Shown here piece after piece: positions 1 to 64,000 of a stretch of DNA of 64,000 nucleotides; within the stretch, counting starts at the first letter, position 1; every line of letters starts with the position of its first letter. The position numbers were made by a program, and so were the translations under genes. The stretch comes from Cytophagales bacterium (GTDB lineage Bacteria; Bacteroidota; Bacteroidia; Cytophagales; 172606-1): contig JAUJMU010000004.1 of NCBI GenBank assembly GCA_030446715.1, forward strand, positions 1-64,000, in the 5' to 3' direction. The notes under the pieces were generated by a model. That model ran no database searches and was not told where the DNA came from. It saw only the letters and a program-made list of their open reading frames with translations.

Positions 1-3000
1 AGTAGGACTGCTCTCCGTTGCGGGTGATGTTGTGAAAAGTATTCTCTTCCTGAAGAGCCAGTTCAGGATCCCGGTCTTCCATGGTGGCTACGTACCGCTG
101 CTGCGGGCCCTGCTCCCGGAAGGCCAGCCGGGTGTTGCCCAGATGATCCGTGTAGTGGTATTCGTATATCCAGCTACTGCTCTGGTTGCCGCTTTGCCGG
201 GGAGCCAGTACCCTTCCTTCTGAAGTGTGCACGTACTGAATTTTATTGTCCTGATACAGGAAACTTCCCCGGTAATCTGTCGTCTGCTCCAGCGTGCCCT
301 CCCGGTACAGGTTCTTCTTCAGCTTGCTGCCTGCACCGTCATACACATACTCAATATAATTCTTTCCGGCAGGCTGCATGAAATCAGCCTCGAAGATGAT
401 TTTTGCCGGCAATCCGAGTGCATTGTAGACAATGCTGTATATACCCTTGTTTTTGTCTTCCAGCAGGTTGCCGTCCGGGTCATACTGATACTCGCTTACT
501 GCCTGACCCGGCAGGCTCTGGTCGTTTCCGTTCCGGAAGTCACCGGCTACTCCCTGCGTAAGCTGGCTGTCTTCCACAATACGCAGCCGGTTGCCCTGGC
601 TGCCGGGTTGACCGGGCGGGTGGTACTGATAGGTCAGGGCATCCACTACTCCGTACACGGGCTGCTGGTTATGGTCCCGGCGCTGCATTCCGTGGCGGGT
701 AAAGCCTTTGATGTTGCCGTTCTTGTCGTAATCCATCCCCGTCAGGGAGAAATCTTCGGTGCCCGTACCGTCGGTGCGGGAGTAGCCGGCGGTCAGCAGC
801 CGGCTGAGCGGATCGTACTTGTACTGGTACTGACGGCCTGCTCCGTCAATCTTACTCTTCCAGGCAATTCTGGTAATGTTTCCGTCCAGGCGGCTGTTGG
901 CAGTGTTATCATTGTAGGTATATTCCATGCCGAACAGATCATTGTCACCGGGAGTATCCAGGTTCGTATTGTTAATTTTAGTGAGCCAGCCCCGGATATT
1001 ATAGGTGTAATCAACGTGCTGCAGGAAGGTAAGGGTGTTCTGGGAAGGCTCTTGCAGAGCAGCAATCTGTGCCGTAAAGGTGGAGCCTGACTGAGCCCAG
1101 AACCCATCCGCCAGCAGAATTTCCCTCGTGGCCGATACTGTTTTTATATCCCCACTGGGAATGATGTGTTCCGCAGATGAGCTATACCCGTTTCCCAGTT
1201 TTACCACTTCCGGCACGGAGTTCCCGTTCTGATCGGTCAACTTACCGTGCAGTTGTTTCTTTACCGGTTGGCCCAGCTCATTGTATTGCAGCCGTTTGAG
1301 CAGCACTTTACTGTCTCCGTTGATTTGGTGATACTGCTCCGTCAGACGGCTGGCATGGTCATACACGAACTGCTGTTCAACGGTAACGGAGGCTGCCGCA
1401 GCATGAACAGTTTTCTGGCTTTTCACTCTTCCGGCAAAGTCCAGCAGGAGTGTAGTTACTTCCTGACCGCTTTTTGCTCCGTTTACGTACTGGTCAGATT
1501 GCGTCTGGATGGCCCGGCCCTCCTCGTCGTAAAAGGAGGCGGTGGTCAGAAAAACATCCGTGTCCAGCACCCGCACCCGGGCTCCGGTCATTCTCCCGCG
1601 GTTTCGGGCAGCAGCAACGGGTTCCGGGCTGGAACCAGAATTTTGGTAGGCCGGATCTTTGTATTGAGCCGGGTCTGAGTCAAGTCCAGCGTTGAAATCA
1701 TGATCATCATAGTAGCTGACAGTAAAAATCTTGTCCCTTGACAGGTCAAGCGCCGGGAAGGCACCGCTGACTGTATACCCATGTTGCTGCGTGAAATTCT
1801 CACCCGTACGGCTCTCAAACAGTCCGGTGAAACTGTCTGCCAGATCCTGCATGGCTTTTCGGTTGATTACGTCAGGGCGGGTATACGTGCCGGTCATAAC
1901 GGCTCTGCCCAGTACATCATATTTGACAAAATTCCACTGGTGAGCAGACTGCTGCCTTTCACTTTGGGTAAGAACAAGCTCATCCCGGCGGTTGTACACC
2001 ATGAATTCGGTACCTGCTCCGGGCACACGTTTTTCGATCAGGCGTCCGCGGACGTCATAGGTATACTGAAAACACCAGTTTTTCAGAAATTCAGGAGAAA
2101 GATCCGCGCCGTGTGCGGGAATTTGTGCGGGAAATTGCGTGACACCTTCCGGCTGAACCACCAGCCGCAAGGCGCCAAAGTCATCGTACACGTAGTAAGT
2201 ATCAAGGTAATCTCCCGCTGCAAGCTCAGCCCGCTTGAGTACCACCTGCCCGAAAAGGTCAGTGTACTGCCAGACCTTATGATTCTCCTCATCGCGCACT
2301 TCACTTACCAGCAGTTTCCCGGCTGCGTAGGTACCCGCCAAAGTGGCGCCTCCGAAAGCCTCCGGTGAGGCAGCATCAGGTTTATAAACCAGCCGCCGGA
2401 CGTTGTCACTGGCAGTATGATCACTGCCGGTATTGGTTCTCAGGAAAGACTTCAGGGAAGCATTCTCCCATGCCTTCCCGACCCCGTTTTGCTCAAGGGG
2501 CGTATGGAGCGGAGAGTCTTCAAAGTAGGTCTGAGAAAATGGCCTTGCGTCCGGTGTAACCCCGGTCAGGTTCTGATAAAATTGATACTGTACGCTGGTG
2601 GAGTAGTCAGCAGAACCAAGCGCAGCAGGTTTGTATTTACCGTCATTTCCTTCGGAGAAGGGCAGAAACTGCCGGGGCTGAAGGCCGTACTGATCATAAG
2701 CGGTTGCCCGGACAAGGTCTTTACCGGAAGGGCTTGCCTGTTTGCCGACGGCCTGAACCGGTCTTGCCAGTCCGTCAAGGTAGACTGTTGTCTGCTGTTT
2801 TTCCCTTACCGACAGACCTGGGATATCCGCTTCCGCTACTTTGCTGTTGTCTGATTTCTTGTCCGTCATCAGCACGGTGGTTGTAACGTAGTTCATGCAC
2901 TGGTCGGTGCCGGTAACCTTTATGGTACGGTAGCTGCTTGTGGCGCAGCCTTCCGGATTGGTAAAAGTATAGGTCAGCCTGTATTCTCCCATGGAAAGGC

Positions 3001-4624
3001 CCGATGGATTGAAGGTATTGTTGCTTACCCCCGGTCCTGACCATGTGCCACCGGCGGGCTGGCCGGTAGTCAGTGGTACAGGAGAACTGAATGAACAGAC
3101 AGTCAGGGTATGACCTGCCTCTACCCGATACTTCTGCTGTAGCGTAATTTCATAGGAAAGCGCCGTACTGGTGGTCACGCACTGGTCAGGGTTGGTCAGT
3201 TCGCAACTCACCCGGTCGCCTGAGCGAAGATTCGCTATGAAATCAGCTCCGCCGTTTCCGGCATTCTGCCCGTTTATTTTCCACTGATACCGGGGAAGTG
3301 AGCCGCCATTGGTGGAAATGGCCTTGAAAAAAACTTCCTCATGATCACATATGAGCTCCTTATCTGAAGTGATGCGGATGGCAGGAGTGACTACAGGATT
3401 GATTGAAACAGGGATCTGCTCAGGATCATCAGGATCAAAGGTAAAGGTAGTGGTAGCAGAGGTACTGGTAAGACACTCTCCGGAAAGCCCGGTAGCCGTT
3501 ACGGTAATGCTGGTTCCGGGGCGAAAAGCGTCTCGTCACCTGCATCAAGTGATGCAATCATATCCAGGCTGCCGGCGGTGGTGGCAGGACCCTTTGAATT
3601 TCCGTTAACCGCCCATTGGTAAAGTGTACTGCTGGTAGCATGGGAGGACAAAGCTCTTACTGTTACCAAGTCTCCGACACAGAAAGTATTGCCCACCGGC
3701 CAGATACTTATGGTTGGAGTCACATTAGGCGTGTTAGTGGCAGTAATCGTATTGGAAGTGGCTACTGCAGGACTTACACATCCGGATGCTGCAGCTACGC
3801 AGTAAATCGATGCGCCGGATGGAACTGGCTCTACAGGAGCAAAAACATAAGCAGAGGCGTGGGAGCCGTTTTCCTTTCTGACACCATCTACGTACCATTC
3901 ATATGAAGTGGGACTCACGCTCCCTGAAACTTCGGCTATGTAACCGCCACTGGATCCTTCGCAGGATAATCCGGTAGAATGGATACTCAGGCTCCAGTCA
4001 GCAGGCGTAAGCACGCTTGTGGAAATTATGGATGAATTCACCGTGCTGGTTGTAAGACATGCCCCACTGTTGTTGTACATTTTTACGTACACCGAATGGC
4101 TGCCACTGCCCAGGGAAGTTGAATAGGTTGCCGTATACCCTTGTGCTACCTGCTGATCATTCACATACCAGTAATAGTAGGGAGTGCTTCCCCCGTTGGT
4201 GGGAGTCGCAGTATATTTTACCGAAGTGCCGGGGCAGAAATTATCCTTATCCGCGCTGATGCTAACCGAGGGAGTAATGGGATTGGTTATAGTATAGCTG
4301 GCAGAGCTGACATAATTAGTGTAACTTAATCTGGCTTCAACGTAAACCGGCTGACTCTGGGGCTGTGCCAGGTTACCTGCACGGAAGTGCCGTATTTCTC
4401 CGCGCTGAAATTTGAACCAGAAATGTACCAGTCTGATGCTGTACCATCACCATCACTCAGGGAAAAAACCATGGTAGAACCAGCACATGGACTTCCCGCT
4501 ACCCAGGTAACTGTCTGGGCAAGTACAGGAATCAGATTGAAAAGGAAAAATACTGTCAGACCAAAACCTCAGGGTGTGCCGGTCAGGCAATACACTACCT
4601 GACAGGCGATATAAATGAGCCATG
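1..4624 (-). pseudogene. DUF6443/RHS repeat-associated core protein, 3' end off the window, frameshifted
   Basis: This is a large secreted RHS-type protein read leftwards off the window edge. The ORF track misses its main frame because that frame has no stop before base 1. From base ~3520 down to base 1 one frame is open and encodes a DUF6443-like start (YLDGLARPVQAVG), YD-type repeats (YTYDVRGRLIEK, YNIRGWLTKIN) and the RHS core signature (YHYTDHLGNTRLAF). Upstream, an Ig/PKD-like region with many Cys and Ser/Thr residues lies in a second frame, and a hydrophobic signal peptide (LTVFFLFNLIPVLAQ) in a third. Single-base shifts near 4561 (TTTT run), ~4360 (CCCC run) and ~3520 (TTTT/CCCC) would rejoin the frames from the ATG at 4624. 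RHS proteins usually carry a variable C-terminal toxin or tip, which would be outside the window. It could be a live gene with sequencing errors or a decaying one. Confidence 0.85.
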
Positions 4625-4680
4625 GCTAGAGAAAATAAAAGAAATGAGAAAAAGAAATGGTAAGAAACCTGATGGGGTTA

Positions 4681-5369
4681 TCAGGGTTTATCTGGCTTTG
4701 GAATTTCTATTTCCTTATCCCCGTACCAGACTTTATCTCCCTGGACAATTCCGTCTTTCCACTCAATTTTTGACTTTTTCTTTCCGCTTGGAAAAACTCT
4801 GCCAGATCACCGTTTATCCGTCCGTTAACTGTGTAATACTGGATTTTCAGATTGCCGTTTTCGTAGTAGATGGACATCAGTCCTTCGTCTCTTCCATTTT
4901 TCAGAAATCCCTCCGAAGCCAGTTGGCCGCTACGGTACCAGTACTGGTGTCTCCCCTGCCCCATGCCGTTCAGATAATCCCCCTGAAACCGGATCTGACC
5001 GTTGTCATGGTATTCCCGGAAGGTGCCTTCTTTCACAGCCTCCTTAAACCCGGGCACGTGCAGGTGAACCCAGTTCACAGGATTCTTTTTTGCAAGGTAA
5101 GATCCCGATGAAAAACGGTTTCCCGTTGACAGAAAAGTCTCCACTCTGTAGCGCAGGGTATCTTTCTTGTCCTGGATAATGACAGAGTAAAAATGCGCGT
5201 TTGGCTTGCCTGTGACTTTACCGGTACTGCTGTAGTAGATCGTATGGTTTTTTTGTGCATAAGAGTTACCGGCCGGCACAAACAGACAAAGCAAGGATAT
5301 ACAAAGTAAACTCAATGTGTAACCCTTGACCTTAGCCGTTGAATCAGAAGTATGAATACAGTTCTTCAT
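4681..5369 (-). pseudogene. YwqK/MORN-repeat-like exported protein, one frameshift near the C-terminus
   Basis: Residues 1-40 hold an N-terminal signal peptide ending LCLFVPAGNSYAQ. Then come repeated 'Y..NG....G.Y..G...G' units (EYHDNGQIRFQGDYLNG, YWYRSGQLASEGFLKNGRDEG, YYENGNLKIQYYTVNG), the hallmark of MORN-2/YwqK-type proteins. The tracked ORF ends at 4707 in an unnatural tail, but one base lost or gained in the TTTTT run near 4788 restores a fifth repeat (FFPSGKKKSKIEWKDG) and a stop at 4681-4683. The gene lies between two RHS genes on the same strand. Some YwqK proteins are described as antitoxins, so a link to the RHS partners is possible but unproven. Confidence 0.7.
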
Positions 5370-5450
5370 TGAAGGAATGTAAAACTTTATGATAAGATTG
5401 CTTTTTGTGATTTAATCTTTTACTGATGATCAGCCGCTTACTTGAAAGAA

Positions 5451-8400
5451 CTACTGCCCCTGATAATGATATTCCACTTTTTTAAGGATATTACCGTATT
5501 GGTCCCGGACAAGCCTGAGGCGATTCTCCCCATCATACTCATAGGAGACAATCATCCCGTTCTGATCTGCCTCCGTCAGCGGCCCCACCTGCTCTTTATA
5601 GGTGTAAGTGGTCATGACAGCTTCCGCCGGATGTAGCCTCAGTTCATCAAGCCGGGCTGTACCTGTCCGGACAGTGACTTTGCCGGGATTATCAAGTAGT
5701 TGCTCTCCATATTTCCAGTCCGTGCTTCCCGGAATAGCATTGCCGTTGACGGTTATACCGTTCCCTTTGTACCAGAAAGAAACCTTGTACTTTCCGGCCG
5801 GCAGATCACTTTCTGAGCTTACTTCTCCGCCGCTGAAAGATTGCGAGCCTGTTCTGGCATCACCCGCCTGACCGGCTGAATAATTCCAGTTGCCCTTGTC
5901 TCCGTAGGCTTCAAAACTGGTAAAGGCAACACTTTTATGACGTGCATTCATCACGCGGGCAATGATAAAAGTCCCGTTGTTCCCGAGTACAGTACAGGCA
6001 GGAGGGCTGTTCAGCGCCTGTACTTCCAGCGCATTCCCTCTGGTATCATAGGAGTCAAAGATGGATTCGGCGGTAAACCGGGAGGCATCGTAGCTGAATG
6101 CACCAGTGGATGTGAGGGTTGAAAAGCGGTAATTTGAGGGGTCTGCCGGTGCAACTGATAACGGGGTAAGAAGAAGCAGTTTAAGTGTCCGCTTAGGAAC
6201 AATGAGATTATATTTTAACTGGCTGCCCACTGCTCCGGTACCCGGAGATAGTACATAAGTAAACTGGTACCACGGGTACCCTTCTGGTTTGCTTACATAG
6301 TCAAATTCATTGAGAGTAGCAGACAGAAGCTGCTCTTCTCCACCGCCGGTCTGCTGCCAGGTCTGGGTCTCCAGTACCACAGAGGTCATATTTCTGCGCA
6401 GCATCTCATTGACAGCAGCCTTTCTGTCTTTGATTCCCAATGTTTTGTAGATGTCATCAGGATTTGGATCCTCTGGAATATCGGGGTAGTCCGACGGATA
6501 CTTAAAACGTTTGATTATTTTTTTGCCGTTTCCGTCCGCGGCTATTACTTCTGCCACCTGAAGATTGGCAGCATTATAGCTGTATCCGGTTGATGATTCG
6601 ATGAATTCAGTCTCAGAATCCTGATTATAATGTCTGTCTGTAACTTTTGTTACAAAAACCCACTCGGGCACCTCTGTGTATTTTCCGAAATATGAAAAAG
6701 CCGGAAAACCATAATTCGCATTCCGGTTGATGATTTCCTCCGAATAAAAAACTAACCCCGGCAGATGTTTACTTTCGTCAGTTTCTGTTTTGAATCCATA
6801 ATCTGTGTGCCGCCAGCTTCTGATCCGGCCTCCTTCAGTATATGACCTGACGTCAGTTGTTAAGCCGCGCCGCCATCTGCGGCTGGCTTTGGTCATGTAG
6901 TCCAGCAAAAACTTCTCCTTGCTACTGTTAAAGTTCTGGTCTAGCCGCTCCTTTTTAAACATCCGGTAGACTTCGGGCGAAATGTCTCTGTTCTCCGGCT
7001 CTTTGAATGAAGTAAAGGAGTGCACCACCTGACCCTTGCCAGGTTGTTTAACGGTAACCGTGCTGTAGATTATTTCATCAGAAATATTGGCGGCCTGCGA
7101 TGACCGGATCAGATAATAACCAGCGGTGATTTGGGCAGACAATTCTTCAATTAAATTTGCTATAAAAGGGTTAAGTTTAGTAAAAGCCGTGGAGAAAGAT
7201 GTTTTGGTACGATCGGTAACAATCATCGGGCGGTTATACAGATCAGTCGAATACTTTCCCGTTACTTTTGACAGAAAAGAGTCATCTACCGTGCCACTTG
7301 ACCGGGCAGCATTACTTTCTTCAGTATAATAATATTCGGTTATCATATCATTTGATGAGTTAAGACCATCACTTGTCGTGACTCTCTCAATTCTTAATCC
7401 TCCCCAGTCCTCATCAGCCCTGGTAACGGGATTCCAGTATTTATGGCAGCCGTACTCGTATCTTGTCCATCCACCGGTTGGAAAAGTGATCTGAGTAAGA
7501 ATACAAGCTTTCATTTTGGCTGCATTGGGACCACGGTCAGCTCCAGCCCTCTGGTAAGGTTTATTTTCATCAATATTGAGATACTCTTCTCTTAAAAGAA
7601 ATTCTGGTAAGCCCGCTCCTGTATAGCGGCAAGCGGGTATGCCATGAGAGTTGTCCTTACCGTTGTAATACCCCCAATAGTCAATCATGGGAGAATTTCT
7701 CTCCGGCAATGTTTCGTTCAAATTATAGTTAAAGTAAAAGGGTGGCTTATTTCCTTCCTGAATCCGGTCTAAACGTAACCTCAGGTTGGAGTTAACCCCA
7801 AAATAGGAGTAGAAAAAGCTGATACTCCTGGTTGTTTCACCGCTTCTGCTTCTGGAAGTGATTGATTCTAACTTCTTACCATTATCCTTCCTGCTGTCTG
7901 AGTAACTGAGCCGTATTTCATCACCGGTCTCCGGAGAGTATATTCTTGATAGGTAACGGGGGTTTTTAATGGTAGTTGTTCTTTCAACTGTTGTATGGAA
8001 GAGCTTGTAATTATCTGGTCCTGGTTCAATAACTGGCATATAACATATACCAGATGAATTATCAGCCGAGAACGTTTTTAAATGATCATACCGTACCTGA
8101 TCAAAATCTTTATTGATTATGCTGATACCAGTTTCATATTCAAATACTGCCTCAACATTACCAGTAGGAGAAACTATTTTCTGTAGGTGCCAGCTGGAGG
8201 TAAAGGTTGTAGTAATGGTTTCACTCGCCCAGCATGTTGTAAACCATGGTAACACTGTCTGGCATTCGGTTTCTTCAAACAAGGCACTGCTCCCGGGCAC
8301 CCTGTTCCACATTGGCATCCCCGAAGAGGTAGCTTACGCCATCATTGGTGGTGATGACCCACGTATAATACTTTTGATCCGTGCTGTAATCTCCTACCGG

Positions 8401-9060
8401 AGTCAGATGAATCAGATTGATTTTTATATCCTGCTGCGGAATCAGAACCGGTACTTTGTTCTCATCCAGAAAGAATTGTCCGGACCTGCCCATGAAACTG
8501 AAGTAGTACATATCCGGCTCTTACTATCCCACTTGTTTTTTCTCAAACTGCCCAATGTTGGTAGTGTAAGTGGCTGAAGCATCACTGCTGTTGATGGCCT
8601 GTTTTAGTTCATATGCCCTTCCTCTTGTGTTATCAATATGGGGGCCGGCATAGCCTTTGGTCGTTTCCGCAATATTCTTATAACCATTTTCGTCATAAAA
8701 AATGTACGTTCCGTGTTCGTCATCCGGCTTATCCCTGACTATCCGTGTGATTACGCCCCCGGCATTCAGGCCCCAGCCTAAGCCGACGCAACGGCCACAT
8801 CTTTTACCCTGATGCCGGATGACTGGTAGCCTATGGACACTGGAATCTGCATTGAGTAGCCTCCCATACTAACCAGGGATACTGATCTGGGCTGTACCAG
8901 TGCTCAGGTTAACCTGCGCAGCGACAAAGCCACCCATTGTTTCTTGGGATGAAGCAATGGCGGAACTGGAAGGAAAAGCAGTTTCAGCGCCTTGTGTCAC
9001 TGCCTTGGCTGAATGCATGAATACTGCGCAAATAATAAAAAATATGTTAACTCTGGCCAT
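5451..9060 (-). pseudogene. Bacteroidota RHS/YD-like giant surface protein, N-terminal third frameshifted
   Basis: A 955-codon open frame (8318-5451) ends in typical YD repeats (GMIVSYEYDGENRLRLVRDQ). The N-terminal part is spread over other frames: a signal peptide at 9060 (MARVNIFFIICAVFMHSAKA), the family motif NLSTGTAQISIP, then YSMQIPVSIGYQSSGIRV, GLGWGLNAGGVITRIVRD, and MYYFSFMGRSGQFFLDENKV. One-base changes near 8883, 8781, 8535, 8515 and 8285, mostly in short homopolymers, would link them into about 1200 residues. This is the usual length for these proteins, which lack the terminal DHLGNTR core and often sit beside a DUF6443 RHS protein, as here. The five interruptions fall within 600 bp while the rest is intact. 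Confidence 0.8.
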
Positions 9061-9130
9061 AAGTACAGGTATCGTAAAATTGAATAGCTATTGAAAAGTG
9101 AAGGTTTGCTCTGATTTCAGAACAATGGCT

Positions 9131-10786
9131 TCACCAGCGTGCTCCCAACTGACTGCGGAGTTTATGCTGCTCCGCTACCGGAAGCAACTCGGACTGAAAG
9201 GAGAAATTCTCCAGCTTCCTAAGCTTACTGAAGTCGGCATGTATGCTCTTTACCGGATTACCTGAGACATTCAAAGAACGCACCTGTTCCAGATTGGTGA
9301 GGGAAGCGGGCATTTCGGTCAGGTTATTTCCTTAAAGGTTAAGGTAATTTAAACTTTTCAGGTCACCAATTTTAGATATCAGCGTTTCAAGCCGGTTCCC
9401 ATTGAGATCCAACTCCTCCAGTTTTTCCAGGTGGCCAAGAGTAGCAGGAAGTTTCAGCAGGCGATTTCCTCCAAGATTCAGGTTCTTCAGGTGGGCTAAT
9501 TCTCCCAGCTCATCAGGCAGTTGGTTCAGCAGATTACCCTGTAAGTCCAGATTTTCAATATTTATAAGTCCTTTAATCGTAGGAGGCAGACTTTGCAGCT
9601 GATTTCCAAAAAAGCTCATTCTTTTTAGCTGGCTCAGCATTCCGATTTCTACAGGCAACTGTTTCAGACTATTCTCCCCCGCAAACATCCCTTCTAACTG
9701 CTTCAATTGTCCTATTTCTTCAGGCAGATCAATCAGCTTATTACCAATAAGGTTTATTTCTTTCAGGCCCGTGAGCTTTCCGATTGAGCCGGGAATTTTC
9801 TGCAACCTATTACCATTCAGGCCCAGGTAAGTCAATTTTGCGAGCAGTCCGATTTCATCCGGAAGTGCAGAAAGTTTATTAAAGCCCAGATTCAGTAAGC
9901 GCAGATTCTTTAATCCGGCAATCTCCTCTGGCAGAAATGTCAGATTATTATTTACAATCTGCAGGCTTTGCAGAAGTGATAAATCTCCTATCTCTGAAGG
10001 AAGTGCGGAAAGATCATTGTTGCTGAGCCGCAGTTCCTGCAGGTTCTTTAGCTTTCCTATTTCTGCGGGCAATCGGTTCAATCCATTTAACTGGAGACGG
10101 TATATTTTCAAAGGATTCAAAAGCGCTGCATCCAACGTCTCGACCAAAGGCGTAACCATCAGTTCTTCGGTGGATAACAGCAGATCAGGAACCGGATTGC
10201 CCCTTACCTGCAGGTCTTTCACGCCCTGCATCAGTTTCAGCTTCTCCGGCAGCTGGGTAAACTGATTATCCACCAGGTGCAGGACTTTCAGGTTGGACAG
10301 ACCTTCAAAAGAAGCAGGTAAAGTTTTCAGTTGATTATTCGTTACTTTCAGGGATTCCAGCTTCCCTAGCTTTACCAATGAAACCGGCAGTTGCCGCAGC
10401 CCGTTATTGCTTACATCCAATACTTGTAGCTTAGAGAGGCTACCTATTCCTTCCGGAAGTTGCTCCAACTGGTTGCCCGATACATTCAGTCTCTCCAGAT
10501 CCGACAACTGCACAATCTCGTCGGGCAGACGCTTCAACCTGCCTCCCGAAAGATGGAGTTCCTGAAGATTCCTGAGCCTGCCGATACTTGCCGGCAGGGA
10601 GTCAAGCCCTTTCAGTGACAGGCGGTATACACGCTTTGGATGCTTCAGCGCTTCCTCAAGGCTGGTAAACACGGCTGCTTTCTCCTCCTGCCGGGACGCA
10701 GCAGGGGGGGTGAGAGCAGTCTGGGCCCGTAGCAGGGCAGGGAAAAGGCAAAGCAGTGCCAGTCCCGGAAGTAAATATCTGGACAT
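9131..10786 (-). pseudogene. Leucine-rich-repeat exported protein with an in-frame TAA
   Basis: A signal peptide (LLPGLALLCLFPALLRAQ) is followed by about 17 bacterial LRR units of 23 residues with the consensus LP.EIG.L..L..L.L..N.L. The tracked ORF (10786-9332) stops within a repeat, but the same frame continues directly as a further repeat (GNNLTEMPASLTNLEQV) to a natural stop at 9131. The interrupting codon TAA at 9332-9334 occupies a variable repeat position where CAA or another codon would fit, so a single substitution explains it. Full length would be 551 residues. LRR proteins of this type are protein-binding and surface or periplasmic; the ligand is unknown. A 484-residue truncated product might still fold because LRRs are modular. 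Confidence 0.85.
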
Positions 10787-10825
10787 AGAGGTATCGGGTG
10801 GAAATCTGATGTGATAAAGGCTGGC

Positions 10826-11848
10826 CTAATGCTTGAATTTTCGCTTCCGGGAGAGTTGCCCGATCTGCCGGGCCTGCTGCTCGTTTTCTTTCTGGAGTTC
10901 GATCAGGTAGAGGGTGAGTTCTTCTATTTTCTTGAGCAGGGTATTTTCCATCTCTCCCACGTTCATGCCCTCTTTGGCTACTTCCGCCGCGGAGGGTACT
11001 TCGGGTAAGTGTCCGTTCTGCTTGATGTACGCGTCTACTTCCGTCAGCGGCCGAAGCCGGTAGGCCGGCGAAAAAACATAATCTCCCAGTCCTGCAACTG
11101 CTACTTTGACTTCCGTTGCCCAAACTTTACCTTTTACTACCAGCTTATAATCTCCATTTCCTGGAAGAGGTAGGGCAGGATTCAGACCGATGCCCATACC
11201 TTGAGGATTGATAAAACAAGCTGCTATTCGGTTTCCCCCAGCGCCATCGGAGGTATAGAAACTATGAACCTGATGAGCAAAGTAATTCAGAGTAGAACTA
11301 CTAACCCCAAATCCGTAAAGGGATTGATTACCGCTCGTTTTCCATAAACTGATCGTGGGGCTTTCCGTGCCGGCTGGGTTGGACATGAGGTGACCTCCTA
11401 AATCCAAACGGGAGATGGGTTGAAACGTTCCCATACCAATCTTAGTGCCATCGATAATCATGGCCGTGGCATTGCGGGTGGAATTAAATAACATTCGGCT
11501 ACCCGCATTAGTTGCCCGGAAGATTAGGTCACCTTGTCGGGCTCCATCCGCAAAGTGATCTACGTTACCGGCCACCCCAATGGCTAAATCCTGCGAAGTT
11601 CTTCCCAAACCAATTCCTGTCCACCACTGGAGATTAGAGCTATAGCCAGAAAAAACGTACCCTTGTCCCAGCACTTGATCCCTATCCACACGGAGCTTGG
11701 CATCCGAAAGCGAAGTACCAACACTTACGTTACCCCTATAGTCGCCTCCGCCATTATAATAGATATTGCTACCACTGGTTGTCCATTGTGCCTGCGTCTT
11801 AAGGGTAAATGGCACCAGCAGTACCAGAAGGATTAATATGTTCTTCAT
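10826..11848 (-). CDS. Tail-fibre-like secreted protein (TMF family type)
   Basis: I take the start at MKNILILLVLLVPFTLKTQAQ rather than the upstream ATG at 11875, because it gives a clean signal peptide. The region RGNVSVGTSLSDAKLRVD resembles the 'vGIGTtsP.akL.V' motif of Bacteroidota tail-fibre-like adhesins. The C-terminus (YRLRPLTEVDAYIKQNGHLPEVP, then GMNVGEMENTLLKKIEELTLY) is the conserved tail of that family and ends in a coiled coil of about 40 residues. Such proteins trimerise and are thought to be surface adhesins; no catalytic function is implied. It lies 40 bp downstream (in transcription direction, upstream) of the LRR gene on the same strand, so co-expression is possible. Confidence 0.75.
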   Translation of the reverse strand: MKNILILLVLLVPFTLKTQAQWTTSGSNIYYNGGGDYRGNVSVGTSLSDAKLRVDRDQVLGQGYVFSGYSSNLQWWTGIGLGRTSQDLAIGVAGNVDHFADGARQGDLIFRATNAGSRMLFNSTRNATAMIIDGTKIGMGTFQPISRLDLGGHLMSNPAGTESPTISLWKTSGNQSLYGFGVSSSTLNYFAHQVHSFYTSDGAGGNRIAACFINPQGMGIGLNPALPLPGNGDYKLVVKGKVWATEVKVAVAGLGDYVFSPAYRLRPLTEVDAYIKQNGHLPEVPSAAEVAKEGMNVGEMENTLLKKIEELTLYLIELQKENEQQARQIGQLSRKRKFKH

Positions 11849-11903
11849 GAGTATTCTTTTGATGAAAAATTGCATAAAAAAGTGAAACAGTAATTAAAGA
11901 GTT

Positions 11904-12446
11904 CTATCTAGGGACAGTAATGTTTAACTCCTTGAGCACTAGTGGGGTAATATCATCAGCAGGATTGAAGTAAATGACTTGACTCATATCCATTACCCCA
12001 TTGTAATTGTTCCTGGTAGCAACTATGCTAATAGCTTGTTGCACCCTGCTTAGTAATGCCCCTTTCATCTCTTTTTCTTTGTTGATTAAAGTTTGATCTC
12101 CTTGCAACTCTAGGGCTAATAGTTGCGCTGACAATTCGCTAAGTTCCCTTTCCTTAGCCTTTTTATCCAAGGGACTAAGCCTGACGGGAGCAAGAGTATC
12201 ACGGCTTGCTCGTAGTTGGTCTGATAATTCCTTGCTGCGTTTGGCTTTCACCTCAAATTCATCCTGCTGCTGCTGCCGGAAAGTTTTAAGGGATTCATCT
12301 GCTTTTTTAATATCGGGTAGCTGGCTTAGTACTTGTTGTATATTCACATAAGCCAATCGACCTGTCTGTGCTTCAAGTGTAGCGGAGCATAAGGTAAAAC
12401 CGAGAAGCACAACCAATGAAGAAAAATATTTAATTTGAATGTTCAT
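11904..12446 (-). CDS. OmpH/Skp family periplasmic chaperone
   Basis: I choose the second ATG (MNIQIKYFSSLVVLLGFTLC) as the start because a signal peptide follows directly. The mature part shows the Skp pattern: a short strand (GRLAYVNIQQVLSQLPDI), a long charged coiled coil of about 90 residues rich in Lys, Glu and Gln, then a return strand region (VATRNNYNGVMDMSQVIYFNPADDIT) that packs in the trimer body. Skp/OmpH proteins hold unfolded outer-membrane proteins in the periplasm. This copy is away from the usual bamA context, so it may be a dedicated paralogue for nearby surface proteins. Confidence 0.85.
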   Translation of the reverse strand: MNIQIKYFSSLVVLLGFTLCSATLEAQTGRLAYVNIQQVLSQLPDIKKADESLKTFRQQQQDEFEVKAKRSKELSDQLRASRDTLAPVRLSPLDKKAKERELSELSAQLLALELQGDQTLINKEKEMKGALLSRVQQAISIVATRNNYNGVMDMSQVIYFNPADDITPLVLKELNITVPR

Positions 12447-12476
12447 AAATATGTGACAGTAAATTCGGCAGAGCAT

Positions 12477-13220
12477 AATATAGTATATTTAAATATTTGA
12501 TAACAAACTTTTTTAATAAGCAAGTATAGTTAGCCAAGCGGATAAGCCAATAATTGCATCATAGGTGTATATGGATTAAGACTTGCAGCAGCTGTAATGA
12601 GCGTTACCCAAGAATAGTCATAGCAATCCCATCAGAACGTAGTTGTTCTGTTAAATAAGTTAATAATACAGGTAGCTGGTTAGGGCAAGCCTGGTCGTAG
12701 CTGGTTTAACAGCAAGCGTAAAGGCTTTCAGGTAAGGGAAGAGGTAATCAGACGGCTTTGCAATCCCGGCCGGAGAACACTTTTCCTCAGGCTTTAATCA
12801 AGCCTGGACAATGAGCGTAGTAACACGTTTCCCATAGGCAACGACAAGAGTTGGTAGTGAAAATGGATAGAACAGGAAGATTAAGCAAAGGCAGGATTCG
12901 GAAAGAACCCATTCTAAAAATCCGAAAAGTAATGAGCGCTTAAAGTATGGTGGTACTTAAGCCGGATATTACTTTGGGAAGTATTAGTCTGAAAGTGGTT
13001 TGTGGGGGATTGCGCTTCAAAGTAAGCGTATGCTTGTGATCTTTGCAAGTAATTGTCAGATAAAATTAGTGTTAACTTTTATGAATTTTTTTAGCAATGG
13101 ATTCATCTTACTTATTAACCTTACATACTCTTCTTTGCCAAAAAATCCAATTCTTGCTTTTATTGATAGGGTTTCCGCACCAAAAATAGGGAAAGGGTAG
13201 CTTTGGGGATGAACACAGCC
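12477..13220. other. Intergenic region without a supported gene
   Basis: About 740 bases lie between the OmpH gene and the ISAs1 remnant. Reading all frames I see only short ORFs with no recognisable motif. The part just before 13221 (GGGTTTCCGCACCAAAAATAGGG) may belong to the ISAs1 end, but no partner inverted repeat is visible. Confidence 0.4.
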
Positions 13221-13640
13221 AGCATGAACATACCAGCGTACTTTACTTCCCTGTCTGACTACCGGGTAGCGGGTCGTTGTCTGCACCAGTCAGGAGATAT
13301 ATCAGGCTTGGTGCTGTGTGGGACAATAGCAGATTGTGATGATCTTTCAGAAACAGAAGATTACGGCAAGGATAACACTGACTTTCTCAGGGAGCAGTTG
13401 GGCTTTGAATTTGCTAACGGCATTCCTGCTGAAGATACGCTTAACCGGCTGGTAAGAAGACTCAAAGCCAAAGAGCTGGAAGGCTGTTTAAAATCCTGCC
13501 TGCAGGCACTCACGCTGGCTGGCAAGCACCTGAGCATAGACGGCAAAGAACTCAGAGGCACCCCATCCCTTCGGGCAGTAAACACGCCTTGGTGCAGATG
13601 GTGAATGTGTGGTTGGACTTGCTAGCTTTGACTGGAGGGA
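13221..13640 (+). pseudogene. ISAs1-family transposase, N-terminal remnant
   Basis: MNIPAYFTSLSDYRVAGRCL and NGIPAEDTLNRLVRRL, followed by LSIDGKELRGT, match the N-terminal DDE-associated domain and first catalytic Asp region of ISAs1 transposases. After RGT the frame shifts (CCCC run near 13562) and continues as IPSGSKHALVQMVNVWL. It then breaks off at about 13620, where IS3-type sequence begins. About two thirds of the gene, including the other catalytic residues, is missing, so it is a dead fragment. Confidence 0.8.
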
Positions 13641-13680
13641 AAAAGACAGGCAGATTTAATTGATGATTAAATCTGACCCC

Positions 13681-14034
13681 ATGAAAAGACAAGTGTTTGA
13701 CCATGCATTCAAGCAGATGGCCGTAGAGCTATCTCACGCCAAAGGCTCCGTAAAAACAGCGGCAGCAGAATTAGGAATAGATCCGGGTAGAATCAGTAAA
13801 TGGAGGCAGCATCAGAATGGCAACGTAGTTACTAGTGAAAAACCCGCTCTTTCAGCCGAACAAACAGAAATCAGACGCCTGCAGAAGGAGTTGAAGCAGG
13901 CTCAGTCAGAGCGCGATATACTGGACCCGATGCTGACATCGTCTGCTGGTCCAAAAAGGCGGTCAGCATCTTTTCCAGGGGAGAGGGCAGCTATTCCGGT
14001 TTATAAAGGAGCACCGGGAAGTATTTTCTGTTGA
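13681..14034 (+). pseudogene. IS3 transposase orfA with a hairpin insertion
   Basis: The first 80 residues are a normal IS3 orfA with an HTH (KTAAAELGIDPGRISKWRQ) and the leucine-zipper region that follows (EIRRLQKELKQAQSERDIL). At 13923-13952 a GGACC/GGTCC hairpin separates RDIL from the expected KKAVSIFSRGEG. Removing 29 bases (leaving one G) restores the ILKKA frame exactly. The protein predicted in the ORF track after that point is out of frame. Confidence 0.8.
13923..13952 (+). repeat. GGACC/GGTCC hairpin insertion E1 (in IS3 orfA)
   Basis: This is a 30-base segment beginning GGACC and ending GGTCC. The inner arms CGATG and CATCG pair around a 4-base loop (CTGA), and six unpaired bases lie on the 3' side before GGTCC. 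Deleting 29 bases restores the conserved orfA frame (..RDILKKAVSIF..). I infer a net 29-base insertion after a pre-existing G. Confidence 0.75.
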
Positions 14035-14219
14035 AAAGATGTGCAAGGTGATGAGAGTAAGCGTTAGTGGCTACTATTACTGGCTAAAACACCCTATTAG
14101 CTCTCGAACAAGCAAAGAACAGGAGTTACTGGTTGACATTGATAGGATATATAGAGGGCGTCACAACTTAATGGAAAAAGTCGTAAAACAGACTTGAAGA
14201 AGTACAAAAGGCAAAAACG

Positions 14220-15290
14220 ATGAAAAGAATAGCCATAGACGAACCAGCGCGTTTGGATCGGTTTGTAAAATCGTTTGGCGGCAGCCATAGTGAAGACTTC
14301 AAAGGGTTAGTACTGAGGCTGGTGGAGTCAGGCCAGAGTTTGGAAAGTGTATCTGAGTTAAGTGGGGTGAGGCACAAGTACGCTCTATGACTGGGTAAAG
14401 GACTGGAACGAAAAAAAGAGACTGGCTTAGAGAACCATCAGGGCAAAGGCGGGGGCTTAAAAGCGCGCTTAACCAAAGAGCAGAAACAGGAGTTAAAGCA
14501 GACGTTGGACCAGAAGGATTACTGGAGTGTGGGGCAAGTACGCAATCTGGTCAAAGCCCACTACGGGGTGAGCTACGGTAAGCGGCAGCTGCAGCGCATC
14601 TTAAGGCAATCGGGCCTGTATTGTTATAAGCCCCAGCCCCGAGACTTTCGTCAGCCCGACAAGGCCGATGAAAAGCTCAAAGAACGCTTAAGAGCCGTAG
14701 CCGATGCATTAGGCCTGAAAGGCAAAGACCCCGACAAGCTGTGTATCGGGTTTGCCGATGAAACTTCTCCTCAATTGCATTCAAATTCTGCCCGGCTCTG
14801 GTCCACAAAGAAAGGAGTGATCAAAAAGGTCAACACGGATAAAAAGAGACGCAACAGTTTTGGTTTCTATGCTTTGAAGGGCAATAGTATCATCAGTAGC
14901 ATTGGCAAAGGCAATCAGGAGACGATGGTCAAAATGCTCACTTTGATCCGGGAGGCTAACCCGAAGGCCCAAACCATTATTCTCATTTGGGACAATCACA
15001 AAGCCCATCTGACTCCCTTGGTAGAACAGACGGCAAGAGACTTACAGATCGTACTGGTGAACTTGCCTCCTTACTCGCCTAACCTCAACCCCATTGAAAG
15101 AATCTGGAAACAAATCAAGAAAGCCATTAGTGAGGCCGGCACCGTTGAAGACCTCAAACAACTTGAACGCTTGATTCAGACCGCTTTTGAAGCCTGCGCC
15201 AAGAAGCTCTCTTTCGCCAAATCCTGGATTGAGAAGGTCTGGAATCAGGTCTTTGAGAATAATCCTATTCCCTTTTCCGACAAGTTGTGA
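14220..15290 (+). pseudogene. IS630 transposase, two-frame gene with a possible -1 slip site
   Basis: The start is MKRIAIDEPARLDRFVKSFG with an HTH-like region. One extra base near 14370 breaks the frame (GVRHK instead of a likely GVSTSTLYDWVKDW). Forty bases on, the N-terminal frame ends at a TAG while the long DDE frame is entered by a -1 step at A_AAA_AAG. The C-terminal part is intact and has all three DDE regions: CIGFADETSPQ, IILIWDNHKAH and NLNPIERIWKQ. IS630 transposases cleave at TA and work alone. The copy is inactive as written because of the first indel, unless that indel is a sequencing error. Confidence 0.8.
14412..14418 (+). promoter_or_regulatory. Candidate -1 ribosomal frameshift heptamer
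   Basis: The sequence A AAA AAG lies in the correct phase (codons GAA AAA AAG) of the upstream IS630 frame. A -1 slip leads directly into GAG ACT GGC TTA, which is the open DDE frame. The zero-frame stop TAG follows within 15 bases. This is the classical slippery heptamer used by many IS elements. No stimulatory structure was verified. Confidence 0.55.
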
Positions 15291-15393
15291 CCCCCTCTAT
15301 ATAATGAGAGTAAAAAGCGCTATGGCAGTCCCAGGATCACCAGTGAGTTGAAAGAACTGGGTATTCAGGCTTCTCGTCCACGGGTAGCCAGGC

Positions 15394-15422
15394 GGACCCA
15401 ATGCTCAGGCACGTGCAGGTCC
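15394..15422 (+). repeat. GGACC/GGTCC hairpin insertion E2 (in IS3 orfB)
   Basis: This is a 29-base segment between VARR and MKKANIKSIIRKKY of orfB. Removing 27 bases (keeping GG) restores VARRMKKAN. The core contains ATGCTCAGG, shared with E6 and partly with E1. A weak inner TGC/GCA hairpin is followed by six bases before GGTCC. Confidence 0.7.
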
Positions 15423-15491
15423 ATGAAAAAAGCTAACATTAAAAGTATCATCAGGAAGAAATACCGGGTGCAGACTACTGATTCTGACTAT

Positions 15492-15525
15492 GAATACGCC
15501 ATAGCTGAGAATACGCGATAGCTGA
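15492..15525 (+). repeat. 17-base tandem duplication in IS3 orfB
   Basis: The unit GAATACGCCATAGCTGA is followed immediately by a second copy with one C to G change. Removing one copy restores YEYAIAENHLNRDF in orfB. A simple replication-slippage duplication explains it. Confidence 0.8.
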
Positions 15526-15580
15526 AAACCACCTCAACAGAGATTTTTCTGCACAAGTCACCGGACAGAAGTGGGTGACG

Positions 15581-15605
15581 GATCTGATTGGATCCGGTGA
15601 TCTGA
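15581..15605 (+). repeat. 18-base in-frame insertion flanked by GATCTGA repeats in IS3 orfB
   Basis: GATCTGA occurs at 15581-15587 and again at 15599-15605, with GGATCC-containing DNA between. The protein reads WVTDLIGSGDLTYIRT where related transposases read WVTDLTYIRT, so 18 bases are extra. It disturbs the strand that carries the first catalytic Asp. Confidence 0.6.
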
Positions 15606-15684
15606 CTTATATCAGAACTGAAGAGGGATGGCTGTACCTGACAGCTATCCCGGATTTAGCTGACAGAAAGGTGGCTGGCTGGGC

Positions 15685-15714
15685 GGACCTCAGATGAGAT
15701 CTGATCTCAGGTCC
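15685..15714 (+). repeat. GGACC/GGTCC hairpin insertion E3 (in IS3 orfB)
   Basis: The inner arms TCAGAT and ATCTGA pair around a 3-base loop (GAG), with five unpaired bases (TCTCA) before GGTCC. Deleting 29 bases joins VAGWA to MSDTMKAGDTT exactly, with a G kept at the junction. It introduces stop codons into orfB. Confidence 0.8.
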
Positions 15715-15897
15715 ATGAGTGATACCATGAAAGCTGGTGATACCACCATAGCGGCCTGGAAAATGGCGGTCAGAAACAGACCTGTAAAGCAGGATCTGTT
15801 ATTCCATTCTGACAGAGGGGTGCAGTATGCCTGTAACGATTTCAGAGAGCAACTGAAAGGATTGCCTGTACTGCAAAGCATGAGCAGAAAAGGCAAT

Positions 15898-15928
15898 GGA
15901 CCTCAGACCAAGGCCTGATTTGGGGTCC
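15898..15928 (+). repeat. GGACC/GGTCC hairpin insertion E4 (in IS3 orfB)
   Basis: This is a 31-base segment between SMSRKGN and DNAVAESFFKTLK, the most conserved part of IS3 orfB (usually GNC.DNA). The arms TCAG and CTGA pair, extended by CC/GG with a mismatch, and five bases follow before GGTCC. One flanking base differs from the usual Cys codon, so the exact insertion point is uncertain. Confidence 0.7.
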
Positions 15929-16242
15929 GCCGGGATAACGCAGTAGCCGAAAGCTTCTTTAAAACGCTGAAAACAGAGCTGGTTTACCATGAAGATTATC
16001 TGACAAAGCAACAGGCCAGACTGGCTGTTTTTGAATATATCCAGGGCTGGTACAACCGAAAAAGAAGGCATGGTGCACCGGGCAACCGAAGTCCCCAACA
16101 CTACCAGCCTTATCTTGAACACCAAAGAACGGCTGCCTGAAAAAGTCCTCCAGTAAACTGTTGCAATTCCAAACGGGTGCTGTTCAGAATATAGCTCCCT
16201 TCACTTAAACTGACGAAGAACCACTTTTCAGTTAATATTTAC

Positions 16243-16329
16243 AGCCAAATTCTGGATTGAAAAGGTCTGGAACCAAGTCTTTGAAAATAATCCTGTTCCC
16301 TTTTCCGGCAAGTTGTGACGCGCTCTATA
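16243..16329 (+). mobile_element. 3'-end remnant of a second IS630 copy
   Basis: About 87 bases match the last part of the IS630 at 14152-15301 with scattered substitutions: FWIEKVWNQVFENNPVPF, the stop codon, then AAGTTGTGACGCGCTCTATA as the right terminal repeat. Nothing of the 5' part is present next to it. Confidence 0.8.
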
Positions 16330-16352
16330 CAATAAAAGAACAACTGTTGGGG

Positions 16353-16440
16353 TGCTTAGAGGCTATCCGAAAAACAGCCTGTTCAATTAGTAACCTACTG
16401 TTTTACAGTATAATAACTTTATTTTCCGGATAGGCACTTA
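16353..16440. repeat. MITE-like inverted-repeat element
   Basis: About 88 bases have imperfect inverted ends: TTAGAGGCTATCCGAAAA on the left and the complement of TTTTCCGGATAGGCACTTA on the right. The interior is AT-rich and non-coding. The pattern fits a small non-autonomous IS derivative, but no parent copy is in the window. Confidence 0.35.
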
Positions 16441-16779
16441 GTGGATGGGGCTATAGGGGATGCTATTAGTGGGTACTACAACTAATGCAGATGTGCTGGC
16501 TTACACCTGGCACACATCAGATCTTCGGCTTGTTGCTCTCAAGCATCGAAAAGTGATGATAAAAAGGAGAGACCAAGTCCCTCTTGCCTCATGGGTTCCA
16601 ATGCATGGAAGTCTAAATTCTCTCCAGATAATTGCAGAATTGGCGTTTTTTTGCTACCTTAACCATACAATCGTTCTTTCGTATCATACCAAAACACACC
16701 AATTCATTCGGTTACCTGATCGGTTACCAAATGGTTTAAGGCAAGAGCAAAGCATTGATATTTAATCGGTTCTGATAAA
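16441..16779. other. Non-coding stretch between IS remnants and att site
   Basis: I find no supported gene here. The 101-codon ORF at 16460 has no recognisable motif and an unusual composition. Confidence 0.4.
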
Positions 16780-16803
16780 AGTTCGAGTCCCATCTTCTCC
16801 ACA
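16780..16803 (+). other. tRNA 3'-end fragment, probable attachment site of an integrated element
   Basis: GTTCGAGTCCC followed by ATCTTCTCCAC has the form of a tRNA T-loop, T-stem 3' arm and acceptor 3' strand. The bases before it (AAAAG) cannot pair with the following CCCAT, so the 5' part of a T-arm and tRNA is missing. This is the expected appearance of the island-side att site left when a tyrosine recombinase uses a tRNA 3' end. A truncated integrase lies about 115 bases downstream, which supports the reading. Confidence 0.65.
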
Positions 16804-16838
16804 AAACCCGCAAATTTTAAGGATTTGCGGGTTTTTAA
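16804..16838 (+). terminator. Intrinsic terminator after the tRNA fragment
   Basis: The stem AACCCGCAAAT pairs with ATTTGCGGGTT over 11 bases, loop TTTAAGG, and ends in a T-rich run. It has the position of a tRNA terminator relative to the att-like fragment. Confidence 0.75.
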
Positions 16839-16918
16839 TAAAAAGAGACAAAAGAGACTGTCATTGTGAAAGTTGTTTTCAAGCGTGTCAGAGAGGGCCA
16901 TCGAGAACGCTGGAAACA

Positions 16919-17217
16919 ATGAAGCCACAGAAAAAGGCAATTCCTGCCAAAGTTCACATCCTAACGACCCAGCCACTGGTCGTTGGTTCGTCTATTACTC
17001 TTTCCGTAATCCTGCAACCGACAAGCTTGAGAGGTTCAAAGCCTATGAAGGCTTTAGCGAGTTGAAGTCGTACGAAGAGCGTCAGGCACACGGTAAAAAG
17101 CTGGTCCAGAAGATCAACAGGAAGCTCAGGAACGGCTGGTCACCATTCCAGGATGGTCAGCATGCTATCTATGAAGACGTAATTGGGTACTTCGTGAAAA
17201 GAGAAGGCTCCTTATAA
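16919..17217 (+). pseudogene. Tyrosine recombinase/integrase, N-terminal fragment
   Basis: MKPQKKAIPAKVHILTT leads, after a one-base shift near 16963, into ATGRWFVYYSFRNPATDKL and YEERQAHGKKLVQKINRKL. This is the arm-type DNA-binding N-terminus typical of Bacteroidota tyrosine integrases. The core-binding and catalytic domains are absent; the frame ends at 17217 and an IS3 begins at 17248, with no continuation seen beyond it. Together with the tRNA fragment it marks the edge of a degraded integrative element. Confidence 0.7.
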
Positions 17218-17247
17218 GGAGGTTGATCATTCCATAGGAACACATTG

Positions 17248-18499
17248 TGGGTTTCCCCAAAATCGTGGAGGATTAGGAAAGGTCAAGCGGCCACAGAATA
17301 CTGCCGTATATTGTTTTCAAATTCCTCGGGACTCATGTGCCCAGCGTAGAATGGGTTCGCTTGCGGTTATACCACACTTCGATATACTCGAATAGGTCCT
17401 GTAGCTTGCTGGCATGGTTTTGGTAGTGCTGATGGTAAACCCGTTCCTGCTTAAGGGTGGCAAAGAAACTCTCCATAACGGCGTTATCATAACGGTTGCC
17501 CTTTCGGCTCATGGAACAAGTGATTTTATTGTCGTCAAGCAGTTTCTGATAGTCGTTACTGGCATATTGGCTACCCCCTGTCGGAGTGGTGGAGCAGCTC
17601 CTTTGCGGCTTTCGAGCAAGCAGAGCCATCCGTAAAGCACTCATCACCAGTCCTCTTTCCATGTGCTCATCCATTGCCCAGCCGACTACTTTTCTCGAAT
17701 ACAAGTCCAGCACCACTGCCAGGTACAGCCAGCCTTCTTTGGTGGGGATGTAAGTAATATCAGTGGGACCCACTTTTGATTGGGCTTGCTAGCGGTAAAG
17801 TCCTGATTGAGTTTGTTTTCTGCTACCGGCAAGTCGTGTTTGGAACGGTAGTTACAACAAACTTCCTTTTTCGCTTAGCAGCAATCTCATTGAGTTGCAT
17901 CAGCCGTGCTACCCGGTTAAGTGAACAAGGGATGTGCTGTTTTTTCAAGTCCACATACACCCGGGGCTACCGTAAGTCTGACGACTCTGTTTGTGAATTC
18001 GCTTAATACGTTCCAAAAGCTGCTGATTCTGCCGTTTACGCTCACTTTCGCCTTTTTACCCAGGCGTAGTACCCACTTACCGACACTTCCATTGCCTGGC
18101 ATAGTCGATCTACAGAATACGCCTGCTGGTGCTCTAATAAACTGGTATCTTACGGAGCCTTTGCCGAAGATACCACTGCCTTTTTTAGGATCTCGACGGT
18201 CTCCTTTAACCGTTGATTCTCCCGCTGTAACTGCCGCAACTCCTCCTCCTTGGTATGCCCCTTGCCGGGAAAGGCCTTTTCCCCGTCTTGATTGAACTCT
18301 CCTTGATCCAGCGCCGCAGCACGCTTAGTGCGCAGCCTAAATCCCGTGCCGTTTGGCTTTGGTTGCCATGCTGCTCAATAGCCGTACGGCCTCCTCTTTA
18401 AACTCCTTCGAATACGTCTTCCTGGTGGTCATTACACTTGGCGGTTTGGGTGGTTAAAGGTACTCTTTTCCATCCCTCCACTTTTACGGGGGAATACCA
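17248..18499 (-). mobile_element. IS3-family insertion sequence, second copy
   Basis: Both ends are visible: the left end (upstream of orfA) reads TGGTATTCCCCCGTAAAAGT inward and the right end TGGGTTTCCCCAAAATCGTG inward, giving imperfect inverted repeats of about 25 bp beginning 5'-TG. The length, 1.25 kb, is normal for the family. The 40 bases at the orfA end recur at 31982-32021 in another IS3 copy. No clear target duplication was found. It contains no GGACC/GGTCC hairpins, unlike the first IS3. Confidence 0.85.
17283..18432 (-). pseudogene. IS3 orfA/orfB with several frameshifts
   Basis: orfA starts at 18432 (MTTRKTYSKEFKEEAVRL) and shifts after a few codons into NQSQTARDLGCALSVLRRW. orfB pieces include KRKFVVTT, VAENKLNQDFTASKP and TDITYIPTKEGWLYLAVVLDLYSRKVVGWAMD, then KLLDDNKITCSMSRKGNRYDNAVMESFFATLK and YNRKRTHSTLG. 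The DDE residues are all present (D in TDITY, D in the displaced HHSDRG, E in VMESFF). At least five one- or two-base indels break the gene, so it is inactive as written. IS3 transposases act as an orfA/orfB fusion made by -1 frameshifting. Confidence 0.8.
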
Positions 18500-19280
18500 G
18501 TTTCACCCTGCCCACGTTTGGCCGGTGCAACGGAGAACTTAATAAGCTTACATTTACCAGAGCACTACTGATTTTCACGCCGTTATAATCAAGTAATACC
18601 CTATAAGCAGGCACCAATCATCAGCTGGCAAAACAAAATGAAAATGAAAGAGCCGTTAAGATTTCCCGTTCCAAAGAATCAAACGTCTCTCCGGGCACTC
18701 CAACAGCGCGGAATACAGCCCACCTTGCGGGCGACTGATTTTGTTGGTCCCACCTGGCTGAAATCCGGTTTTTGTCAAACCCCATTTCCCTGATCCCTTT
18801 GCCGGACACCAACCAGCAAGGTATCTGATCCCTGACGGGATTGGAAAAAACAGCCCCGCCATATCGCCTTTTATCATTCCATTATGAAGAAGAATCAATT
18901 CTGTAAAGTGCCAGATGCACTGTACGATGGGTAATCCATGCCCAACCGGTGGTTCCGCGTGGCCAGACAGAGCTGACCAGCCGGGCAACCCGGGATACCC
19001 GTAATGCAATATGCTTTCATCCGCGGGTAATGCATTGTAAGGCGAATAATCCATTCTGTGTACAATTATTACGCCGGGAACAGGAAAAAATTTTCTCCCT
19101 TGATGGCCATACATTCATGGCCGGTCATGCTTTGAAAAGACATTCCAATCCACGGCAAATCCGGGCAGGAGTTAATCTATCTGATACGCTCGATTCAATA
19201 AATCATTGCGGAATACCGACGAACTGTCGTCCGCCGGTATTCTTTCCTTTCAAATTCTTTCGCGATTTAAATAAACAAAT
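18500..19280. other. Long intergenic region upstream of the DUF3494 genes
   Basis: About 780 bases without a supported gene. The minus-strand ORFs here (152 and 63 codons) show no known motif or signal peptide. The last 75 bases contain a strong hairpin (19211-19242) and are the likely promoter and leader of the 19281 operon; I could not place a convincing Bacteroidota -7/-33 promoter. Confidence 0.4.
19211..19242 (+). repeat. Kinked hairpin P10 upstream of the ice-binding gene
   Basis: The outer arms GAATACCG and CGGTATTC (8 bp) enclose inner arms ACGA and TCGT with a 4-base loop. Four unpaired bases (CCGC) lie only on the 3' side. The shape is the same as that of the GGACC/GGTCC insertions although the outer stem differs. 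It ends 38 bases before the start codon, so it could also be a leader RNA structure. Confidence 0.5.
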
Positions 19281-20990
19281 ATGAAACCAGAAAAAGTGTT
19301 CATGATGATACTTATGCTATGGGTAGTATTATTCGGCGGTTGTAAAAAAGAAGACGATCCCGGGGTACGTCCGCTTGTGACGGCAACCGGCCCGATAAAT
19401 GAAGCCATCAATATAGCCATCAACAGTAAAGTCTCCGCCACCTTCAGCGGGGCGATGGATCCTGCCACGATCACGAATACGAAATTTACTTTACGGCAGG
19501 GAATTACTCCTGTTTCCGGAACAACAGCTTACTCCGGTATGACGGCTTCCTTTAAGCCAGCCGCGAATTTGGTCCCTAATACGCTCTATACGGCAACCAT
19601 TACGACCGGCGCGAAAGACATGTCCGGCGTAAGCCTTGCAAAAGACTACGTCTGGAGTTTTACAACGGGCGGAATTCCCGATAACACTCAGCCCACTGTG
19701 ACTGTAACCGAACCGGCGAACAGCGCTACAGGAGTGGCCCTCAACCGTCCTCTCGTGGTAACTTTCAGCGAACTGATGGACCAAACCACCATCACACCTT
19801 CGAGCTTCACCCTGAAGCAAGGGGAAGTCATGGTTCCCGGCGTCATCACCTACACCGGTACAAACGCCACTTTTACTCCGGCAAGTAACCTTGCGCCCAA
19901 CAAAATGTATACGGGAACGATTACAACGGGAGCCAGAGATATGGCTGGCAATGCACTGACGGGCAACCACACGGTTGGTTTTACCACCGGTGATGCAGCC
20001 GATATATTATTGCCAAGGGTCAATTCCACCGGCCCGCTCAACAACGCCATCAATGTCCCGGTCAATAAGGTGGTGGCCTTTACATTCAGCGAGGTCATGG
20101 ATCAGGCAACGATCAACAATACGACCTTTACCTTGAAACAAGACGCAACCGTGGTTCCCGGAACGTTGGCTTATTCCGGCACAGCTGCCACGTTTACCCC
20201 GTCAGCTATCCTGACCGCCGGTGTTACGTATACGGCAACGATCACTACCGGAGCGAAGGACTTAGCCGGTAATGCACTTGCTGCCAACACAGTCTGGAGT
20301 TTTACTACCGGCGCTTCTTCGTCCGCCCTGGCGGTAGTCAACCTTGGAGCCGCCGCCAGTTACGTGATCCTGGCCAAAACAGCCATCAATAACAGTCCGG
20401 CTTCCAGGGTTACCGGTGATCTGGGCCTTAGTCCGGCTGCTACCTCTTACATTACCGGATTTGCCTTGACCAACGCAACCGGATATGCTACTTCGACCCA
20501 GGTGACCGGAAAAATCTACGCAGCGGACATGGCCGATCCTACTCCCATTAACCTGACCACGGCCGTCAACAATATGATCACTGCCTACAACGATGCCGCC
20601 GGACGCCCTTCCCCCGATTTCTCCGAATTGGGTACGGGAAGTATTGGCGGAAGAACGCTCACCCCGGGACTTTATAAATGGACGAATACGGTTTCATTGA
20701 CCTCCGATGTGACCATTTCAGGTGACGCCAGCGATGTCTGGATCTTTCAGATTGCCGGGGACCTTTCCCTGAGTTCTGCGGTGAAAATTACCCTGACGGG
20801 CGGCGCCCAGGCCAAAAACGTCTTCTGGCAGGTGGCAGGTCAGGCGACTTTGGGCACAACCTCCCACGTTGAAGGCATCATCCTGTCGATGACTGGCATA
20901 ACCTTTCAAACCGGGGCCTCCATGAATGGCCGGGCGCTGGCACAGACCGCTGTTATTCTGGACAGCAATGCCATTACAAAGCCGCAATAA
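19281..20990 (+). CDS. Lipoprotein with three Ig-like (SbsA/Big_5) repeats and a DUF3494 ice-binding domain
   Basis: A lipoprotein signal ends WVVLFGGC (lipobox Cys ~21), followed by KKEDD, which in Bacteroidota can direct lipoproteins to the cell surface. Three repeats of about 100 residues (roughly 30-128, 131-235, 237-339) each begin with P.N.A..V.....V..TFSE.MD and end WSFTTG; these are SbsA-type Ig-like domains. Residues ~345-567 form a DUF3494 domain (LGAAASYVILAKTAI, VTGDLGLSP, TLTPGLYKW, DVWIFQIAGDLSL, GGAQAKNVFWQVAGQ), the ice-binding-protein fold. Many DUF3494 proteins bind ice or act as adhesins at the surface. It is first of three genes on this strand. Confidence 0.9.
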   Translation: MKPEKVFMMILMLWVVLFGGCKKEDDPGVRPLVTATGPINEAINIAINSKVSATFSGAMDPATITNTKFTLRQGITPVSGTTAYSGMTASFKPAANLVPNTLYTATITTGAKDMSGVSLAKDYVWSFTTGGIPDNTQPTVTVTEPANSATGVALNRPLVVTFSELMDQTTITPSSFTLKQGEVMVPGVITYTGTNATFTPASNLAPNKMYTGTITTGARDMAGNALTGNHTVGFTTGDAADILLPRVNSTGPLNNAINVPVNKVVAFTFSEVMDQATINNTTFTLKQDATVVPGTLAYSGTAATFTPSAILTAGVTYTATITTGAKDLAGNALAANTVWSFTTGASSSALAVVNLGAAASYVILAKTAINNSPASRVTGDLGLSPAATSYITGFALTNATGYATSTQVTGKIYAADMADPTPINLTTAVNNMITAYNDAAGRPSPDFSELGTGSIGGRTLTPGLYKWTNTVSLTSDVTISGDASDVWIFQIAGDLSLSSAVKITLTGGAQAKNVFWQVAGQATLGTTSHVEGIILSMTGITFQTGASMNGRALAQTAVILDSNAITKPQ

Positions 20991-21092
20991 TTAGCAATAA
21001 TTAAATAAGCGGGATCAACTCCCGACAGAGGCTTCCTCCGGAACACCCTCCCTGCAAATCTTTAGACGAAAACGAAAACTAATACCAAGCAG

Positions 21093-22817
21093 ATGAAGAT
21101 AAAAAAGATATACCTGACCGCCATCGCAGCCTTACTCATGGCAGCGTTTACAGGCGGTTGTAAAGATGAGAACGTGGAGATCGTTGGCGTATGCCCGGTT
21201 GTAGAATCGACAAACCCCATTAATTCGGCTACCGGGGTACCACTCGACCGCGTAATCACAATCGTGTTTAATGAAGCCATGAACCCTGCTACCATTACCC
21301 CGGCCGCTTTTACCTTAACCGGCCCAAATGAAAGTATAGCGGGAGCAATGGTAGTTTCAGGCACCCTGACGTACGATGCTGCCACGCACAGCATGAGCTT
21401 TGCGCCGGGCGCCAAATTCAAATCCAGAACCACCTATACGGGCAGGGTTGCCTCGACGGTCAAGGATTTAATGGGCAATACCTTGCAAACCGATTACGTA
21501 TGGACCTTCCAAAGTGGGGCAACCCTGTCGCCCGCCGTGATTGCTACCGATCCGGCTGACAGTGCCCAAAACGTATTCCTGAATAAAGGGATCGCCGCCA
21601 GCTTCAGTGAGCCCATGGACCCGCTGACGCTTACCACGACAACCTTTACGGTAAAACAGGGGACCACCGCAGTCGCAGGGACCGTTTCGTACTCCGGTAC
21701 AACGGCTTTCTTCAAACCTTCCGGGGACTTTACCCCGGGCACCACGTATACCGCTGCCATTACCACCGGAGCGAAGGATGTACAAGGCAATACACTGGCG
21801 AAAGACTACGGATGGACATTTTCCACCGGTACCATTCGGGCGCCGAAAGTGAATGCTGCCGAGCCGGTCAATCTGGCTACCGGCGTGGCGCTGAATAAAG
21901 TAATCAGTGCCACATTCAGCGAAGCAATGAATCCTTCAACGATCACCACATCGTTTAGGTTAATGGCCGGAACAATGCTTGTTCCCGGTAGGGTGAATTA
22001 CGCCGGCACGACGGCGACCTATACCCCAGCCAGTAACCTCTTATCCGGTACTACTTACACGGCTACTATTACCACTGGTGCCAAAAATCCGGCCGGAACG
22101 CCCATCGCGAATGACTACGTATGGAGCTTTACTACGGCAGCAACTTTAGGCGCTCCGTGGGTTGATCTCCAATCGGTTGCCCGGTTCGGGATTATCGCCG
22201 GGACGGGCGTGAGCAACAACGCCGGCTTCAGCGAGATCCGGAACCTGGACGTGGGAATCAGTCCGGGGGTTCGTTCTTCGATTACGGGGTTTCCTCCCGC
22301 CATCATCGTGAACGGAGGAATGTATGCCTCTGATGATATCGCGCCACCCGGTGTGCCGGCCATGCTGACAAAGGCCAAAGGAGACCTGACCGCCGCGTAT
22401 CTTTTTGCGGAAGGAGCCACTTCCCCGGCACCTGCCACCGTATCCGGCGATCTGGGTGGCACTACCCTGGCCCCGGGTATATACAAAACGACTTCCACGC
22501 TGCTCATCCAGTCCGGCGATTTGACGCTGGATGCCCAGGGGGATGTGAATGCCGTCTGGATTTTCCAGATCGCCTCTGACTTCACCACGGTAGGCGGAGC
22601 AGGCGGCAATGTCATCCTTACGGGAGGCGCTCAGGCCAAAAACGTCTTCTGGCAGACCGGCAGTTCAGCGACCATCGGAGACGGTACCCGGTTTAAAGGC
22701 AACATTCTGGCCCTGACCTCCATCACTATGAATTCGGGAGCAACGGCAGTGGGCAGAATGCTGGCCCGGAATGGCGCAGTCGTATTGACCAATACAAACA
22801 TCATCGAAAAGCCTTAA
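21093..22817 (+). CDS. Paralogous lipoprotein with Ig-like repeats and a DUF3494 ice-binding domain
   Basis: The architecture repeats that of the preceding gene: lipobox MAAFTGGC, three SbsA-type Ig-like repeats (NPINSATGVPLDRVITIVFNE; DPADSAQNVFLNKGIAASFSE; EPVNLATGVALNKVISATFSE), then DUF3494 (SVARFGIIAGTGVSNNAG, LGGTTLAPGIYKTTSTLL, NAVWIFQIASDFT, GGAQAKNVFWQTGSSATIG). It starts 102 bp after its paralogue and ends 12 bp before the OmpA gene, so the three are probably one transcript. The duplicates have clearly diverged, suggesting an old duplication and perhaps different binding surfaces. Confidence 0.9.
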   Translation: MKIKKIYLTAIAALLMAAFTGGCKDENVEIVGVCPVVESTNPINSATGVPLDRVITIVFNEAMNPATITPAAFTLTGPNESIAGAMVVSGTLTYDAATHSMSFAPGAKFKSRTTYTGRVASTVKDLMGNTLQTDYVWTFQSGATLSPAVIATDPADSAQNVFLNKGIAASFSEPMDPLTLTTTTFTVKQGTTAVAGTVSYSGTTAFFKPSGDFTPGTTYTAAITTGAKDVQGNTLAKDYGWTFSTGTIRAPKVNAAEPVNLATGVALNKVISATFSEAMNPSTITTSFRLMAGTMLVPGRVNYAGTTATYTPASNLLSGTTYTATITTGAKNPAGTPIANDYVWSFTTAATLGAPWVDLQSVARFGIIAGTGVSNNAGFSEIRNLDVGISPGVRSSITGFPPAIIVNGGMYASDDIAPPGVPAMLTKAKGDLTAAYLFAEGATSPAPATVSGDLGGTTLAPGIYKTTSTLLIQSGDLTLDAQGDVNAVWIFQIASDFTTVGGAGGNVILTGGAQAKNVFWQTGSSATIGDGTRFKGNILALTSITMNSGATAVGRMLARNGAVVLTNTNIIEKP

Positions 22818-22829
22818 TCCATAAACGAT

Positions 22830-24860
22830 ATGAAGACGAAAACAAATATTGATAAAGGATCGCTCCCCGCGGGAGCCTCCTATAGACTAACTGTTAAATA
22901 TCTTATCATCAGTGCCTTTCTTTTAACGGGTATTCAAACGTCACTTCTGGCGCAGGTGCCGGCTGCTCCCTTCACCAAACCCTCCTGGTGGATTGGCGGA
23001 GCCGCGGGGGCCAATTTTAATTTCGATCGCGGCACCACGCAGCAGTTGAATGCCGATCTGACCGTTCCTGCCGCTTTTCACCATGGCAGGGGTGTGGGAC
23101 TCTTTCTGGCACCGCTGGTGGAGTTTCACCGCCCCGGTTCAAGATGGGGGATCATGTTGCAGGCAGGCTATGACAGCCGCAGGAGTTCGTTCAGGGAAAT
23201 ACTGACCCCTTGTAACTGCCCGGCGGACTTATCCACCAACCTTGGCTATCTCACCGTAGAGCCTGGCCTCCGCTTCGCCCCGTTCAGATCCGGATTTTAT
23301 CTGTTCGGCGGCCCGCGCCTGGCTTTTAATGTGCAAAAATCCTTCACCTACAGCCAGCAAGCGAATCCCGCTTACCCCGAACAGGTAGTCAACCCCGATG
23401 TAACGGGAGACTTCAGCATGGTGAACAAAACGCTCCTCTCGCTTCAAATCGGCGCCGGGTACGACCTTCCACTCTCCTCAATGGAAAAGCAAACCCAGGT
23501 CGTATTCTCACCATTTGTTTCTTTTCAACCTTATTTTGGTCAATCACCCCGTTCAAAGGAAACCTGGACCCTGACAACGTTACGGATAGGCGCTGCCTTT
23601 AAGTTTGGCCGGGGGCATAAAAATTCATCAACGGCAGAGAGTGAAGCAACAGATTCTGAAGTCCGGTTTTCGGTTAACTCCCCCGAAAACATTCCGGCAG
23701 AGCGTCAGGTAAGGGAAACATTCCCGCTTCGTAATTACGTGTTTTTCAACATCGGATCAACGGAAATACCGGACCGGTACGTGTTGCTCCGGAAAGAGCA
23801 GGTGAAAGACTTCAAAGAGGACCGGCTGGAGATGTTCAAGCCTGAAGAAGTGTCTGGTCGCTCCGAACGACAAATGGTTGCCTATTACAATGTGCTGAAT
23901 ATCCTGGGTGACCGGATGGGGAAAAATCCTGCGACCACCATTACCCTGGTCGGCTCGTCGGAAAAAGGTCCGGCAGACGGAAGGGCCATGGCGGAGTCGG
24001 TCAGGCAATACCTGGTTGGTGTATTTGGAATTGATGCTTCGCGAATAAGCATCGAAGGGCGGGACAAACCCAAAATTCCTTCTGAGCAACGGGGTGGCAC
24101 ACTCGAACTTGACCTGCTTCGGGAGGGAGACCGCAGGGTATCCATCGAGAGCCGTTCGCCTTCCTTGCTGATGGAGTTTCAGAGTGGCCCGGATGCACCG
24201 CTGAAACCGGTGGAAATCGTTGCCCTTCAGGAAGCACCGCTTGACAGCTACGTTACTTTCAGTGCAGCGGGAGGAGAAGAACCCTTCACGTCATGGTCGC
24301 TGGAAATACGGGATGAAAAAGGAAAAGTGCAAAACTTTGGACCGTATACCATGCAGCAGGTGAGTATACCGGGAAAATCTATTTTGGGTACCCTTCCCGA
24401 AGGCAACTATCAGGTGGCAATGACTGGTCAAACGAAGGCCGGCAAAAGGGTAAAGAAGGAAACCTCCGTACACATGGTGCTCTGGACCCCGCCTGAAAAC
24501 GAGGATGCGATGCGTTTCAGCGTCATTTTCGAATTCAACGAATCGAAGGCTACCAGGATTTACGAAAAATACCTTACCGGTATCGTAGTGCCGAAGATTC
24601 CCAACGGAGGAAAGGTGATTATCCACGGGCATACCGATATTATCGGAGAGGAGACCCATAACGAGACCTTGTCACTGGCCCGGGCCAACGAGGTACGGGA
24701 CATTCTTGAAAGAAGCCTGTCGAAGGCCGGCCGCACCGGTATTACCTTTGAAGTGCACGGTTTCGGGGAAGATCAAAATTTTTCACCGTTCGACAACAGA
24801 TTTCCGGAGGAGCGCTTTTATAACCGGACGGTTGTTATAGATATTATTCCAAGGCAATAA
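22830..24860 (+). CDS. Outer-membrane protein with a C-terminal OmpA peptidoglycan-binding domain
   Basis: A signal sequence (LIISAFLLTGIQTSLLAQ) precedes a region of about 220 residues with alternating aromatic and polar strands (WWIGGAAGANFNFDRG, LFLAPLVEFHR, GYLTVEPGLRFAPF, LLSLQIGAGYDLPL), consistent with a small beta-barrel. The middle (~290-550) holds a second OmpA-like pattern (ITLVGSSEKGPADGRAMAESV) and a beta-rich segment. The C-terminus (~555-675) has the OmpA signature region VIIHGHTDIIGEETHNETLS and LARANEVRDIL. OmpA domains bind peptidoglycan and anchor the outer membrane. It begins 12 bp after the second DUF3494 gene, so it may anchor or export those surface lipoproteins; this is inferred from position only. 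Confidence 0.85.
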   Translation: MKTKTNIDKGSLPAGASYRLTVKYLIISAFLLTGIQTSLLAQVPAAPFTKPSWWIGGAAGANFNFDRGTTQQLNADLTVPAAFHHGRGVGLFLAPLVEFHRPGSRWGIMLQAGYDSRRSSFREILTPCNCPADLSTNLGYLTVEPGLRFAPFRSGFYLFGGPRLAFNVQKSFTYSQQANPAYPEQVVNPDVTGDFSMVNKTLLSLQIGAGYDLPLSSMEKQTQVVFSPFVSFQPYFGQSPRSKETWTLTTLRIGAAFKFGRGHKNSSTAESEATDSEVRFSVNSPENIPAERQVRETFPLRNYVFFNIGSTEIPDRYVLLRKEQVKDFKEDRLEMFKPEEVSGRSERQMVAYYNVLNILGDRMGKNPATTITLVGSSEKGPADGRAMAESVRQYLVGVFGIDASRISIEGRDKPKIPSEQRGGTLELDLLREGDRRVSIESRSPSLLMEFQSGPDAPLKPVEIVALQEAPLDSYVTFSAAGGEEPFTSWSLEIRDEKGKVQNFGPYTMQQVSIPGKSILGTLPEGNYQVAMTGQTKAGKRVKKETSVHMVLWTPPENEDAMRFSVIFEFNESKATRIYEKYLTGIVVPKIPNGGKVIIHGHTDIIGEETHNETLSLARANEVRDILERSLSKAGRTGITFEVHGFGEDQNFSPFDNRFPEERFYNRTVVIDIIPRQ

Positions 24861-24910
24861 ATCATTGATTGCCTGATTGATGGAATCTGCCCAAGCCTAT
24901 CGGTTGAATG

Positions 24911-24949
24911 GCAAAAAGGACCTAGCTTTAAAAGCCCGGTCCTTTTTGC
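24911..24949 (+). terminator. Intrinsic terminator after the OmpA gene
   Basis: GCAAAAAGGACC pairs with GGTCCTTTTTGC over 12 bases about 50 bases after the stop codon. The interior is itself partly self-complementary. It happens to contain GGACC and GGTCC, but it lies after a stop codon with A/T-rich flanks and is an ordinary, probably bidirectional, terminator. Confidence 0.8.
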
Positions 24950-25025
24950 TCTCTTCCATCTGCCTTTCACCCGGAGGAGAATAAAAGCCAGGCCTTTCAT
25001 TCCCGTCAATAATCTACTTAACCCT

Positions 25026-26243
25026 ATGGATAGCCAGAAAAAAACCGATCAGAAGAAACCTGGTAAGATCAGCCAGCTGAAAGGAGAAAACCAGGATCTG
25101 AAAGCAGAAAAAAAATCTGCTAAAGTAAAAATTGTCAAACTGGAAGAGGAGATAGATCTGAAAGAAAGGTACGCAGAGAGTCAGACCCGGTTCGAAACCA
25201 TCTTCTACCAGTCCAAGCTGGGCAATAAGATCATTGCACCCGACCTGAAGATTATGCAAATCAACGAAGTCTTCCGGGCCATGCTGGGCTATAGGGAAAA
25301 AGAGATTATCGGCACCACAATCACCGCCTTTGCCCACCCGGATTTTATTCATCACTGGCACGAGTTGCAGGAGAACCTTTGGACCCGGCAAATCCCTTCT
25401 TTCCAGATCGAGACCTGCCTGATAAAAAAAGACGGTGCTGTCTTATGGTGCCAGGTCACCTCCATCATTTTCCGGGACAATGGGATTACGCTGGGCTATA
25501 CCATCATAGAAGACATTTCGGAGCGCAAAGCCCTGGAAGCGGAACTTAAAAAGCTGCACGAGGACCAGGAGACCATGATGCACATGGTGGCTCACGACCT
25601 CAAAAGTCCACTAAACAACATCCAGTCCCTGCGCGGCTTGCTGCAAAAGAATGTTGAAAAGCTGGTAGCGGGTAGCGAAAAGAAGGAACAAAGTCTGACT
25701 TTGCTCCAGATGATTTCGGATACCTGTGATAAAGCCCAGGCCATTATCCGGGATTTGTTGTTTGTGGGTGATTTCAATTCCAAAACCACTTTCAGGAAAA
25801 CCGACCTGACAACCTTAATTGAATCACAGCGGAGTGTGCTGGGATTGGAAGCGGAAAAAAAAGGCGTCATCCTGCGTTTTCATTACCCATCCACCCCCGT
25901 TTATGCCCATCTCAATAAAGATAAATTTCTGAGGCTATTGGAAAATCTGCTGTCCAATGCCATTAAATTCACCCCCGGGGGCGGATGCGTCACCCTATCG
26001 CTGAAAAATAAAGGAACAAAGGTGCTGCTCCAGGTCAGCGATACCGGAATCGGTATTCCGGCGAAATTGCAATCCAGTATATTTGATAAGTTTACCATGG
26101 CCAACCGGAAAGGAACCGCGGGAGAGACAACCACGGGATTAGGCCTTTACATAGTCAAACGAATCGTGGAGTTGTATCAAGGAACCATCTGGGTGGAAAG
26201 CCAGGAAAACCAGGGCACTTCCTTTTTTATTGAACTCCAGTAA
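25026..26243 (+). CDS. Cytoplasmic PAS-domain sensor histidine kinase
   Basis: The N-terminal ~50 residues form a Lys/Glu-rich coiled coil with no membrane segment. A PAS domain follows (ESQTRFETIFYQSKLGNKII to ITLGYTIIEDISERKALE, ~51-160). The dimerisation/phosphotransfer region carries His190 in MVAHDLKSPLNNI. The ATPase domain has the N box NLLSNAIKFTPGGG, G1 DTGIGIP and G2 TTGLGLYIVKR. It autophosphorylates on His in response to a PAS-sensed signal. No response regulator is adjacent, so the partner is unknown. The next gene is a close paralogue of the same layout. Confidence 0.9.
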   Translation: MDSQKKTDQKKPGKISQLKGENQDLKAEKKSAKVKIVKLEEEIDLKERYAESQTRFETIFYQSKLGNKIIAPDLKIMQINEVFRAMLGYREKEIIGTTITAFAHPDFIHHWHELQENLWTRQIPSFQIETCLIKKDGAVLWCQVTSIIFRDNGITLGYTIIEDISERKALEAELKKLHEDQETMMHMVAHDLKSPLNNIQSLRGLLQKNVEKLVAGSEKKEQSLTLLQMISDTCDKAQAIIRDLLFVGDFNSKTTFRKTDLTTLIESQRSVLGLEAEKKGVILRFHYPSTPVYAHLNKDKFLRLLENLLSNAIKFTPGGGCVTLSLKNKGTKVLLQVSDTGIGIPAKLQSSIFDKFTMANRKGTAGETTTGLGLYIVKRIVELYQGTIWVESQENQGTSFFIELQ

Positions 26244-26360
26244 AACCTGTCCACCCGTGCCGGGGATCATGCAATCGTCGCAGGGCTACTCCCAGGCCAT
26301 TTCACTGCGTTCAATACTATATAAACCGACCATAAGTAAACGCGAATAATCATACAACCG

Positions 26361-27608
26361 ATGGAAAACCAGGAAGAGCAAACGCCCATTTATCTGGAGA
26401 GGATCAAGCAGCTGGAGGAGAAAAATCAGGCATTGGAGGAGAAGATCACGCGCTTGCTTTCCCTAAACGAAAGTCAGTTAGCCATTGAAAAAAGATACGA
26501 AGAGAGTCAGGAACGTTTCCGCACCATCTTTGAGCAATCGCAGTTTGGCAATAAAATCATCACCTCCAACCTGGAGATCATTCAGGCCAATAATGCATTG
26601 CACGAGATGTTAGGGTACAGTGCCCAGGAGTTGGTTGGTACCAGAATCATTGACCGGGTGCATCCGGACTACATCCCGGCCTGGCATGATTTACAGGAGA
26701 ACCTGTGGACGAAGAAAATCCCGTTTTTTCAGATTGAGACCTGCCTGGTCCGCAAAGACGGTTCCCATATGCGGTGCCAGGTTACCTCCATATTATTCCA
26801 CGATAACCAGGCCACCCTGGGCTATACCACGCTGGAAGATATCTCCGTGCGAAAAGAGATGGAAGACCTGCTGGCCAGGCAAACCGAGCTGATTAATGCC
26901 GACCTGGATAACTTTATTTACGTCGCTCACCACGATTTAAAATCACCCATTGTCAACATTGAAGGATTGCTATCGGTCCTGAATCAGGAGCTGGCGGGTG
27001 AACTTTCACTCACCAAGGAGCAAAGCCAGTTGCTTGCCATGATCGGCAAGGCTTCCGATAAATTAAAAGCCACCATTGCCGACCTCACCCGGATTGCCCG
27101 GCTACGAAAAGAGGCCGTAGAGGTGGAAGTCATCTCGATGGAAGCACTGTTTGAAGAAGTATACGGGGAGTTGCATACCCTGATCGGCCAGACGCCAGTG
27201 AAACTATCCAGGCAGATGGAGGTGACGGAGATCTGCTTTGTCAAAAGATATCTTCAAAGCATCCTGTATAACCTCTTGTCGAATGCAATCAAATACCGCT
27301 CGCCGGAAAGACCGTTGGCCATTACCATCCAAACCCGCCGGCAGGGAAAGTATACCCTGCTGGAAGTGGCCGACAATGGCCTGGGAATGGCGGAAAGTCA
27401 GGTACCCAGGCTTTTTACCATGTTTAAGCGCTTTCATATCCATGTGGAAGGGACTGGCATTGGCCTGTACATGGTCAAAAGGATGATTGAAAATGCCGGT
27501 GGCAGGATCCAGGTAGAGAGCCAACTGGACGTAGGAACCATCGTAAGGGTATACTTACCACATCCAGGGGGAAGCAACCGGCCAGGGGGATTAGAGACTG
27601 TACAATGA
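26361..27608 (+). CDS. PAS-domain sensor histidine kinase, tandem paralogue
   Basis: It matches the previous gene along its length: N-terminal coiled coil, PAS domain (ESQERFRTIFEQSQFGNKII, ATLGYTTLEDISVRKEME), then HisKA with His191 in VAHHDLKSPIVNI. The ATPase domain has NLLSNAIKYRSPER, DNGLGM and EGTGIGLYMVKRM. The kinase half differs more than the PAS half, and its ATPase resembles the HWE-less 'FKRFH' type common in Bacteroidota PAS kinases. The 117-bp gap suggests it may be co-transcribed with its paralogue. Both lack a receiver domain. Confidence 0.9.
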   Translation: MENQEEQTPIYLERIKQLEEKNQALEEKITRLLSLNESQLAIEKRYEESQERFRTIFEQSQFGNKIITSNLEIIQANNALHEMLGYSAQELVGTRIIDRVHPDYIPAWHDLQENLWTKKIPFFQIETCLVRKDGSHMRCQVTSILFHDNQATLGYTTLEDISVRKEMEDLLARQTELINADLDNFIYVAHHDLKSPIVNIEGLLSVLNQELAGELSLTKEQSQLLAMIGKASDKLKATIADLTRIARLRKEAVEVEVISMEALFEEVYGELHTLIGQTPVKLSRQMEVTEICFVKRYLQSILYNLLSNAIKYRSPERPLAITIQTRRQGKYTLLEVADNGLGMAESQVPRLFTMFKRFHIHVEGTGIGLYMVKRMIENAGGRIQVESQLDVGTIVRVYLPHPGGSNRPGGLETVQ

Positions 27609-27649
27609 ACTGTGTCAGGGGAGTCACCTGAAATGCTGCCTTTCAACCA

Positions 27650-27890
27650 GTCACAGACGCAATGGAACCCAGGGCACCCTTCGGTTTCGAGGCCTTCAGG
27701 CAGCAGGCTATCCAAGGCTTGTACGCCGGCCAACCCATCAATGGCGAGTGGACCTCCGATGCTCAGGATGGGCAGGTCCGGGCATCTTCGCCCCCTTGCT
27801 AAAGTAGTAGCTGGAAGAGGCCCGGAAGGAGAAATGGCCGCTCACCTGAACGGAGAGGAACACTGGCAGGGCAACGGCCGCTGCATATTT
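27650..27890 (+). pseudogene. IS256-family (mutator) transposase N-terminal remnant
   Basis: FEAFRQQAIQGLYAGQPINGE is followed, after removal of hairpin E6, by WGIFAPLLK and then, in shifted frames, LEEA and GEMAAHLNGEE. This matches the start of IS256-type transposases (INGE.GIFAPLLK..LEEALEGEMAAHL). The catalytic domain is missing. It directly follows the second kinase gene. Confidence 0.65.
27750..27779 (+). repeat. GGACC/GGTCC hairpin insertion E6 (in IS256 remnant)
   Basis: This 30-base segment has a short inner pairing (TCC with GGA) and six bases before GGTCC. Removing 29 bases restores INGEWGIFAPLLK. The core GATGCTCAGG is shared with E2, and GATGCT with E1, which lie in an unrelated IS 12 kb away. 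Confidence 0.75.
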
Positions 27891-28097
27891 CGGAGGATGT
27901 TAACCCCTCTCTGTGGTGAAGCTGCCCCCCTTTTCCGGTGATGTTGACCCCGGGGTCAGGATGGCCGAAACGCAATAGCTGACCCCTGGCTGGAGAAGTA
28001 GTGGAATACGGTTGATTAGTGGCTTGAACCACTAAACTTCCAGGCGAGTCATGCCGGCAAAGCCACGGACCTCTACGACAAAGATCGGCTCTGATCG

Positions 28098-29475
28098 ATG
28101 TCTCTACTCAAACAACTCTTACGTCTCCGGTCTCAGGGCTGCGGCATCAAGGAAATTGCCCGGCAGACGGGTAACTCCCGCAATACGGTCAGAAAGTATC
28201 TGCACTTAGCCGATTCAGGCGGGGATCCGCTGGAGGTGCTGCTGGCCCGGCCGGAAGGGGAACTGGAAGCACGGCTGATGCGCAGTCAGCCGGCCCAGAG
28301 CAGTGAATATCAGGCGCCGGAAGCCAACAAGGAGTATCTGCTCAAGGCCCTCAGAGAGCCGCACGTGACAAGGTGGCACCTGTGGGGCGAATACCGGCAG
28401 GTGCATCCTTCCGGCTACGGCTATACCCAGTTCTGCCACTACTTAAGACAATGGGAGCTGCCCCGCAAAGCGGTGATGCACCTTCTGCACCAGCCGGGGG
28501 AGAAGCTCTTTGTGGATTTTACCGGTGATAAACTCTCCATTATTGATCCTGCTACCGGTGAAGTGCAGGAAGTGGAAGTACTGGTGGCGGTGCTTGGCTA
28601 CAGCCAGTATACGTACGTGGAAGCGGTTGCTTCCCAGAAACTGGAAGACTTTCTGGAGGCCTGCCAGAACGCCCTGCGGTATTTTGGTGGTGCCCCCAAA
28701 GTGATTGTTCCCGATAACCTCCGCTCTGCCGTCACCAAAGCCAGCCGCTACGAGCCGCAGCTCAACGAGACCTTTGCTGATTTGGACCTGAGATAAAATC
28801 TCATTTTAGGTCCGCCAATCACTATCAGATGGCAGTCATGCCGGCCCGGCCTTATAAGCCACGTGACAAGGGGCTGGCTGAGAACGGGGTGCTCAATACT
28901 TACCGGCGCATCTTTGTTCCCTTACGCAATCAAAGATTCTTCTCGCTGGCATCTCTCAATCAGGCCATCAGGCAGCAGTTGGAGTTATACAACCAAACAC
29001 CTTTCCAGCGGGATCCGGACAGCAGCCGTGAGCAGCGTTTTCTGAGTGAAGAGAAACACCTGCTCACGCCGCTGCCAGCCGAAAGCTACAGCCTCCGGCG
29101 CAGCCAGCAGGTAACGGTAATGAAAAACTGCCACGTCCGGTTGGGTGCAGACCAGCATTACCATAGTGTGCCTTACCGCTACATCGGCCAGAAAGTCCTG
29201 CTGCAGTTTACTAACCGGCAGGTAAGTGTTTTTCACCAAAACCAACTCGTTGCCGTGCATCCAAGAGACCGGCGTGCCCACCGCTATACGACACTTAAAG
29301 AACACCTTCCCTCCACCCATCAGTACGTAAGCGAGTGGCCGGAGGCCTTCTTTCTGGAACAGGCAGCACGGATTGATCCGGCAGTAAGTGATTTCGTTGC
29401 CGGTATTCTGGCCTCTAAACGTTATCCCGAGCAAGGCTACAAAAGCTGCTCGGGGGTGCTGGCGCTGGCCCGGAA
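28098..29475 (+). pseudogene. istA: IS21 transposase istA, split by a hairpin and 3'-truncated
   Basis: The N-terminus has an HTH (GCGIKEIARQTGNSRNTVRKY), then the integrase core with the first catalytic Asp in LFVDFTGDKL and the second in VIVPDNLRSAV. At 28784 hairpin E5 breaks the frame after ETFADL; the frame resumes with ANHYQMAVMPARPYKPRDKG, which carries the catalytic Glu in AENGV. IS21 istA acts with the ATPase istB, which is absent here. The C-terminal part runs to ~29475 and ends in foreign sequence, so the gene is dead. Confidence 0.85.
28784..28813 (+). repeat. GGACC/GGTCC hairpin insertion E5 (in istA)
   Basis: The inner arms TGAGAT and ATCTCA pair perfectly around AAA, with five bases (TTTTA) before GGTCC. 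Removing 29 bases restores an uninterrupted istA frame across FAD(L)ANHYQM. Its arms differ from those of E3 by a compensated C-G to G-C swap. Confidence 0.85.
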
Positions 29476-30079
29476 AACGGAAAAAGCCGTTTTTCTGGCC
29501 AGCAGAGCCATCTGTAAAGCATTCATTACCAGCCCTCTTTCCATCGTTTTATCCATCGCCCAGCCTACCACTTTCCGGGAAAACAGATCTGATACTACGG
29601 CTATGTACAGCCAGCCTTCCCGAGTCCACACGTAAGTGATATCAGTGACCCATTTTTCATCAGGTTTCGTAGCGTTAAACTCTTGGTTGAGTTTGTTTTC
29701 AGCCACCGGCAAGTCGTGTTTAGAATCGGTCGTGACGACAAACTTTCTTTTTCTGTATCTAAACGTTGATTATCTTCGGCCAGCGGCAATCCGGTGGTTC
29801 TTCATTAACCTGGCCACCCGGTTCTCCGGGCAGATTCTTCCCTTTTCCTGCAAATCCACACGGATACGAGGGCTCCCATACGTTTCACGACTCTGCTGGT
29901 GGATCACTTTGATTTCTTCCACTATCGGCTTGTTTTCATGTTGCCAAACACTTTCCGGCCGCTTTTTTCAGGTCTAAAAGCTGCTCAATGATACATCTGA
30001 GGCCTTGCACAGCCGCTCCGGCGAATACTCATTCCGATGCTCCTCAATGAAGGGGTATCTCTCCAGGAGCGGCTTGCGG
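29440..30079 (-). pseudogene. IS3 orfB fragment
   Basis: Read from 30079 leftwards it gives VRKPLLERYPFIEEHRNEYSP and, after shifts, KFVVTTDSKHDLPVAENKL, EKWVTDITYVWTREGWLYI and FSRKVVGWAMD. It stops at the IS21 junction, before the HSDRG and DNAVMES motifs, so two catalytic residues are missing. About 25 unexplained bases separate IAA and RKRKF near 29760. Confidence 0.7.
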
Positions 30080-30207
30080 ACCTGAGGTACTGTCTTGAAA
30101 AGCAAATTTGGAAGTATAATTTTTTCAATAATTTTGTTTTACCGGAAAGAGAGCTTCAGGCGAGGAGTCGCACGGAAGTTCATCTTGTGTAGCCCTGCTG
30201 GCCGGGG

Positions 30208-31348
30208 CTACTTCTTTTGCAGGCAGGGATTCAGCCAGGCTTCCTGCGGGACTCCTCCGGAGTCTACCGGAAAGAGAGACTTGGGCTCCAAATCACCGGA
30301 AGTAGCTTTTGGTTGATAACCGGGCTCATAGGGAGTATCGTTCTTCCAGAGGGTGTACATCAGGACTAATAGTTTCTTTTGGATGGCTACCCGAGGCCTG
30401 CATTTTCTTTTTTCCATTGCTGATCAAGCGGTCGAAAAGGTTTTGAACAAGCCACCTTCATAGCGGACCACGTTAAAAGAGGGCAAATGCAGAATGCGCC
30501 GGATGCGGTAATTGCCCTTTTTGGAAATACTGGTTTTCCCAACTCTTTTGCCTGATTGGTTCTCTACCACATCATAGCCGGCATAGCTGACTAACTGCTT
30601 GCCGTTCTCAATGAGAGCGAATCCAAGTGGACCTGACACTACGTGTCATCGGTCCACAGGTTTCGGCAATTACGGTAATAGCGCTCATTAAGCCTACGCC
30701 TTTGATTTGAGTAATATGCTCAGGTTTTCTTTTCAATTCACTATCCGCTTCCACCAGCTGGTGCCGCACCTCCTGCTGAATGCTTTCGATCTGCTTGTCA
30801 AGGAGTTTGATCATAGCCAGCAGTCTTTTTTGAGTAGACTTGCTTTCAAACTGCGCATGGGACAGGGCGTGTAGTTGATTGTTGAGCGCGGTTTTTGTCT
30901 GATGCAGGTTTTCCAGTTCCCGGGTCAACGTACGTAATTGGTAAAACTGCTTGCTAAGCGGTTGCCATCGCGGCAGGTTCTGCTCAGCTCCCATTCTGGC
31001 CAGGCCAGTCGAATCAATCTTGTCATTCTTACTTTTCAGACCTGAACTACGGGCGTACTGACGTGCCTTGTTTGGTAGAATAACTGAAACGACCTTTTCC
31101 TGAGTAAATAGATACCAGGCAATCTGTTCATAATAAATTCAGTTGCCTCCATTGTATATACTAAAGTAACGGAAGCATCGGCGTGTTTTTTTACCCATTG
31201 CTCCAGTTCCTTGAAGCCAGCAGGGGTATTGACGAACCTGCGGGTAGCCTTCACGGTCACCTTTCTGAGTTATATCAATAACCGAAAAGCAGGCATCTGA
31301 CTGGTCACTGGAAACATCCAGGGCAACGGATTGTTTGAGCTTGAGCAT
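30208..31348 (-). pseudogene. IS110 transposase, several frameshifts
   Basis: The start is MLKLKQSVALDVSSDQSDAC with the RuvC-like first Asp (ALDVS). It continues, after one-base shifts at ~31262 and ~31147, as LARMGAEQNLPRWQPLSKQF, a long helical linker and KGVGLMSAITVIAETCG. Hairpin E8 then breaks the C-terminal Tnp20 domain (GFALIENGKQLVSYAGYDVV, GNYRIRRILHLPSFNVVRY). Further indels occur near 30440 and 30395. The serine of the C-terminal catalytic motif would lie in the KTSISKKGN region. As written it cannot make a full recombinase. Confidence 0.8.
30629..30655 (+). repeat. GGACC/GGTCC hairpin insertion E8 (in IS110 transposase)
   Basis: This 27-base segment has inner arms TGACAC and GTGTCA pairing perfectly around TAC, with two bases (TC) before GGTCC. 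The host gene is on the minus strand, yet the bulge is again on the plus-strand 3' side. It lies between ETCG and FALIENG; the extra DNA totals about 31 bases, so a few flanking bases changed as well. Confidence 0.75.
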
Positions 31349-31752
31349 GAGGTAGAGAGCCAGAGGGGAAATAGTTGAAAGCAGGATTCCGATTTCCTTC
31401 CTCATCGTCTTTTCTCATCGTTTATGCAGGATTAGCAGGACTATGCAGCTATCCTTAAGTACTGTTCAGACTCTGTCAGGAAGGAAAGCAGAAAGGATAT
31501 ACCTGAGGTACAGTATCACCTTGAGCTGGTGTACTTGATGCACGAGATCCATTTGCCTGTTCTGCTTTCGGTCTCTTACTTGCCAATTTGCACTTTCTTT
31601 AACTATTCCAAAGATATGAGATGCACGATCTGACCGGCAGGTCCAGGATACCCACCGCTTTTTTAATATCTCTGCCGTTTCTTTCAGCCGCTGATTCTCC
31701 CGCTGCAACTGGCGTAATTCTTCATCTGCCGTGTGCCCCTTACCCGGAAAGG

Positions 31753-31780
31753 CTGACGACCCGGTAACGGGCATCGTCAG
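31753..31780 (+). repeat. Kinked hairpin P9 with a CTGACGA outer stem (in IS3 orfA)
   Basis: The outer arms CTGACGA and TCGTCAG (7 bp) enclose inner arms CCCG and CGGG with a 4-base loop (GTAA), and two bases (CA) bulge on the 3' side. It interrupts orfA between GERP and the expected FPGKGHT. The fold matches the GGACC/GGTCC set though the outer stem sequence is different. Confidence 0.7.
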
Positions 31781-31835
31781 GGCCGCTCACCCTCATCCTC
31801 CTGTTGCTTCTTCCGGCGCCGGAGCACACTCTTGT

Positions 31836-31851
31836 GGACCAAATTCGGTCC
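31836..31851 (+). repeat. Short GGACC/GGTCC palindrome E7 (in IS3 orfA)
   Basis: This 16-base segment, GGACCAAATTCGGTCC, has only the outer stem and a 6-base centre. It lies between NLGL and HKSVLRR of orfA. The host frame is not restored cleanly by removing it alone, so an additional small change is likely. Confidence 0.6.
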
Positions 31852-32021
31852 TGCAATCCCAGATTGCAGGCTGTTTCCGTTACGTTTCCGTTTTGCTGAG
31901 CCAGCCGTACAGCCTCCTCCTTAAATTCTTTCGTGTAGGTCTTCTTGCTTGCCATTACGGTAGTGGTTTAGAGTGTAAAATATACTCTTTTCCATCCCTC
32001 CACTTTTACGGGGGAATACCA

Positions 32022-32633
32022 CACCCTAAATCCCTCTCCCAGGGAGAGGGACTTGACTGCGACGCTTCTGCTCGCCTTCTCCCAAGGAGAAGGGGCCGGG
32101 GGATGAGGCTTCCTGAAGACTTTTCCCTATAAGTCTCCAGGAACCGGGAGTTGCAACCAATTCATTGACATTACAATACTTATCTGTGCTTTGCTGAAGA
32201 AAGATCCGGCCTGCTCCCCGGTGGGGCCGGCCTTTGAACTGATGTAAGAAATAAAGAAGCTTTATCAGAAAAAAAGTACTCTTTTTCCCTTTTCAAAGCT
32301 GGAAAAAAGAAAATACAACTTTTAAAACGTATTTCTGCTACGTGTTTTTCTCCGCTAAATAAGCAGAAATTTGCGCATCCATTTCATTTTTTTCCTCCAT
32401 TACTTGCATAATATTGCAGGCAGCATATTTTATACAATTCAGGAATTTTATTTTTCCTGATCAGTCCCCCGGTTTTCTTTACAACATTGTTTTTTTTGCA
32501 TAACCTTCGTTGAATTAAAGCCTTATCAGGAGTACTGCTCTGCTGACAGTAGATTTTACTGTTAGGGGAATTCTTGCCCGCTCAAGTCCTGAAGCGCCTT
32601 GAATTTATAATCTGTATTAAAAATACATCAGCT
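32022..32633. other. Intergenic leader of the glycosidase gene
   Basis: After a dispersed-repeat-like stretch (32024-32110) come about 500 AT-rich bases without a supported gene. It should contain the promoter of the 32634 gene. I see poly-T tracts and no clear operator. Confidence 0.4.
32024..32110. repeat. Dispersed-type palindromic repeat
   Basis: Two hairpins lie close together: CCCTCTCCC with GGGAGAGGG, and CCTTCTCC with GGAGAAGG, bordered by CCCTAAAT and CCGGGGGATGAGG. This layout resembles small intergenic repeats that occur in many copies in various bacterial genomes. Only one copy is in the window, so the class is not proven. It abuts the end of the IS3 element exactly. Confidence 0.5.
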
Positions 32634-35021
32634 ATGAAATTAAAAAATTATTTACCACTTGCGGGGCTTTTGCTCCATGTTTTTTCATTTAGAGTGGCCG
32701 TAGCCCAGTTGCCTGCCTCAGCCACCGCTAATGCATACGTAAGGCCGTATCAGCATGGGTTCAGGTATGGAAGCAACATGGGCTATTACAGTACCGGCTG
32801 GAATGATGAAAAGCTGGCCGGCATCATAAGCAAAGCCGGCGGACAGACCATCAGGCCCACTTTACCCGATCATTTCATTGAGCAGTGGGGCATAAATGTC
32901 CGTCTGAACGCCTTCAACTACTACACCGGAACGCTTGGCATGAGGGATCTGGTCTGCTTTGTGGAGGGGCCTTCGGATGCGCACCGGGACTGGACCACTT
33001 ATCCCGGCTGCTGGCAGCCTTCAAAGCTTTTTGCCAACCTCTATCAGCCCATCTGGAATCCGGATGGCACGGTCAATCAGAATAATTATTATGCCTGGTA
33101 TATTTACCGCCTCGTACAGACTTACGGAAGCCATATCCGCTTCTGGGAAGTGGTAAATGAACCCGATTTCGTGAACGGCGTCAATCCGTCCGAGTGGCTT
33201 ACCCGGCCCCCGCTACCTGCCGAAACGGCAAATACGCTTGCCCCGTTCTACCACTACATCCGGATGCTGCGCATTACCTGGGAAGTGGTGAAGAAATACA
33301 ATCCGGACGATTACGTGACCCCCGGCGGCATAGGGTACACCGAGTATCTGGACGCTTTGCTCCGCTATACCGACAACCCGGCGGATGGAAGTGTCACTTC
33401 CCAGTACCCGCATAAGGGCGGGGCCTACTTCGACGTACTCAGTTACCATGTGTACCCCTCATGGTTCCTCAGAAGATGGGACAACAGCAGTGGCGGCTTC
33501 CGGTACATGAATACCTCTGATCATGCTGTAAATCAGATGATCTCCCACAAAAACGGGATGGAATCCGTGCTGACGAAATACGGATACAACGGTGCCAGCC
33601 ATCCCCGGAAACATTTTATCTTGACGGAAGTCAATGTGAGTCGCCGGACCTCAGACTGGCAGTACAGTTCGGACGAGATGCAGCGCAATTTTGGCATCAA
33701 GGCCCTTGTACTCGCCCAGAAAAACAACATCAGCCAGGTTCATTTTTTTGGTGTGGGTGAAGGGGTCAATGCCCCCGACCCTTCGGCCTCCGTTTCTTCC
33801 GGGGTAGCTTACGGGCTGATGGGATTATACGAAAACCTGAACCGCGATGCACCCGGATCCGAGAAATTAACCCAGCAGGGAAGAGGCCTCACCACCACAA
33901 CCCAATTGCTTTCCGGCTTTCAGTATGATGCCTCCCGTACGGCAGCCATGAACCTGCCGGCCTCCGCAGAAGGCGGAGCTTTCGTAAAAGATGGTGCTTA
34001 CGTGTACGTACTGTGGGCAAAAGCCCTGACGGACAGAAGTGAAAATGCTTCCGCCGTTTATTCTTTCCCCACTGCCTGGAATATGGCTGATGTGGAGCGG
34101 TTTGAATGGGATTACTCCTCTACTGCAAGGGTGGCCCGCTTGTCATCACAAGGCATCAGCTTAGGCGGTTCGCCCTCTTTCTTCAGGCCGGGTGGCGTTA
34201 CCACGACGACTCCGGCTCCGGCCAGCACGTGCAGCGGCAGCGGCACGATCCTGTGGGAGCAGTGGACGGGTATCAGCGGCAACTCGGTTTCATCCATCCC
34301 CCTGCAAACGGCTCCCAATGCTACGGCCCAGCTGACCTCCTTTGAGGCCGGAACCAACATCGGTGACAACTACGGAGCCCGCATCCGCGGCTATATCTGT
34401 GCGCCCCAGAGCGGCAGCTACACCTTCTACATTGCCGGTGACGATGACTGCGAACTGTGGCTGGGCACGGACGAAAATCCGGCAAACCGCAGAAGAATTG
34501 CTTCCTTCTCCGGCTGGACCTACCCCAGGGAGTGGGCAAAATATACCGGTCAGCGGTCGGCGGCCGTCAGCCTTACCGCCGGACGACGCTACTACGTGGA
34601 AGCCCTCCACAAGGAAGGTATCGGGGGAGACAATCTGGCCGTGGGATGGATCACACCCGGTTCCGGTTCCATCTCCGTGATTCCCGGCTCCAACCTCTCG
34701 CCTTTTGTGACTTCATCTGCGGCAAGGCAGGCTTACGACGGACAGCTCAGGGTAAGTCCCGAAACCGATCTCCGGGTTTTTCCCAATCCGGTCAAAGACA
34801 ATGCTACTGTCGAGTTCCGCTCATCAGAGTCAGGTCCGGTGGTTCTGGAACTGCGTGACCCGCAAGGCAGACTTATGCAAAAATTATTTGATGGAGAAGC
34901 CGTAGCCGGCGTATCTTATTCTTGTCCGCTACGGCCTTCGGGCCTCTCCAGTAAATTGTACTTCTTACAATTGAGGACCAGCAGCAAGGTAGTCATGCAA
35001 AAAGTGATACTGAGCCGATAA
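32634..35021 (+). CDS. T9SS-exported clan GH-A-like glycosidase with a PA14 domain
   Basis: I start at the second ATG (MKLKNYLPLAGLLLHVFSF), which gives a clear signal peptide; the tracked ATG 20 codons upstream adds a charged leader. Residues ~40-500 look like a TIM-barrel glycosidase: the acid/base Glu (~176) in WEVVNEPDF and the likely nucleophile Glu (~332) in ILTEVNVSR are in GH-A positions, closest in style to GH39. A PA14 carbohydrate-binding domain follows (~535-690; GTILWEQWTG, YTFYIAGDDDCELWLGTD). The last ~80 residues (LRVFPNPVKDNATVEF, KVVMQKVILSR) are a type IX sorting domain. It is probably secreted or surface-attached. The substrate is unknown; the polysaccharide cluster just downstream is a plausible context. 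Confidence 0.85.
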   Translation: MKLKNYLPLAGLLLHVFSFRVAVAQLPASATANAYVRPYQHGFRYGSNMGYYSTGWNDEKLAGIISKAGGQTIRPTLPDHFIEQWGINVRLNAFNYYTGTLGMRDLVCFVEGPSDAHRDWTTYPGCWQPSKLFANLYQPIWNPDGTVNQNNYYAWYIYRLVQTYGSHIRFWEVVNEPDFVNGVNPSEWLTRPPLPAETANTLAPFYHYIRMLRITWEVVKKYNPDDYVTPGGIGYTEYLDALLRYTDNPADGSVTSQYPHKGGAYFDVLSYHVYPSWFLRRWDNSSGGFRYMNTSDHAVNQMISHKNGMESVLTKYGYNGASHPRKHFILTEVNVSRRTSDWQYSSDEMQRNFGIKALVLAQKNNISQVHFFGVGEGVNAPDPSASVSSGVAYGLMGLYENLNRDAPGSEKLTQQGRGLTTTTQLLSGFQYDASRTAAMNLPASAEGGAFVKDGAYVYVLWAKALTDRSENASAVYSFPTAWNMADVERFEWDYSSTARVARLSSQGISLGGSPSFFRPGGVTTTTPAPASTCSGSGTILWEQWTGISGNSVSSIPLQTAPNATAQLTSFEAGTNIGDNYGARIRGYICAPQSGSYTFYIAGDDDCELWLGTDENPANRRRIASFSGWTYPREWAKYTGQRSAAVSLTAGRRYYVEALHKEGIGGDNLAVGWITPGSGSISVIPGSNLSPFVTSSAARQAYDGQLRVSPETDLRVFPNPVKDNATVEFRSSESGPVVLELRDPQGRLMQKLFDGEAVAGVSYSCPLRPSGLSSKLYFLQLRTSSKVVMQKVILSR

Positions 35022-35037
35022 ACTCACCTCGGTCTGA

Positions 35038-35074
35038 GCAAAAGGGATTATACAAGGTGTATAATCCCTTTTGC
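35038..35074. terminator. Bidirectional terminator
   Basis: GCAAAAGGGATTATAC pairs perfectly with GTATAATCCCTTTTGC over 16 bases with a 5-base loop. It lies between the convergent glycosidase gene (plus) and the polysaccharide cluster (minus), with A and T tracts on both sides. Confidence 0.9.
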
Positions 35075-35120
35075 TTTAAGCACCCATTTTGAATGGTGCG
35101 GAAAGGTTACATCCGCCGGC

Positions 35121-36122
35121 TTACCTTCTTCTCAGTTTCTCGGGCAAAGCAGCAAATTTCATTTTCAGGCTTAGTTTGGCCACTTTCCAGTAAAGCTGCG
35201 GGCTCTGGTGCATCTCCAGCGCTTTTTCAATATTGATTTTTGCTCCGGACCGGTGCGAGGCCAGGTGCCAGAGTTGGTTGGCTATCCGGAGGGCGTAGTG
35301 GGCGTAGAACTTTTTGGACCTTTTGAGAACAATTTTCTGCTGATCAGCCGGAAGATGTGCCTGAATCAGGCTCATTATATATGCCAGATCTTCCAGATAT
35401 TTGCCGTTCAGAAATTTCTGCCCGGAAATGGAACCGGTATGTTTCCGGTAATCGGCCATGATTTCGGGTGTGTAGGCAACCGGGTAATAGCGGGCTATCC
35501 GGGTCCACATCTCCCAGTCTTCGCCATAAGTTACGCCGTAGAAACCGCCCAGCCTTTCGTACACTTCCCGCCTTACGGCAACGGCCACGTACTGGATATG
35601 GTTGCGTTCGGCAATTTTTGGCAACCAGTCCGGCAGAATGCCATCGGAATTCATTTCAGGCTCCTGATCAAAAATCTTATTTCCGGCTTCATCCATGTAA
35701 GTATATCCGCAGAAAGCGGCGCCGGCATCGGGATGTTTCCGGAGCAGGCTCTCCAGTTTCTGGTAAAACCCGGACCTGATTCTGTCATCCCCGTGCAGAA
35801 TATGGATCAGTCTGCCGCGTGACCGGTTGATACAGCTTTCAAAGTTCCGCAAGCTGCCCACATTTTCTGACTGACGGAAATATTTGACCCGGCCACTGCC
35901 AACCTGCTCAACCAGAGCTTCCACATCGGCATCCGTGCTGGCGTCGTCAACTACCTCTATCTGCATATCGGCTTCCGGCAGGCACTGCATCAGCACGCTT
36001 TCCAAAGCTTCGGTCAGGTACCGGGCACAGTTATATACCGGGATCATAACCGACCACCGCGGACGTATTTCATCCGGAGAAAGAGGCGGAATAACAGGGG
36101 GTGAAGCGTAAATCAGGCTCAT
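35121..36122 (-). CDS. Family 2 glycosyltransferase
   Basis: A GT-A fold domain starts WSVMIPVYNCARYLTEALES, with the nucleotide-binding VVDDASTD and the metal-binding position ILHGDDRI. The later motif GVTYGEDWEMWTRIARY fits the acceptor-side ED segment of GT2 enzymes. There are no membrane segments. It transfers one sugar from a nucleotide-sugar during surface polysaccharide assembly; donor and linkage cannot be told. It is the last gene of the minus-strand cluster and is followed by the strong terminator. Confidence 0.9.
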   Translation of the reverse strand: MSLIYASPPVIPPLSPDEIRPRWSVMIPVYNCARYLTEALESVLMQCLPEADMQIEVVDDASTDADVEALVEQVGSGRVKYFRQSENVGSLRNFESCINRSRGRLIHILHGDDRIRSGFYQKLESLLRKHPDAGAAFCGYTYMDEAGNKIFDQEPEMNSDGILPDWLPKIAERNHIQYVAVAVRREVYERLGGFYGVTYGEDWEMWTRIARYYPVAYTPEIMADYRKHTGSISGQKFLNGKYLEDLAYIMSLIQAHLPADQQKIVLKRSKKFYAHYALRIANQLWHLASHRSGAKINIEKALEMHQSPQLYWKVAKLSLKMKFAALPEKLRRR

Positions 36123-36202
36123 ACAGTATTAAAATATCCAAAGACTTCATGCACCGGGCAGCATCACCGGCAAAGCCTCAGTGCCGAAGAATCACACCCG
36201 CA

Positions 36203-37636
36203 CTACCGGGAAGTTTCCAAAACCCGGGCGTTAGTCTTTTCATTTTTCCGACTTCTGTTGAGCAGGACCACGAGGTAACCAAAGACAAACGGGGCAATGA
36301 CAAAATTCGGATACAGGTACCGGACATGCTGTGCAGGTATGGTCAGTAATACGCCAAGGGTATTGATCACCAGAGGGGCAATAAGAAAAATCAGACTAAT
36401 TCTCTTTAACCTCCAGGCGACCAACAGGGTCATCAGCACAATCGCGTAAAAATACAAAGCCGGCCGGTAAAGAAGAGGCCCGAGTCTGGAACTGTGAACC
36501 GAATAATAGTAAAATTTTGTAAAGATTTTCTGAAGGGACGGAAGCTTACTATTAAAAGCCAATCCCATGTCATTCGCATCAAGAACAGGGTGCACGGCGT
36601 ACGTATAACTTCCCGGCTGCTGACCAACATTCCATACCAGATCACTTACCTGATACTGATGCTTCAGCAGGATTGGAATATTTCTGCTGACAATTGCAAA
36701 CCATGTACTCCGGAACCTGGATTTTCCCAGATCAGTATCAAGAAGCAAATAGTTAAAATCCTTATTGAACACCAAATCATCGCTATTATAAGGATTATAG
36801 CAAGCTTTCCAGCAGGACATTGGCAGAACCTGTGCCAAAAACTCTGTTTCCTCCGGCTTCAGTTCCGCACCATGGTGTATGGCAGCAGCTATCTGGTGGG
36901 TCAGCAGAATTTCCACTCCGTAAAATCTGCCGGTAACGTTGAAAGCCCTGTAAACGGGTACTTTGATGAAAACAACAACTGAGGCGATCAAAGCCACCAG
37001 AATCCCGATTTTCTTCAGATGCCGGGAGTAAAAAAAACCCAGACTACCCACAACTGCCAGTACAGCCAAAATACCATTGTGCCTGATGACCAGTACAAAG
37101 CTGAGAGTCAGGGCAAAAAGAAACAGGTTTCGTACCGGATAAAGCCATTGCCCTTTGGTTTCAAGGATCAGGATGCTGTAAATGAAGATCAGCAGAAAAG
37201 CAATTCCGTAAGGAACATCCTTGAACAAGGTATTAACATAGAATCCATTGAGCGGGAAAAGGCTGAAAAATAATGTAATCAGCACCAGAGACCATACCGG
37301 TGCCCCGATCTTCTCCAGTTTTATCATCCCGTATGCAAAAACAAGTGCCAGGGCCAGAATCTGAAAAAGACAAACCACTGCCGGAGAAAACCAGATCCGG
37401 CTCAACAGCCAGTAGAGAATGGTAAGAAAGGCGGGATGCCAGTCGTCAAACTCAAATTTAATCACCTGCACCCACTGGTCAAGTGAATCCTGGGACATCA
37501 TACCCGGAAAGTAAGCCAGAAAAAACAGGCTCCACACGCCCATACAGGGCCCCGCGTAGATTAAAATTCTGTTCATAGTGACGCCCCTGAAGGGCTCCTT
37601 CATCAGGTAATTTTTAACTATCTCAGTGGCTGTCAT
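36203..37636 (-). CDS. Multi-pass membrane protein, DUF6020/GT-C-like
   Basis: About ten to twelve hydrophobic segments span the 477 residues (GVWSLFFLAYFPG, VVCLFQILALALVF, LVLITLFFSLFPL, ILVALIASVVVFIKV and others). The first loop has MMSQDSLDQWVQV followed by DDWHPAFLTILYWL, a pattern seen in DUF6020-type proteins, whose topology resembles GT-C mannosyltransferases. A long extracytoplasmic segment (~265-390) lies between the two membrane halves. In this cluster it may modify lipid-linked polysaccharide on the periplasmic side. Family assignment is from motif memory and is moderate. Confidence 0.65.
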   Translation of the reverse strand: MTATEIVKNYLMKEPFRGVTMNRILIYAGPCMGVWSLFFLAYFPGMMSQDSLDQWVQVIKFEFDDWHPAFLTILYWLLSRIWFSPAVVCLFQILALALVFAYGMIKLEKIGAPVWSLVLITLFFSLFPLNGFYVNTLFKDVPYGIAFLLIFIYSILILETKGQWLYPVRNLFLFALTLSFVLVIRHNGILAVLAVVGSLGFFYSRHLKKIGILVALIASVVVFIKVPVYRAFNVTGRFYGVEILLTHQIAAAIHHGAELKPEETEFLAQVLPMSCWKACYNPYNSDDLVFNKDFNYLLLDTDLGKSRFRSTWFAIVSRNIPILLKHQYQVSDLVWNVGQQPGSYTYAVHPVLDANDMGLAFNSKLPSLQKIFTKFYYYSVHSSRLGPLLYRPALYFYAIVLMTLLVAWRLKRISLIFLIAPLVINTLGVLLTIPAQHVRYLYPNFVIAPFVFGYLVVLLNRSRKNEKTNARVLETSR

Positions 37637-37700
37637 ATAAATGAACTTAACATAAAGATTTTAGTCTCCGCCTGATTAAAAGAGCTTGTAAACACAACAG

Positions 37701-38600
37701 TCACTGATTACATCTGATGTCTGCTACCTTTTCCCTGATTTTAAGAAAGAGTTTCTGAGAAACCGGGTATTCAAACTTTCGCGCAAAAAGGCAATCAGAA
37801 GCCAACAGGTCTTCATAATCACTTTCATCCAGATTGGCGGGATAATTGCCATTCCTTTCCTGCCACACAATATGTCTTAAATTGTTATTGACGACATTTT
37901 CACGGTATGGAGAATTCAGAATTATGGTTTGGAAAAAAATCTCTTCTGAACAAAAGGTATACTTAAACCTGTCTGTAAAGTCAGGGTTTTGATTCAGGAA
38001 ACTGAAAACGTGATTTAAACAATCAGCACTCAATGTCCACCAGGTAGACCCGCCATACAGCCTGGAAAAATGCCCGGGTAACTTTCTGCTAATCTTGAAT
38101 TGCCATTGTACATCCAGAAAAGCATAGATCATCTGTTTGCCCAGCCTGCTTTTGGCATTGAAAAAATCATACAGATTATATTTATGCATCCGGTCCATAC
38201 CTCCATGGGGCCAGTTTTCAGTCGGCAACTCAAAATGTTCCATGAATTGCTTGCCGTAGTTTCTGGAGATGAAAAATTTTATGTATTCGCCCCCCTTGAT
38301 CGGAAAGTCATGACCGCTTATGAGATGAAAATATTTGGTTTTTTTGTCCTTTACAGCCTCTGAAGCCAACAATAAAATACTTTGTAAATGATTGAAGCCT
38401 CCCCAGTTGATACTGAATTTCCTTGAAAGAAAAATTACTTTTTTATTCTCAGAAAGCAGTAAAATGTCTGCTTTGCCCGGTTTGGATTTTTTGTCAATAT
38501 GAATATAAAACAGAAAGTCGTCATCAAAAAAATCAATGATCTCTCTTAAATGAGCAATATTTTTATAGGCAGTTATCAGAATGGCTTGCTGCATACGCAC
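37701..38600 (-). CDS. GT14-type (core-2/I-branching) beta-1,6-GlcNAc transferase-like protein
   Basis: The N-terminal AILITAYKNIAHLREII, then FYIHIDKKSKP and KYFHLISGHDFPIKGGEYI, are characteristic of bacterial GT14 branch-type enzymes. GGSTWWTLSADCLNHVFSFL and CSEEIFFQTIILNS complete the family pattern. GT14 enzymes are metal-independent GT-A enzymes that add branching sugars. AT content in this gene and its neighbour is higher than in the genes further upstream in the operon, which hints at separate acquisition. Confidence 0.8.
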   Translation of the reverse strand: MRMQQAILITAYKNIAHLREIIDFFDDDFLFYIHIDKKSKPGKADILLLSENKKVIFLSRKFSINWGGFNHLQSILLLASEAVKDKKTKYFHLISGHDFPIKGGEYIKFFISRNYGKQFMEHFELPTENWPHGGMDRMHKYNLYDFFNAKSRLGKQMIYAFLDVQWQFKISRKLPGHFSRLYGGSTWWTLSADCLNHVFSFLNQNPDFTDRFKYTFCSEEIFFQTIILNSPYRENVVNNNLRHIVWQERNGNYPANLDESDYEDLLASDCLFARKFEYPVSQKLFLKIREKVADIRCNQ

Positions 38601-38609
38601 TAAGTAAGT

Positions 38610-38726
38610 TTATTCATGATGATCAACTTTTTTGGGCAAGTAGGATGCAGGTAATAAATTCCATATCTCTCCGTAAGGAAAAATACGCAATGGCAGGTAT
38701 CTGATGATTAACTGATAGCCGGGCAT
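38610..38726 (-). other. Short ORF between GT genes, possible gene remnant
   Basis: A 38-codon frame from ATG at 38726 (MPGYQLIIRYLPLRIFPYGE) reads to a stop at 38610 and has protein-like composition. The same frame upstream overlaps the end of the preceding GT2 gene out of phase. It could be the tail of a lost gene or a frameshifted C-terminus of that GT2. I do not recognise a family. Confidence 0.25.
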
Positions 38727-38764
38727 TGGGGTGAACCACCATCCAAAATCCGGACAGGCCCGGG

Positions 38765-39838
38765 TTACAGCACTTTGAATAGTGTTCTGCTGATGATTTT
38801 TCTCCGCCTGAAGTTTACTGACAGGTTTGTTGGCAATGGGTTTCTGAACACATAAGGCCGGCAGATTTTCCACAAAATATTGAAACACCTGAGCCTCAGC
38901 AGCAACATCACTCCCCGGTATGGGGGAAGCTGCCTTGCAAAAAAATTGATGATAAAATTCCTTTTGTACCCGGCAGCTTCTCTGATAGCCGCCGGATCGC
39001 GGTTGACATTCTCTTTTTGTAATATACACTGACTGATCAGGTCCAGTTGTCTGATACAGTCAATGATGCTTTCAGTCTTTCCTTCGGCCAGCAGGGGCTG
39101 AAAATTATGCTGCATGCATTCAAGATAACTATCAGGAACAGTATAATCACTTCCTGCATAATACCGCAGGTTGCGCAACAGCTGCTCCCGCTGCGCCTCC
39201 GCATACTCCTTCTTTTTCAGCACCTGGTGCAGACTCTGACCGGTGACCCGGTAATCAAGCAATACTTCTGGCAGATTATAAAGCCTGCAGGTCCGGGAAA
39301 TCTGCCAGAAAAGCTCAAAGTCTTCCGAAAAGGGCACTGTATACATACCTGCCTCCACTACTGCCTTCCGGGTATACATTACGGTAGGATGATAGATCCA
39401 GCAGATAAAGGTCAGGTTATAGTAATAATACCCGCTCTCAAAAATATCCTGCCGGACAAATTCATTTTCCTCGGAGATCACTCTTACCGAGGAAGAAACC
39501 AGATGACAGTCAGGATGCTCCTGTAAGTAGTGGTACTGCTTTTCCAGCCGGTCCGGATAGCTGATGTCATCAGCATCCATTCGGGCAATAAAGTCCGTAT
39601 CTGCCAGTTCTATTCCCCGGTTGAGGGTGCGGGAAATCCCGAGGTTTGTATCGTTCCGGAAGAAACGAATCCGGCTGTCGGCATAAGACTGAATGATATA
39701 CGCACTGGTGTCAGTGGAGCAATCATCAATAATAATGAACTCAAAATCAGCAAAAGTCTGGTTCAGAATGCTGTCCATTGCTTCCGGCAGGAACCGGGCG
39801 GAGTTATAGACTGGCATCAGAACGGTTAGCTTCGCCAT
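38765..39838 (-). CDS. Family 2 glycosyltransferase
   Basis: I place the start at MAKLTVLMPVYNSARFLPEA, which removes a 10-codon leader overlapping the previous gene. The GT-A motifs are IIDDCSTDTSAYI, LGISRTLNRG and FIARMDADDISYPDRL (metal-binding DxD type). PFSEDFELFWQIS supplies the catalytic-base ED region. The C-terminal third is Arg-rich and probably membrane-peripheral. It sits in an uninterrupted minus-strand series of polysaccharide genes. Confidence 0.9.
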   Translation of the reverse strand: MAKLTVLMPVYNSARFLPEAMDSILNQTFADFEFIIIDDCSTDTSAYIIQSYADSRIRFFRNDTNLGISRTLNRGIELADTDFIARMDADDISYPDRLEKQYHYLQEHPDCHLVSSSVRVISEENEFVRQDIFESGYYYYNLTFICWIYHPTVMYTRKAVVEAGMYTVPFSEDFELFWQISRTCRLYNLPEVLLDYRVTGQSLHQVLKKKEYAEAQREQLLRNLRYYAGSDYTVPDSYLECMQHNFQPLLAEGKTESIIDCIRQLDLISQCILQKENVNRDPAAIREAAGYKRNFIINFFARQLPPYRGVMLLLRLRCFNILWKICRPYVFRNPLPTNLSVNFRRRKIISRTLFKVL

Positions 39839-39851
39839 GGCATCCGGCAGT

Positions 39852-40814
39852 TTATCGGCTAATTGCAAAAAACAGGTTCTGTGATCTTCTTTTTATCTTC
39901 TGCGGCATTTCACTGATAAGAAAATGGTAGAGCGGACGATGATAGGGCACCAGTGCTTTTCTTACCAACCGGTTCAATTCTTTGTCATTGATTTCCCGGG
40001 CGTTCAGATAATCACTCAGCCATTGCAGATAATGTTGCCGCACCTTGTGGTAATACCCTTTTGCGGTGACCCATTTTACAATTGACTCGGGCCGTTGCCG
40101 GTACAGGTTATTGCAGGCGGAGGAAACATATACCTTGTGCTGCAGATATATTTTGCTCAGAAATGCCTGATCCTCGTAGAGTTGGTTCTCTTTGGTGAAG
40201 AACTCTTCAAAGCCTCCGACTTTGGTGAAGGCCTCTTTGGCAACCATCAGTCCGGACGGACAGGGAGCGGCCCCGTTTCCCAGCGGGTATAAGTGAAACA
40301 TAAGCTGCAACGGATCAAACACCCGGTCCTGAACCGCTGGCACTGGTATTACCCGTTTCTCCGTGTGATGTGCGCCAACGGGAATAACCATATCCTTCTG
40401 GGTTGGATCACTCCAACTGTACCAGTACTCGTTGGCCTCCGCTACCATAGCAATCTCAGGATGCTCTTTGAAAATAGAAACCTGGTTACTCAGTTTACCA
40501 GGCAGCCATACGTCATCTGCATCCAGAAAGGCAAGCAGCGGACCGCCTGTTTGTCTGACCCCATGGTTACGGCTGGCACTCAACCCTTTGTTGACATGGC
40601 CGGTGTGCTCAGTATAAAAGATTTTTCCGGGATATTTCTCTGCGTATTCTTTTGCAATTCTGGTACTCCGGTCAGCAGACCCGTCATCTACAAGTACCAG
40701 TTCCCAATTCGGATAATCCTGCCGGATCACGCTTTGAATGGCCTCACCGAGAAATCTTTCTTCATTGAGAAAGGCAATTACCACTGAAACCAGTGGCTTT
40801 GTTTGATCAGACAT
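39852..40814 (-). CDS. Family 2 glycosyltransferase
   Basis: VSVVIAFLNEERFLGEAIQS opens a standard GT2 domain; VLVDDGSADRSTRI and LLAFLDADDVWLPGKL are the donor- and metal-binding segments, and ENQLYEDQAFLSKIYL holds the ED pair. A C-terminal helical segment is rich in Arg and Lys (MPQKIKRRSQNLFF). It lies 13-15 bp from both neighbours, so translation is probably coupled in one operon. Confidence 0.9.
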   Translation of the reverse strand: MSDQTKPLVSVVIAFLNEERFLGEAIQSVIRQDYPNWELVLVDDGSADRSTRIAKEYAEKYPGKIFYTEHTGHVNKGLSASRNHGVRQTGGPLLAFLDADDVWLPGKLSNQVSIFKEHPEIAMVAEANEYWYSWSDPTQKDMVIPVGAHHTEKRVIPVPAVQDRVFDPLQLMFHLYPLGNGAAPCPSGLMVAKEAFTKVGGFEEFFTKENQLYEDQAFLSKIYLQHKVYVSSACNNLYRQRPESIVKWVTAKGYYHKVRQHYLQWLSDYLNAREINDKELNRLVRKALVPYHRPLYHFLISEMPQKIKRRSQNLFFAISR

Positions 40815-40829
40815 AACTCCTGTTTAAGC

Positions 40830-41843
40830 TTAATTTGTACGATTCTGCCACAGCGTTTTTTTGCTGAACTGGCCGTAATTCAGATTTTTTACCTTAAATC
40901 TTGCCAGTTGAAACCGGTCAGACCGCCTCTTTACTACCTGTTCTTCCGTTGTAAAGGCGGCGCTGAAATTTAAATCTGCCGCAATTCTGGCGGTATCTTT
41001 ATTAAAATTTCCATACGGGTAGGCCAGCAGATCTATTCTTTCTCCTGTAACTTCTTCCAGAAATAACTTACTTTCTGCCAGCTCCTTCTTTTGAAACGCA
41101 GGCGCATGAGAGGCCAGGGCCGGATGGGAAACCGTATGGGCCCCGATGTCAGTCAGGCGGCTTTTTCCCATCTCCTTCAGCTCGGCAAGCGACATGCTCT
41201 GAAAATCGGGACGGCTTCCTTTTCCCACACCTGCCCAGTCCCTGATCTTCTGGAGCTGAGTCTGCTGCTCTACGGGTGGCACGGGCTTGAGCTGCTCCCA
41301 AATCCTGTAGTATAACCTGCACCTTGGCGTGGGGGGCGCTTCTGTGCATGCTTTCCACAGAATATGCTTTTGCCGCATTTGGGCAGTCAGCGCTGCCGGA
41401 CTCAGTTCTTCTTCAATCAGTTGGTTGTTTATACGCATTGAAAACCTTGCGGGTAGCTTTTCAGCAAAAAGAATGATATGCTCCAGCTCATCCCACCAGA
41501 ACTCTGCCGCCTGCCCGATGTTACCGGTTGCGATAAAAAAAGTAGCAGGCAACTGGTACTTCTCCAGGAGAGGCTTTGCCACCCGGAAGTTATCGGCATA
41601 GCCGTCATCAAAAGTAATGGCGATGCTGTTCTTCTTCAGGGCACCATCCGCATGCCGGCCGGCCAGTTCCTGCAGGGGTACTACATTCCCGGCGCTTTTC
41701 AGTGCCTGCAGATGTTTCTCAAACTGGGCCGGACTTACGGCTATATCCCAGATATCGGCTTCCGGTTCGGCAATGCGATGATACATCAGCACCAGTGCCT
41801 CCGGTTCAAACAGACTTTTTATTTTTTGATAAACCTTTCTCAA
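40830..41843 (-). CDS. Polysaccharide deacetylase (CE4)
   Basis: The NodB homology domain has motif 1 AITFDDGYADN (catalytic base and metal Asp) and motif 2 HTVSHP (metal His residues). The later LLAYPYGNFN carries the third motif. N-terminal LVLMYHRIAEPEADIW is the usual opening of these proteins. There is an insert of about 100 residues between motifs 1 and 2 (ILFAEKLPARFSMR...), as in some O-antigen-cluster deacetylases. No signal peptide is visible, so it may act on a cytoplasmic lipid-linked sugar. Confidence 0.85.
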   Translation of the reverse strand: MRKVYQKIKSLFEPEALVLMYHRIAEPEADIWDIAVSPAQFEKHLQALKSAGNVVPLQELAGRHADGALKKNSIAITFDDGYADNFRVAKPLLEKYQLPATFFIATGNIGQAAEFWWDELEHIILFAEKLPARFSMRINNQLIEEELSPAALTAQMRQKHILWKACTEAPPTPRCRLYYRIWEQLKPVPPVEQQTQLQKIRDWAGVGKGSRPDFQSMSLAELKEMGKSRLTDIGAHTVSHPALASHAPAFQKKELAESKLFLEEVTGERIDLLAYPYGNFNKDTARIAADLNFSAAFTTEEQVVKRRSDRFQLARFKVKNLNYGQFSKKTLWQNRTN

Positions 41844-41850
41844 TGAAAAA

Positions 41851-42582
41851 TTATTTTACTGCCTTTACGGTGATGATTACCTGAAAATGCGGGTCGTTGT
41901 AATCGAGTTTTTCTTTGGGGACTTCCGATATGCCCATGCCGTACAGAAACGAACTGGCTGCAAACACGTTACCAAAAGTTTCTACCTCCGTTTTCCCGTT
42001 CGGGAAGGTATCTTTCATGAGCTTCTCTATTGACAGGCCGGTAAACGACCAGTACCAGGTTTCTTTCCATGCGCCATGGGCAATGGGCGTTATCCCCGGA
42101 ACGGTGAGCAGTAAGGTACCCCCCGGCTTCAGTAACCGGTAGCAGGTGTGCAAAGCGGCCTTGAAATCGTAGATCAGGTGCAGCGTCTGCGTGAGCACAA
42201 TGCAGTCAAACTGATTACCGGGTATGTGGGGTGCATTGCTTAAATCTCCGGTCAGGGTAGCGGCCGGGTTGCTGTCATTCACGTGAAGAATATCACTCCT
42301 GGTGACCCTGGTTCCGCCGTACTGCATTGTATACGCATTGTCACCGATTTCCATCACCCTTCCCTTTACACTGCCTGACTCTTTACGGAGAAAGTTTTCA
42401 ATGTAATACCGGTCTACGGGTCCGCCACGGTCGTAACCAAAATCACGACTGAAGGGCTTTGCCCGGCCAAAGTCACCCAGGTCTATATGCCCAACCGTGG
42501 GGACGTAATTCCGGTAGAGTCCACTGCTGTGCAGCAGGCGCAAACCAAAGTCAGGGGCAAATCTTTTTAGCGTTTCTTTCAT
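41851..42582 (-). CDS. Class I SAM-dependent methyltransferase
   Basis: The Rossmann-type core shows motif I as VMEIGDNAYT, an acidic ribose-binding region (ILHVNDSNPAA), then FDCIVLTQTLHLIYD and the post-motif LLKPGGTLLLTVPGI of Methyltransf_11 proteins. The N-terminal 60 residues contain a GRAKPFSRDFGYDRGGPVDR segment seen in glycan-cluster methyltransferases. Its stop overlaps the start of the next gene by 4 bases (ATGA), indicating translational coupling. It may methylate a sugar or cap the chain that Wzt recognises. Confidence 0.8.
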   Translation of the reverse strand: MKETLKRFAPDFGLRLLHSSGLYRNYVPTVGHIDLGDFGRAKPFSRDFGYDRGGPVDRYYIENFLRKESGSVKGRVMEIGDNAYTMQYGGTRVTRSDILHVNDSNPAATLTGDLSNAPHIPGNQFDCIVLTQTLHLIYDFKAALHTCYRLLKPGGTLLLTVPGITPIAHGAWKETWYWSFTGLSIEKLMKDTFPNGKTEVETFGNVFAASSFLYGMGISEVPKEKLDYNDPHFQVIITVKAVK

Positions 42583-43466
42583 CTCAACAGGAATTGGGCT
42601 ACTAAATATTTAATATACAAGCGCGACTGGTACCGGAATAGCAGGTTTAAAGCTTCTCCGGGAGCCGGCGCTTTGCTTTTCCGTAACTTTTTGTACAATT
42701 CGGTGCAGTAATACTCCTTCCATATTCTGCCGCCCCGGGCATAGGACTGTTTTTCTTCCCCGGTTCTCAGATTTGCTTTCTGCCGCTTCAGCACTTCAAG
42801 GGTAGTAGATAACATAGCCGGAATGTTTCCTGACATATTTGTTGTGTGCAGCCGGTAGGCGGCGATTTTTCTGGTATGGTGCATGACCGCATGCTTCCTT
42901 GCAATCTTCAGGTACAGATCATAATCCTCGCACCGCCTGAGGGTGGTATCGTACTGATATTCATCGAATACCCACCTTCGGTACATCACCGTTGCGTGCA
43001 TGCCGATGTAGTTGCCCTGCAGCAGGTGCCGGTAGTGGTCGGCGTTTATTTCTATTGTCTCCTCTCTGACGGCTCCCGTATCTTCAAAGACCTTGTCGTG
43101 CGCACCCGATACAAAGGCAAGCTTCTCGTCCTGCAACAGATAGTGCAGGTTGGTTTCCATCGAAGCCGGATACAACCAGTCGTCGGCATCCAGAAAAATC
43201 AGGTATTCACCTGTGCTGTGCTTAATACCCGTATTTCTGGCCGCCGAGAGCCCTGCATTGGGCTGATACACGTACTTTACTCCCGGGCAGCTTTGGGTAA
43301 CCTCTCTGGTGTTGTCGGTGGAACCGTCGTCTACCACGATGATTTCAACGGCCGGATAGTTCTGCTGCCACACGCTTTTGAAGGCTTCCGGCAGGTAGGA
43401 CCCGTGATTGAAGCACGGGATAATAACCGATACAACAGGAGGAACTTCGTAACGTGCTGGAGACAT
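42579..43466 (-). CDS. Family 2 glycosyltransferase
   Basis: VSVIIPCFNHGSYLPEAFKS, IIVVDDGSTDNTREV and YLIFLDADDWLYPASME are full GT2 signatures, and LRRCEDYDLYLKIARKH supplies the catalytic ED. No signal peptide or membrane segment. The ATG overlaps the methyltransferase stop codon on one side and the gene lies 7 bp from the next GT2 on the other. Confidence 0.9.
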   Translation of the reverse strand: MSPARYEVPPVVSVIIPCFNHGSYLPEAFKSVWQQNYPAVEIIVVDDGSTDNTREVTQSCPGVKYVYQPNAGLSAARNTGIKHSTGEYLIFLDADDWLYPASMETNLHYLLQDEKLAFVSGAHDKVFEDTGAVREETIEINADHYRHLLQGNYIGMHATVMYRRWVFDEYQYDTTLRRCEDYDLYLKIARKHAVMHHTRKIAAYRLHTTNMSGNIPAMLSTTLEVLKRQKANLRTGEEKQSYARGGRIWKEYYCTELYKKLRKSKAPAPGEALNLLFRYQSRLYIKYLVAQFLLR

Positions 43467-43473
43467 ACAGGTA

Positions 43474-44741
43474 TCAGATTAGCCGGGAAGTACGATTACG
43501 GTTTTTAGAGTAAAAAACCAGTCCGGAAATTATTCCTCTGACCTCTGCCCCGACCGTCCGGAATTTAGACCGGTAAAAAGGAAAACCTCTGAAAAGCTGA
43601 ACGCAGTAGTACTTAGGCAATACGCCAAACAGGTGCCTCCTGTAGCCTGCCTCCTGATGCTGTTCCTGCTGAATGAGTGCGGCCGCGGCAAATCCGCGCA
43701 TGTAGCTGTACATCTGCCGGTACAGGGATTTGAAATCCTGCCGGTGCCTGTGAAACACGACCGGCGCGGGCGTATACAGGATTGAATGCCCTTTCAGCAG
43801 AATCCGGTACCACATCTCTGAGTCTTCGCTGCACCCGGAAGCGCCGGCCCCCAGCCTCACATCGAATAATCCCACCTCATCAAAGATTTCTTTTCGGAAA
43901 GCCATGTTGGCGCCTGCCCCGATGTCCCAGACGGGCGGGCCAATGGAAAGCGTTTTTTGCAGAAAATCCGTATCAAATAAAATATCAGCATAGCCCCGGT
44001 TAAAACTCCAGAATTTTTCAAAGATCAGCTGCGTTTCTGACTCCAGTTCTGAAGCTATGACCAGGCCGGTAATAGCCGAAGCACTGCTTTTCCTGAATGT
44101 CTCCCAGATGCGGAATATCCACAGCGGATGCACCGTCACATCATCGTCGGTAAAGGCGATGACCGGCTGGCTGGCGTTAAGTACACCCGTATTTCTCGCA
44201 TACGAGAGCCCGGCGGACGGTTCATGGCAGTAACGTATCCGGGGATTGGCGTAAGCGGCAATCAGCTTTTCGGTATTGTCATTTTCCCGGGCGTTGTCAA
44301 CTACAATAATCTCCCCGGGCTGGCAAACCATCCGGTCAATTGCATCCAGGCAGTTTCTGAGGTCATCAGGCCGGTTGCGGGTACAGATAATCAGGGATAC
44401 GGGCACACTGGCCGGAATTGTACTTTGCGTCGCCGGAGAAAAACCCTGCCCATCCATTCCGTCCATTCATCAAACTTCCGATTGTGCAGCCAGTTCTCCC
44501 ATTCTGTGTGCCCTGCCGGCTGCTGCTTTGCCTGAAAAACAACTGCCGCCCCGATGGCCTTTGTCAGTTTGCGGTAATACTGATCCTCCGGCAGGTTCTC
44601 CTGCGGATCTACGTACAGGTGGCCCAGTGCGACCTCCTTCCACCAGAATACCAGATAATTGCCCTGCCCGCTGACAGTGAGTGCGGGCCTGGCAGGATTT
44701 TTATCCAGACGGATGTGGGATATCTGATAAGGCAGGTACAT
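43474..44741 (-). pseudogene. Family 2 glycosyltransferase with an N-terminal extension, split by one frameshift
   Basis: Two overlapping ORFs make one protein. The first (44741) encodes MYLPYQISHIRLDKNPARPA and YLVFWWKEVALGHLYVDP, ending DEWTEWMGRVF. The second continues SPATQSTIPASVPVSLIICT with the GT2 motifs VVDNARENDNTEKL, VIAFTDDDVTVHPLW and GASGCSEDSEMWYRI. One T missing from the TTTTT run at about 44440 restores a protein of about 422 residues. Related GT2s carry the same ~115-residue N-terminal region with a '.WW...LGH' motif. Because all neighbours are intact, a sequencing error is as likely as a real mutation. Confidence 0.8.
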
Positions 44742-44877
44742 TTTATAGCGGCAACTTATACCAGGATGAACATGATCAAACGGATGAATTGGAGGATATT
44801 TATCTGATAATTAAATAGTTGTATACAATCAAATACGTGGTCTCCAATTCATATCAGTATTAACAGGGATGAAATTT

Positions 44878-46164
44878 TTACTGAAAAACATTTTCCGTTT
44901 GCCGTACGCGGAATGGTAATTTTGGGCGAACTGCCCCCATCCACTTATCAAACCATTGAATCGGGCCCCGGTAGTCTTCCAGTTCAAAAGACAGGCACTC
45001 CTCAAATGTGAATAAAGCCACCGATGTATTTCTGACCACTATTATTGATATATAATAGGAGCCATCATTGAGAAAATCCCCGGGGATCGTACACTCTGCC
45101 TCCACAAGGCCCTTCTGGCACACGATGGAAGGGGAAGGCACATCAAATATACATTCGCCGCTGTATGTGTAAAGATGCAGTCCGAAACCAAGCATTACAT
45201 CGTCGGCCATGTTCCAGATACCGAACTTTACGGTAAGCGGTACCCGTATATCCATAATGTCATCCGGATTGCCGAGTTGAGGAATCAGCTTCACGTAACT
45301 GAAACGCACCTGACTGTTACCGGGCGCTTCTTCCGGAGTGCTCCAGCTCTGGCTGAGTTTGAATTTCTGAATGCTGTTGATGTATCGGCTGACAATTTCG
45401 TGGGCACTCCCGATGTCTTTCATCTTTCCCTGATGCAGCCACAGTGCCTTGTCGCAAAGATTGACCACTGCCTGCGAACTATGGCTGACAAAAAGAATGG
45501 TCCGTCCTTCGCTCTGGGAAACTTCCCGCATCTTGCCCAGGCATTTTTTCTGAAAGTCGGCATCACCCACCGCCAGTACTTCATCAATGATCAGGATATC
45601 CGGCTCAAGGTGCGCCGCTACGGCAAATGCCAGACGCACGTACATACCCGAAGAGTACCGCTTTACGGGCGTGTCAATGAATTTTTCGATACCCGAAAAG
45701 GCTATTATTTCATCAAACTTGCTCTTTATTTCCTCCTTTGTCATGCCGAGGATGTAACCGCTGATGTAGACGTTCTCCCGGCCGGTGAGTTCCGGATGAA
45801 AACCCGTACCAACTTCCAGCATACTGCTTATTTTTCCCTTCCCTCTCACTACGCCTGAGGTTGGGCGCACGATTCTGGATAAAATTTTCAGCAAGGTTGA
45901 TTTTCCGGCCCCGTTTTGCCCGATTATCCCCCACACTTCTCCCTGCTTTATCTCGAAGTTGATGTCCCGGAGGGCCCAAAGGTTGTTTTTATCTGACGGA
46001 GCAGTGTTTCCGTCTGCAGACTCCAGTCTGAAGAAGGGATCTTCCTGCCTCCGTACCGATGTGGTCCACCACCGCTGTAAATCCTGGCGCAGGGAGCCGG
46101 TGCCAATTGTACCCAACCGGTAATGCTTCGTCAGTTTCTCGACCTGTATTACTACTTCAGACAT
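44878..46164 (-). CDS. wzt: Polysaccharide ABC exporter ATP-binding protein (Wzt-like)
   Basis: The nucleotide-binding domain (1-250) has Walker A GQNGAGKST, signature YSSGMYVRLAFA and Walker B DILIIDEVLAVGDADF with a switch His in LFVSHSS. Residues ~285-420 form an extra beta-rich domain (VRFSYVKLIPQ, LMLGFGLHLYTYSGE) like the Wzt carbohydrate-binding domain that recognises the modified chain end. The domain, together with the methyltransferase in the operon, fits the cap-dependent O-antigen export model. It couples ATP hydrolysis to export through the permease encoded 7 bp upstream. Confidence 0.9.
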   Translation of the reverse strand: MSEVVIQVEKLTKHYRLGTIGTGSLRQDLQRWWTTSVRRQEDPFFRLESADGNTAPSDKNNLWALRDINFEIKQGEVWGIIGQNGAGKSTLLKILSRIVRPTSGVVRGKGKISSMLEVGTGFHPELTGRENVYISGYILGMTKEEIKSKFDEIIAFSGIEKFIDTPVKRYSSGMYVRLAFAVAAHLEPDILIIDEVLAVGDADFQKKCLGKMREVSQSEGRTILFVSHSSQAVVNLCDKALWLHQGKMKDIGSAHEIVSRYINSIQKFKLSQSWSTPEEAPGNSQVRFSYVKLIPQLGNPDDIMDIRVPLTVKFGIWNMADDVMLGFGLHLYTYSGECIFDVPSPSIVCQKGLVEAECTIPGDFLNDGSYYISIIVVRNTSVALFTFEECLSFELEDYRGPIQWFDKWMGAVRPKLPFRVRQTENVFQ

Positions 46165-46171
46165 ACGGCAC

Positions 46172-47035
46172 TCAGATAACGTCTATTAATTTATCGCCCT
46201 TTTTATTGAAAACCATCAGCCCCGCCATGAACAGGAGAACAGTACATACGCCGCTGTACACCAGTTGGATTGCTGTAAAAGTGCCTTCTCCCAGTAAGGC
46301 AAACCTGAAAGCCTCAAAAAGCGGTGTCAGGGGATTCCACAATACCAGCCAGCGGATTTCTTCCGAAACGGTTGCCAGCGGATAGATCACGGGGGTAAGA
46401 AACATCAGCAGCCGCACCGCCAGCGGAACAAGGTTGCCCAGATCGCGGTATTTGGCGGTGGTCACTGAAAGCACAAGTCCGAAAGCCATGCCCATCCCAC
46501 CAATCAGCAGCAGGATAAGCGGTACAAAAAGTGTCCAGATGCTGAAAGAAACCGGCATTCCACCAAAAATCACGTACAGGCCGATCATAATCAGGAAAAA
46601 AATAAACTGGACCAGAAAACGCAGAAAATGGGTCACCAGCATCGAAAACGGCATGATCAGCCGCGGGAAGTATACCTTGCTGAAGATGTGGGCATTTTCG
46701 CGGAATGTATTGGAAGCCCCTCCCAGTGAATCACTGAAGAAGTTCCAGATGATAATGCCGGAAAGATAAAACAAGACAGGTGGCAGGGTACCCGTGGGAA
46801 TGCCCACCAGTTTGTCAAATACCAGCACGTAAGTAAACATGGTAATGACCGGCTGCACCAGTATCCACACCGGCCCCAGAATCGTCTGCTGGTAATTCAG
46901 CAGAAACTCCCGCCTGACCAGTCCCGTCAGCAGGTGATGGTACGACCAGAGTTCCTTAAAATCCCACCCCCACCACTTTGTTCTGGACGAAATAGTCCAG
47001 TCCCAGCCTTTGACATTTGCCTCTTTGGAAATCAT
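46172..47035 (-). CDS. wzm: Polysaccharide ABC exporter permease (Wzm-like)
   Basis: An ABC-2 type permease of 287 residues with six hydrophobic segments (PVITMFTYVLVFD, LFYLSGIIIWNFFSD, FLVQFIFFLIMIGLYVIFGG, FVPLILLLIGGMGMAFGL, LAVRLLMFLTPVIYPL and a final one). YRDLGNLVPLAVRLLMF is a family-typical segment. It forms the membrane channel for undecaprenyl-linked polysaccharide with Wzt. It is the first gene of the cluster; the long non-coding region upstream should hold the promoter. Confidence 0.9.
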   Translation of the reverse strand: MISKEANVKGWDWTISSRTKWWGWDFKELWSYHHLLTGLVRREFLLNYQQTILGPVWILVQPVITMFTYVLVFDKLVGIPTGTLPPVLFYLSGIIIWNFFSDSLGGASNTFRENAHIFSKVYFPRLIMPFSMLVTHFLRFLVQFIFFLIMIGLYVIFGGMPVSFSIWTLFVPLILLLIGGMGMAFGLVLSVTTAKYRDLGNLVPLAVRLLMFLTPVIYPLATVSEEIRWLVLWNPLTPLFEAFRFALLGEGTFTAIQLVYSGVCTVLLFMAGLMVFNKKGDKLIDVI

Positions 47036-48237
47036 ATGAGAAAATTCCTGTAAAAATCAGACTGATCCGTTTTAGCGCCTTATTAGTGAAAGAAACTGCC
47101 GATGGCAAGGAAAAAAGACCATATCAGGCAATGCAGCGGCGTAAAACGATATACGAAAACAACTGCGGACTGGTGATAAATTCCAGGACTTGAAAAAGAG
47201 CCCAGAAGCTCCGGCTATTTCCGGAAGGTAAATATACTATTGTATTGATGATTACCATGAGTTTGCCAAAGTGAAATCAGATTTTTATACTTTTTGATGA
47301 AAAATTACAGGACCATCTCCATTTTCTCCTGTTCCGGGCTCATCTTTCATCCGGTGAAACTTGTCGTAAACATTACTTAATTCATGATTTTAACTTTACG
47401 TAACCAGACAGTGTAAAATCAGTTGTCCGTCAACTTGCCTTTGCCTCCTTCCGAAAAGCTTACCTGATCCGTATTTAACGTTTATCCGGTTTCTGATCGT
47501 TGCTCAAGGGTTCTGAAGCCAGACCCTCACACATAACTAATTATCTGGTTTTCATTAAATTGTATTTAAATATCCTTTTCCGCGTTCTCCCGGCGGGTTT
47601 GTACAGATACCCGCCTGAACCCATTGGCACCGGGTTGACTCCTCTCCAAACCTTCAGCCGCAAACGCAGACATCAGGATGAATCTATGTGCATAGGCAGC
47701 CGTTAAGGACAGGTCTTACTTTTTCGTACCGGTGAAAAATACCAAATCCGTTCTCCGGTATGTCATTGGATTCAGGTTGAGAAGTCGCCGGTTTGATGGG
47801 ATGCATGGCGTCCGGACAGGTTAAAAGATGCCCGGTTCTTACATGGCGCAGCATTGAAGGGGCGGTTCCTCCGGATGCCGTGCAGACTGCTATTGTAGCT
47901 GTTTTGCGAACTTTTTCTTTCCGGCATCAGGGAAGCCGGATCCTGAATTACGTTACTGCTCCCCACGCGGGGCATTATTAAAATTTGCACTTTATTAATA
48001 GTGAGTTTACTTTAAGCCTGCTTGTAAAAGAGCATGGCCGGACAGTTCCTGCACGGGGCAGATGCCGCAATTCAATCCTGATGCCTGTGGCAGTCTGCGA
48101 TTGAAGTCATTTCCGGCGGCTTCAATATTCTTTATAAAGCTGAATCTGAGGTATTATCCAACAGACACGCCCCGAAAACCGTTAATCTTTGGTAAAGCCA
48201 CAACAGGCCCGAAAAGACATTTCATTCAGCTTACCCT
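47036..48237. other. 1.2-kb non-coding region between divergent transcription units
   Basis: No supported gene is found. It separates the leftward polysaccharide cluster from the rightward sugar dehydrogenase gene and should contain both promoters. A 7-bp stem (GGCGGGT with ACCCGCC, 47592-47615) is visible. Small ORFs here lack motifs. The size suggests a lost gene or long regulatory leaders. Confidence 0.4.
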
Positions 48238-49398
48238 ATGAAAAAGCAGTTCTTATTCTTATCGGTCATTACCGCCACCCTGAGCTTGACCGGGTGCGGA
48301 GACAGTGATACCCCCGACGCAGCCCCTGATACCGGAAACCAGCCGGGCGGCGTAGTGATCCGTTCTGAGAAGCAGAATTTCCGGGTAGACACCCTTGCCA
48401 CCGGCCTCACCAGCCCGTGGGGAGTGGCCTTTCTGCCCGATGGCCGGATACTTATTACCGAAAAAGCGGGACAAATCAGGATCGTGCAGAACGGGAGGTT
48501 GCTTACTGACCAGATCCGGGGTGTACCGGCGGTGTACACCAACGGCCAGGGAGGCCTGCTCGATATTGTGCTGCACCCTGACTACGCACGCAATGGCTGG
48601 ATCTACCTTACCTATTCAAAGGCGGGTGCCGGCGGAGGTGGTACAGTGCTGGCCCGGGTCAAACTGGAAGGCAATACCCTCACCAGTCTGCAGGAGCTTT
48701 ACGCCGCCCAGCCTCTGAACAATGCGGGTGTGCATTTTGGCTCCCGGATTGCCTTCGATGGCAAGGGGTACGTGTACCTGAGCACCGGCGACCGGGGCAC
48801 CCCGCAAAACGCCCAGAATCTCAGTAACAGCTGGGGCAAGATCATCCGCCTCCGCGAAGACGGGCAGATCCCACCGGATAATCCTTTTGTGAATACGCCC
48901 AACGCCCGGCCTGAAATCTGGTCTTACGGTCACCGCAATGTGCAGGGTCTGTTTTACGACCGGGGACGGGACCGGTTGTGGGCGCACGAACATGGTCCAC
49001 GCGGCGGCGACGAGATCAATCTGGTCAGGCGGGGCCTGAATTACGGCTGGCCGCTGATTACTTACGGTGTCAATTACGACGGCACTCCGGTTTCGGGCGC
49101 CAGTCAGGGGGACGGTCTGGAGCAACCGGTCCGTTATTGGGTTCCGTCTATTGCCCCCAGCGGCCTTGCCGTAGTGAGTGGCAATCTTTACCCGCAGTGG
49201 CAGGGCAATCTGCTGGTGGGTGCCCTGGTGGGTACGCACCTGGCCCGGGTCGAATTAAACGGTGACGCTTTCGCAAGGGAGGAAAAGCTCCTCAACAATA
49301 TTGGCCGGGTCCGGGCAGTGGTACAGAGTCCGGATGGTCACATCTACCTGAGCACGGAAGGAACCGGCTTGCTTGTAAAGCTGGTGCCGGTACTGTAA
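48238..49398 (+). CDS. PQQ-dependent sugar dehydrogenase-like lipoprotein
   Basis: A lipoprotein signal (SVITATLSLTGCGDSD) precedes a six-bladed beta-propeller of the soluble glucose/sorbosone dehydrogenase family. Typical segments are LATGLTSPWGVAFLPDGRIL, GGLLDIVLHPDYARNGWIYL, NNAGVHFGSRIAFDGKGYVY, SYGHRNVQGLFYD, HEHGPRGGDEINL and LNYGWPLITYG. The HEHGPRGGDE segment carries the residues that bind Ca and PQQ in the family. It oxidises aldose sugars at C1 with PQQ in the periplasm or at the surface. It stands alone on this strand. Confidence 0.9.
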   Translation: MKKQFLFLSVITATLSLTGCGDSDTPDAAPDTGNQPGGVVIRSEKQNFRVDTLATGLTSPWGVAFLPDGRILITEKAGQIRIVQNGRLLTDQIRGVPAVYTNGQGGLLDIVLHPDYARNGWIYLTYSKAGAGGGGTVLARVKLEGNTLTSLQELYAAQPLNNAGVHFGSRIAFDGKGYVYLSTGDRGTPQNAQNLSNSWGKIIRLREDGQIPPDNPFVNTPNARPEIWSYGHRNVQGLFYDRGRDRLWAHEHGPRGGDEINLVRRGLNYGWPLITYGVNYDGTPVSGASQGDGLEQPVRYWVPSIAPSGLAVVSGNLYPQWQGNLLVGALVGTHLARVELNGDAFAREEKLLNNIGRVRAVVQSPDGHIYLSTEGTGLLVKLVPVL

Positions 49399-49670
49399 AG
49401 CACAGGATGCTTTGTGCCCGGGTGGCAGAACTGTCTTTTGGCGTTACCTCAAAAGAAGAACTGTCCCAGCCAGGGCCGTGGACCCTGGGGCTGGTGGCTT
49501 TCGGGGAGCAGTTGCCCAAGTACAAAACCGCCTGTAGTCGCCCTGCCCGCTTTGCGACCCCGCTCCCCGCAAGTATCCGGCAGATGCGAGACACATAGCC
49601 AGCCATTGTACCATACAACCATTCACCTTCCCATGCCCTCCCGCCGAACCTTCGTAGTTCTGACCGCTGC
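49399..49670. other. Convergent intergenic region
   Basis: About 270 bases lie between the dehydrogenase (plus) and the sigma factor (minus). The only structure I see is the hairpin at 49466-49494; there is no T-run typical of an intrinsic terminator. Confidence 0.4.
49466..49494 (+). repeat. Kinked hairpin P11 (29 bases, intergenic)
   Basis: The outer arms CCAGCC and GGCTGG enclose inner arms AGGG and CCCT around a 7-base loop. Two bases (GG) bulge on the 3' side only. Total length is 29 bases, the same as the net size of several hairpin insertions in the IS elements. It may instead be a weak terminator between convergent genes. Confidence 0.45.
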
Positions 49671-50330
49671 TCACAGCAGAGTCTGCGCAACGCCCAGCGT
49701 GTACAGAATCATTACCCCCATTTGCTCCCGGAGAGCCCGCATGGCCCTGAACATCAGATTCTTCACCGACTGGTAGTTGATATCCATCACTTCGGCGATC
49801 TGGTCATAACTGAGGTCACTGTAAAACCGGAGAAAAATAATTTCCCGCTGATTCTGACTCAGGCCCGCTACCGAAGCTTTCAGCCGCTCCTCCTGCTCAG
49901 CCGACAACTGGCTGCTGATCAGTTCTGATTCAAAGGAAAAAGAGAAGCTGAAGTGGTAATCTTCTCCCGGTGTTCCTGCCAGAGAGAGCCGGTTTTGCCG
50001 GGCTGAGGCCCTTAGAATTTTATGCTTCAGTGCCTTGAGCAGATAAAGCCGGATGGAATCGGTAGTACCAAGATGCTGCCTGCGTTCCCAGAGTTCAACA
50101 AAAAGATCGTGCAGAGAATCTTCAGCTAGCCGGTGGGTGTGAGCAATTTTCTTCCCGTAAGTAAGCAGTACCCGGGCATGCTCCCGATAAATCCGGGCAA
50201 AGGCCGCTTCACTGCCCGCCCGGAAATCCTCCCACAAAGCCACATTCTGCCTTTTCTTCTCCCGGAGCAGAGCACCTGTTGCGTCAGGCTGGTCAGCGGC
50301 TGATTGCTTGTGCAGAGGATTTGATACCAT
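49671..50330 (-). CDS. ECF-type RNA polymerase sigma factor
   Basis: Region 2 is AFARIYREHARVLLTYGKKI with the -10-contacting SLHDLFVELWERR. Region 4 is GLSQNQREIIFLRFYSDLSYDQIAEVM plus the recognition helix YQSVKNLMFRAMRALR. An N-terminal extension of about 30 residues is present. In Bacteroidota such factors pair with a FecR anti-sigma factor and an STN-type SusC receptor; those two genes lie divergently on the other side of an IS982. It would activate the 51590-63785 locus when the receptor binds its glycan. Confidence 0.9.
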   Translation of the reverse strand: MVSNPLHKQSAADQPDATGALLREKKRQNVALWEDFRAGSEAAFARIYREHARVLLTYGKKIAHTHRLAEDSLHDLFVELWERRQHLGTTDSIRLYLLKALKHKILRASARQNRLSLAGTPGEDYHFSFSFSFESELISSQLSAEQEERLKASVAGLSQNQREIIFLRFYSDLSYDQIAEVMDINYQSVKNLMFRAMRALREQMGVMILYTLGVAQTLL

Positions 50331-50448
50331 GGATAGGGATTGCAGATCAGGTCAGGCTGGTAAAAAATTATCGTATTCCCATGTCTTTGCCGAAACCTAC
50401 TGCCGGAAAAGATACTGGTCAATAAAATCTTGCAATAATGCTAATCTA

Positions 50449-51484
50449 ACGTGAGTTATCGAGGTAATTAATTGATAGAGAAACACTTAAAGCAAGAAGT
50501 CCAACACAGTTGCACAAAGAGTAGTTTAAGGAATTGTCACAAACCAAGAAACTACTACAATGAGAACCATACTGGACAGCTTAAAGTTAGTTGAAATCTT
50601 CATTGCCTGCGATGACTTTTGTAAACAATTCGAGCAGTACTCTATGCAAGAGAACGATGAGCCGCCGAAACAAAGACAGATGAGCGATAGTGAAATGATG
50701 AGCATCCTGATCTTTTACCATCATTCGGGCTTCAAGTGCTTCAAGTACTACTATGAACAGATCATTTTAAGAGCCATGCGCAGCTATTGGAAAAACCCTT
50801 ATGCCTATGCGGCTTTTGTGGCTCAGATACCAAGAGTCAACTTTGTCTTGTTTGCTTTCCTTTCGGCTTGTCGTTTAGCTGCCACTACGGAGGCCAATTA
50901 CGTTGATTCTACCCCCCTGGTAGTGGCCCACAACCGCAGAAAACAGAGCAACAAGACCTTTAAAAACCTGGCCAGAACCGGTAAAACCTCTACTGGCTGG
51001 TTCTTTGGCTTCAAACTTCATGCGGTCATTAACCAAAAAGGGCAATTAGTCGTCTTCCGCATCACTACGGCTAATGTAGCCGATAACAACCATGATCTGC
51101 TCGAAAAGCTTACTCAAAAACTCAAAGGCTTTCTCTACGGAGACAAAGGGTATCTGACCGGGCTGGCGGCCAGACTCAGGGAAAGAGGACTGGAAATCGT
51201 AACCAAATACCGAAAAACAATGGGACTGCAAGCAATCACTTACAAGAAAAACTACTATCTCTCCCATCGCGGACTGATTGAAACCGTATTTGACTGTCTC
51301 AAAAACCTCTGCGACCTGGATCACTCCCGGCACCGGAGCCCTTTGAACTTTTTTATCAACCTCTGGTCGGCGCTTATTGCCTATACCTTCTTTGATCAGA
51401 CCCCTTCCATTACCCCTTTCAAAGAACGTATTGCCCAATCCTGCGAAATTGTAGTTATCTAAGAACCTACTATATAACTCACGT
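50449..51484 (+). mobile_element. IS982-family insertion sequence, complete
   Basis: The ends are inverted repeats (ACGTGAGTTAT and ATAACTCACGT). A 7-bp direct repeat TAATCTA flanks the element at 50442-50448 and 51485-51491, a normal duplication size for the family. It is 1036 bp and contains one full transposase gene. It lies in the divergent promoter region between the ECF sigma and FecR genes, so it may separate or alter their regulation. Perfect ends and an open frame suggest recent insertion. Confidence 0.95.
50560..51462 (+). CDS. IS982 transposase
   Basis: This is a full 300-residue DDE transposase. The motifs NYVDSTPLVV (first Asp), FLYGDKGYLTG (second Asp) and HRGLIETVFDCLKN (Glu) are intact. 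The N-terminal QRQMSDSEMMSILIFYHHSG is family-typical. It is the only complete transposase in the window without frameshifts. Confidence 0.95.
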   Translation: MRTILDSLKLVEIFIACDDFCKQFEQYSMQENDEPPKQRQMSDSEMMSILIFYHHSGFKCFKYYYEQIILRAMRSYWKNPYAYAAFVAQIPRVNFVLFAFLSACRLAATTEANYVDSTPLVVAHNRRKQSNKTFKNLARTGKTSTGWFFGFKLHAVINQKGQLVVFRITTANVADNNHDLLEKLTQKLKGFLYGDKGYLTGLAARLRERGLEIVTKYRKTMGLQAITYKKNYYLSHRGLIETVFDCLKNLCDLDHSRHRSPLNFFINLWSALIAYTFFDQTPSITPFKERIAQSCEIVVI

Positions 51485-51589
51485 TAATCTAGACAAAAAA
51501 GGAGATAAAAAAAAATTTTCTATAGAGTGAGTACCAAACGCATGTCTGTGTCCTATTCCTTTAGCAACGCAGACATTGGGCACGCTTAG

Positions 51590-52648
51590 ATGAACGAAGT
51601 AAACTATTCCGGTTTTTCGGTGGAGGATTTTCTGGTCGACGAGTATTTCCAGCAGTGGGTGCTGCAGCCCGGCCGGGAAACGGATTTGTTCTGGCAGGCC
51701 TTTCTGCGGGCCAATCCTCATCAGCAAGCCACGGTTGCCGAAGCAAAAGCATTGCTGCAGGCACTCCGGTTTGAAGAAGACAGGCAGCAACAAGCTACCG
51801 CTCAGGTGGAAAATGTATGGCAGCGGATACAAATCACCCGGCAGGAAGCGAACCTTGGTGGTAGTGGCCCCGGTGTCCTCAATCCGGTTCCGATGTGGCG
51901 TCGGCCCGTGTACCAGCGGGTAGCCGCCGTATTTACCGGCCTTCTGGTTTTTGCAGCCTTGCTCTGCTACTCGCAGGGTTTCTTCCGTACGCAACAGTAT
52001 ACGGCCGGATACGGGGAATTGAAATCAATCATCCTTCCCGACGGGTCGGTGGTGGTGCTTAACGGCAACTCGACGCTTCGCCATGCCTCCCGCTGGGATG
52101 GCACAGGAACGCGGGAAGTTCAGCTGGAAGGCGAAGCCTTTTTTAAGGTAACGCATACGCAGAGTGATCAGAAGTTCGTGGTCCGCACCACTTCGCCGAT
52201 GGCCGTGGAGGTACTGGGCACCCAGTTTGTGGTCCGGAGCCGTCCCAGCGGGGCAAGGGTCGTGCTGAGCTCGGGCAAAGTAAAACTTCACCTCGACCAG
52301 GGACAGGCCGTCCGTCAGGTAACGATGCGGCCCGGCGAAATGGTAGAACTGAACGGATCGGCGGAGGGCTATTCCCAGAAAATGGTAAACCCCGAACACT
52401 TTACCTCATTCCGTCAGCGCAAACTGCTGCTGAAGGATACGCCGATCCGTGAAATCGTATTGCTGCTTCAGGATACCTACGGGCTGGATGTTCAGGTGCC
52501 CGACCCGGCGGTGCTCAACCAGCGGATCAGCGGCTCCATACCGGCAGGTAATGTAAACAGCCTGTTATTCGTGCTTTCCCAGGCCTTCGGGTATCACATA
52601 AAGAAAGAGGGCAACCAGATCATTCTGGAGGAAAAATCCTCCCCTTAA
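51590..52648 (+). CDS. FecR-family anti-sigma factor
   Basis: The N-terminal ~90 residues are the cytoplasmic sigma-binding part (SVEDFLVDEYFQQWV). A single membrane segment (RVAAVFTGLLVFAALLCYS, ~105-125) follows. The periplasmic FecR domain includes YGELKSIILPDGSVVVLNGNSTL and REVQLEGEAFFKVTH. A C-terminal DUF4974 domain (LLLKDTPIREIVLLLQDTYG, GSIPAGNVNSLLFVL) contacts the STN domain of the receptor. It holds the ECF sigma inactive until SusC signals. It is followed 101 bp later by susC. Confidence 0.95.
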   Translation: MNEVNYSGFSVEDFLVDEYFQQWVLQPGRETDLFWQAFLRANPHQQATVAEAKALLQALRFEEDRQQQATAQVENVWQRIQITRQEANLGGSGPGVLNPVPMWRRPVYQRVAAVFTGLLVFAALLCYSQGFFRTQQYTAGYGELKSIILPDGSVVVLNGNSTLRHASRWDGTGTREVQLEGEAFFKVTHTQSDQKFVVRTTSPMAVEVLGTQFVVRSRPSGARVVLSSGKVKLHLDQGQAVRQVTMRPGEMVELNGSAEGYSQKMVNPEHFTSFRQRKLLLKDTPIREIVLLLQDTYGLDVQVPDPAVLNQRISGSIPAGNVNSLLFVLSQAFGYHIKKEGNQIILEEKSSP

Positions 52649-52749
52649 GTATAACCAATAATTTCCGGTGCCCGTCAGCGGGTGAGGCTTTGCTGCCCAC
52701 CCCTGCGGAAGCTTTGCCCATTGATTTTTAAACCACTAAATCCAGCCTT

Positions 52750-55700
52750 ATGAAGAAGCTGAAATTCTACTGTTTTCTCCTGCTCCTGCCTGCACTGGCC
52801 GTTCCGGCAAATGCCCAGCAACTAGTGGCTTCGGGCGCCTCCGACCGGGTACTGCTTGCTAAAAACCAACCCACTCAGGAGGGCCAATCACTAAGCCTGG
52901 AAAAAGTGCTTTCCGGCCTGGAGTCGCGGTATAAGGTCTCTATTGCCTACAAGAGTGACCTGATCCGCGACAAAACCGTGCAGGGATTCAAAGCTTTCAA
53001 AACTGTGGATGAGACCCTCCGGCGCCTGCTGCGGCCGCACAACCTCGAATACCGGAAAGAAGGCTCCGTGTACGTGATTGTCGGCGCAAACCGGAAGGAG
53101 GCAGCCGGGACACCCGCCAACAGCGGCGACACCTCTGACGCTGCCGGCCCGGACCAGCGGACCACCCTCAGTCTGGATGGCCTGAGAAGCCTGCCGGTCA
53201 ATACGGCTTCGGGCAGGGCAATCACCGTGGGCGGACGGGTGACCTCTGAAAACGGAGAAGGAATCCCCGGCGTGAATGTGCTGCTGAAAGGCACTACCAC
53301 CGGCACTACTACCACTGCAGAGGGTACTTACAGCCTTGAAGTTCCGGATGGCACCGGCACCCTGGTGTTTTCCTTTATCGGCTACGTGACGCAGGAAGTA
53401 CCCGTGAACAACCGGACCAGCATCAACGTAAATCTTTTGCCGGATGTAAAATCACTGACTGAAGTAGTGGTGGTGGGATACGGCACGCAGGAGAAAAAAG
53501 ACCTGACCGGCTCGGTTTCTTCCCTGGACAGCAAGACAATCGCCGACCGGCAATCCATTCAGTTGTCCGACGCCTTGCAGGGCACTATGGCGGGGGTAAC
53601 GGTTACCCGCGGCGGTGGTCAACCCGGAGCCGCCTCTACCGTACGCATCCGGGGTGTTACGTCACTCAATGTCAATGATCCGCTGGTGATTGTGGACGGC
53701 GTACCGGGGCTTGGCCTTAACGACATCAACCCCAACGACGTGGAAAGCATCACCGTTCTGAAAGATGCCGCTTCGCAGGCGATTTACGGGGCCCGTGCCG
53801 CCGCAGGCGTGATTCTGGTCACGACCAAGCGGGCTAAGGAAGGAAAGCTACAGGTGGGCTACGACTACGAATACGGCATTAACACTCCCACCCGCCTGCC
53901 TTCTTTCGCTGATGCCCGTACCTACCGCATTCTGGCGAACGAACGGTCCCGGAATGACGGCGGCGGCAACATCTTCAACACGACCGAAAACGACAACTAC
54001 GCGCAACTGCACGCCGGTGACCCCGACAAATATCCCGACACCGACTGGCAAAAGGCGGTACTGGGCAAGTCCACTACCAACCGGCACCGCCACGATCTGT
54101 CGGTAGCCGTAGGCAGCGAAAAGGTAAGGACCCGCGCCTCGTTCAGCTACGTAACTGAAGATGGGCTGTACCCCAACCGCAACTACGAACGGTATACCTT
54201 CCGGGTCAACAACAACTTCCGGCTGAGCCGTATGCTGGAGGCTAACATTGATGCGTATTACAAAAGAACCAATACCCTCGACCCCACCCAGGGAAACGTA
54301 ATTGCCCTTGCAAGGCGGTTTCCAGGCATATTTCCCGCCGTCCGTACGGATGGACAGTGGGGAGAAGGCAAAGATGGCGAGAATCCATTGGCCCAGACCG
54401 CTGCCGGCGGCACCACTGAGCAGCGTTACAACCAATACAGCGGCATCATCGGACTTACGCTGACGCCACTGGAAGGTCTGAGCATCCGGGCCAACCTGGC
54501 ACCTACCTTCAACTACGACGCTTTTGATCAGTTTACCACCCCTGCCCTGATTCCCCGGCAGGGCAGCACGACGCAGTTCTGGCCCCAGAACCCGACCCTT
54601 CTTGAAAAGCGCCAGACCTCTTTTACCAATCTGACGAGGCAGGCTACAGTTGATTACCGGCGGAAACTGGGCGACCATACCCTCAGCGGCCTGGTTGGTT
54701 ACGAAGAAATCAGTTCGGATTTTGAGCAGGTCCGGACCACCAGCCGGAATCTGGCCGTCAACCTGCGGTCACTGACTTTCGGCGATCCGGCCCTGACCAA
54801 TAACAATCACTTTGCGGTACAGAATGCCCTGCGGTCTTTCTTCGGCCGGGTGTCCTACGACTACAAAGGCCGGTACCTGGTGCAGTCCAACCTCCGGACC
54901 GATGCTTCCTCGCGGTTTGCGGCCAACAAGCGGTGGGGACTTTTTCCCTCCGTTTCGCTGGGCTGGGTGGTTTCCAGTGAAGCCTTCAGCCTGCCCGGCT
55001 TTATCTCTTTCCTGAAGGTAAGGGGTTCTTACGGCGTGGTAGGCAACGAACGGATCGGGGAAGCCCGCACGGGAGGCGAGGAGTTCTTCAACTATTACCC
55101 TTATCAGGGCCTGTTTGAACGGACCAACGTGGTCTTTTACGATGGCAGTTTTGTTTCCAACACCGGCATCCGGCAGGATTTTCTGGCCGACCGGTCTATT
55201 CTCTGGGAAAGCACCCGTACCGTTGACGCGGGCCTTGACATCAGCCTGTTCCGGAATAAGTTCTCGTTTTCCGCTGACTATTACCGGAAGACCACCAACG
55301 ATATTATTCTGACGCTGGACATTCCCAATTACCTTGGCTACGAAGACGACACCAAGACCAACGTCGGATCCATGAAAGTAACCGGAATGGACTTTGAAGC
55401 CGGCTACCGCAGCAGCATTGGCGGCTTTACTTATTCGGTCAGCGCCAATGCCTCCGCCGTCCGGAGCGAAGTGACCAACGTGGGCGGCCGCCGGGATTTC
55501 ACCACCGAAGGTGGCACCAAAATCAACATATTGGGCAGTGAATTCAACGAATGGTTCGGCTACCAGACGCGGGGCCTCTACCAGACCAGGGAGCAGGCCG
55601 ATGCGTACGGCACCGGCGGCATGCCCGGCGACATCTGGATCGTGGATCAGCTTACGGTAGACACGGATGGGGACGGTATTCCCGACGCCGGCGACCGGAT

Positions 55701-56229
55701 CATCAACGAAAGAGACCGGGTGCCGCTGGGGGCTTCCCTGCCCAGGTTCACCTACGGCGGCAACCTTTCGGCGGGATTCATGGGATTTGATCTGTCGGTG
55801 GTGTTCAACGGCGTAGGCAATCATACCCGCCGGTACGCCGGCTTTCAGGTGCGGCCCTTTAGTGAGACGTTCGGCAACATCCCTTCCAATGTACTGGCCA
55901 GCTACTGGAGCCCCGAAAATACGGCGGAGCAAAACGAGGAAGCCCGGTATCCGCGCTTCTCCGGCCGCTCCGAACGCAACAACTACGCCGTATCGGATTA
56001 CTGGCTGTTCAACGGCAGTTACTTCCGGATGAAAAACATTACCCTCGGCTACTCCCTGCCACCCGCACTTACCGGGCGGGTGAAACTGTCGCAGGTCCGG
56101 TTTTATGCTTCGCTGCGGGACTTTATTACCATTGAGCGGAATTTTCTGAACGGCTGGGACCCGGAAGTAGACGACACCGGATACCCGATCATGAAATCCG
56201 TTCTCTTCGGGCTGAATGTAAAATTTTAG
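52750..56229 (+). CDS. SusC/RagA TonB-linked outer-membrane receptor with an STN signalling domain
   Basis: A signal peptide (FCFLLLLPALAVPANAQ) precedes an STN domain (~45-115: SLEKVLSGLESRYKVSIAYK, TVDETLRRLLRPHNLEYR). Next comes a carboxypeptidase-regulatory-like domain (~155-235: GGRVTSENGEGIPGVNVLLK) and the SusC signature LTEVVVVGYGTQEKKDLTGS. The plug follows (DALQGTMAGVTVTRGGGQPG, IRGVTSLNVNDPLVIVDGVP), then the 22-strand barrel. It imports glycans with SusD and, through STN and FecR, switches on its own operon. The 1159-residue length is normal. Confidence 0.95.
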   Translation: MKKLKFYCFLLLLPALAVPANAQQLVASGASDRVLLAKNQPTQEGQSLSLEKVLSGLESRYKVSIAYKSDLIRDKTVQGFKAFKTVDETLRRLLRPHNLEYRKEGSVYVIVGANRKEAAGTPANSGDTSDAAGPDQRTTLSLDGLRSLPVNTASGRAITVGGRVTSENGEGIPGVNVLLKGTTTGTTTTAEGTYSLEVPDGTGTLVFSFIGYVTQEVPVNNRTSINVNLLPDVKSLTEVVVVGYGTQEKKDLTGSVSSLDSKTIADRQSIQLSDALQGTMAGVTVTRGGGQPGAASTVRIRGVTSLNVNDPLVIVDGVPGLGLNDINPNDVESITVLKDAASQAIYGARAAAGVILVTTKRAKEGKLQVGYDYEYGINTPTRLPSFADARTYRILANERSRNDGGGNIFNTTENDNYAQLHAGDPDKYPDTDWQKAVLGKSTTNRHRHDLSVAVGSEKVRTRASFSYVTEDGLYPNRNYERYTFRVNNNFRLSRMLEANIDAYYKRTNTLDPTQGNVIALARRFPGIFPAVRTDGQWGEGKDGENPLAQTAAGGTTEQRYNQYSGIIGLTLTPLEGLSIRANLAPTFNYDAFDQFTTPALIPRQGSTTQFWPQNPTLLEKRQTSFTNLTRQATVDYRRKLGDHTLSGLVGYEEISSDFEQVRTTSRNLAVNLRSLTFGDPALTNNNHFAVQNALRSFFGRVSYDYKGRYLVQSNLRTDASSRFAANKRWGLFPSVSLGWVVSSEAFSLPGFISFLKVRGSYGVVGNERIGEARTGGEEFFNYYPYQGLFERTNVVFYDGSFVSNTGIRQDFLADRSILWESTRTVDAGLDISLFRNKFSFSADYYRKTTNDIILTLDIPNYLGYEDDTKTNVGSMKVTGMDFEAGYRSSIGGFTYSVSANASAVRSEVTNVGGRRDFTTEGGTKINILGSEFNEWFGYQTRGLYQTREQADAYGTGGMPGDIWIVDQLTVDTDGDGIPDAGDRIINERDRVPLGASLPRFTYGGNLSAGFMGFDLSVVFNGVGNHTRRYAGFQVRPFSETFGNIPSNVLASYWSPENTAEQNEEARYPRFSGRSERNNYAVSDYWLFNGSYFRMKNITLGYSLPPALTGRVKLSQVRFYASLRDFITIERNFLNGWDPEVDDTGYPIMKSVLFGLNVKF

Positions 56230-56280
56230 AGGGGAGATTTGAGAAGCGAAACTTGAGATAAGGGACAAAAGACAACCAAC

Positions 56281-57969
56281 ATGAAAAACTTGAAATACAT
56301 CATTGGCTCCGCCCTCCTGCTGCTCTGGGGTTGCGCCGACCTCGACGTTACGCCCAAGACGGCCATCTCGTCCGGTAACTTCTTCACCAACGCCAAAGAG
56401 CTGGAAATCGGCCTCAACGGGTTATACGACCGGAATCTGTGGAAAGTAGACCAGGATTACTGGTCGGATGACATGCTGCACCGGGGTGGAGGCGGCGTGG
56501 ACAACGACATTTCCCGGGCTACGCTTAACTCTGAATCGGGACTTTCAGGTGAGTACTGGCGGGACCTGTACGACGGCATCAAACGGGCCAATACACTGCT
56601 GGAGCAGATGCCGGGGGCACGGGCAAATGTCAACGAAAGCGTTTACAACCGGATTGAAGGCGAAGCCAGAGCCATCCGGGCGTATTTCTACAGCATACTG
56701 CTCACCAAGTTCGGCGATGTGCCCCTGATCACCAAAGCTGTTGACGTGGATGACGCCCTGAAGCTGGCCCGGACACCACAGGCCGAAGTTCTCCAGTTTG
56801 TGTACAATGAACTTGATGCCGCGGCGGCTGTATTGCCTAATGCCAATGCCAACCGGGCCACCAAAGGATTTGCGCTGGGAATCAAAGCCAGAACCGCCCT
56901 GTACAACAATGATTTTGCCGTGGCCCGCGACGCCGCCAGGGCCGTGATTGACCTTGGCACCTATTCCCTTGACCCTAACTTCCGGAACCTGTTCCTGAAA
57001 GGGGGCGCCAGCAGCAAGGAAATGATCTACTTTGTACCGCTGTCCTTTACTTTAAATGTAACGTTAGATAACAACACTACCCGGGGCTATCTGCCCCGCA
57101 ACGCCGGCGGATTCGGGGCTCAGATGCCGACCTGGGAAGCTTTCCACGCCTTCGAGGCGGCTGACGGACTGCCCATCGACGAGTCGCCGCTGTACAACCC
57201 GCGTGCCCCTTTCGCCAACCGCGATCCCCGGCTGAAGCAGACCATCGTGGAGTTTGGCACCGACTGGCTGGGCTATGTCTACCAGCCGCACCCGGATTCA
57301 ACGCGTACGATCAACACCGTTACCCGCGTCAGGGTAAATAACAACGACACCCGTTCGGTAGCTACGTTTGCCTCCTTTACCGGCTTTCTCTGGAAAAAAG
57401 GCATTGAGCAGTCATGGGCCGATACCCGGCTGGCCGACCCGAATATCATCATTCTCCGGTACGCCGACGTGCTGCTGATGTACGCCGAGGCCCTGATCGA
57501 ACTGAACGAGAACCTGGACGCCGCCCGGAACGCCATCAATCGGGTAAGGGCCCGCGCCTACGGCACCACGGTAGCGAATACCGCCGCGTACCCCGCCGTG
57601 CCCGAAACAAGTCAGACTGCCCTGCGCACCCGGCTCCGGCGTGAACGCCGCACCGAACTGATGCTGGAAGGACTGCGCTACCAGGACCTGATCCGCTGGC
57701 GGATTGCGAAAAAAGCGCTGGACCGCCGGGTGCTGGGCCTGCCCAACCCCACCGACCAGATCCGGAGCCAGTGGCCCTTCACCACCACCATTCTGCCGGA
57801 TGTGGACCCGGATGGGGTAGTCATTTTCAATGTGGATGCTTTAATTGCCAATAAATACGCCCGGCTGCTGCAGGACTACGATTTTGACGAGTCGCGGATG
57901 TACCTGTGGCCGGTGCCGGCCGCTGACCGCCTGCTGAACCCCAGCCTGACCCAGAACAGCGGGTACTGA
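56281..57969 (+). CDS. SusD/RagB outer-membrane glycan-binding lipoprotein
   Basis: The lipobox is LLLLWGCADLDVTPKT. SusD signatures follow: LEIGLNGLYDRNLWK, YWRDLYDGIKRANTLLEQM and EARAIRAYFYSILLTKFGDVPLI, with TPR-like helices. The C-terminal RHS-type conserved block contains ILRYADVLLMYAEALIELNE, INRVRARAYG, RRERRTELMLEGLRYQDLIRW and the terminal LWPVPAADRLLNPSLTQN. It sits as a lid on the SusC barrel. The gene starts 51 bp after susC. Confidence 0.95.
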   Translation: MKNLKYIIGSALLLLWGCADLDVTPKTAISSGNFFTNAKELEIGLNGLYDRNLWKVDQDYWSDDMLHRGGGGVDNDISRATLNSESGLSGEYWRDLYDGIKRANTLLEQMPGARANVNESVYNRIEGEARAIRAYFYSILLTKFGDVPLITKAVDVDDALKLARTPQAEVLQFVYNELDAAAAVLPNANANRATKGFALGIKARTALYNNDFAVARDAARAVIDLGTYSLDPNFRNLFLKGGASSKEMIYFVPLSFTLNVTLDNNTTRGYLPRNAGGFGAQMPTWEAFHAFEAADGLPIDESPLYNPRAPFANRDPRLKQTIVEFGTDWLGYVYQPHPDSTRTINTVTRVRVNNNDTRSVATFASFTGFLWKKGIEQSWADTRLADPNIIILRYADVLLMYAEALIELNENLDAARNAINRVRARAYGTTVANTAAYPAVPETSQTALRTRLRRERRTELMLEGLRYQDLIRWRIAKKALDRRVLGLPNPTDQIRSQWPFTTTILPDVDPDGVVIFNVDALIANKYARLLQDYDFDESRMYLWPVPAADRLLNPSLTQNSGY

Positions 57970-57977
57970 GAGGGTGG

Positions 57978-58031
57978 ATGGTTGTTGGCTGTTGGTTGTT
58001 CGTTTATTAGTTGTTCGTTTAGTTGTTCGTT
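57978..58031 (+). repeat. Imperfect tandem repeat after susD
   Basis: About four imperfect copies of a TTGTT-G-TT unit, including AGTTGTTCGTTTAG followed by TTGTTCGTT, lie directly after the susD stop codon and before the hairpin at 58046. Confidence 0.5.
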
Positions 58032-58045
58032 GCCCGCTATGACCA

Positions 58046-58073
58046 CTGCTCCAGGCGTCCACGCCTGGAGCAG
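58046..58073 (+). repeat. Perfect 12-bp intercistronic hairpin
   Basis: CTGCTCCAGGCG and CGCCTGGAGCAG pair perfectly around TCCA. It lies between susD and the 58161 lipoprotein gene and lacks a T-run. It could stabilise the susCD message or reduce read-through; in other bacteria such intercistronic hairpins set unequal expression within operons. Confidence 0.7.
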
Positions 58074-58160
58074 ACTTCACGCAATCCATTGAACCCAGAT
58101 ACCACCCTGAGAAACAATCTTTTATTTTATCCTGATACCAAAGAACTTTTCTATTCAGAT

Positions 58161-60668
58161 ATGTCTTCAGCTTCTTTTTTAGCTCCCCGCCGGATTTTGC
58201 TGTGCGCGGCGTACCTGCTGCTTACCCTTTCCTGCGGCACCAAACGACCACAGGAGGCGGCAGTAGAGAAACCAGTCAATATCAGCGGCGTGTATCCGCA
58301 CCTCGCCTACTATAACAACGAAGGAGAATGCGGTACGGGCGCAGTAGTACCCTTCGCTGACCGCCTGTGGGTGATTACTTACGGGCCGCACCTGCCCAAC
58401 GGCTCTTCGGATAAGTTGTATGAAATCACGCCCGACCTGCAGCAGATCGTAAGGCCGGAAAGTACCGGGGGCACGCCAGCCGACCGGTTGATCCACAAGG
58501 AAAGCAATCAGCTTTTCATTGGGCCTTACGCCATTGATGCAAAGCGAAACGTAGGGGTCATTCCCTACACCGAAGCACCCGGCCGCTACACCGGGGCTGC
58601 CCGGCACCTGACCGACCCGGCTGGAAAGATATACATGGCCACCATGGAAGAGGGCTTTTACGAAGTGGACGTGAAAACGCTGAAAACAAACCTGCTCTAC
58701 GAAGATGGCAACGTGAAAAACAAAAATGCGGAGGACACTCAGCACAACCAGCCCAACCCATTGCTGCCCGGGGCGCACGGAAAAGGGGTATATTCCGGCC
58801 AAGGGGTGCTGGTGTACTCAAACAACGGGGAAGCCTCTCCTGAAGCACTGAAGCAGTTTGATATTGCATCTGGTGTGCTGGCTGAGTGGAACGGCAAAGA
58901 CTGGAAGGTGGTGCGCCGGGGTCAGTTTGTGGAAGTGACCGGCCCCGGTGGCATCTACGGAAATCAGAATCCGGAAACGGATCCCATCTGGGCGACCGGC
59001 TGGGACCACAGATCGGTGGTGGTTGGCGTACGGGACAAAGGTGCGTGGTCTTTTTACCGCCTGCCCAAGGCCAGCCACAGCTACGACGGTGCCCACGGCT
59101 GGAACACCGAATGGCCGCGCATCCGCGACGTAGGCACGGCAGGCAAACCTGACTACCTGATGACCATGCACGGCATGTTCTGGAAGTTTCCGCAAACTTT
59201 CACAGCGGCCAACTCCGCCGGCATCCGGCCCCGGTCGGCGTACCTGAAAGTGATTGGCGACTTCACCCGCTGGAACGACCAGTTGGTGTTTGGCTGCGAC
59301 GATTCGGCCCAGAAGGAATTCCTCAACAAGCGAAAAGTAAAGGGCAATATAGAGGGGCCAGGACAGTCTAATTCCAATCTTTGGTTTACTTCATTTGATC
59401 TTCCTGATCAATTAGGGCCTAAAACGGCTGAGGGTGCCGTGTGGTTAAAAGAACCGGTGAAAGCAAATGAGCCTTCCGAAGCCTTTCTGTTCGCCGGCTG
59501 GGCTCACCGCTCCGCGTGGATCATGAATGACGGCAAGACGAAGGTTGACTTCACCTTCCAGACCGACGTGAAAGGCACCGGCAACTGGCAGCCGCTCCGC
59601 ACGGTATCCGTAGAGCCGGGCAAGGCGGCACAAGTGGAGTTTTCCCCGAACGAATCGGGCGAATGGGTACGCGTAACTACTAATGCGCCAACTACGGCTA
59701 CCGTGCATTTTTACTACGCTGCCGAGGACAAGCGGCCCACCACCCCGGACGGGATATTCAACGGGCTGGCAAAAGTAACAGACAGTCAGGCAATAGGCGG
59801 GCTGCTTTACGGTTTAGGGGACAACCGCCGTGCCCTGGGCATTTCAGTACAAAACCTGAACGGAAACGAAAAGTCCGGCGCCGGCTATTACGAACTGGAC
59901 GCGCAGATGAAGCTGACGCCGAAAAATGACCCTAAAACACTGGAATTCATCAACCAGAAATTTGCCATTCCGAAAGATGTGATTACCGTGGAGGAATCAT
60001 CCGTGCTGGTGACCGACGATCTGGGGCGGCGGTGGCGGCTGCCGCTGGGCAATGATGCTTTTGCCGGACTGACCAGATCGGCTTCTACCCGCATTGCCCG
60101 CGAAGTGGCTACCGAACGGGACCTGCTCAACTGCATGGGCACTTTCTACGAACTGCCCGCCGAAAACGCCGACGGTTTTGCCAAGATCCGGCCGGTATCG
60201 TCGCATAATTTACGCATCCACGACTACGCCAGCTACCGGGGCCTGCTGGTAATGACCGGCATTGACCCGGCTGCCGCCAAGGGCAATCCGCACGTAATTG
60301 CATCGGAAGACGGCAAAGCCGCCGTGTGGGCCGGGGTGATTGATGATTTGTGGAAAATGGGCAAGCCCACCGGTAAAGGCGGCCCATGGAAGAATACAGC
60401 GGTCAAAGCCAACGAACCTTCCGACCCGTACCTGATCGGCTTCTACGACAAGCGCAGACTGACGCTTTCCCATGACCGGAAAGAGCCGGTTACCTTCCGC
60501 ATCGAAGCCGAACCGGTAGGGCACGGCCCATGGATGATGTACCGGGAAATGACCGTAGCTCCGGGCAAAACAGTGGAGTACACCTTTCCGGATGGTTTTC
60601 AAGCCCGCTGGGTCCGGTTTGTCGCCGACAAACCCGCCGTCGCTACTGCCTGGCTTACCTATGAGTAA
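58161..60668 (+). CDS. Large surface or periplasmic lipoprotein of unknown function in the PUL
   Basis: I start at the internal ATG 58161, giving a lipoprotein signal (RILLCAAYLLLTLSCGTKR); the tracked start at 58023 would read through the intercistronic hairpin. The mature 815 residues are beta-rich with propeller-like segments (RLWVITYGPHLPNGSSDKLY, RNVGVIPYTEAPGRYTGAAR, KGVYSGQGVLVYSNNGEAS). Two C-terminal stretches resemble each other (VKANEPSEAFLFAGWAHR near 435; VKANEPSDPYLIGFYDKR near 750), each followed by a beta-sandwich pattern ending in 'AT..F/WL.Y'. I do not recognise a family. Position after susD and before sulfatases suggests glycan binding or cleavage. Confidence 0.6.
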   Translation: MSSASFLAPRRILLCAAYLLLTLSCGTKRPQEAAVEKPVNISGVYPHLAYYNNEGECGTGAVVPFADRLWVITYGPHLPNGSSDKLYEITPDLQQIVRPESTGGTPADRLIHKESNQLFIGPYAIDAKRNVGVIPYTEAPGRYTGAARHLTDPAGKIYMATMEEGFYEVDVKTLKTNLLYEDGNVKNKNAEDTQHNQPNPLLPGAHGKGVYSGQGVLVYSNNGEASPEALKQFDIASGVLAEWNGKDWKVVRRGQFVEVTGPGGIYGNQNPETDPIWATGWDHRSVVVGVRDKGAWSFYRLPKASHSYDGAHGWNTEWPRIRDVGTAGKPDYLMTMHGMFWKFPQTFTAANSAGIRPRSAYLKVIGDFTRWNDQLVFGCDDSAQKEFLNKRKVKGNIEGPGQSNSNLWFTSFDLPDQLGPKTAEGAVWLKEPVKANEPSEAFLFAGWAHRSAWIMNDGKTKVDFTFQTDVKGTGNWQPLRTVSVEPGKAAQVEFSPNESGEWVRVTTNAPTTATVHFYYAAEDKRPTTPDGIFNGLAKVTDSQAIGGLLYGLGDNRRALGISVQNLNGNEKSGAGYYELDAQMKLTPKNDPKTLEFINQKFAIPKDVITVEESSVLVTDDLGRRWRLPLGNDAFAGLTRSASTRIAREVATERDLLNCMGTFYELPAENADGFAKIRPVSSHNLRIHDYASYRGLLVMTGIDPAAAKGNPHVIASEDGKAAVWAGVIDDLWKMGKPTGKGGPWKNTAVKANEPSDPYLIGFYDKRRLTLSHDRKEPVTFRIEAEPVGHGPWMMYREMTVAPGKTVEYTFPDGFQARWVRFVADKPAVATAWLTYE

Positions 60669-60770
60669 AACCTGCTGGCAAAGTTAAATAACATCAGAAG
60701 GACATTTGATGAAGGAAATGGTTTAAAATCATTGCATTACTAAAATCTGCCACTAACCGCACTGATAAAA

Positions 60771-62126
60771 ATGGATTTGCTGAAAAAGATGATCGGTTTC
60801 TGGTTTTTAGTGACCGCTGTTCTATCGCTGAAGGCGCAGCCGAAAGCAGACAACCGGCCTAATTTCATCATCATCTATACGGATGATCAACGGCGCGATG
60901 GGTTAGGAATCAATGGCAATCCGGTAATCCAAACGCCCCTGCTTGACCGGATGGCCAAAGAGGCGGTTCGGTTTACCAATGCCAATGTGGTATTTTCTCT
61001 GTGCAGCCCCATCCGGGCCGCTCTCCTGACCGGCAGATACGGGAGTGCAAACGGGGTGTTGCACCTGGAGAGCGCCCTACGGAAGGGAGAAAAGACCATT
61101 GCCCATTACCTGAAAGAGGCCGGTTACCAAACCGCCGTCTCGGGCAAGTGGCACATTGACCAGCGCCCCAAAGCGGTGGGCTTTGATTTTCATGCTTTCT
61201 TTGAAGGCAACGGATCCTATTACAACCGGCTGATCCACGACATGGGAAAGGACATTAAGCCCGAAAAACACTGCGATGAATACTGCGTAGATCGTTCAAT
61301 TGATTTTTTACAAGGGGCGGTGAAAGAGGATCAGCCCTTCTTTTTATTTCATTGCACCCAGCTTCCGCACATGAATGATGAACTGAAATGGGATGCCAAA
61401 GCAGAGACCCTGGCAAAATACAATGCCGCCGGTATGCCCGTGGCAAAGAACAGAAAGGATGACTTATCCGGTAAACCGGATTACTTAAAGCAGGTCAGGA
61501 ACCGCACCCAGGCATCCGCGTACGGTTACCCTGCTCCTCAGGCAATACAGCAGCATACGAAAGAATATTATGCAGTAATATCGGAGATGGATGATGCCCT
61601 GGGAAGGCTTTTCGAAGCCATTGACCAACTGGGACTACGGAAAAATACCTATATCATCTTCATGAGCGATAATGGTTGGATGTTGGGTGAACACGGATTT
61701 ACCAGTAAGGTCCTGCCATATGCGCCTTCAACCCAGGTGCCTTTGTTTATCCTCGGTCCGGGATTAACACCCCGCCTGAAAGACGAGCTAACCTTAAATA
61801 TTGATATAGCGCCCACTATATTAAACCTGGCAGGAATAAAAATACCGGCGAACCTGCACGGGAAAAGCCTGGTACCTTTGATTACCGGAAAAACGAATAA
61901 AATACGTGACTCCTTCGTGTATGAAGGGCTGGGAAACTACGGCGGAGCCAGGCCGAACCTTACGGTTATCAGTAAGCAATACCGTTATATTGAGACCTAT
62001 GCAGATGAATCGCTGAAAAAGATTGCTTTTCAGGAATTGTATGACCAGGCGAGGGATCCGGATGAAATGATTAATCTGGTTAACGATAAGCCTTACCAAA
62101 AGAAAGTGAGCGAATTTAAGTCTTAA
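60771..62126 (+). CDS. Type I sulfatase (formylglycine-dependent)
   Basis: A signal peptide (IGFWFLVTAVLSLKAQ) precedes the alkaline-phosphatase-fold domain. The metal-binding start is RPNFIIIYTDDQRRDGLG. The activation motif CSPIRAALLTGRYG follows, with Cys78 to become formylglycine (C-x-P-x-R). VSGKWHIDQRP and FMSDNGWMLGEHGF complete the active site. It hydrolyses sulfate esters, most likely on a sulfated polysaccharide taken up by this locus, and needs a separate formylglycine-generating enzyme or anaerobic maturase (none in the window). All motifs are intact. Confidence 0.95.
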   Translation: MDLLKKMIGFWFLVTAVLSLKAQPKADNRPNFIIIYTDDQRRDGLGINGNPVIQTPLLDRMAKEAVRFTNANVVFSLCSPIRAALLTGRYGSANGVLHLESALRKGEKTIAHYLKEAGYQTAVSGKWHIDQRPKAVGFDFHAFFEGNGSYYNRLIHDMGKDIKPEKHCDEYCVDRSIDFLQGAVKEDQPFFLFHCTQLPHMNDELKWDAKAETLAKYNAAGMPVAKNRKDDLSGKPDYLKQVRNRTQASAYGYPAPQAIQQHTKEYYAVISEMDDALGRLFEAIDQLGLRKNTYIIFMSDNGWMLGEHGFTSKVLPYAPSTQVPLFILGPGLTPRLKDELTLNIDIAPTILNLAGIKIPANLHGKSLVPLITGKTNKIRDSFVYEGLGNYGGARPNLTVISKQYRYIETYADESLKKIAFQELYDQARDPDEMINLVNDKPYQKKVSEFKS

Positions 62127-62281
62127 TTAAGGAACATCAGGCAAATATCCTGAAGCAGTAAAAATTAAAGGCAACTTGTGGTCTTTCATTAGAATAGCAA
62201 CTTAACGGAGGGTCGGAGGAGCACAACAGACACTCTGCTTGCTTCAATCATTTTTCAATCGAATTTAATCCCGGTACCCCT

Positions 62282-63785
62282 ATGGTTAGGAATGCGATCC
62301 TGCTTTGTATGATTCTTTTTGTCTTTTGAGGGTTCCCTTGCCCAGAAAAGCCAGAAGCCCAACATCATCCTGATTTATACCGATCAGCACCGGTACGATG
62401 CTCTGGGAGCGTACGGAAATAAAAGGATAAAAACGCCTAATCTTGATAAACTTGCTGCCTCTGGCGTATATTTTCCCGAAGCTTTTGTCACTTCTCCCGT
62501 ATGTACGCCCTCCCGGTGGAGTTTACACAGCGGTATGTATACCACCAGCCATCAGAGTTATTCCAATCACCATCCCGGCGTGCAACCCCCAACCAACTTG
62601 CCTTTAGAATTAAAGAACGCCGGGTACGCCAATGCGCTGATCGGAAAGAACCACAGCTTCGTAGGAGAACGGGAGTTTATGCTGATTCAGGATGTACCCC
62701 GGAAGGAAAGTAAACGCATGGCAACGGAGGCGGCTCCCTGGTCTGTTGAAAATGACCCGATGCACCTTTAACCAATTACACGCTTAATTTTATGGCGGAT
62801 AACGTCAAGCGTGAGCAACCCTTCTTCATCTGGCTTTCTTATTTGTACCCGCATACCCCCTACGAAGTCCCGGAGCCTTATTTCTCCCTGTACAAAGATG
62901 TTACACTTCCGCCCTTGCGCGTAGAGAAAGAGGGGCTGATGGCTGCCAACAAACCGTTTCGTCAAGTATTTCACCAGGAAAATAATGACCGCCTGTTGCC
63001 TTTTGATGACAAGCAGGTGGATGCCATGCGAAAGACGTATTACGGTATGGTCACGTTAGTGGACGATGAGGTAAAAAGGATAACGGACTTTCTGCAGGCC
63101 AATCATCTGGCAGGTAACACCATTATCATCTTTACAAGCGACCATGGCGACTACCAGGGCGATCACGGAATGTTCACCAAAAGCCCGGCCCTTTACGACT
63201 GTCTGGTAAGGGTTCCCCTGATTTTCTCCTGGCCTGGCACAATAGCTGGAAATGTCCGCAGTGATCAATTGATTTCGCAGGTAGATATTATGCCTACTTT
63301 GTTATCCTTTGCCGGTGTACCGATTCCAAAACAGGTTCAGGGCGTTGATATTTCTGAGTATTTGCGCAAAGGAGCCACCCAAAAACCGCTACGACAAGAA
63401 GTATACGCCGAGTATGGTATTCCCGGAGCGCCTTTTGACCGGCCAGGCTGGAGAAGGTATTCCCGGACTATAAGGAGAATCCGATCACTTTTGCCGTGGG
63501 TATTCCATGGGAAGCCAACCCAGTGTCATTGGCCGGAAGATTCAGGATGATCCGCACGCACGACTGGAAATACATTCATAATCCGGGGAAAAGAATGAAC
63601 TCTACAACCTGAAAAAAGACCCCCATGAGTTGAAAAACCTAGCTGGACTAAAAAAGTACGCCCGCATCCAGCACCAACTCAACACCACATTAACGGCCTG
63701 GAAGGAGGATCTACCCGCAAGTGAAAGGGACCAGGAAAACCTTGTGGATGACTTTATCCAGAACTTTGCCATCAAAAGGAGGTAA
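62282..63785 (+). pseudogene. Second type I sulfatase, four frameshifts
   Basis: The signal peptide starts at 62282 (MVRNAILLCMILFVF), then a shift near 62325 leads to QKPNIILIYTDQHRYDALGA and the activation motif CTPSRWSLHSGMY. Another shift near 62770 leads to QPFFIWLSYLYPHTPYEVP and IIFTSDHGDYQGDHGMF. Shifts near 63450 and 63580 connect the C-terminal THDWKYIHNPG and NELYNLKKDPHELKNLAG to a stop at 63785. Once rejoined it would be about 500 residues with all active-site motifs. It is inactive as written; the last shift lies in a G run. It probably acted with the upstream sulfatase on different sulfate positions. Confidence 0.85.
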
Positions 63786-64000
63786 AATGACTAAATATAT
63801 GCTGCTTTTTAATAGAATTTTACCGGAAAACGGGTAGCATCTCATTATAACATTAAGCAGCCTCGAATGAAAATCGAATGAGAATTATCAGCCTTTTAAA
63901 TCACTTAGAAGCTGTTTTAAAACCGGTAGGGGCTAAAAAAGGAAGTACTCAAAGTGGATAACTTTGCAAGAGCGAACAAACAGACAAATCCACCAGACAA
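63786..64000. other. End of window, no gene seen
   Basis: The final 215 bases contain no supported coding frame. They may hold the leader of a following gene outside the window. Confidence 0.4.

Follow-up and report, generated by a model that had tools for sequence, protein, structure and literature searches.

A conserved SusCD-linked beta-propeller protein of Bacteroidota with an old internal duplication and a possible role in glycan cleavage

The window, by which we mean the whole 64,000-nucleotide stretch of Cytophagales DNA that was analyzed, contains a run of genes for a divergent sigma factor, a transposase, a FecR protein, SusC, SusD, a large protein that we call Q, a sulfatase, and a second, broken sulfatase (Table 1). 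Q is encoded by a clean, stop-free reading frame of 835 codons, and its N-terminus reads as a hydrophobic signal followed by TLSC with a lipobox-like Cys25, in agreement with the original prediction of an 835-residue lipoprotein. The gene starts 191 nt downstream of susD, which it had been said to follow, and lies on the same strand as the adjoining SusC and SusD genes, which by position makes it a SusCD-type PUL component, as had also been proposed. No terminator-like site was found in the 191-nt gap, and nothing in the sequence spoke against co-transcription of Q with susCD. The statement that Q precedes sulfatases held for one intact gene; the second is broken across frames.

In the closest relative (L001), the sigma and FecR genes are divergent with no transposase in between. 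In the window, the transposase at 50560-51462 separates the two divergent genes and may affect regulation. In L001 it is the first sulfatase that is split (141 + 302 aa), and the following one is intact (504 aa), the opposite of the pattern in the window; this is either reciprocal decay or an assembly error. A transposase-like ORF starts right after the broken sulfatase (L089 6954-7463; about 63954 in the window). In addition, the same genome holds a decayed second copy of the Q locus (L088, C14:218000-232000, at about 5156-7586), of which there remain a FecR fragment, some 30-50 residues of Q, a truncated first sulfatase, and a fragment resembling the second.

Table 1. Features of the Q locus, with positions in the window
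Feature	Position	Strand	Basis or remark
ECF-type sigma factor, divergent	49671..50330	-	Pfam; same divergent order in L001
Transposase (DDE_Tnp_1_3)	50560-51462		Pfam; between sigma and FecR genes
FecR-type anti-sigma factor	51590..52648	+	Pfam
SusC TonB-dependent transporter (STN, CarbopepD_reg_2, Plug, barrel)	52750..56229	+	Pfam
SusD	56281..57969	+	Pfam SusD_RagB, E 5e-45
Q (835-aa SusCD-linked propeller lipoprotein)	58161..60668	+	Translation, genome scan, AlphaFold model
Q signal peptide, lipobox-like TLSC, Cys25	58161..58235	+	Sequence
Predicted seven-bladed beta-propeller, about residues 54-433	58320..59459	+	Model strands, blades by hand
Repeat copy 1, residues 279-520 (last blades + sandwich)	58995..59720	+	hhalign against copy 2
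First VKANEPS, residues 433-439	59457..59477	+	Sequence
Predicted beta-sandwich 1, residues 441-522, counterpart of PLipase_C_C-like C-terminal domain	59481..59726	+	Model, copy alignment
Connecting region, residues 533-607	59757..59981	+	Model
Repeat copy 2, residues 608-835	59982..60665	+	hhalign; PLipase_C_C 763-817
Second VKANEPS, residues 748-754	60402..60422	+	Sequence
Intact sulfatase, SGSH_C type, CSPIR motif	60771..62126	+	Pfam Sulfatase, E 2e-54; SGSH_C
Second sulfatase, pieces in different frames	62319..63550	+	Fragments 62319-62771 and 62792-63550

The fold of Q is predicted with high confidence by AlphaFold2 from 77 aligned sequences, both at full length (pLDDT 91.7, pTM 0.90) and for the N-terminal unit alone (pLDDT 88.6, pTM 0.90). 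Assigning blades by hand from the DSSP strand list, we count seven four-stranded blades (residues 58-433) in the modeled N-terminal half, which had already been described as propeller-like, with the first sandwich after it. The connecting region is modeled as four strands (543-588), probably a blade, and then a helix (591-600). On the same hand assignment, the second part of Q would comprise about four blades (543-748) and a second sandwich (765-834).

The motif VKANEPS occurs exactly twice in Q, once in each of the two similar modules noticed before, and the repeat is larger than was seen then. Residues 279-520 align with 608-835 over 227 columns at 29% identity (E 4e-47, hhalign, profile-profile), and a profile of the N-terminal unit picks up the second copy in long forms from other genomes with E-values of about 1e-34 to 1e-41. 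A recent origin of the duplication was rejected because the copies are this divergent and are common to the long forms; similarly, the codons for VKANEPS differ between the copies, which are therefore not recent. Judged by sequence, the duplication is genuine and old, and it extends further than was first reported. Blades 1-3 are not represented in the second copy, which therefore lacks most of the invariant residues described below. A clade of single-unit forms of about 480 aa also exists; some of these are encoded beside long copies, and others, with no long copy, adjoin sulfatases or SusCD. One candidate single-unit form (L125) was set aside: its reading frame extends to the end of the contig, which makes a truncated long form the probable explanation, and the tree groups it with a long form.

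Profile searches and structure prediction gave no confident match of Q to an unrelated known family, and the description of the family as unrecognized essentially stands. Pfam reports PLipase_C_C (PF05506, the C-terminal domain of bacterial phospholipase C) at residues 763-817, a region modeled as beta-sandwich, with a marginal 25.7 bits against a cutoff of 24.4 (E 2.2e-5); it finds nothing beyond these last ~55 residues, and the first copy falls below the cutoff. A phospholipase reading of Q was dropped because this accessory domain alone matches and Pfam detects no phosphoesterase domain. Searches with Q in NCBIfam and PHROG gave zero matches, a PDB sequence search with Q, a single-unit relative, and the family profile gave no convincing match, and the phage records searched held no relative; the plasmid records held one, annotated as hypothetical. 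Foldseek, run with the full model and with the N-terminal unit, listed generic propellers and propeller-sandwich enzymes, all with low TM-scores (among the 50 PDB matches listed, the best TM-score to the query was 0.41, for a generic propeller), and against the viral library it found only such folds, likewise at low scores. In the titles and abstracts that were searched, the family is nowhere described, which is weak evidence of absence. Q belongs to a family of widespread bacterial cell-envelope propeller proteins to which the libraries searched assign no function.

Q is not special to the genome of the window. One scan of a species-level genome collection found relatives encoded at 470 places, and the best 80 of these are 66-82% identical to Q over almost the full length. 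Nearly all of the 80 are Bacteroidota by name, and Cytophagales, Prolixibacteraceae, and Chitinophaga stand out among them. The distribution is patchy: the family is present in 4 of 297 genomes sampled from the whole phylum and in 50 of 391 from the order. Both SusC and SusD occur in 56 of the 67 loci with at least 6.5 kb of upstream sequence, and SusD is the direct same-strand upstream neighbor of Q in 49/80 loci. The gap between SusD and Q among the relatives' loci has a median of 69 nt, and some gaps are short or the genes overlap.

Most of the relatives' loci carry no sulfatase, and Q is therefore not tied to sulfated glycans. Partners across the loci include GH29, GH95, GH78, GH2, GH3, GH92, GH116, GH127, GH28, and GH27 enzymes as well as sulfatases and transporters. 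At the other extreme are 19 loci, mostly in Dyadobacter and Spirosoma, in which SusC, SusD, and Q, together with a divergent sensor-regulator, make up the operon. The divergent 450-aa protein (L040 1735-3093, minus strand, and 18 other loci) has no Pfam match and is apparently, from its sequence, a membrane-spanning sensor-regulator. Beyond Q, the sampled minimal loci contain mostly unrelated genes (nitronate monooxygenase, Crp, Mqo, GGT), so that Q is usually the sole candidate degrading protein in these small operons; the exceptions are a GDSL esterase (L044) and a GH28 on the opposite strand (L078). A simple pattern assigns a type I signal peptide to 44 of 76 family members and a lipobox to 23, so a lipid anchor is not a feature of the family, and one paralogue carries a T9SS tail.

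Among the invariant residues of the propeller, 14 make up the candidate set: E56, Y74, H77, R109, H112, R142, E163, H206, K208, D282, K303, E317, R320, and R322. H77, H112, H206, Y74, R109, and R142 lie mostly on one propeller face, as far as the strand order tells. We took as the top face the D-A and B-C loops, which again depends on the hand assignment of blades from DSSP strands. All 77 rows keep 11 of the 48 charged residues on this inferred top face, against 1 of the 36 on the bottom, with a Fisher p of 0.011 that is inflated by kinship between the rows; leaving out K394 gives p 0.02. K394 itself no longer counts as a universal site, since all of the held-out relatives have a gap there. 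Five held-out relatives (33-42% identity) keep 19-20 of 21 chosen sites against 23-31% of the other polar positions, a test that is not fully independent, since the alignment used to choose the 21 sites already included three short forms.

Conservation is highest in the propeller and far lower in the sandwiches: in the 69 long forms, 151 of 403 propeller positions are invariant, against 10 of 82 in the first sandwich. Mean pairwise identity is 0.69 for Q against 0.46 for the adjoining SusD, and the SusDs paired with Q drop to 22% identity at their most divergent, where the Qs remain above 62%. The divergence of Q and that of SusD are correlated (Mantel r 0.45, p 0.001).

That Q is a new glycan-binding or glycan-cleaving protein, as the original prediction had it, is plausible; the observation was right and, if anything, understated. 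Our preferred reading, to which we give a probability of roughly one half, is that Q serves a SusCD glycan-import operon as its envelope partner and is an enzyme of a new beta-propeller family. The mouth of the seven-bladed N-terminal propeller would hold a glycan chain or oligosaccharide, and the 14 residues would form a strictly conserved basic, His-rich pocket there. This pocket would cleave an acidic glycan; the most plausible route is His/Arg beta-elimination as in the propeller lyases PL24, PL25, and PL42, with hydrolysis as the alternative. Accessory or binding roles would fall to the first sandwich and the partial second copy, and the products would pass through SusCD or onward in the periplasm. 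We infer the single pocket from the invariant residues, together with its catalytic role, the acidic substrate, and the lyase chemistry; His, Arg, and Lys abound in the invariant set alongside several acids, which is what one would expect of a site for acidic glycans.

One close analogy is to PL24, PL25, PL42, and the related GH145 (LOR_107, PLSV_3936, FoRham1, and BT3686), which share the seven-bladed propeller of the Q model and use neighboring histidines with an arginine and a tyrosine as catalytic residues (PMC8377490). The candidate residues of Q recall this set, with His, Arg, and Tyr mostly on one inferred face; they are spaced differently, and Q has the extra sandwich and the partial second copy. 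Pfam finds neither BNR_4 (PF15892) nor any other profile of these families in Q at E ≤ 1, and none of the 50 Foldseek PDB matches listed is a closely superposable propeller of this group. These searches do not place Q in PL24, PL25, or PL42; by analogy it may possibly work as they do. The fucoidan lyase FdlA was rejected as a model because it is a beta-helix (PMC9410043). Hydrolases of the GH43 and GH183 type (e.g., 8ic1 and 3nqh) resemble Q in having a propeller and then a sandwich and give low Foldseek E-values, but their TM-scores are about 0.25-0.31 and they have no sequence match to Q. Propellers of the GH43/GH183 type are five-bladed.

Against an enzyme stands the fact that Q has no sequence or close fold match to a characterized one. 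In addition, conserved charged patches are also found in binding proteins, the minimal loci may use enzymes encoded elsewhere, and the great variety of partner enzymes points to no obvious linkage that all would share.

The main alternative, which we consider less probable and on balance unlikely, is that Q is an SGBP (a SusE/SusF-like lipoprotein) that captures the chain for SusCD, its propeller and two sandwiches binding with no catalysis. The Q of the window, a lipoprotein directly after SusD, sits in the usual SGBP position, and SusD is the direct upstream neighbor in more than half of the 80 loci. Beta-sandwich modules are present, a catalytic-family match is absent, and several loci encode cleaving enzymes beside Q. 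SGBPs, however, diverge fast, whereas Q is more conserved than its own SusD; Q also differs from them in its large propeller and in giving no SGBP-type Pfam match. Over half of the family has a type I signal peptide and appears soluble, and this, with the T9SS-tailed paralogue, fits an enzyme better than a tethered binder. The members with no lipid anchor and the minimal Dyadobacter and Spirosoma loci both disfavor a pure surface binder. We favor an enzyme over a binder because the invariant charged residues concentrate on one inferred face, because the chosen sites persist in held-out relatives, because the residue set is lyase-like, and because the lipid anchor is not universal; taken together, the conservation pattern, the absent anchors, and the minimal loci tilt the reading towards cleaving.

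It is quite improbable, in our view, that Q is a non-catalytic structural or assembly partner conserved through contacts with SusC or SusD. The frequency of SusC and SusD beside it, the correlated divergence of Q and SusD, and the constancy of SusCD while partner enzymes vary would all suit such a role. The correlation, however, is expected from shared descent alone, SusD falls far below Q in identity, unlike co-evolving interfaces, and the single-unit forms L126 and L127 adjoin sulfatases with no SusCD in the stretch read. Equally improbable is an enzyme of other chemistry (e.g., an esterase, or a partner of the adjoining flavin redox proteins) acting on sugars oxidized or reduced in the envelope. 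In its favor, 26 loci have an FAD oxidoreductase cluster (PF12831) in the neighborhood of Q, to which ApbE and a protein bearing a TGAT flavinylation-like motif are added in three Chitinophaga loci. Against it, we recognized no flavin motif in Q, most Q loci, including that of the window, have no such oxidoreductase, and similar ones occur elsewhere in this genome without Q.

Returning to the cleaving enzyme, a bolder version of it, which we hold only tentatively and at somewhat less than even odds, is that Q founds a new CAZyme family. This family would pair a seven-bladed propeller with a His/Arg/Glu pocket acting on an acidic linkage common to many glycans, and it would exist in hundreds of Bacteroidota species as a single unit of about 480 aa and as an 830-aa form whose partial second copy lacks most of the pocket.

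What we have is a large, conserved, unnamed family with a candidate site, and not a new kind of system. Its interest lies in being a conserved SusCD-linked family across hundreds of Bacteroidota species with no function in the libraries searched. Should Q be an enzyme, it would give a new CAZyme family and reveal the nutrients that the small Dyadobacter and Spirosoma loci serve to exploit; should it be a binder, its high conservation and the absent lipid anchors would run counter to how SGBPs are usually pictured. In both cases, the 480-aa single-unit form is a small, expressible target with a short list of residues.

Two further neighborhoods may be mentioned. Downstream of Q in the three Chitinophaga loci (L042 10460-14428, L068, and L077), the TGAT-motif envelope protein, the PF12831 oxidoreductase, and ApbE stand in a row, which suggests an envelope redox step in glycan use. 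In L128 (24-9187), a single-unit Q adjoins SusCD, and the genes after it encode an unmatched 704-aa protein, a Zn-dehydrogenase, a DHDPS-type aldolase, a transporter, a lactamase-fold protein, and an enolase-superfamily protein, a gene set that looks like a sugar-oxidation pathway.
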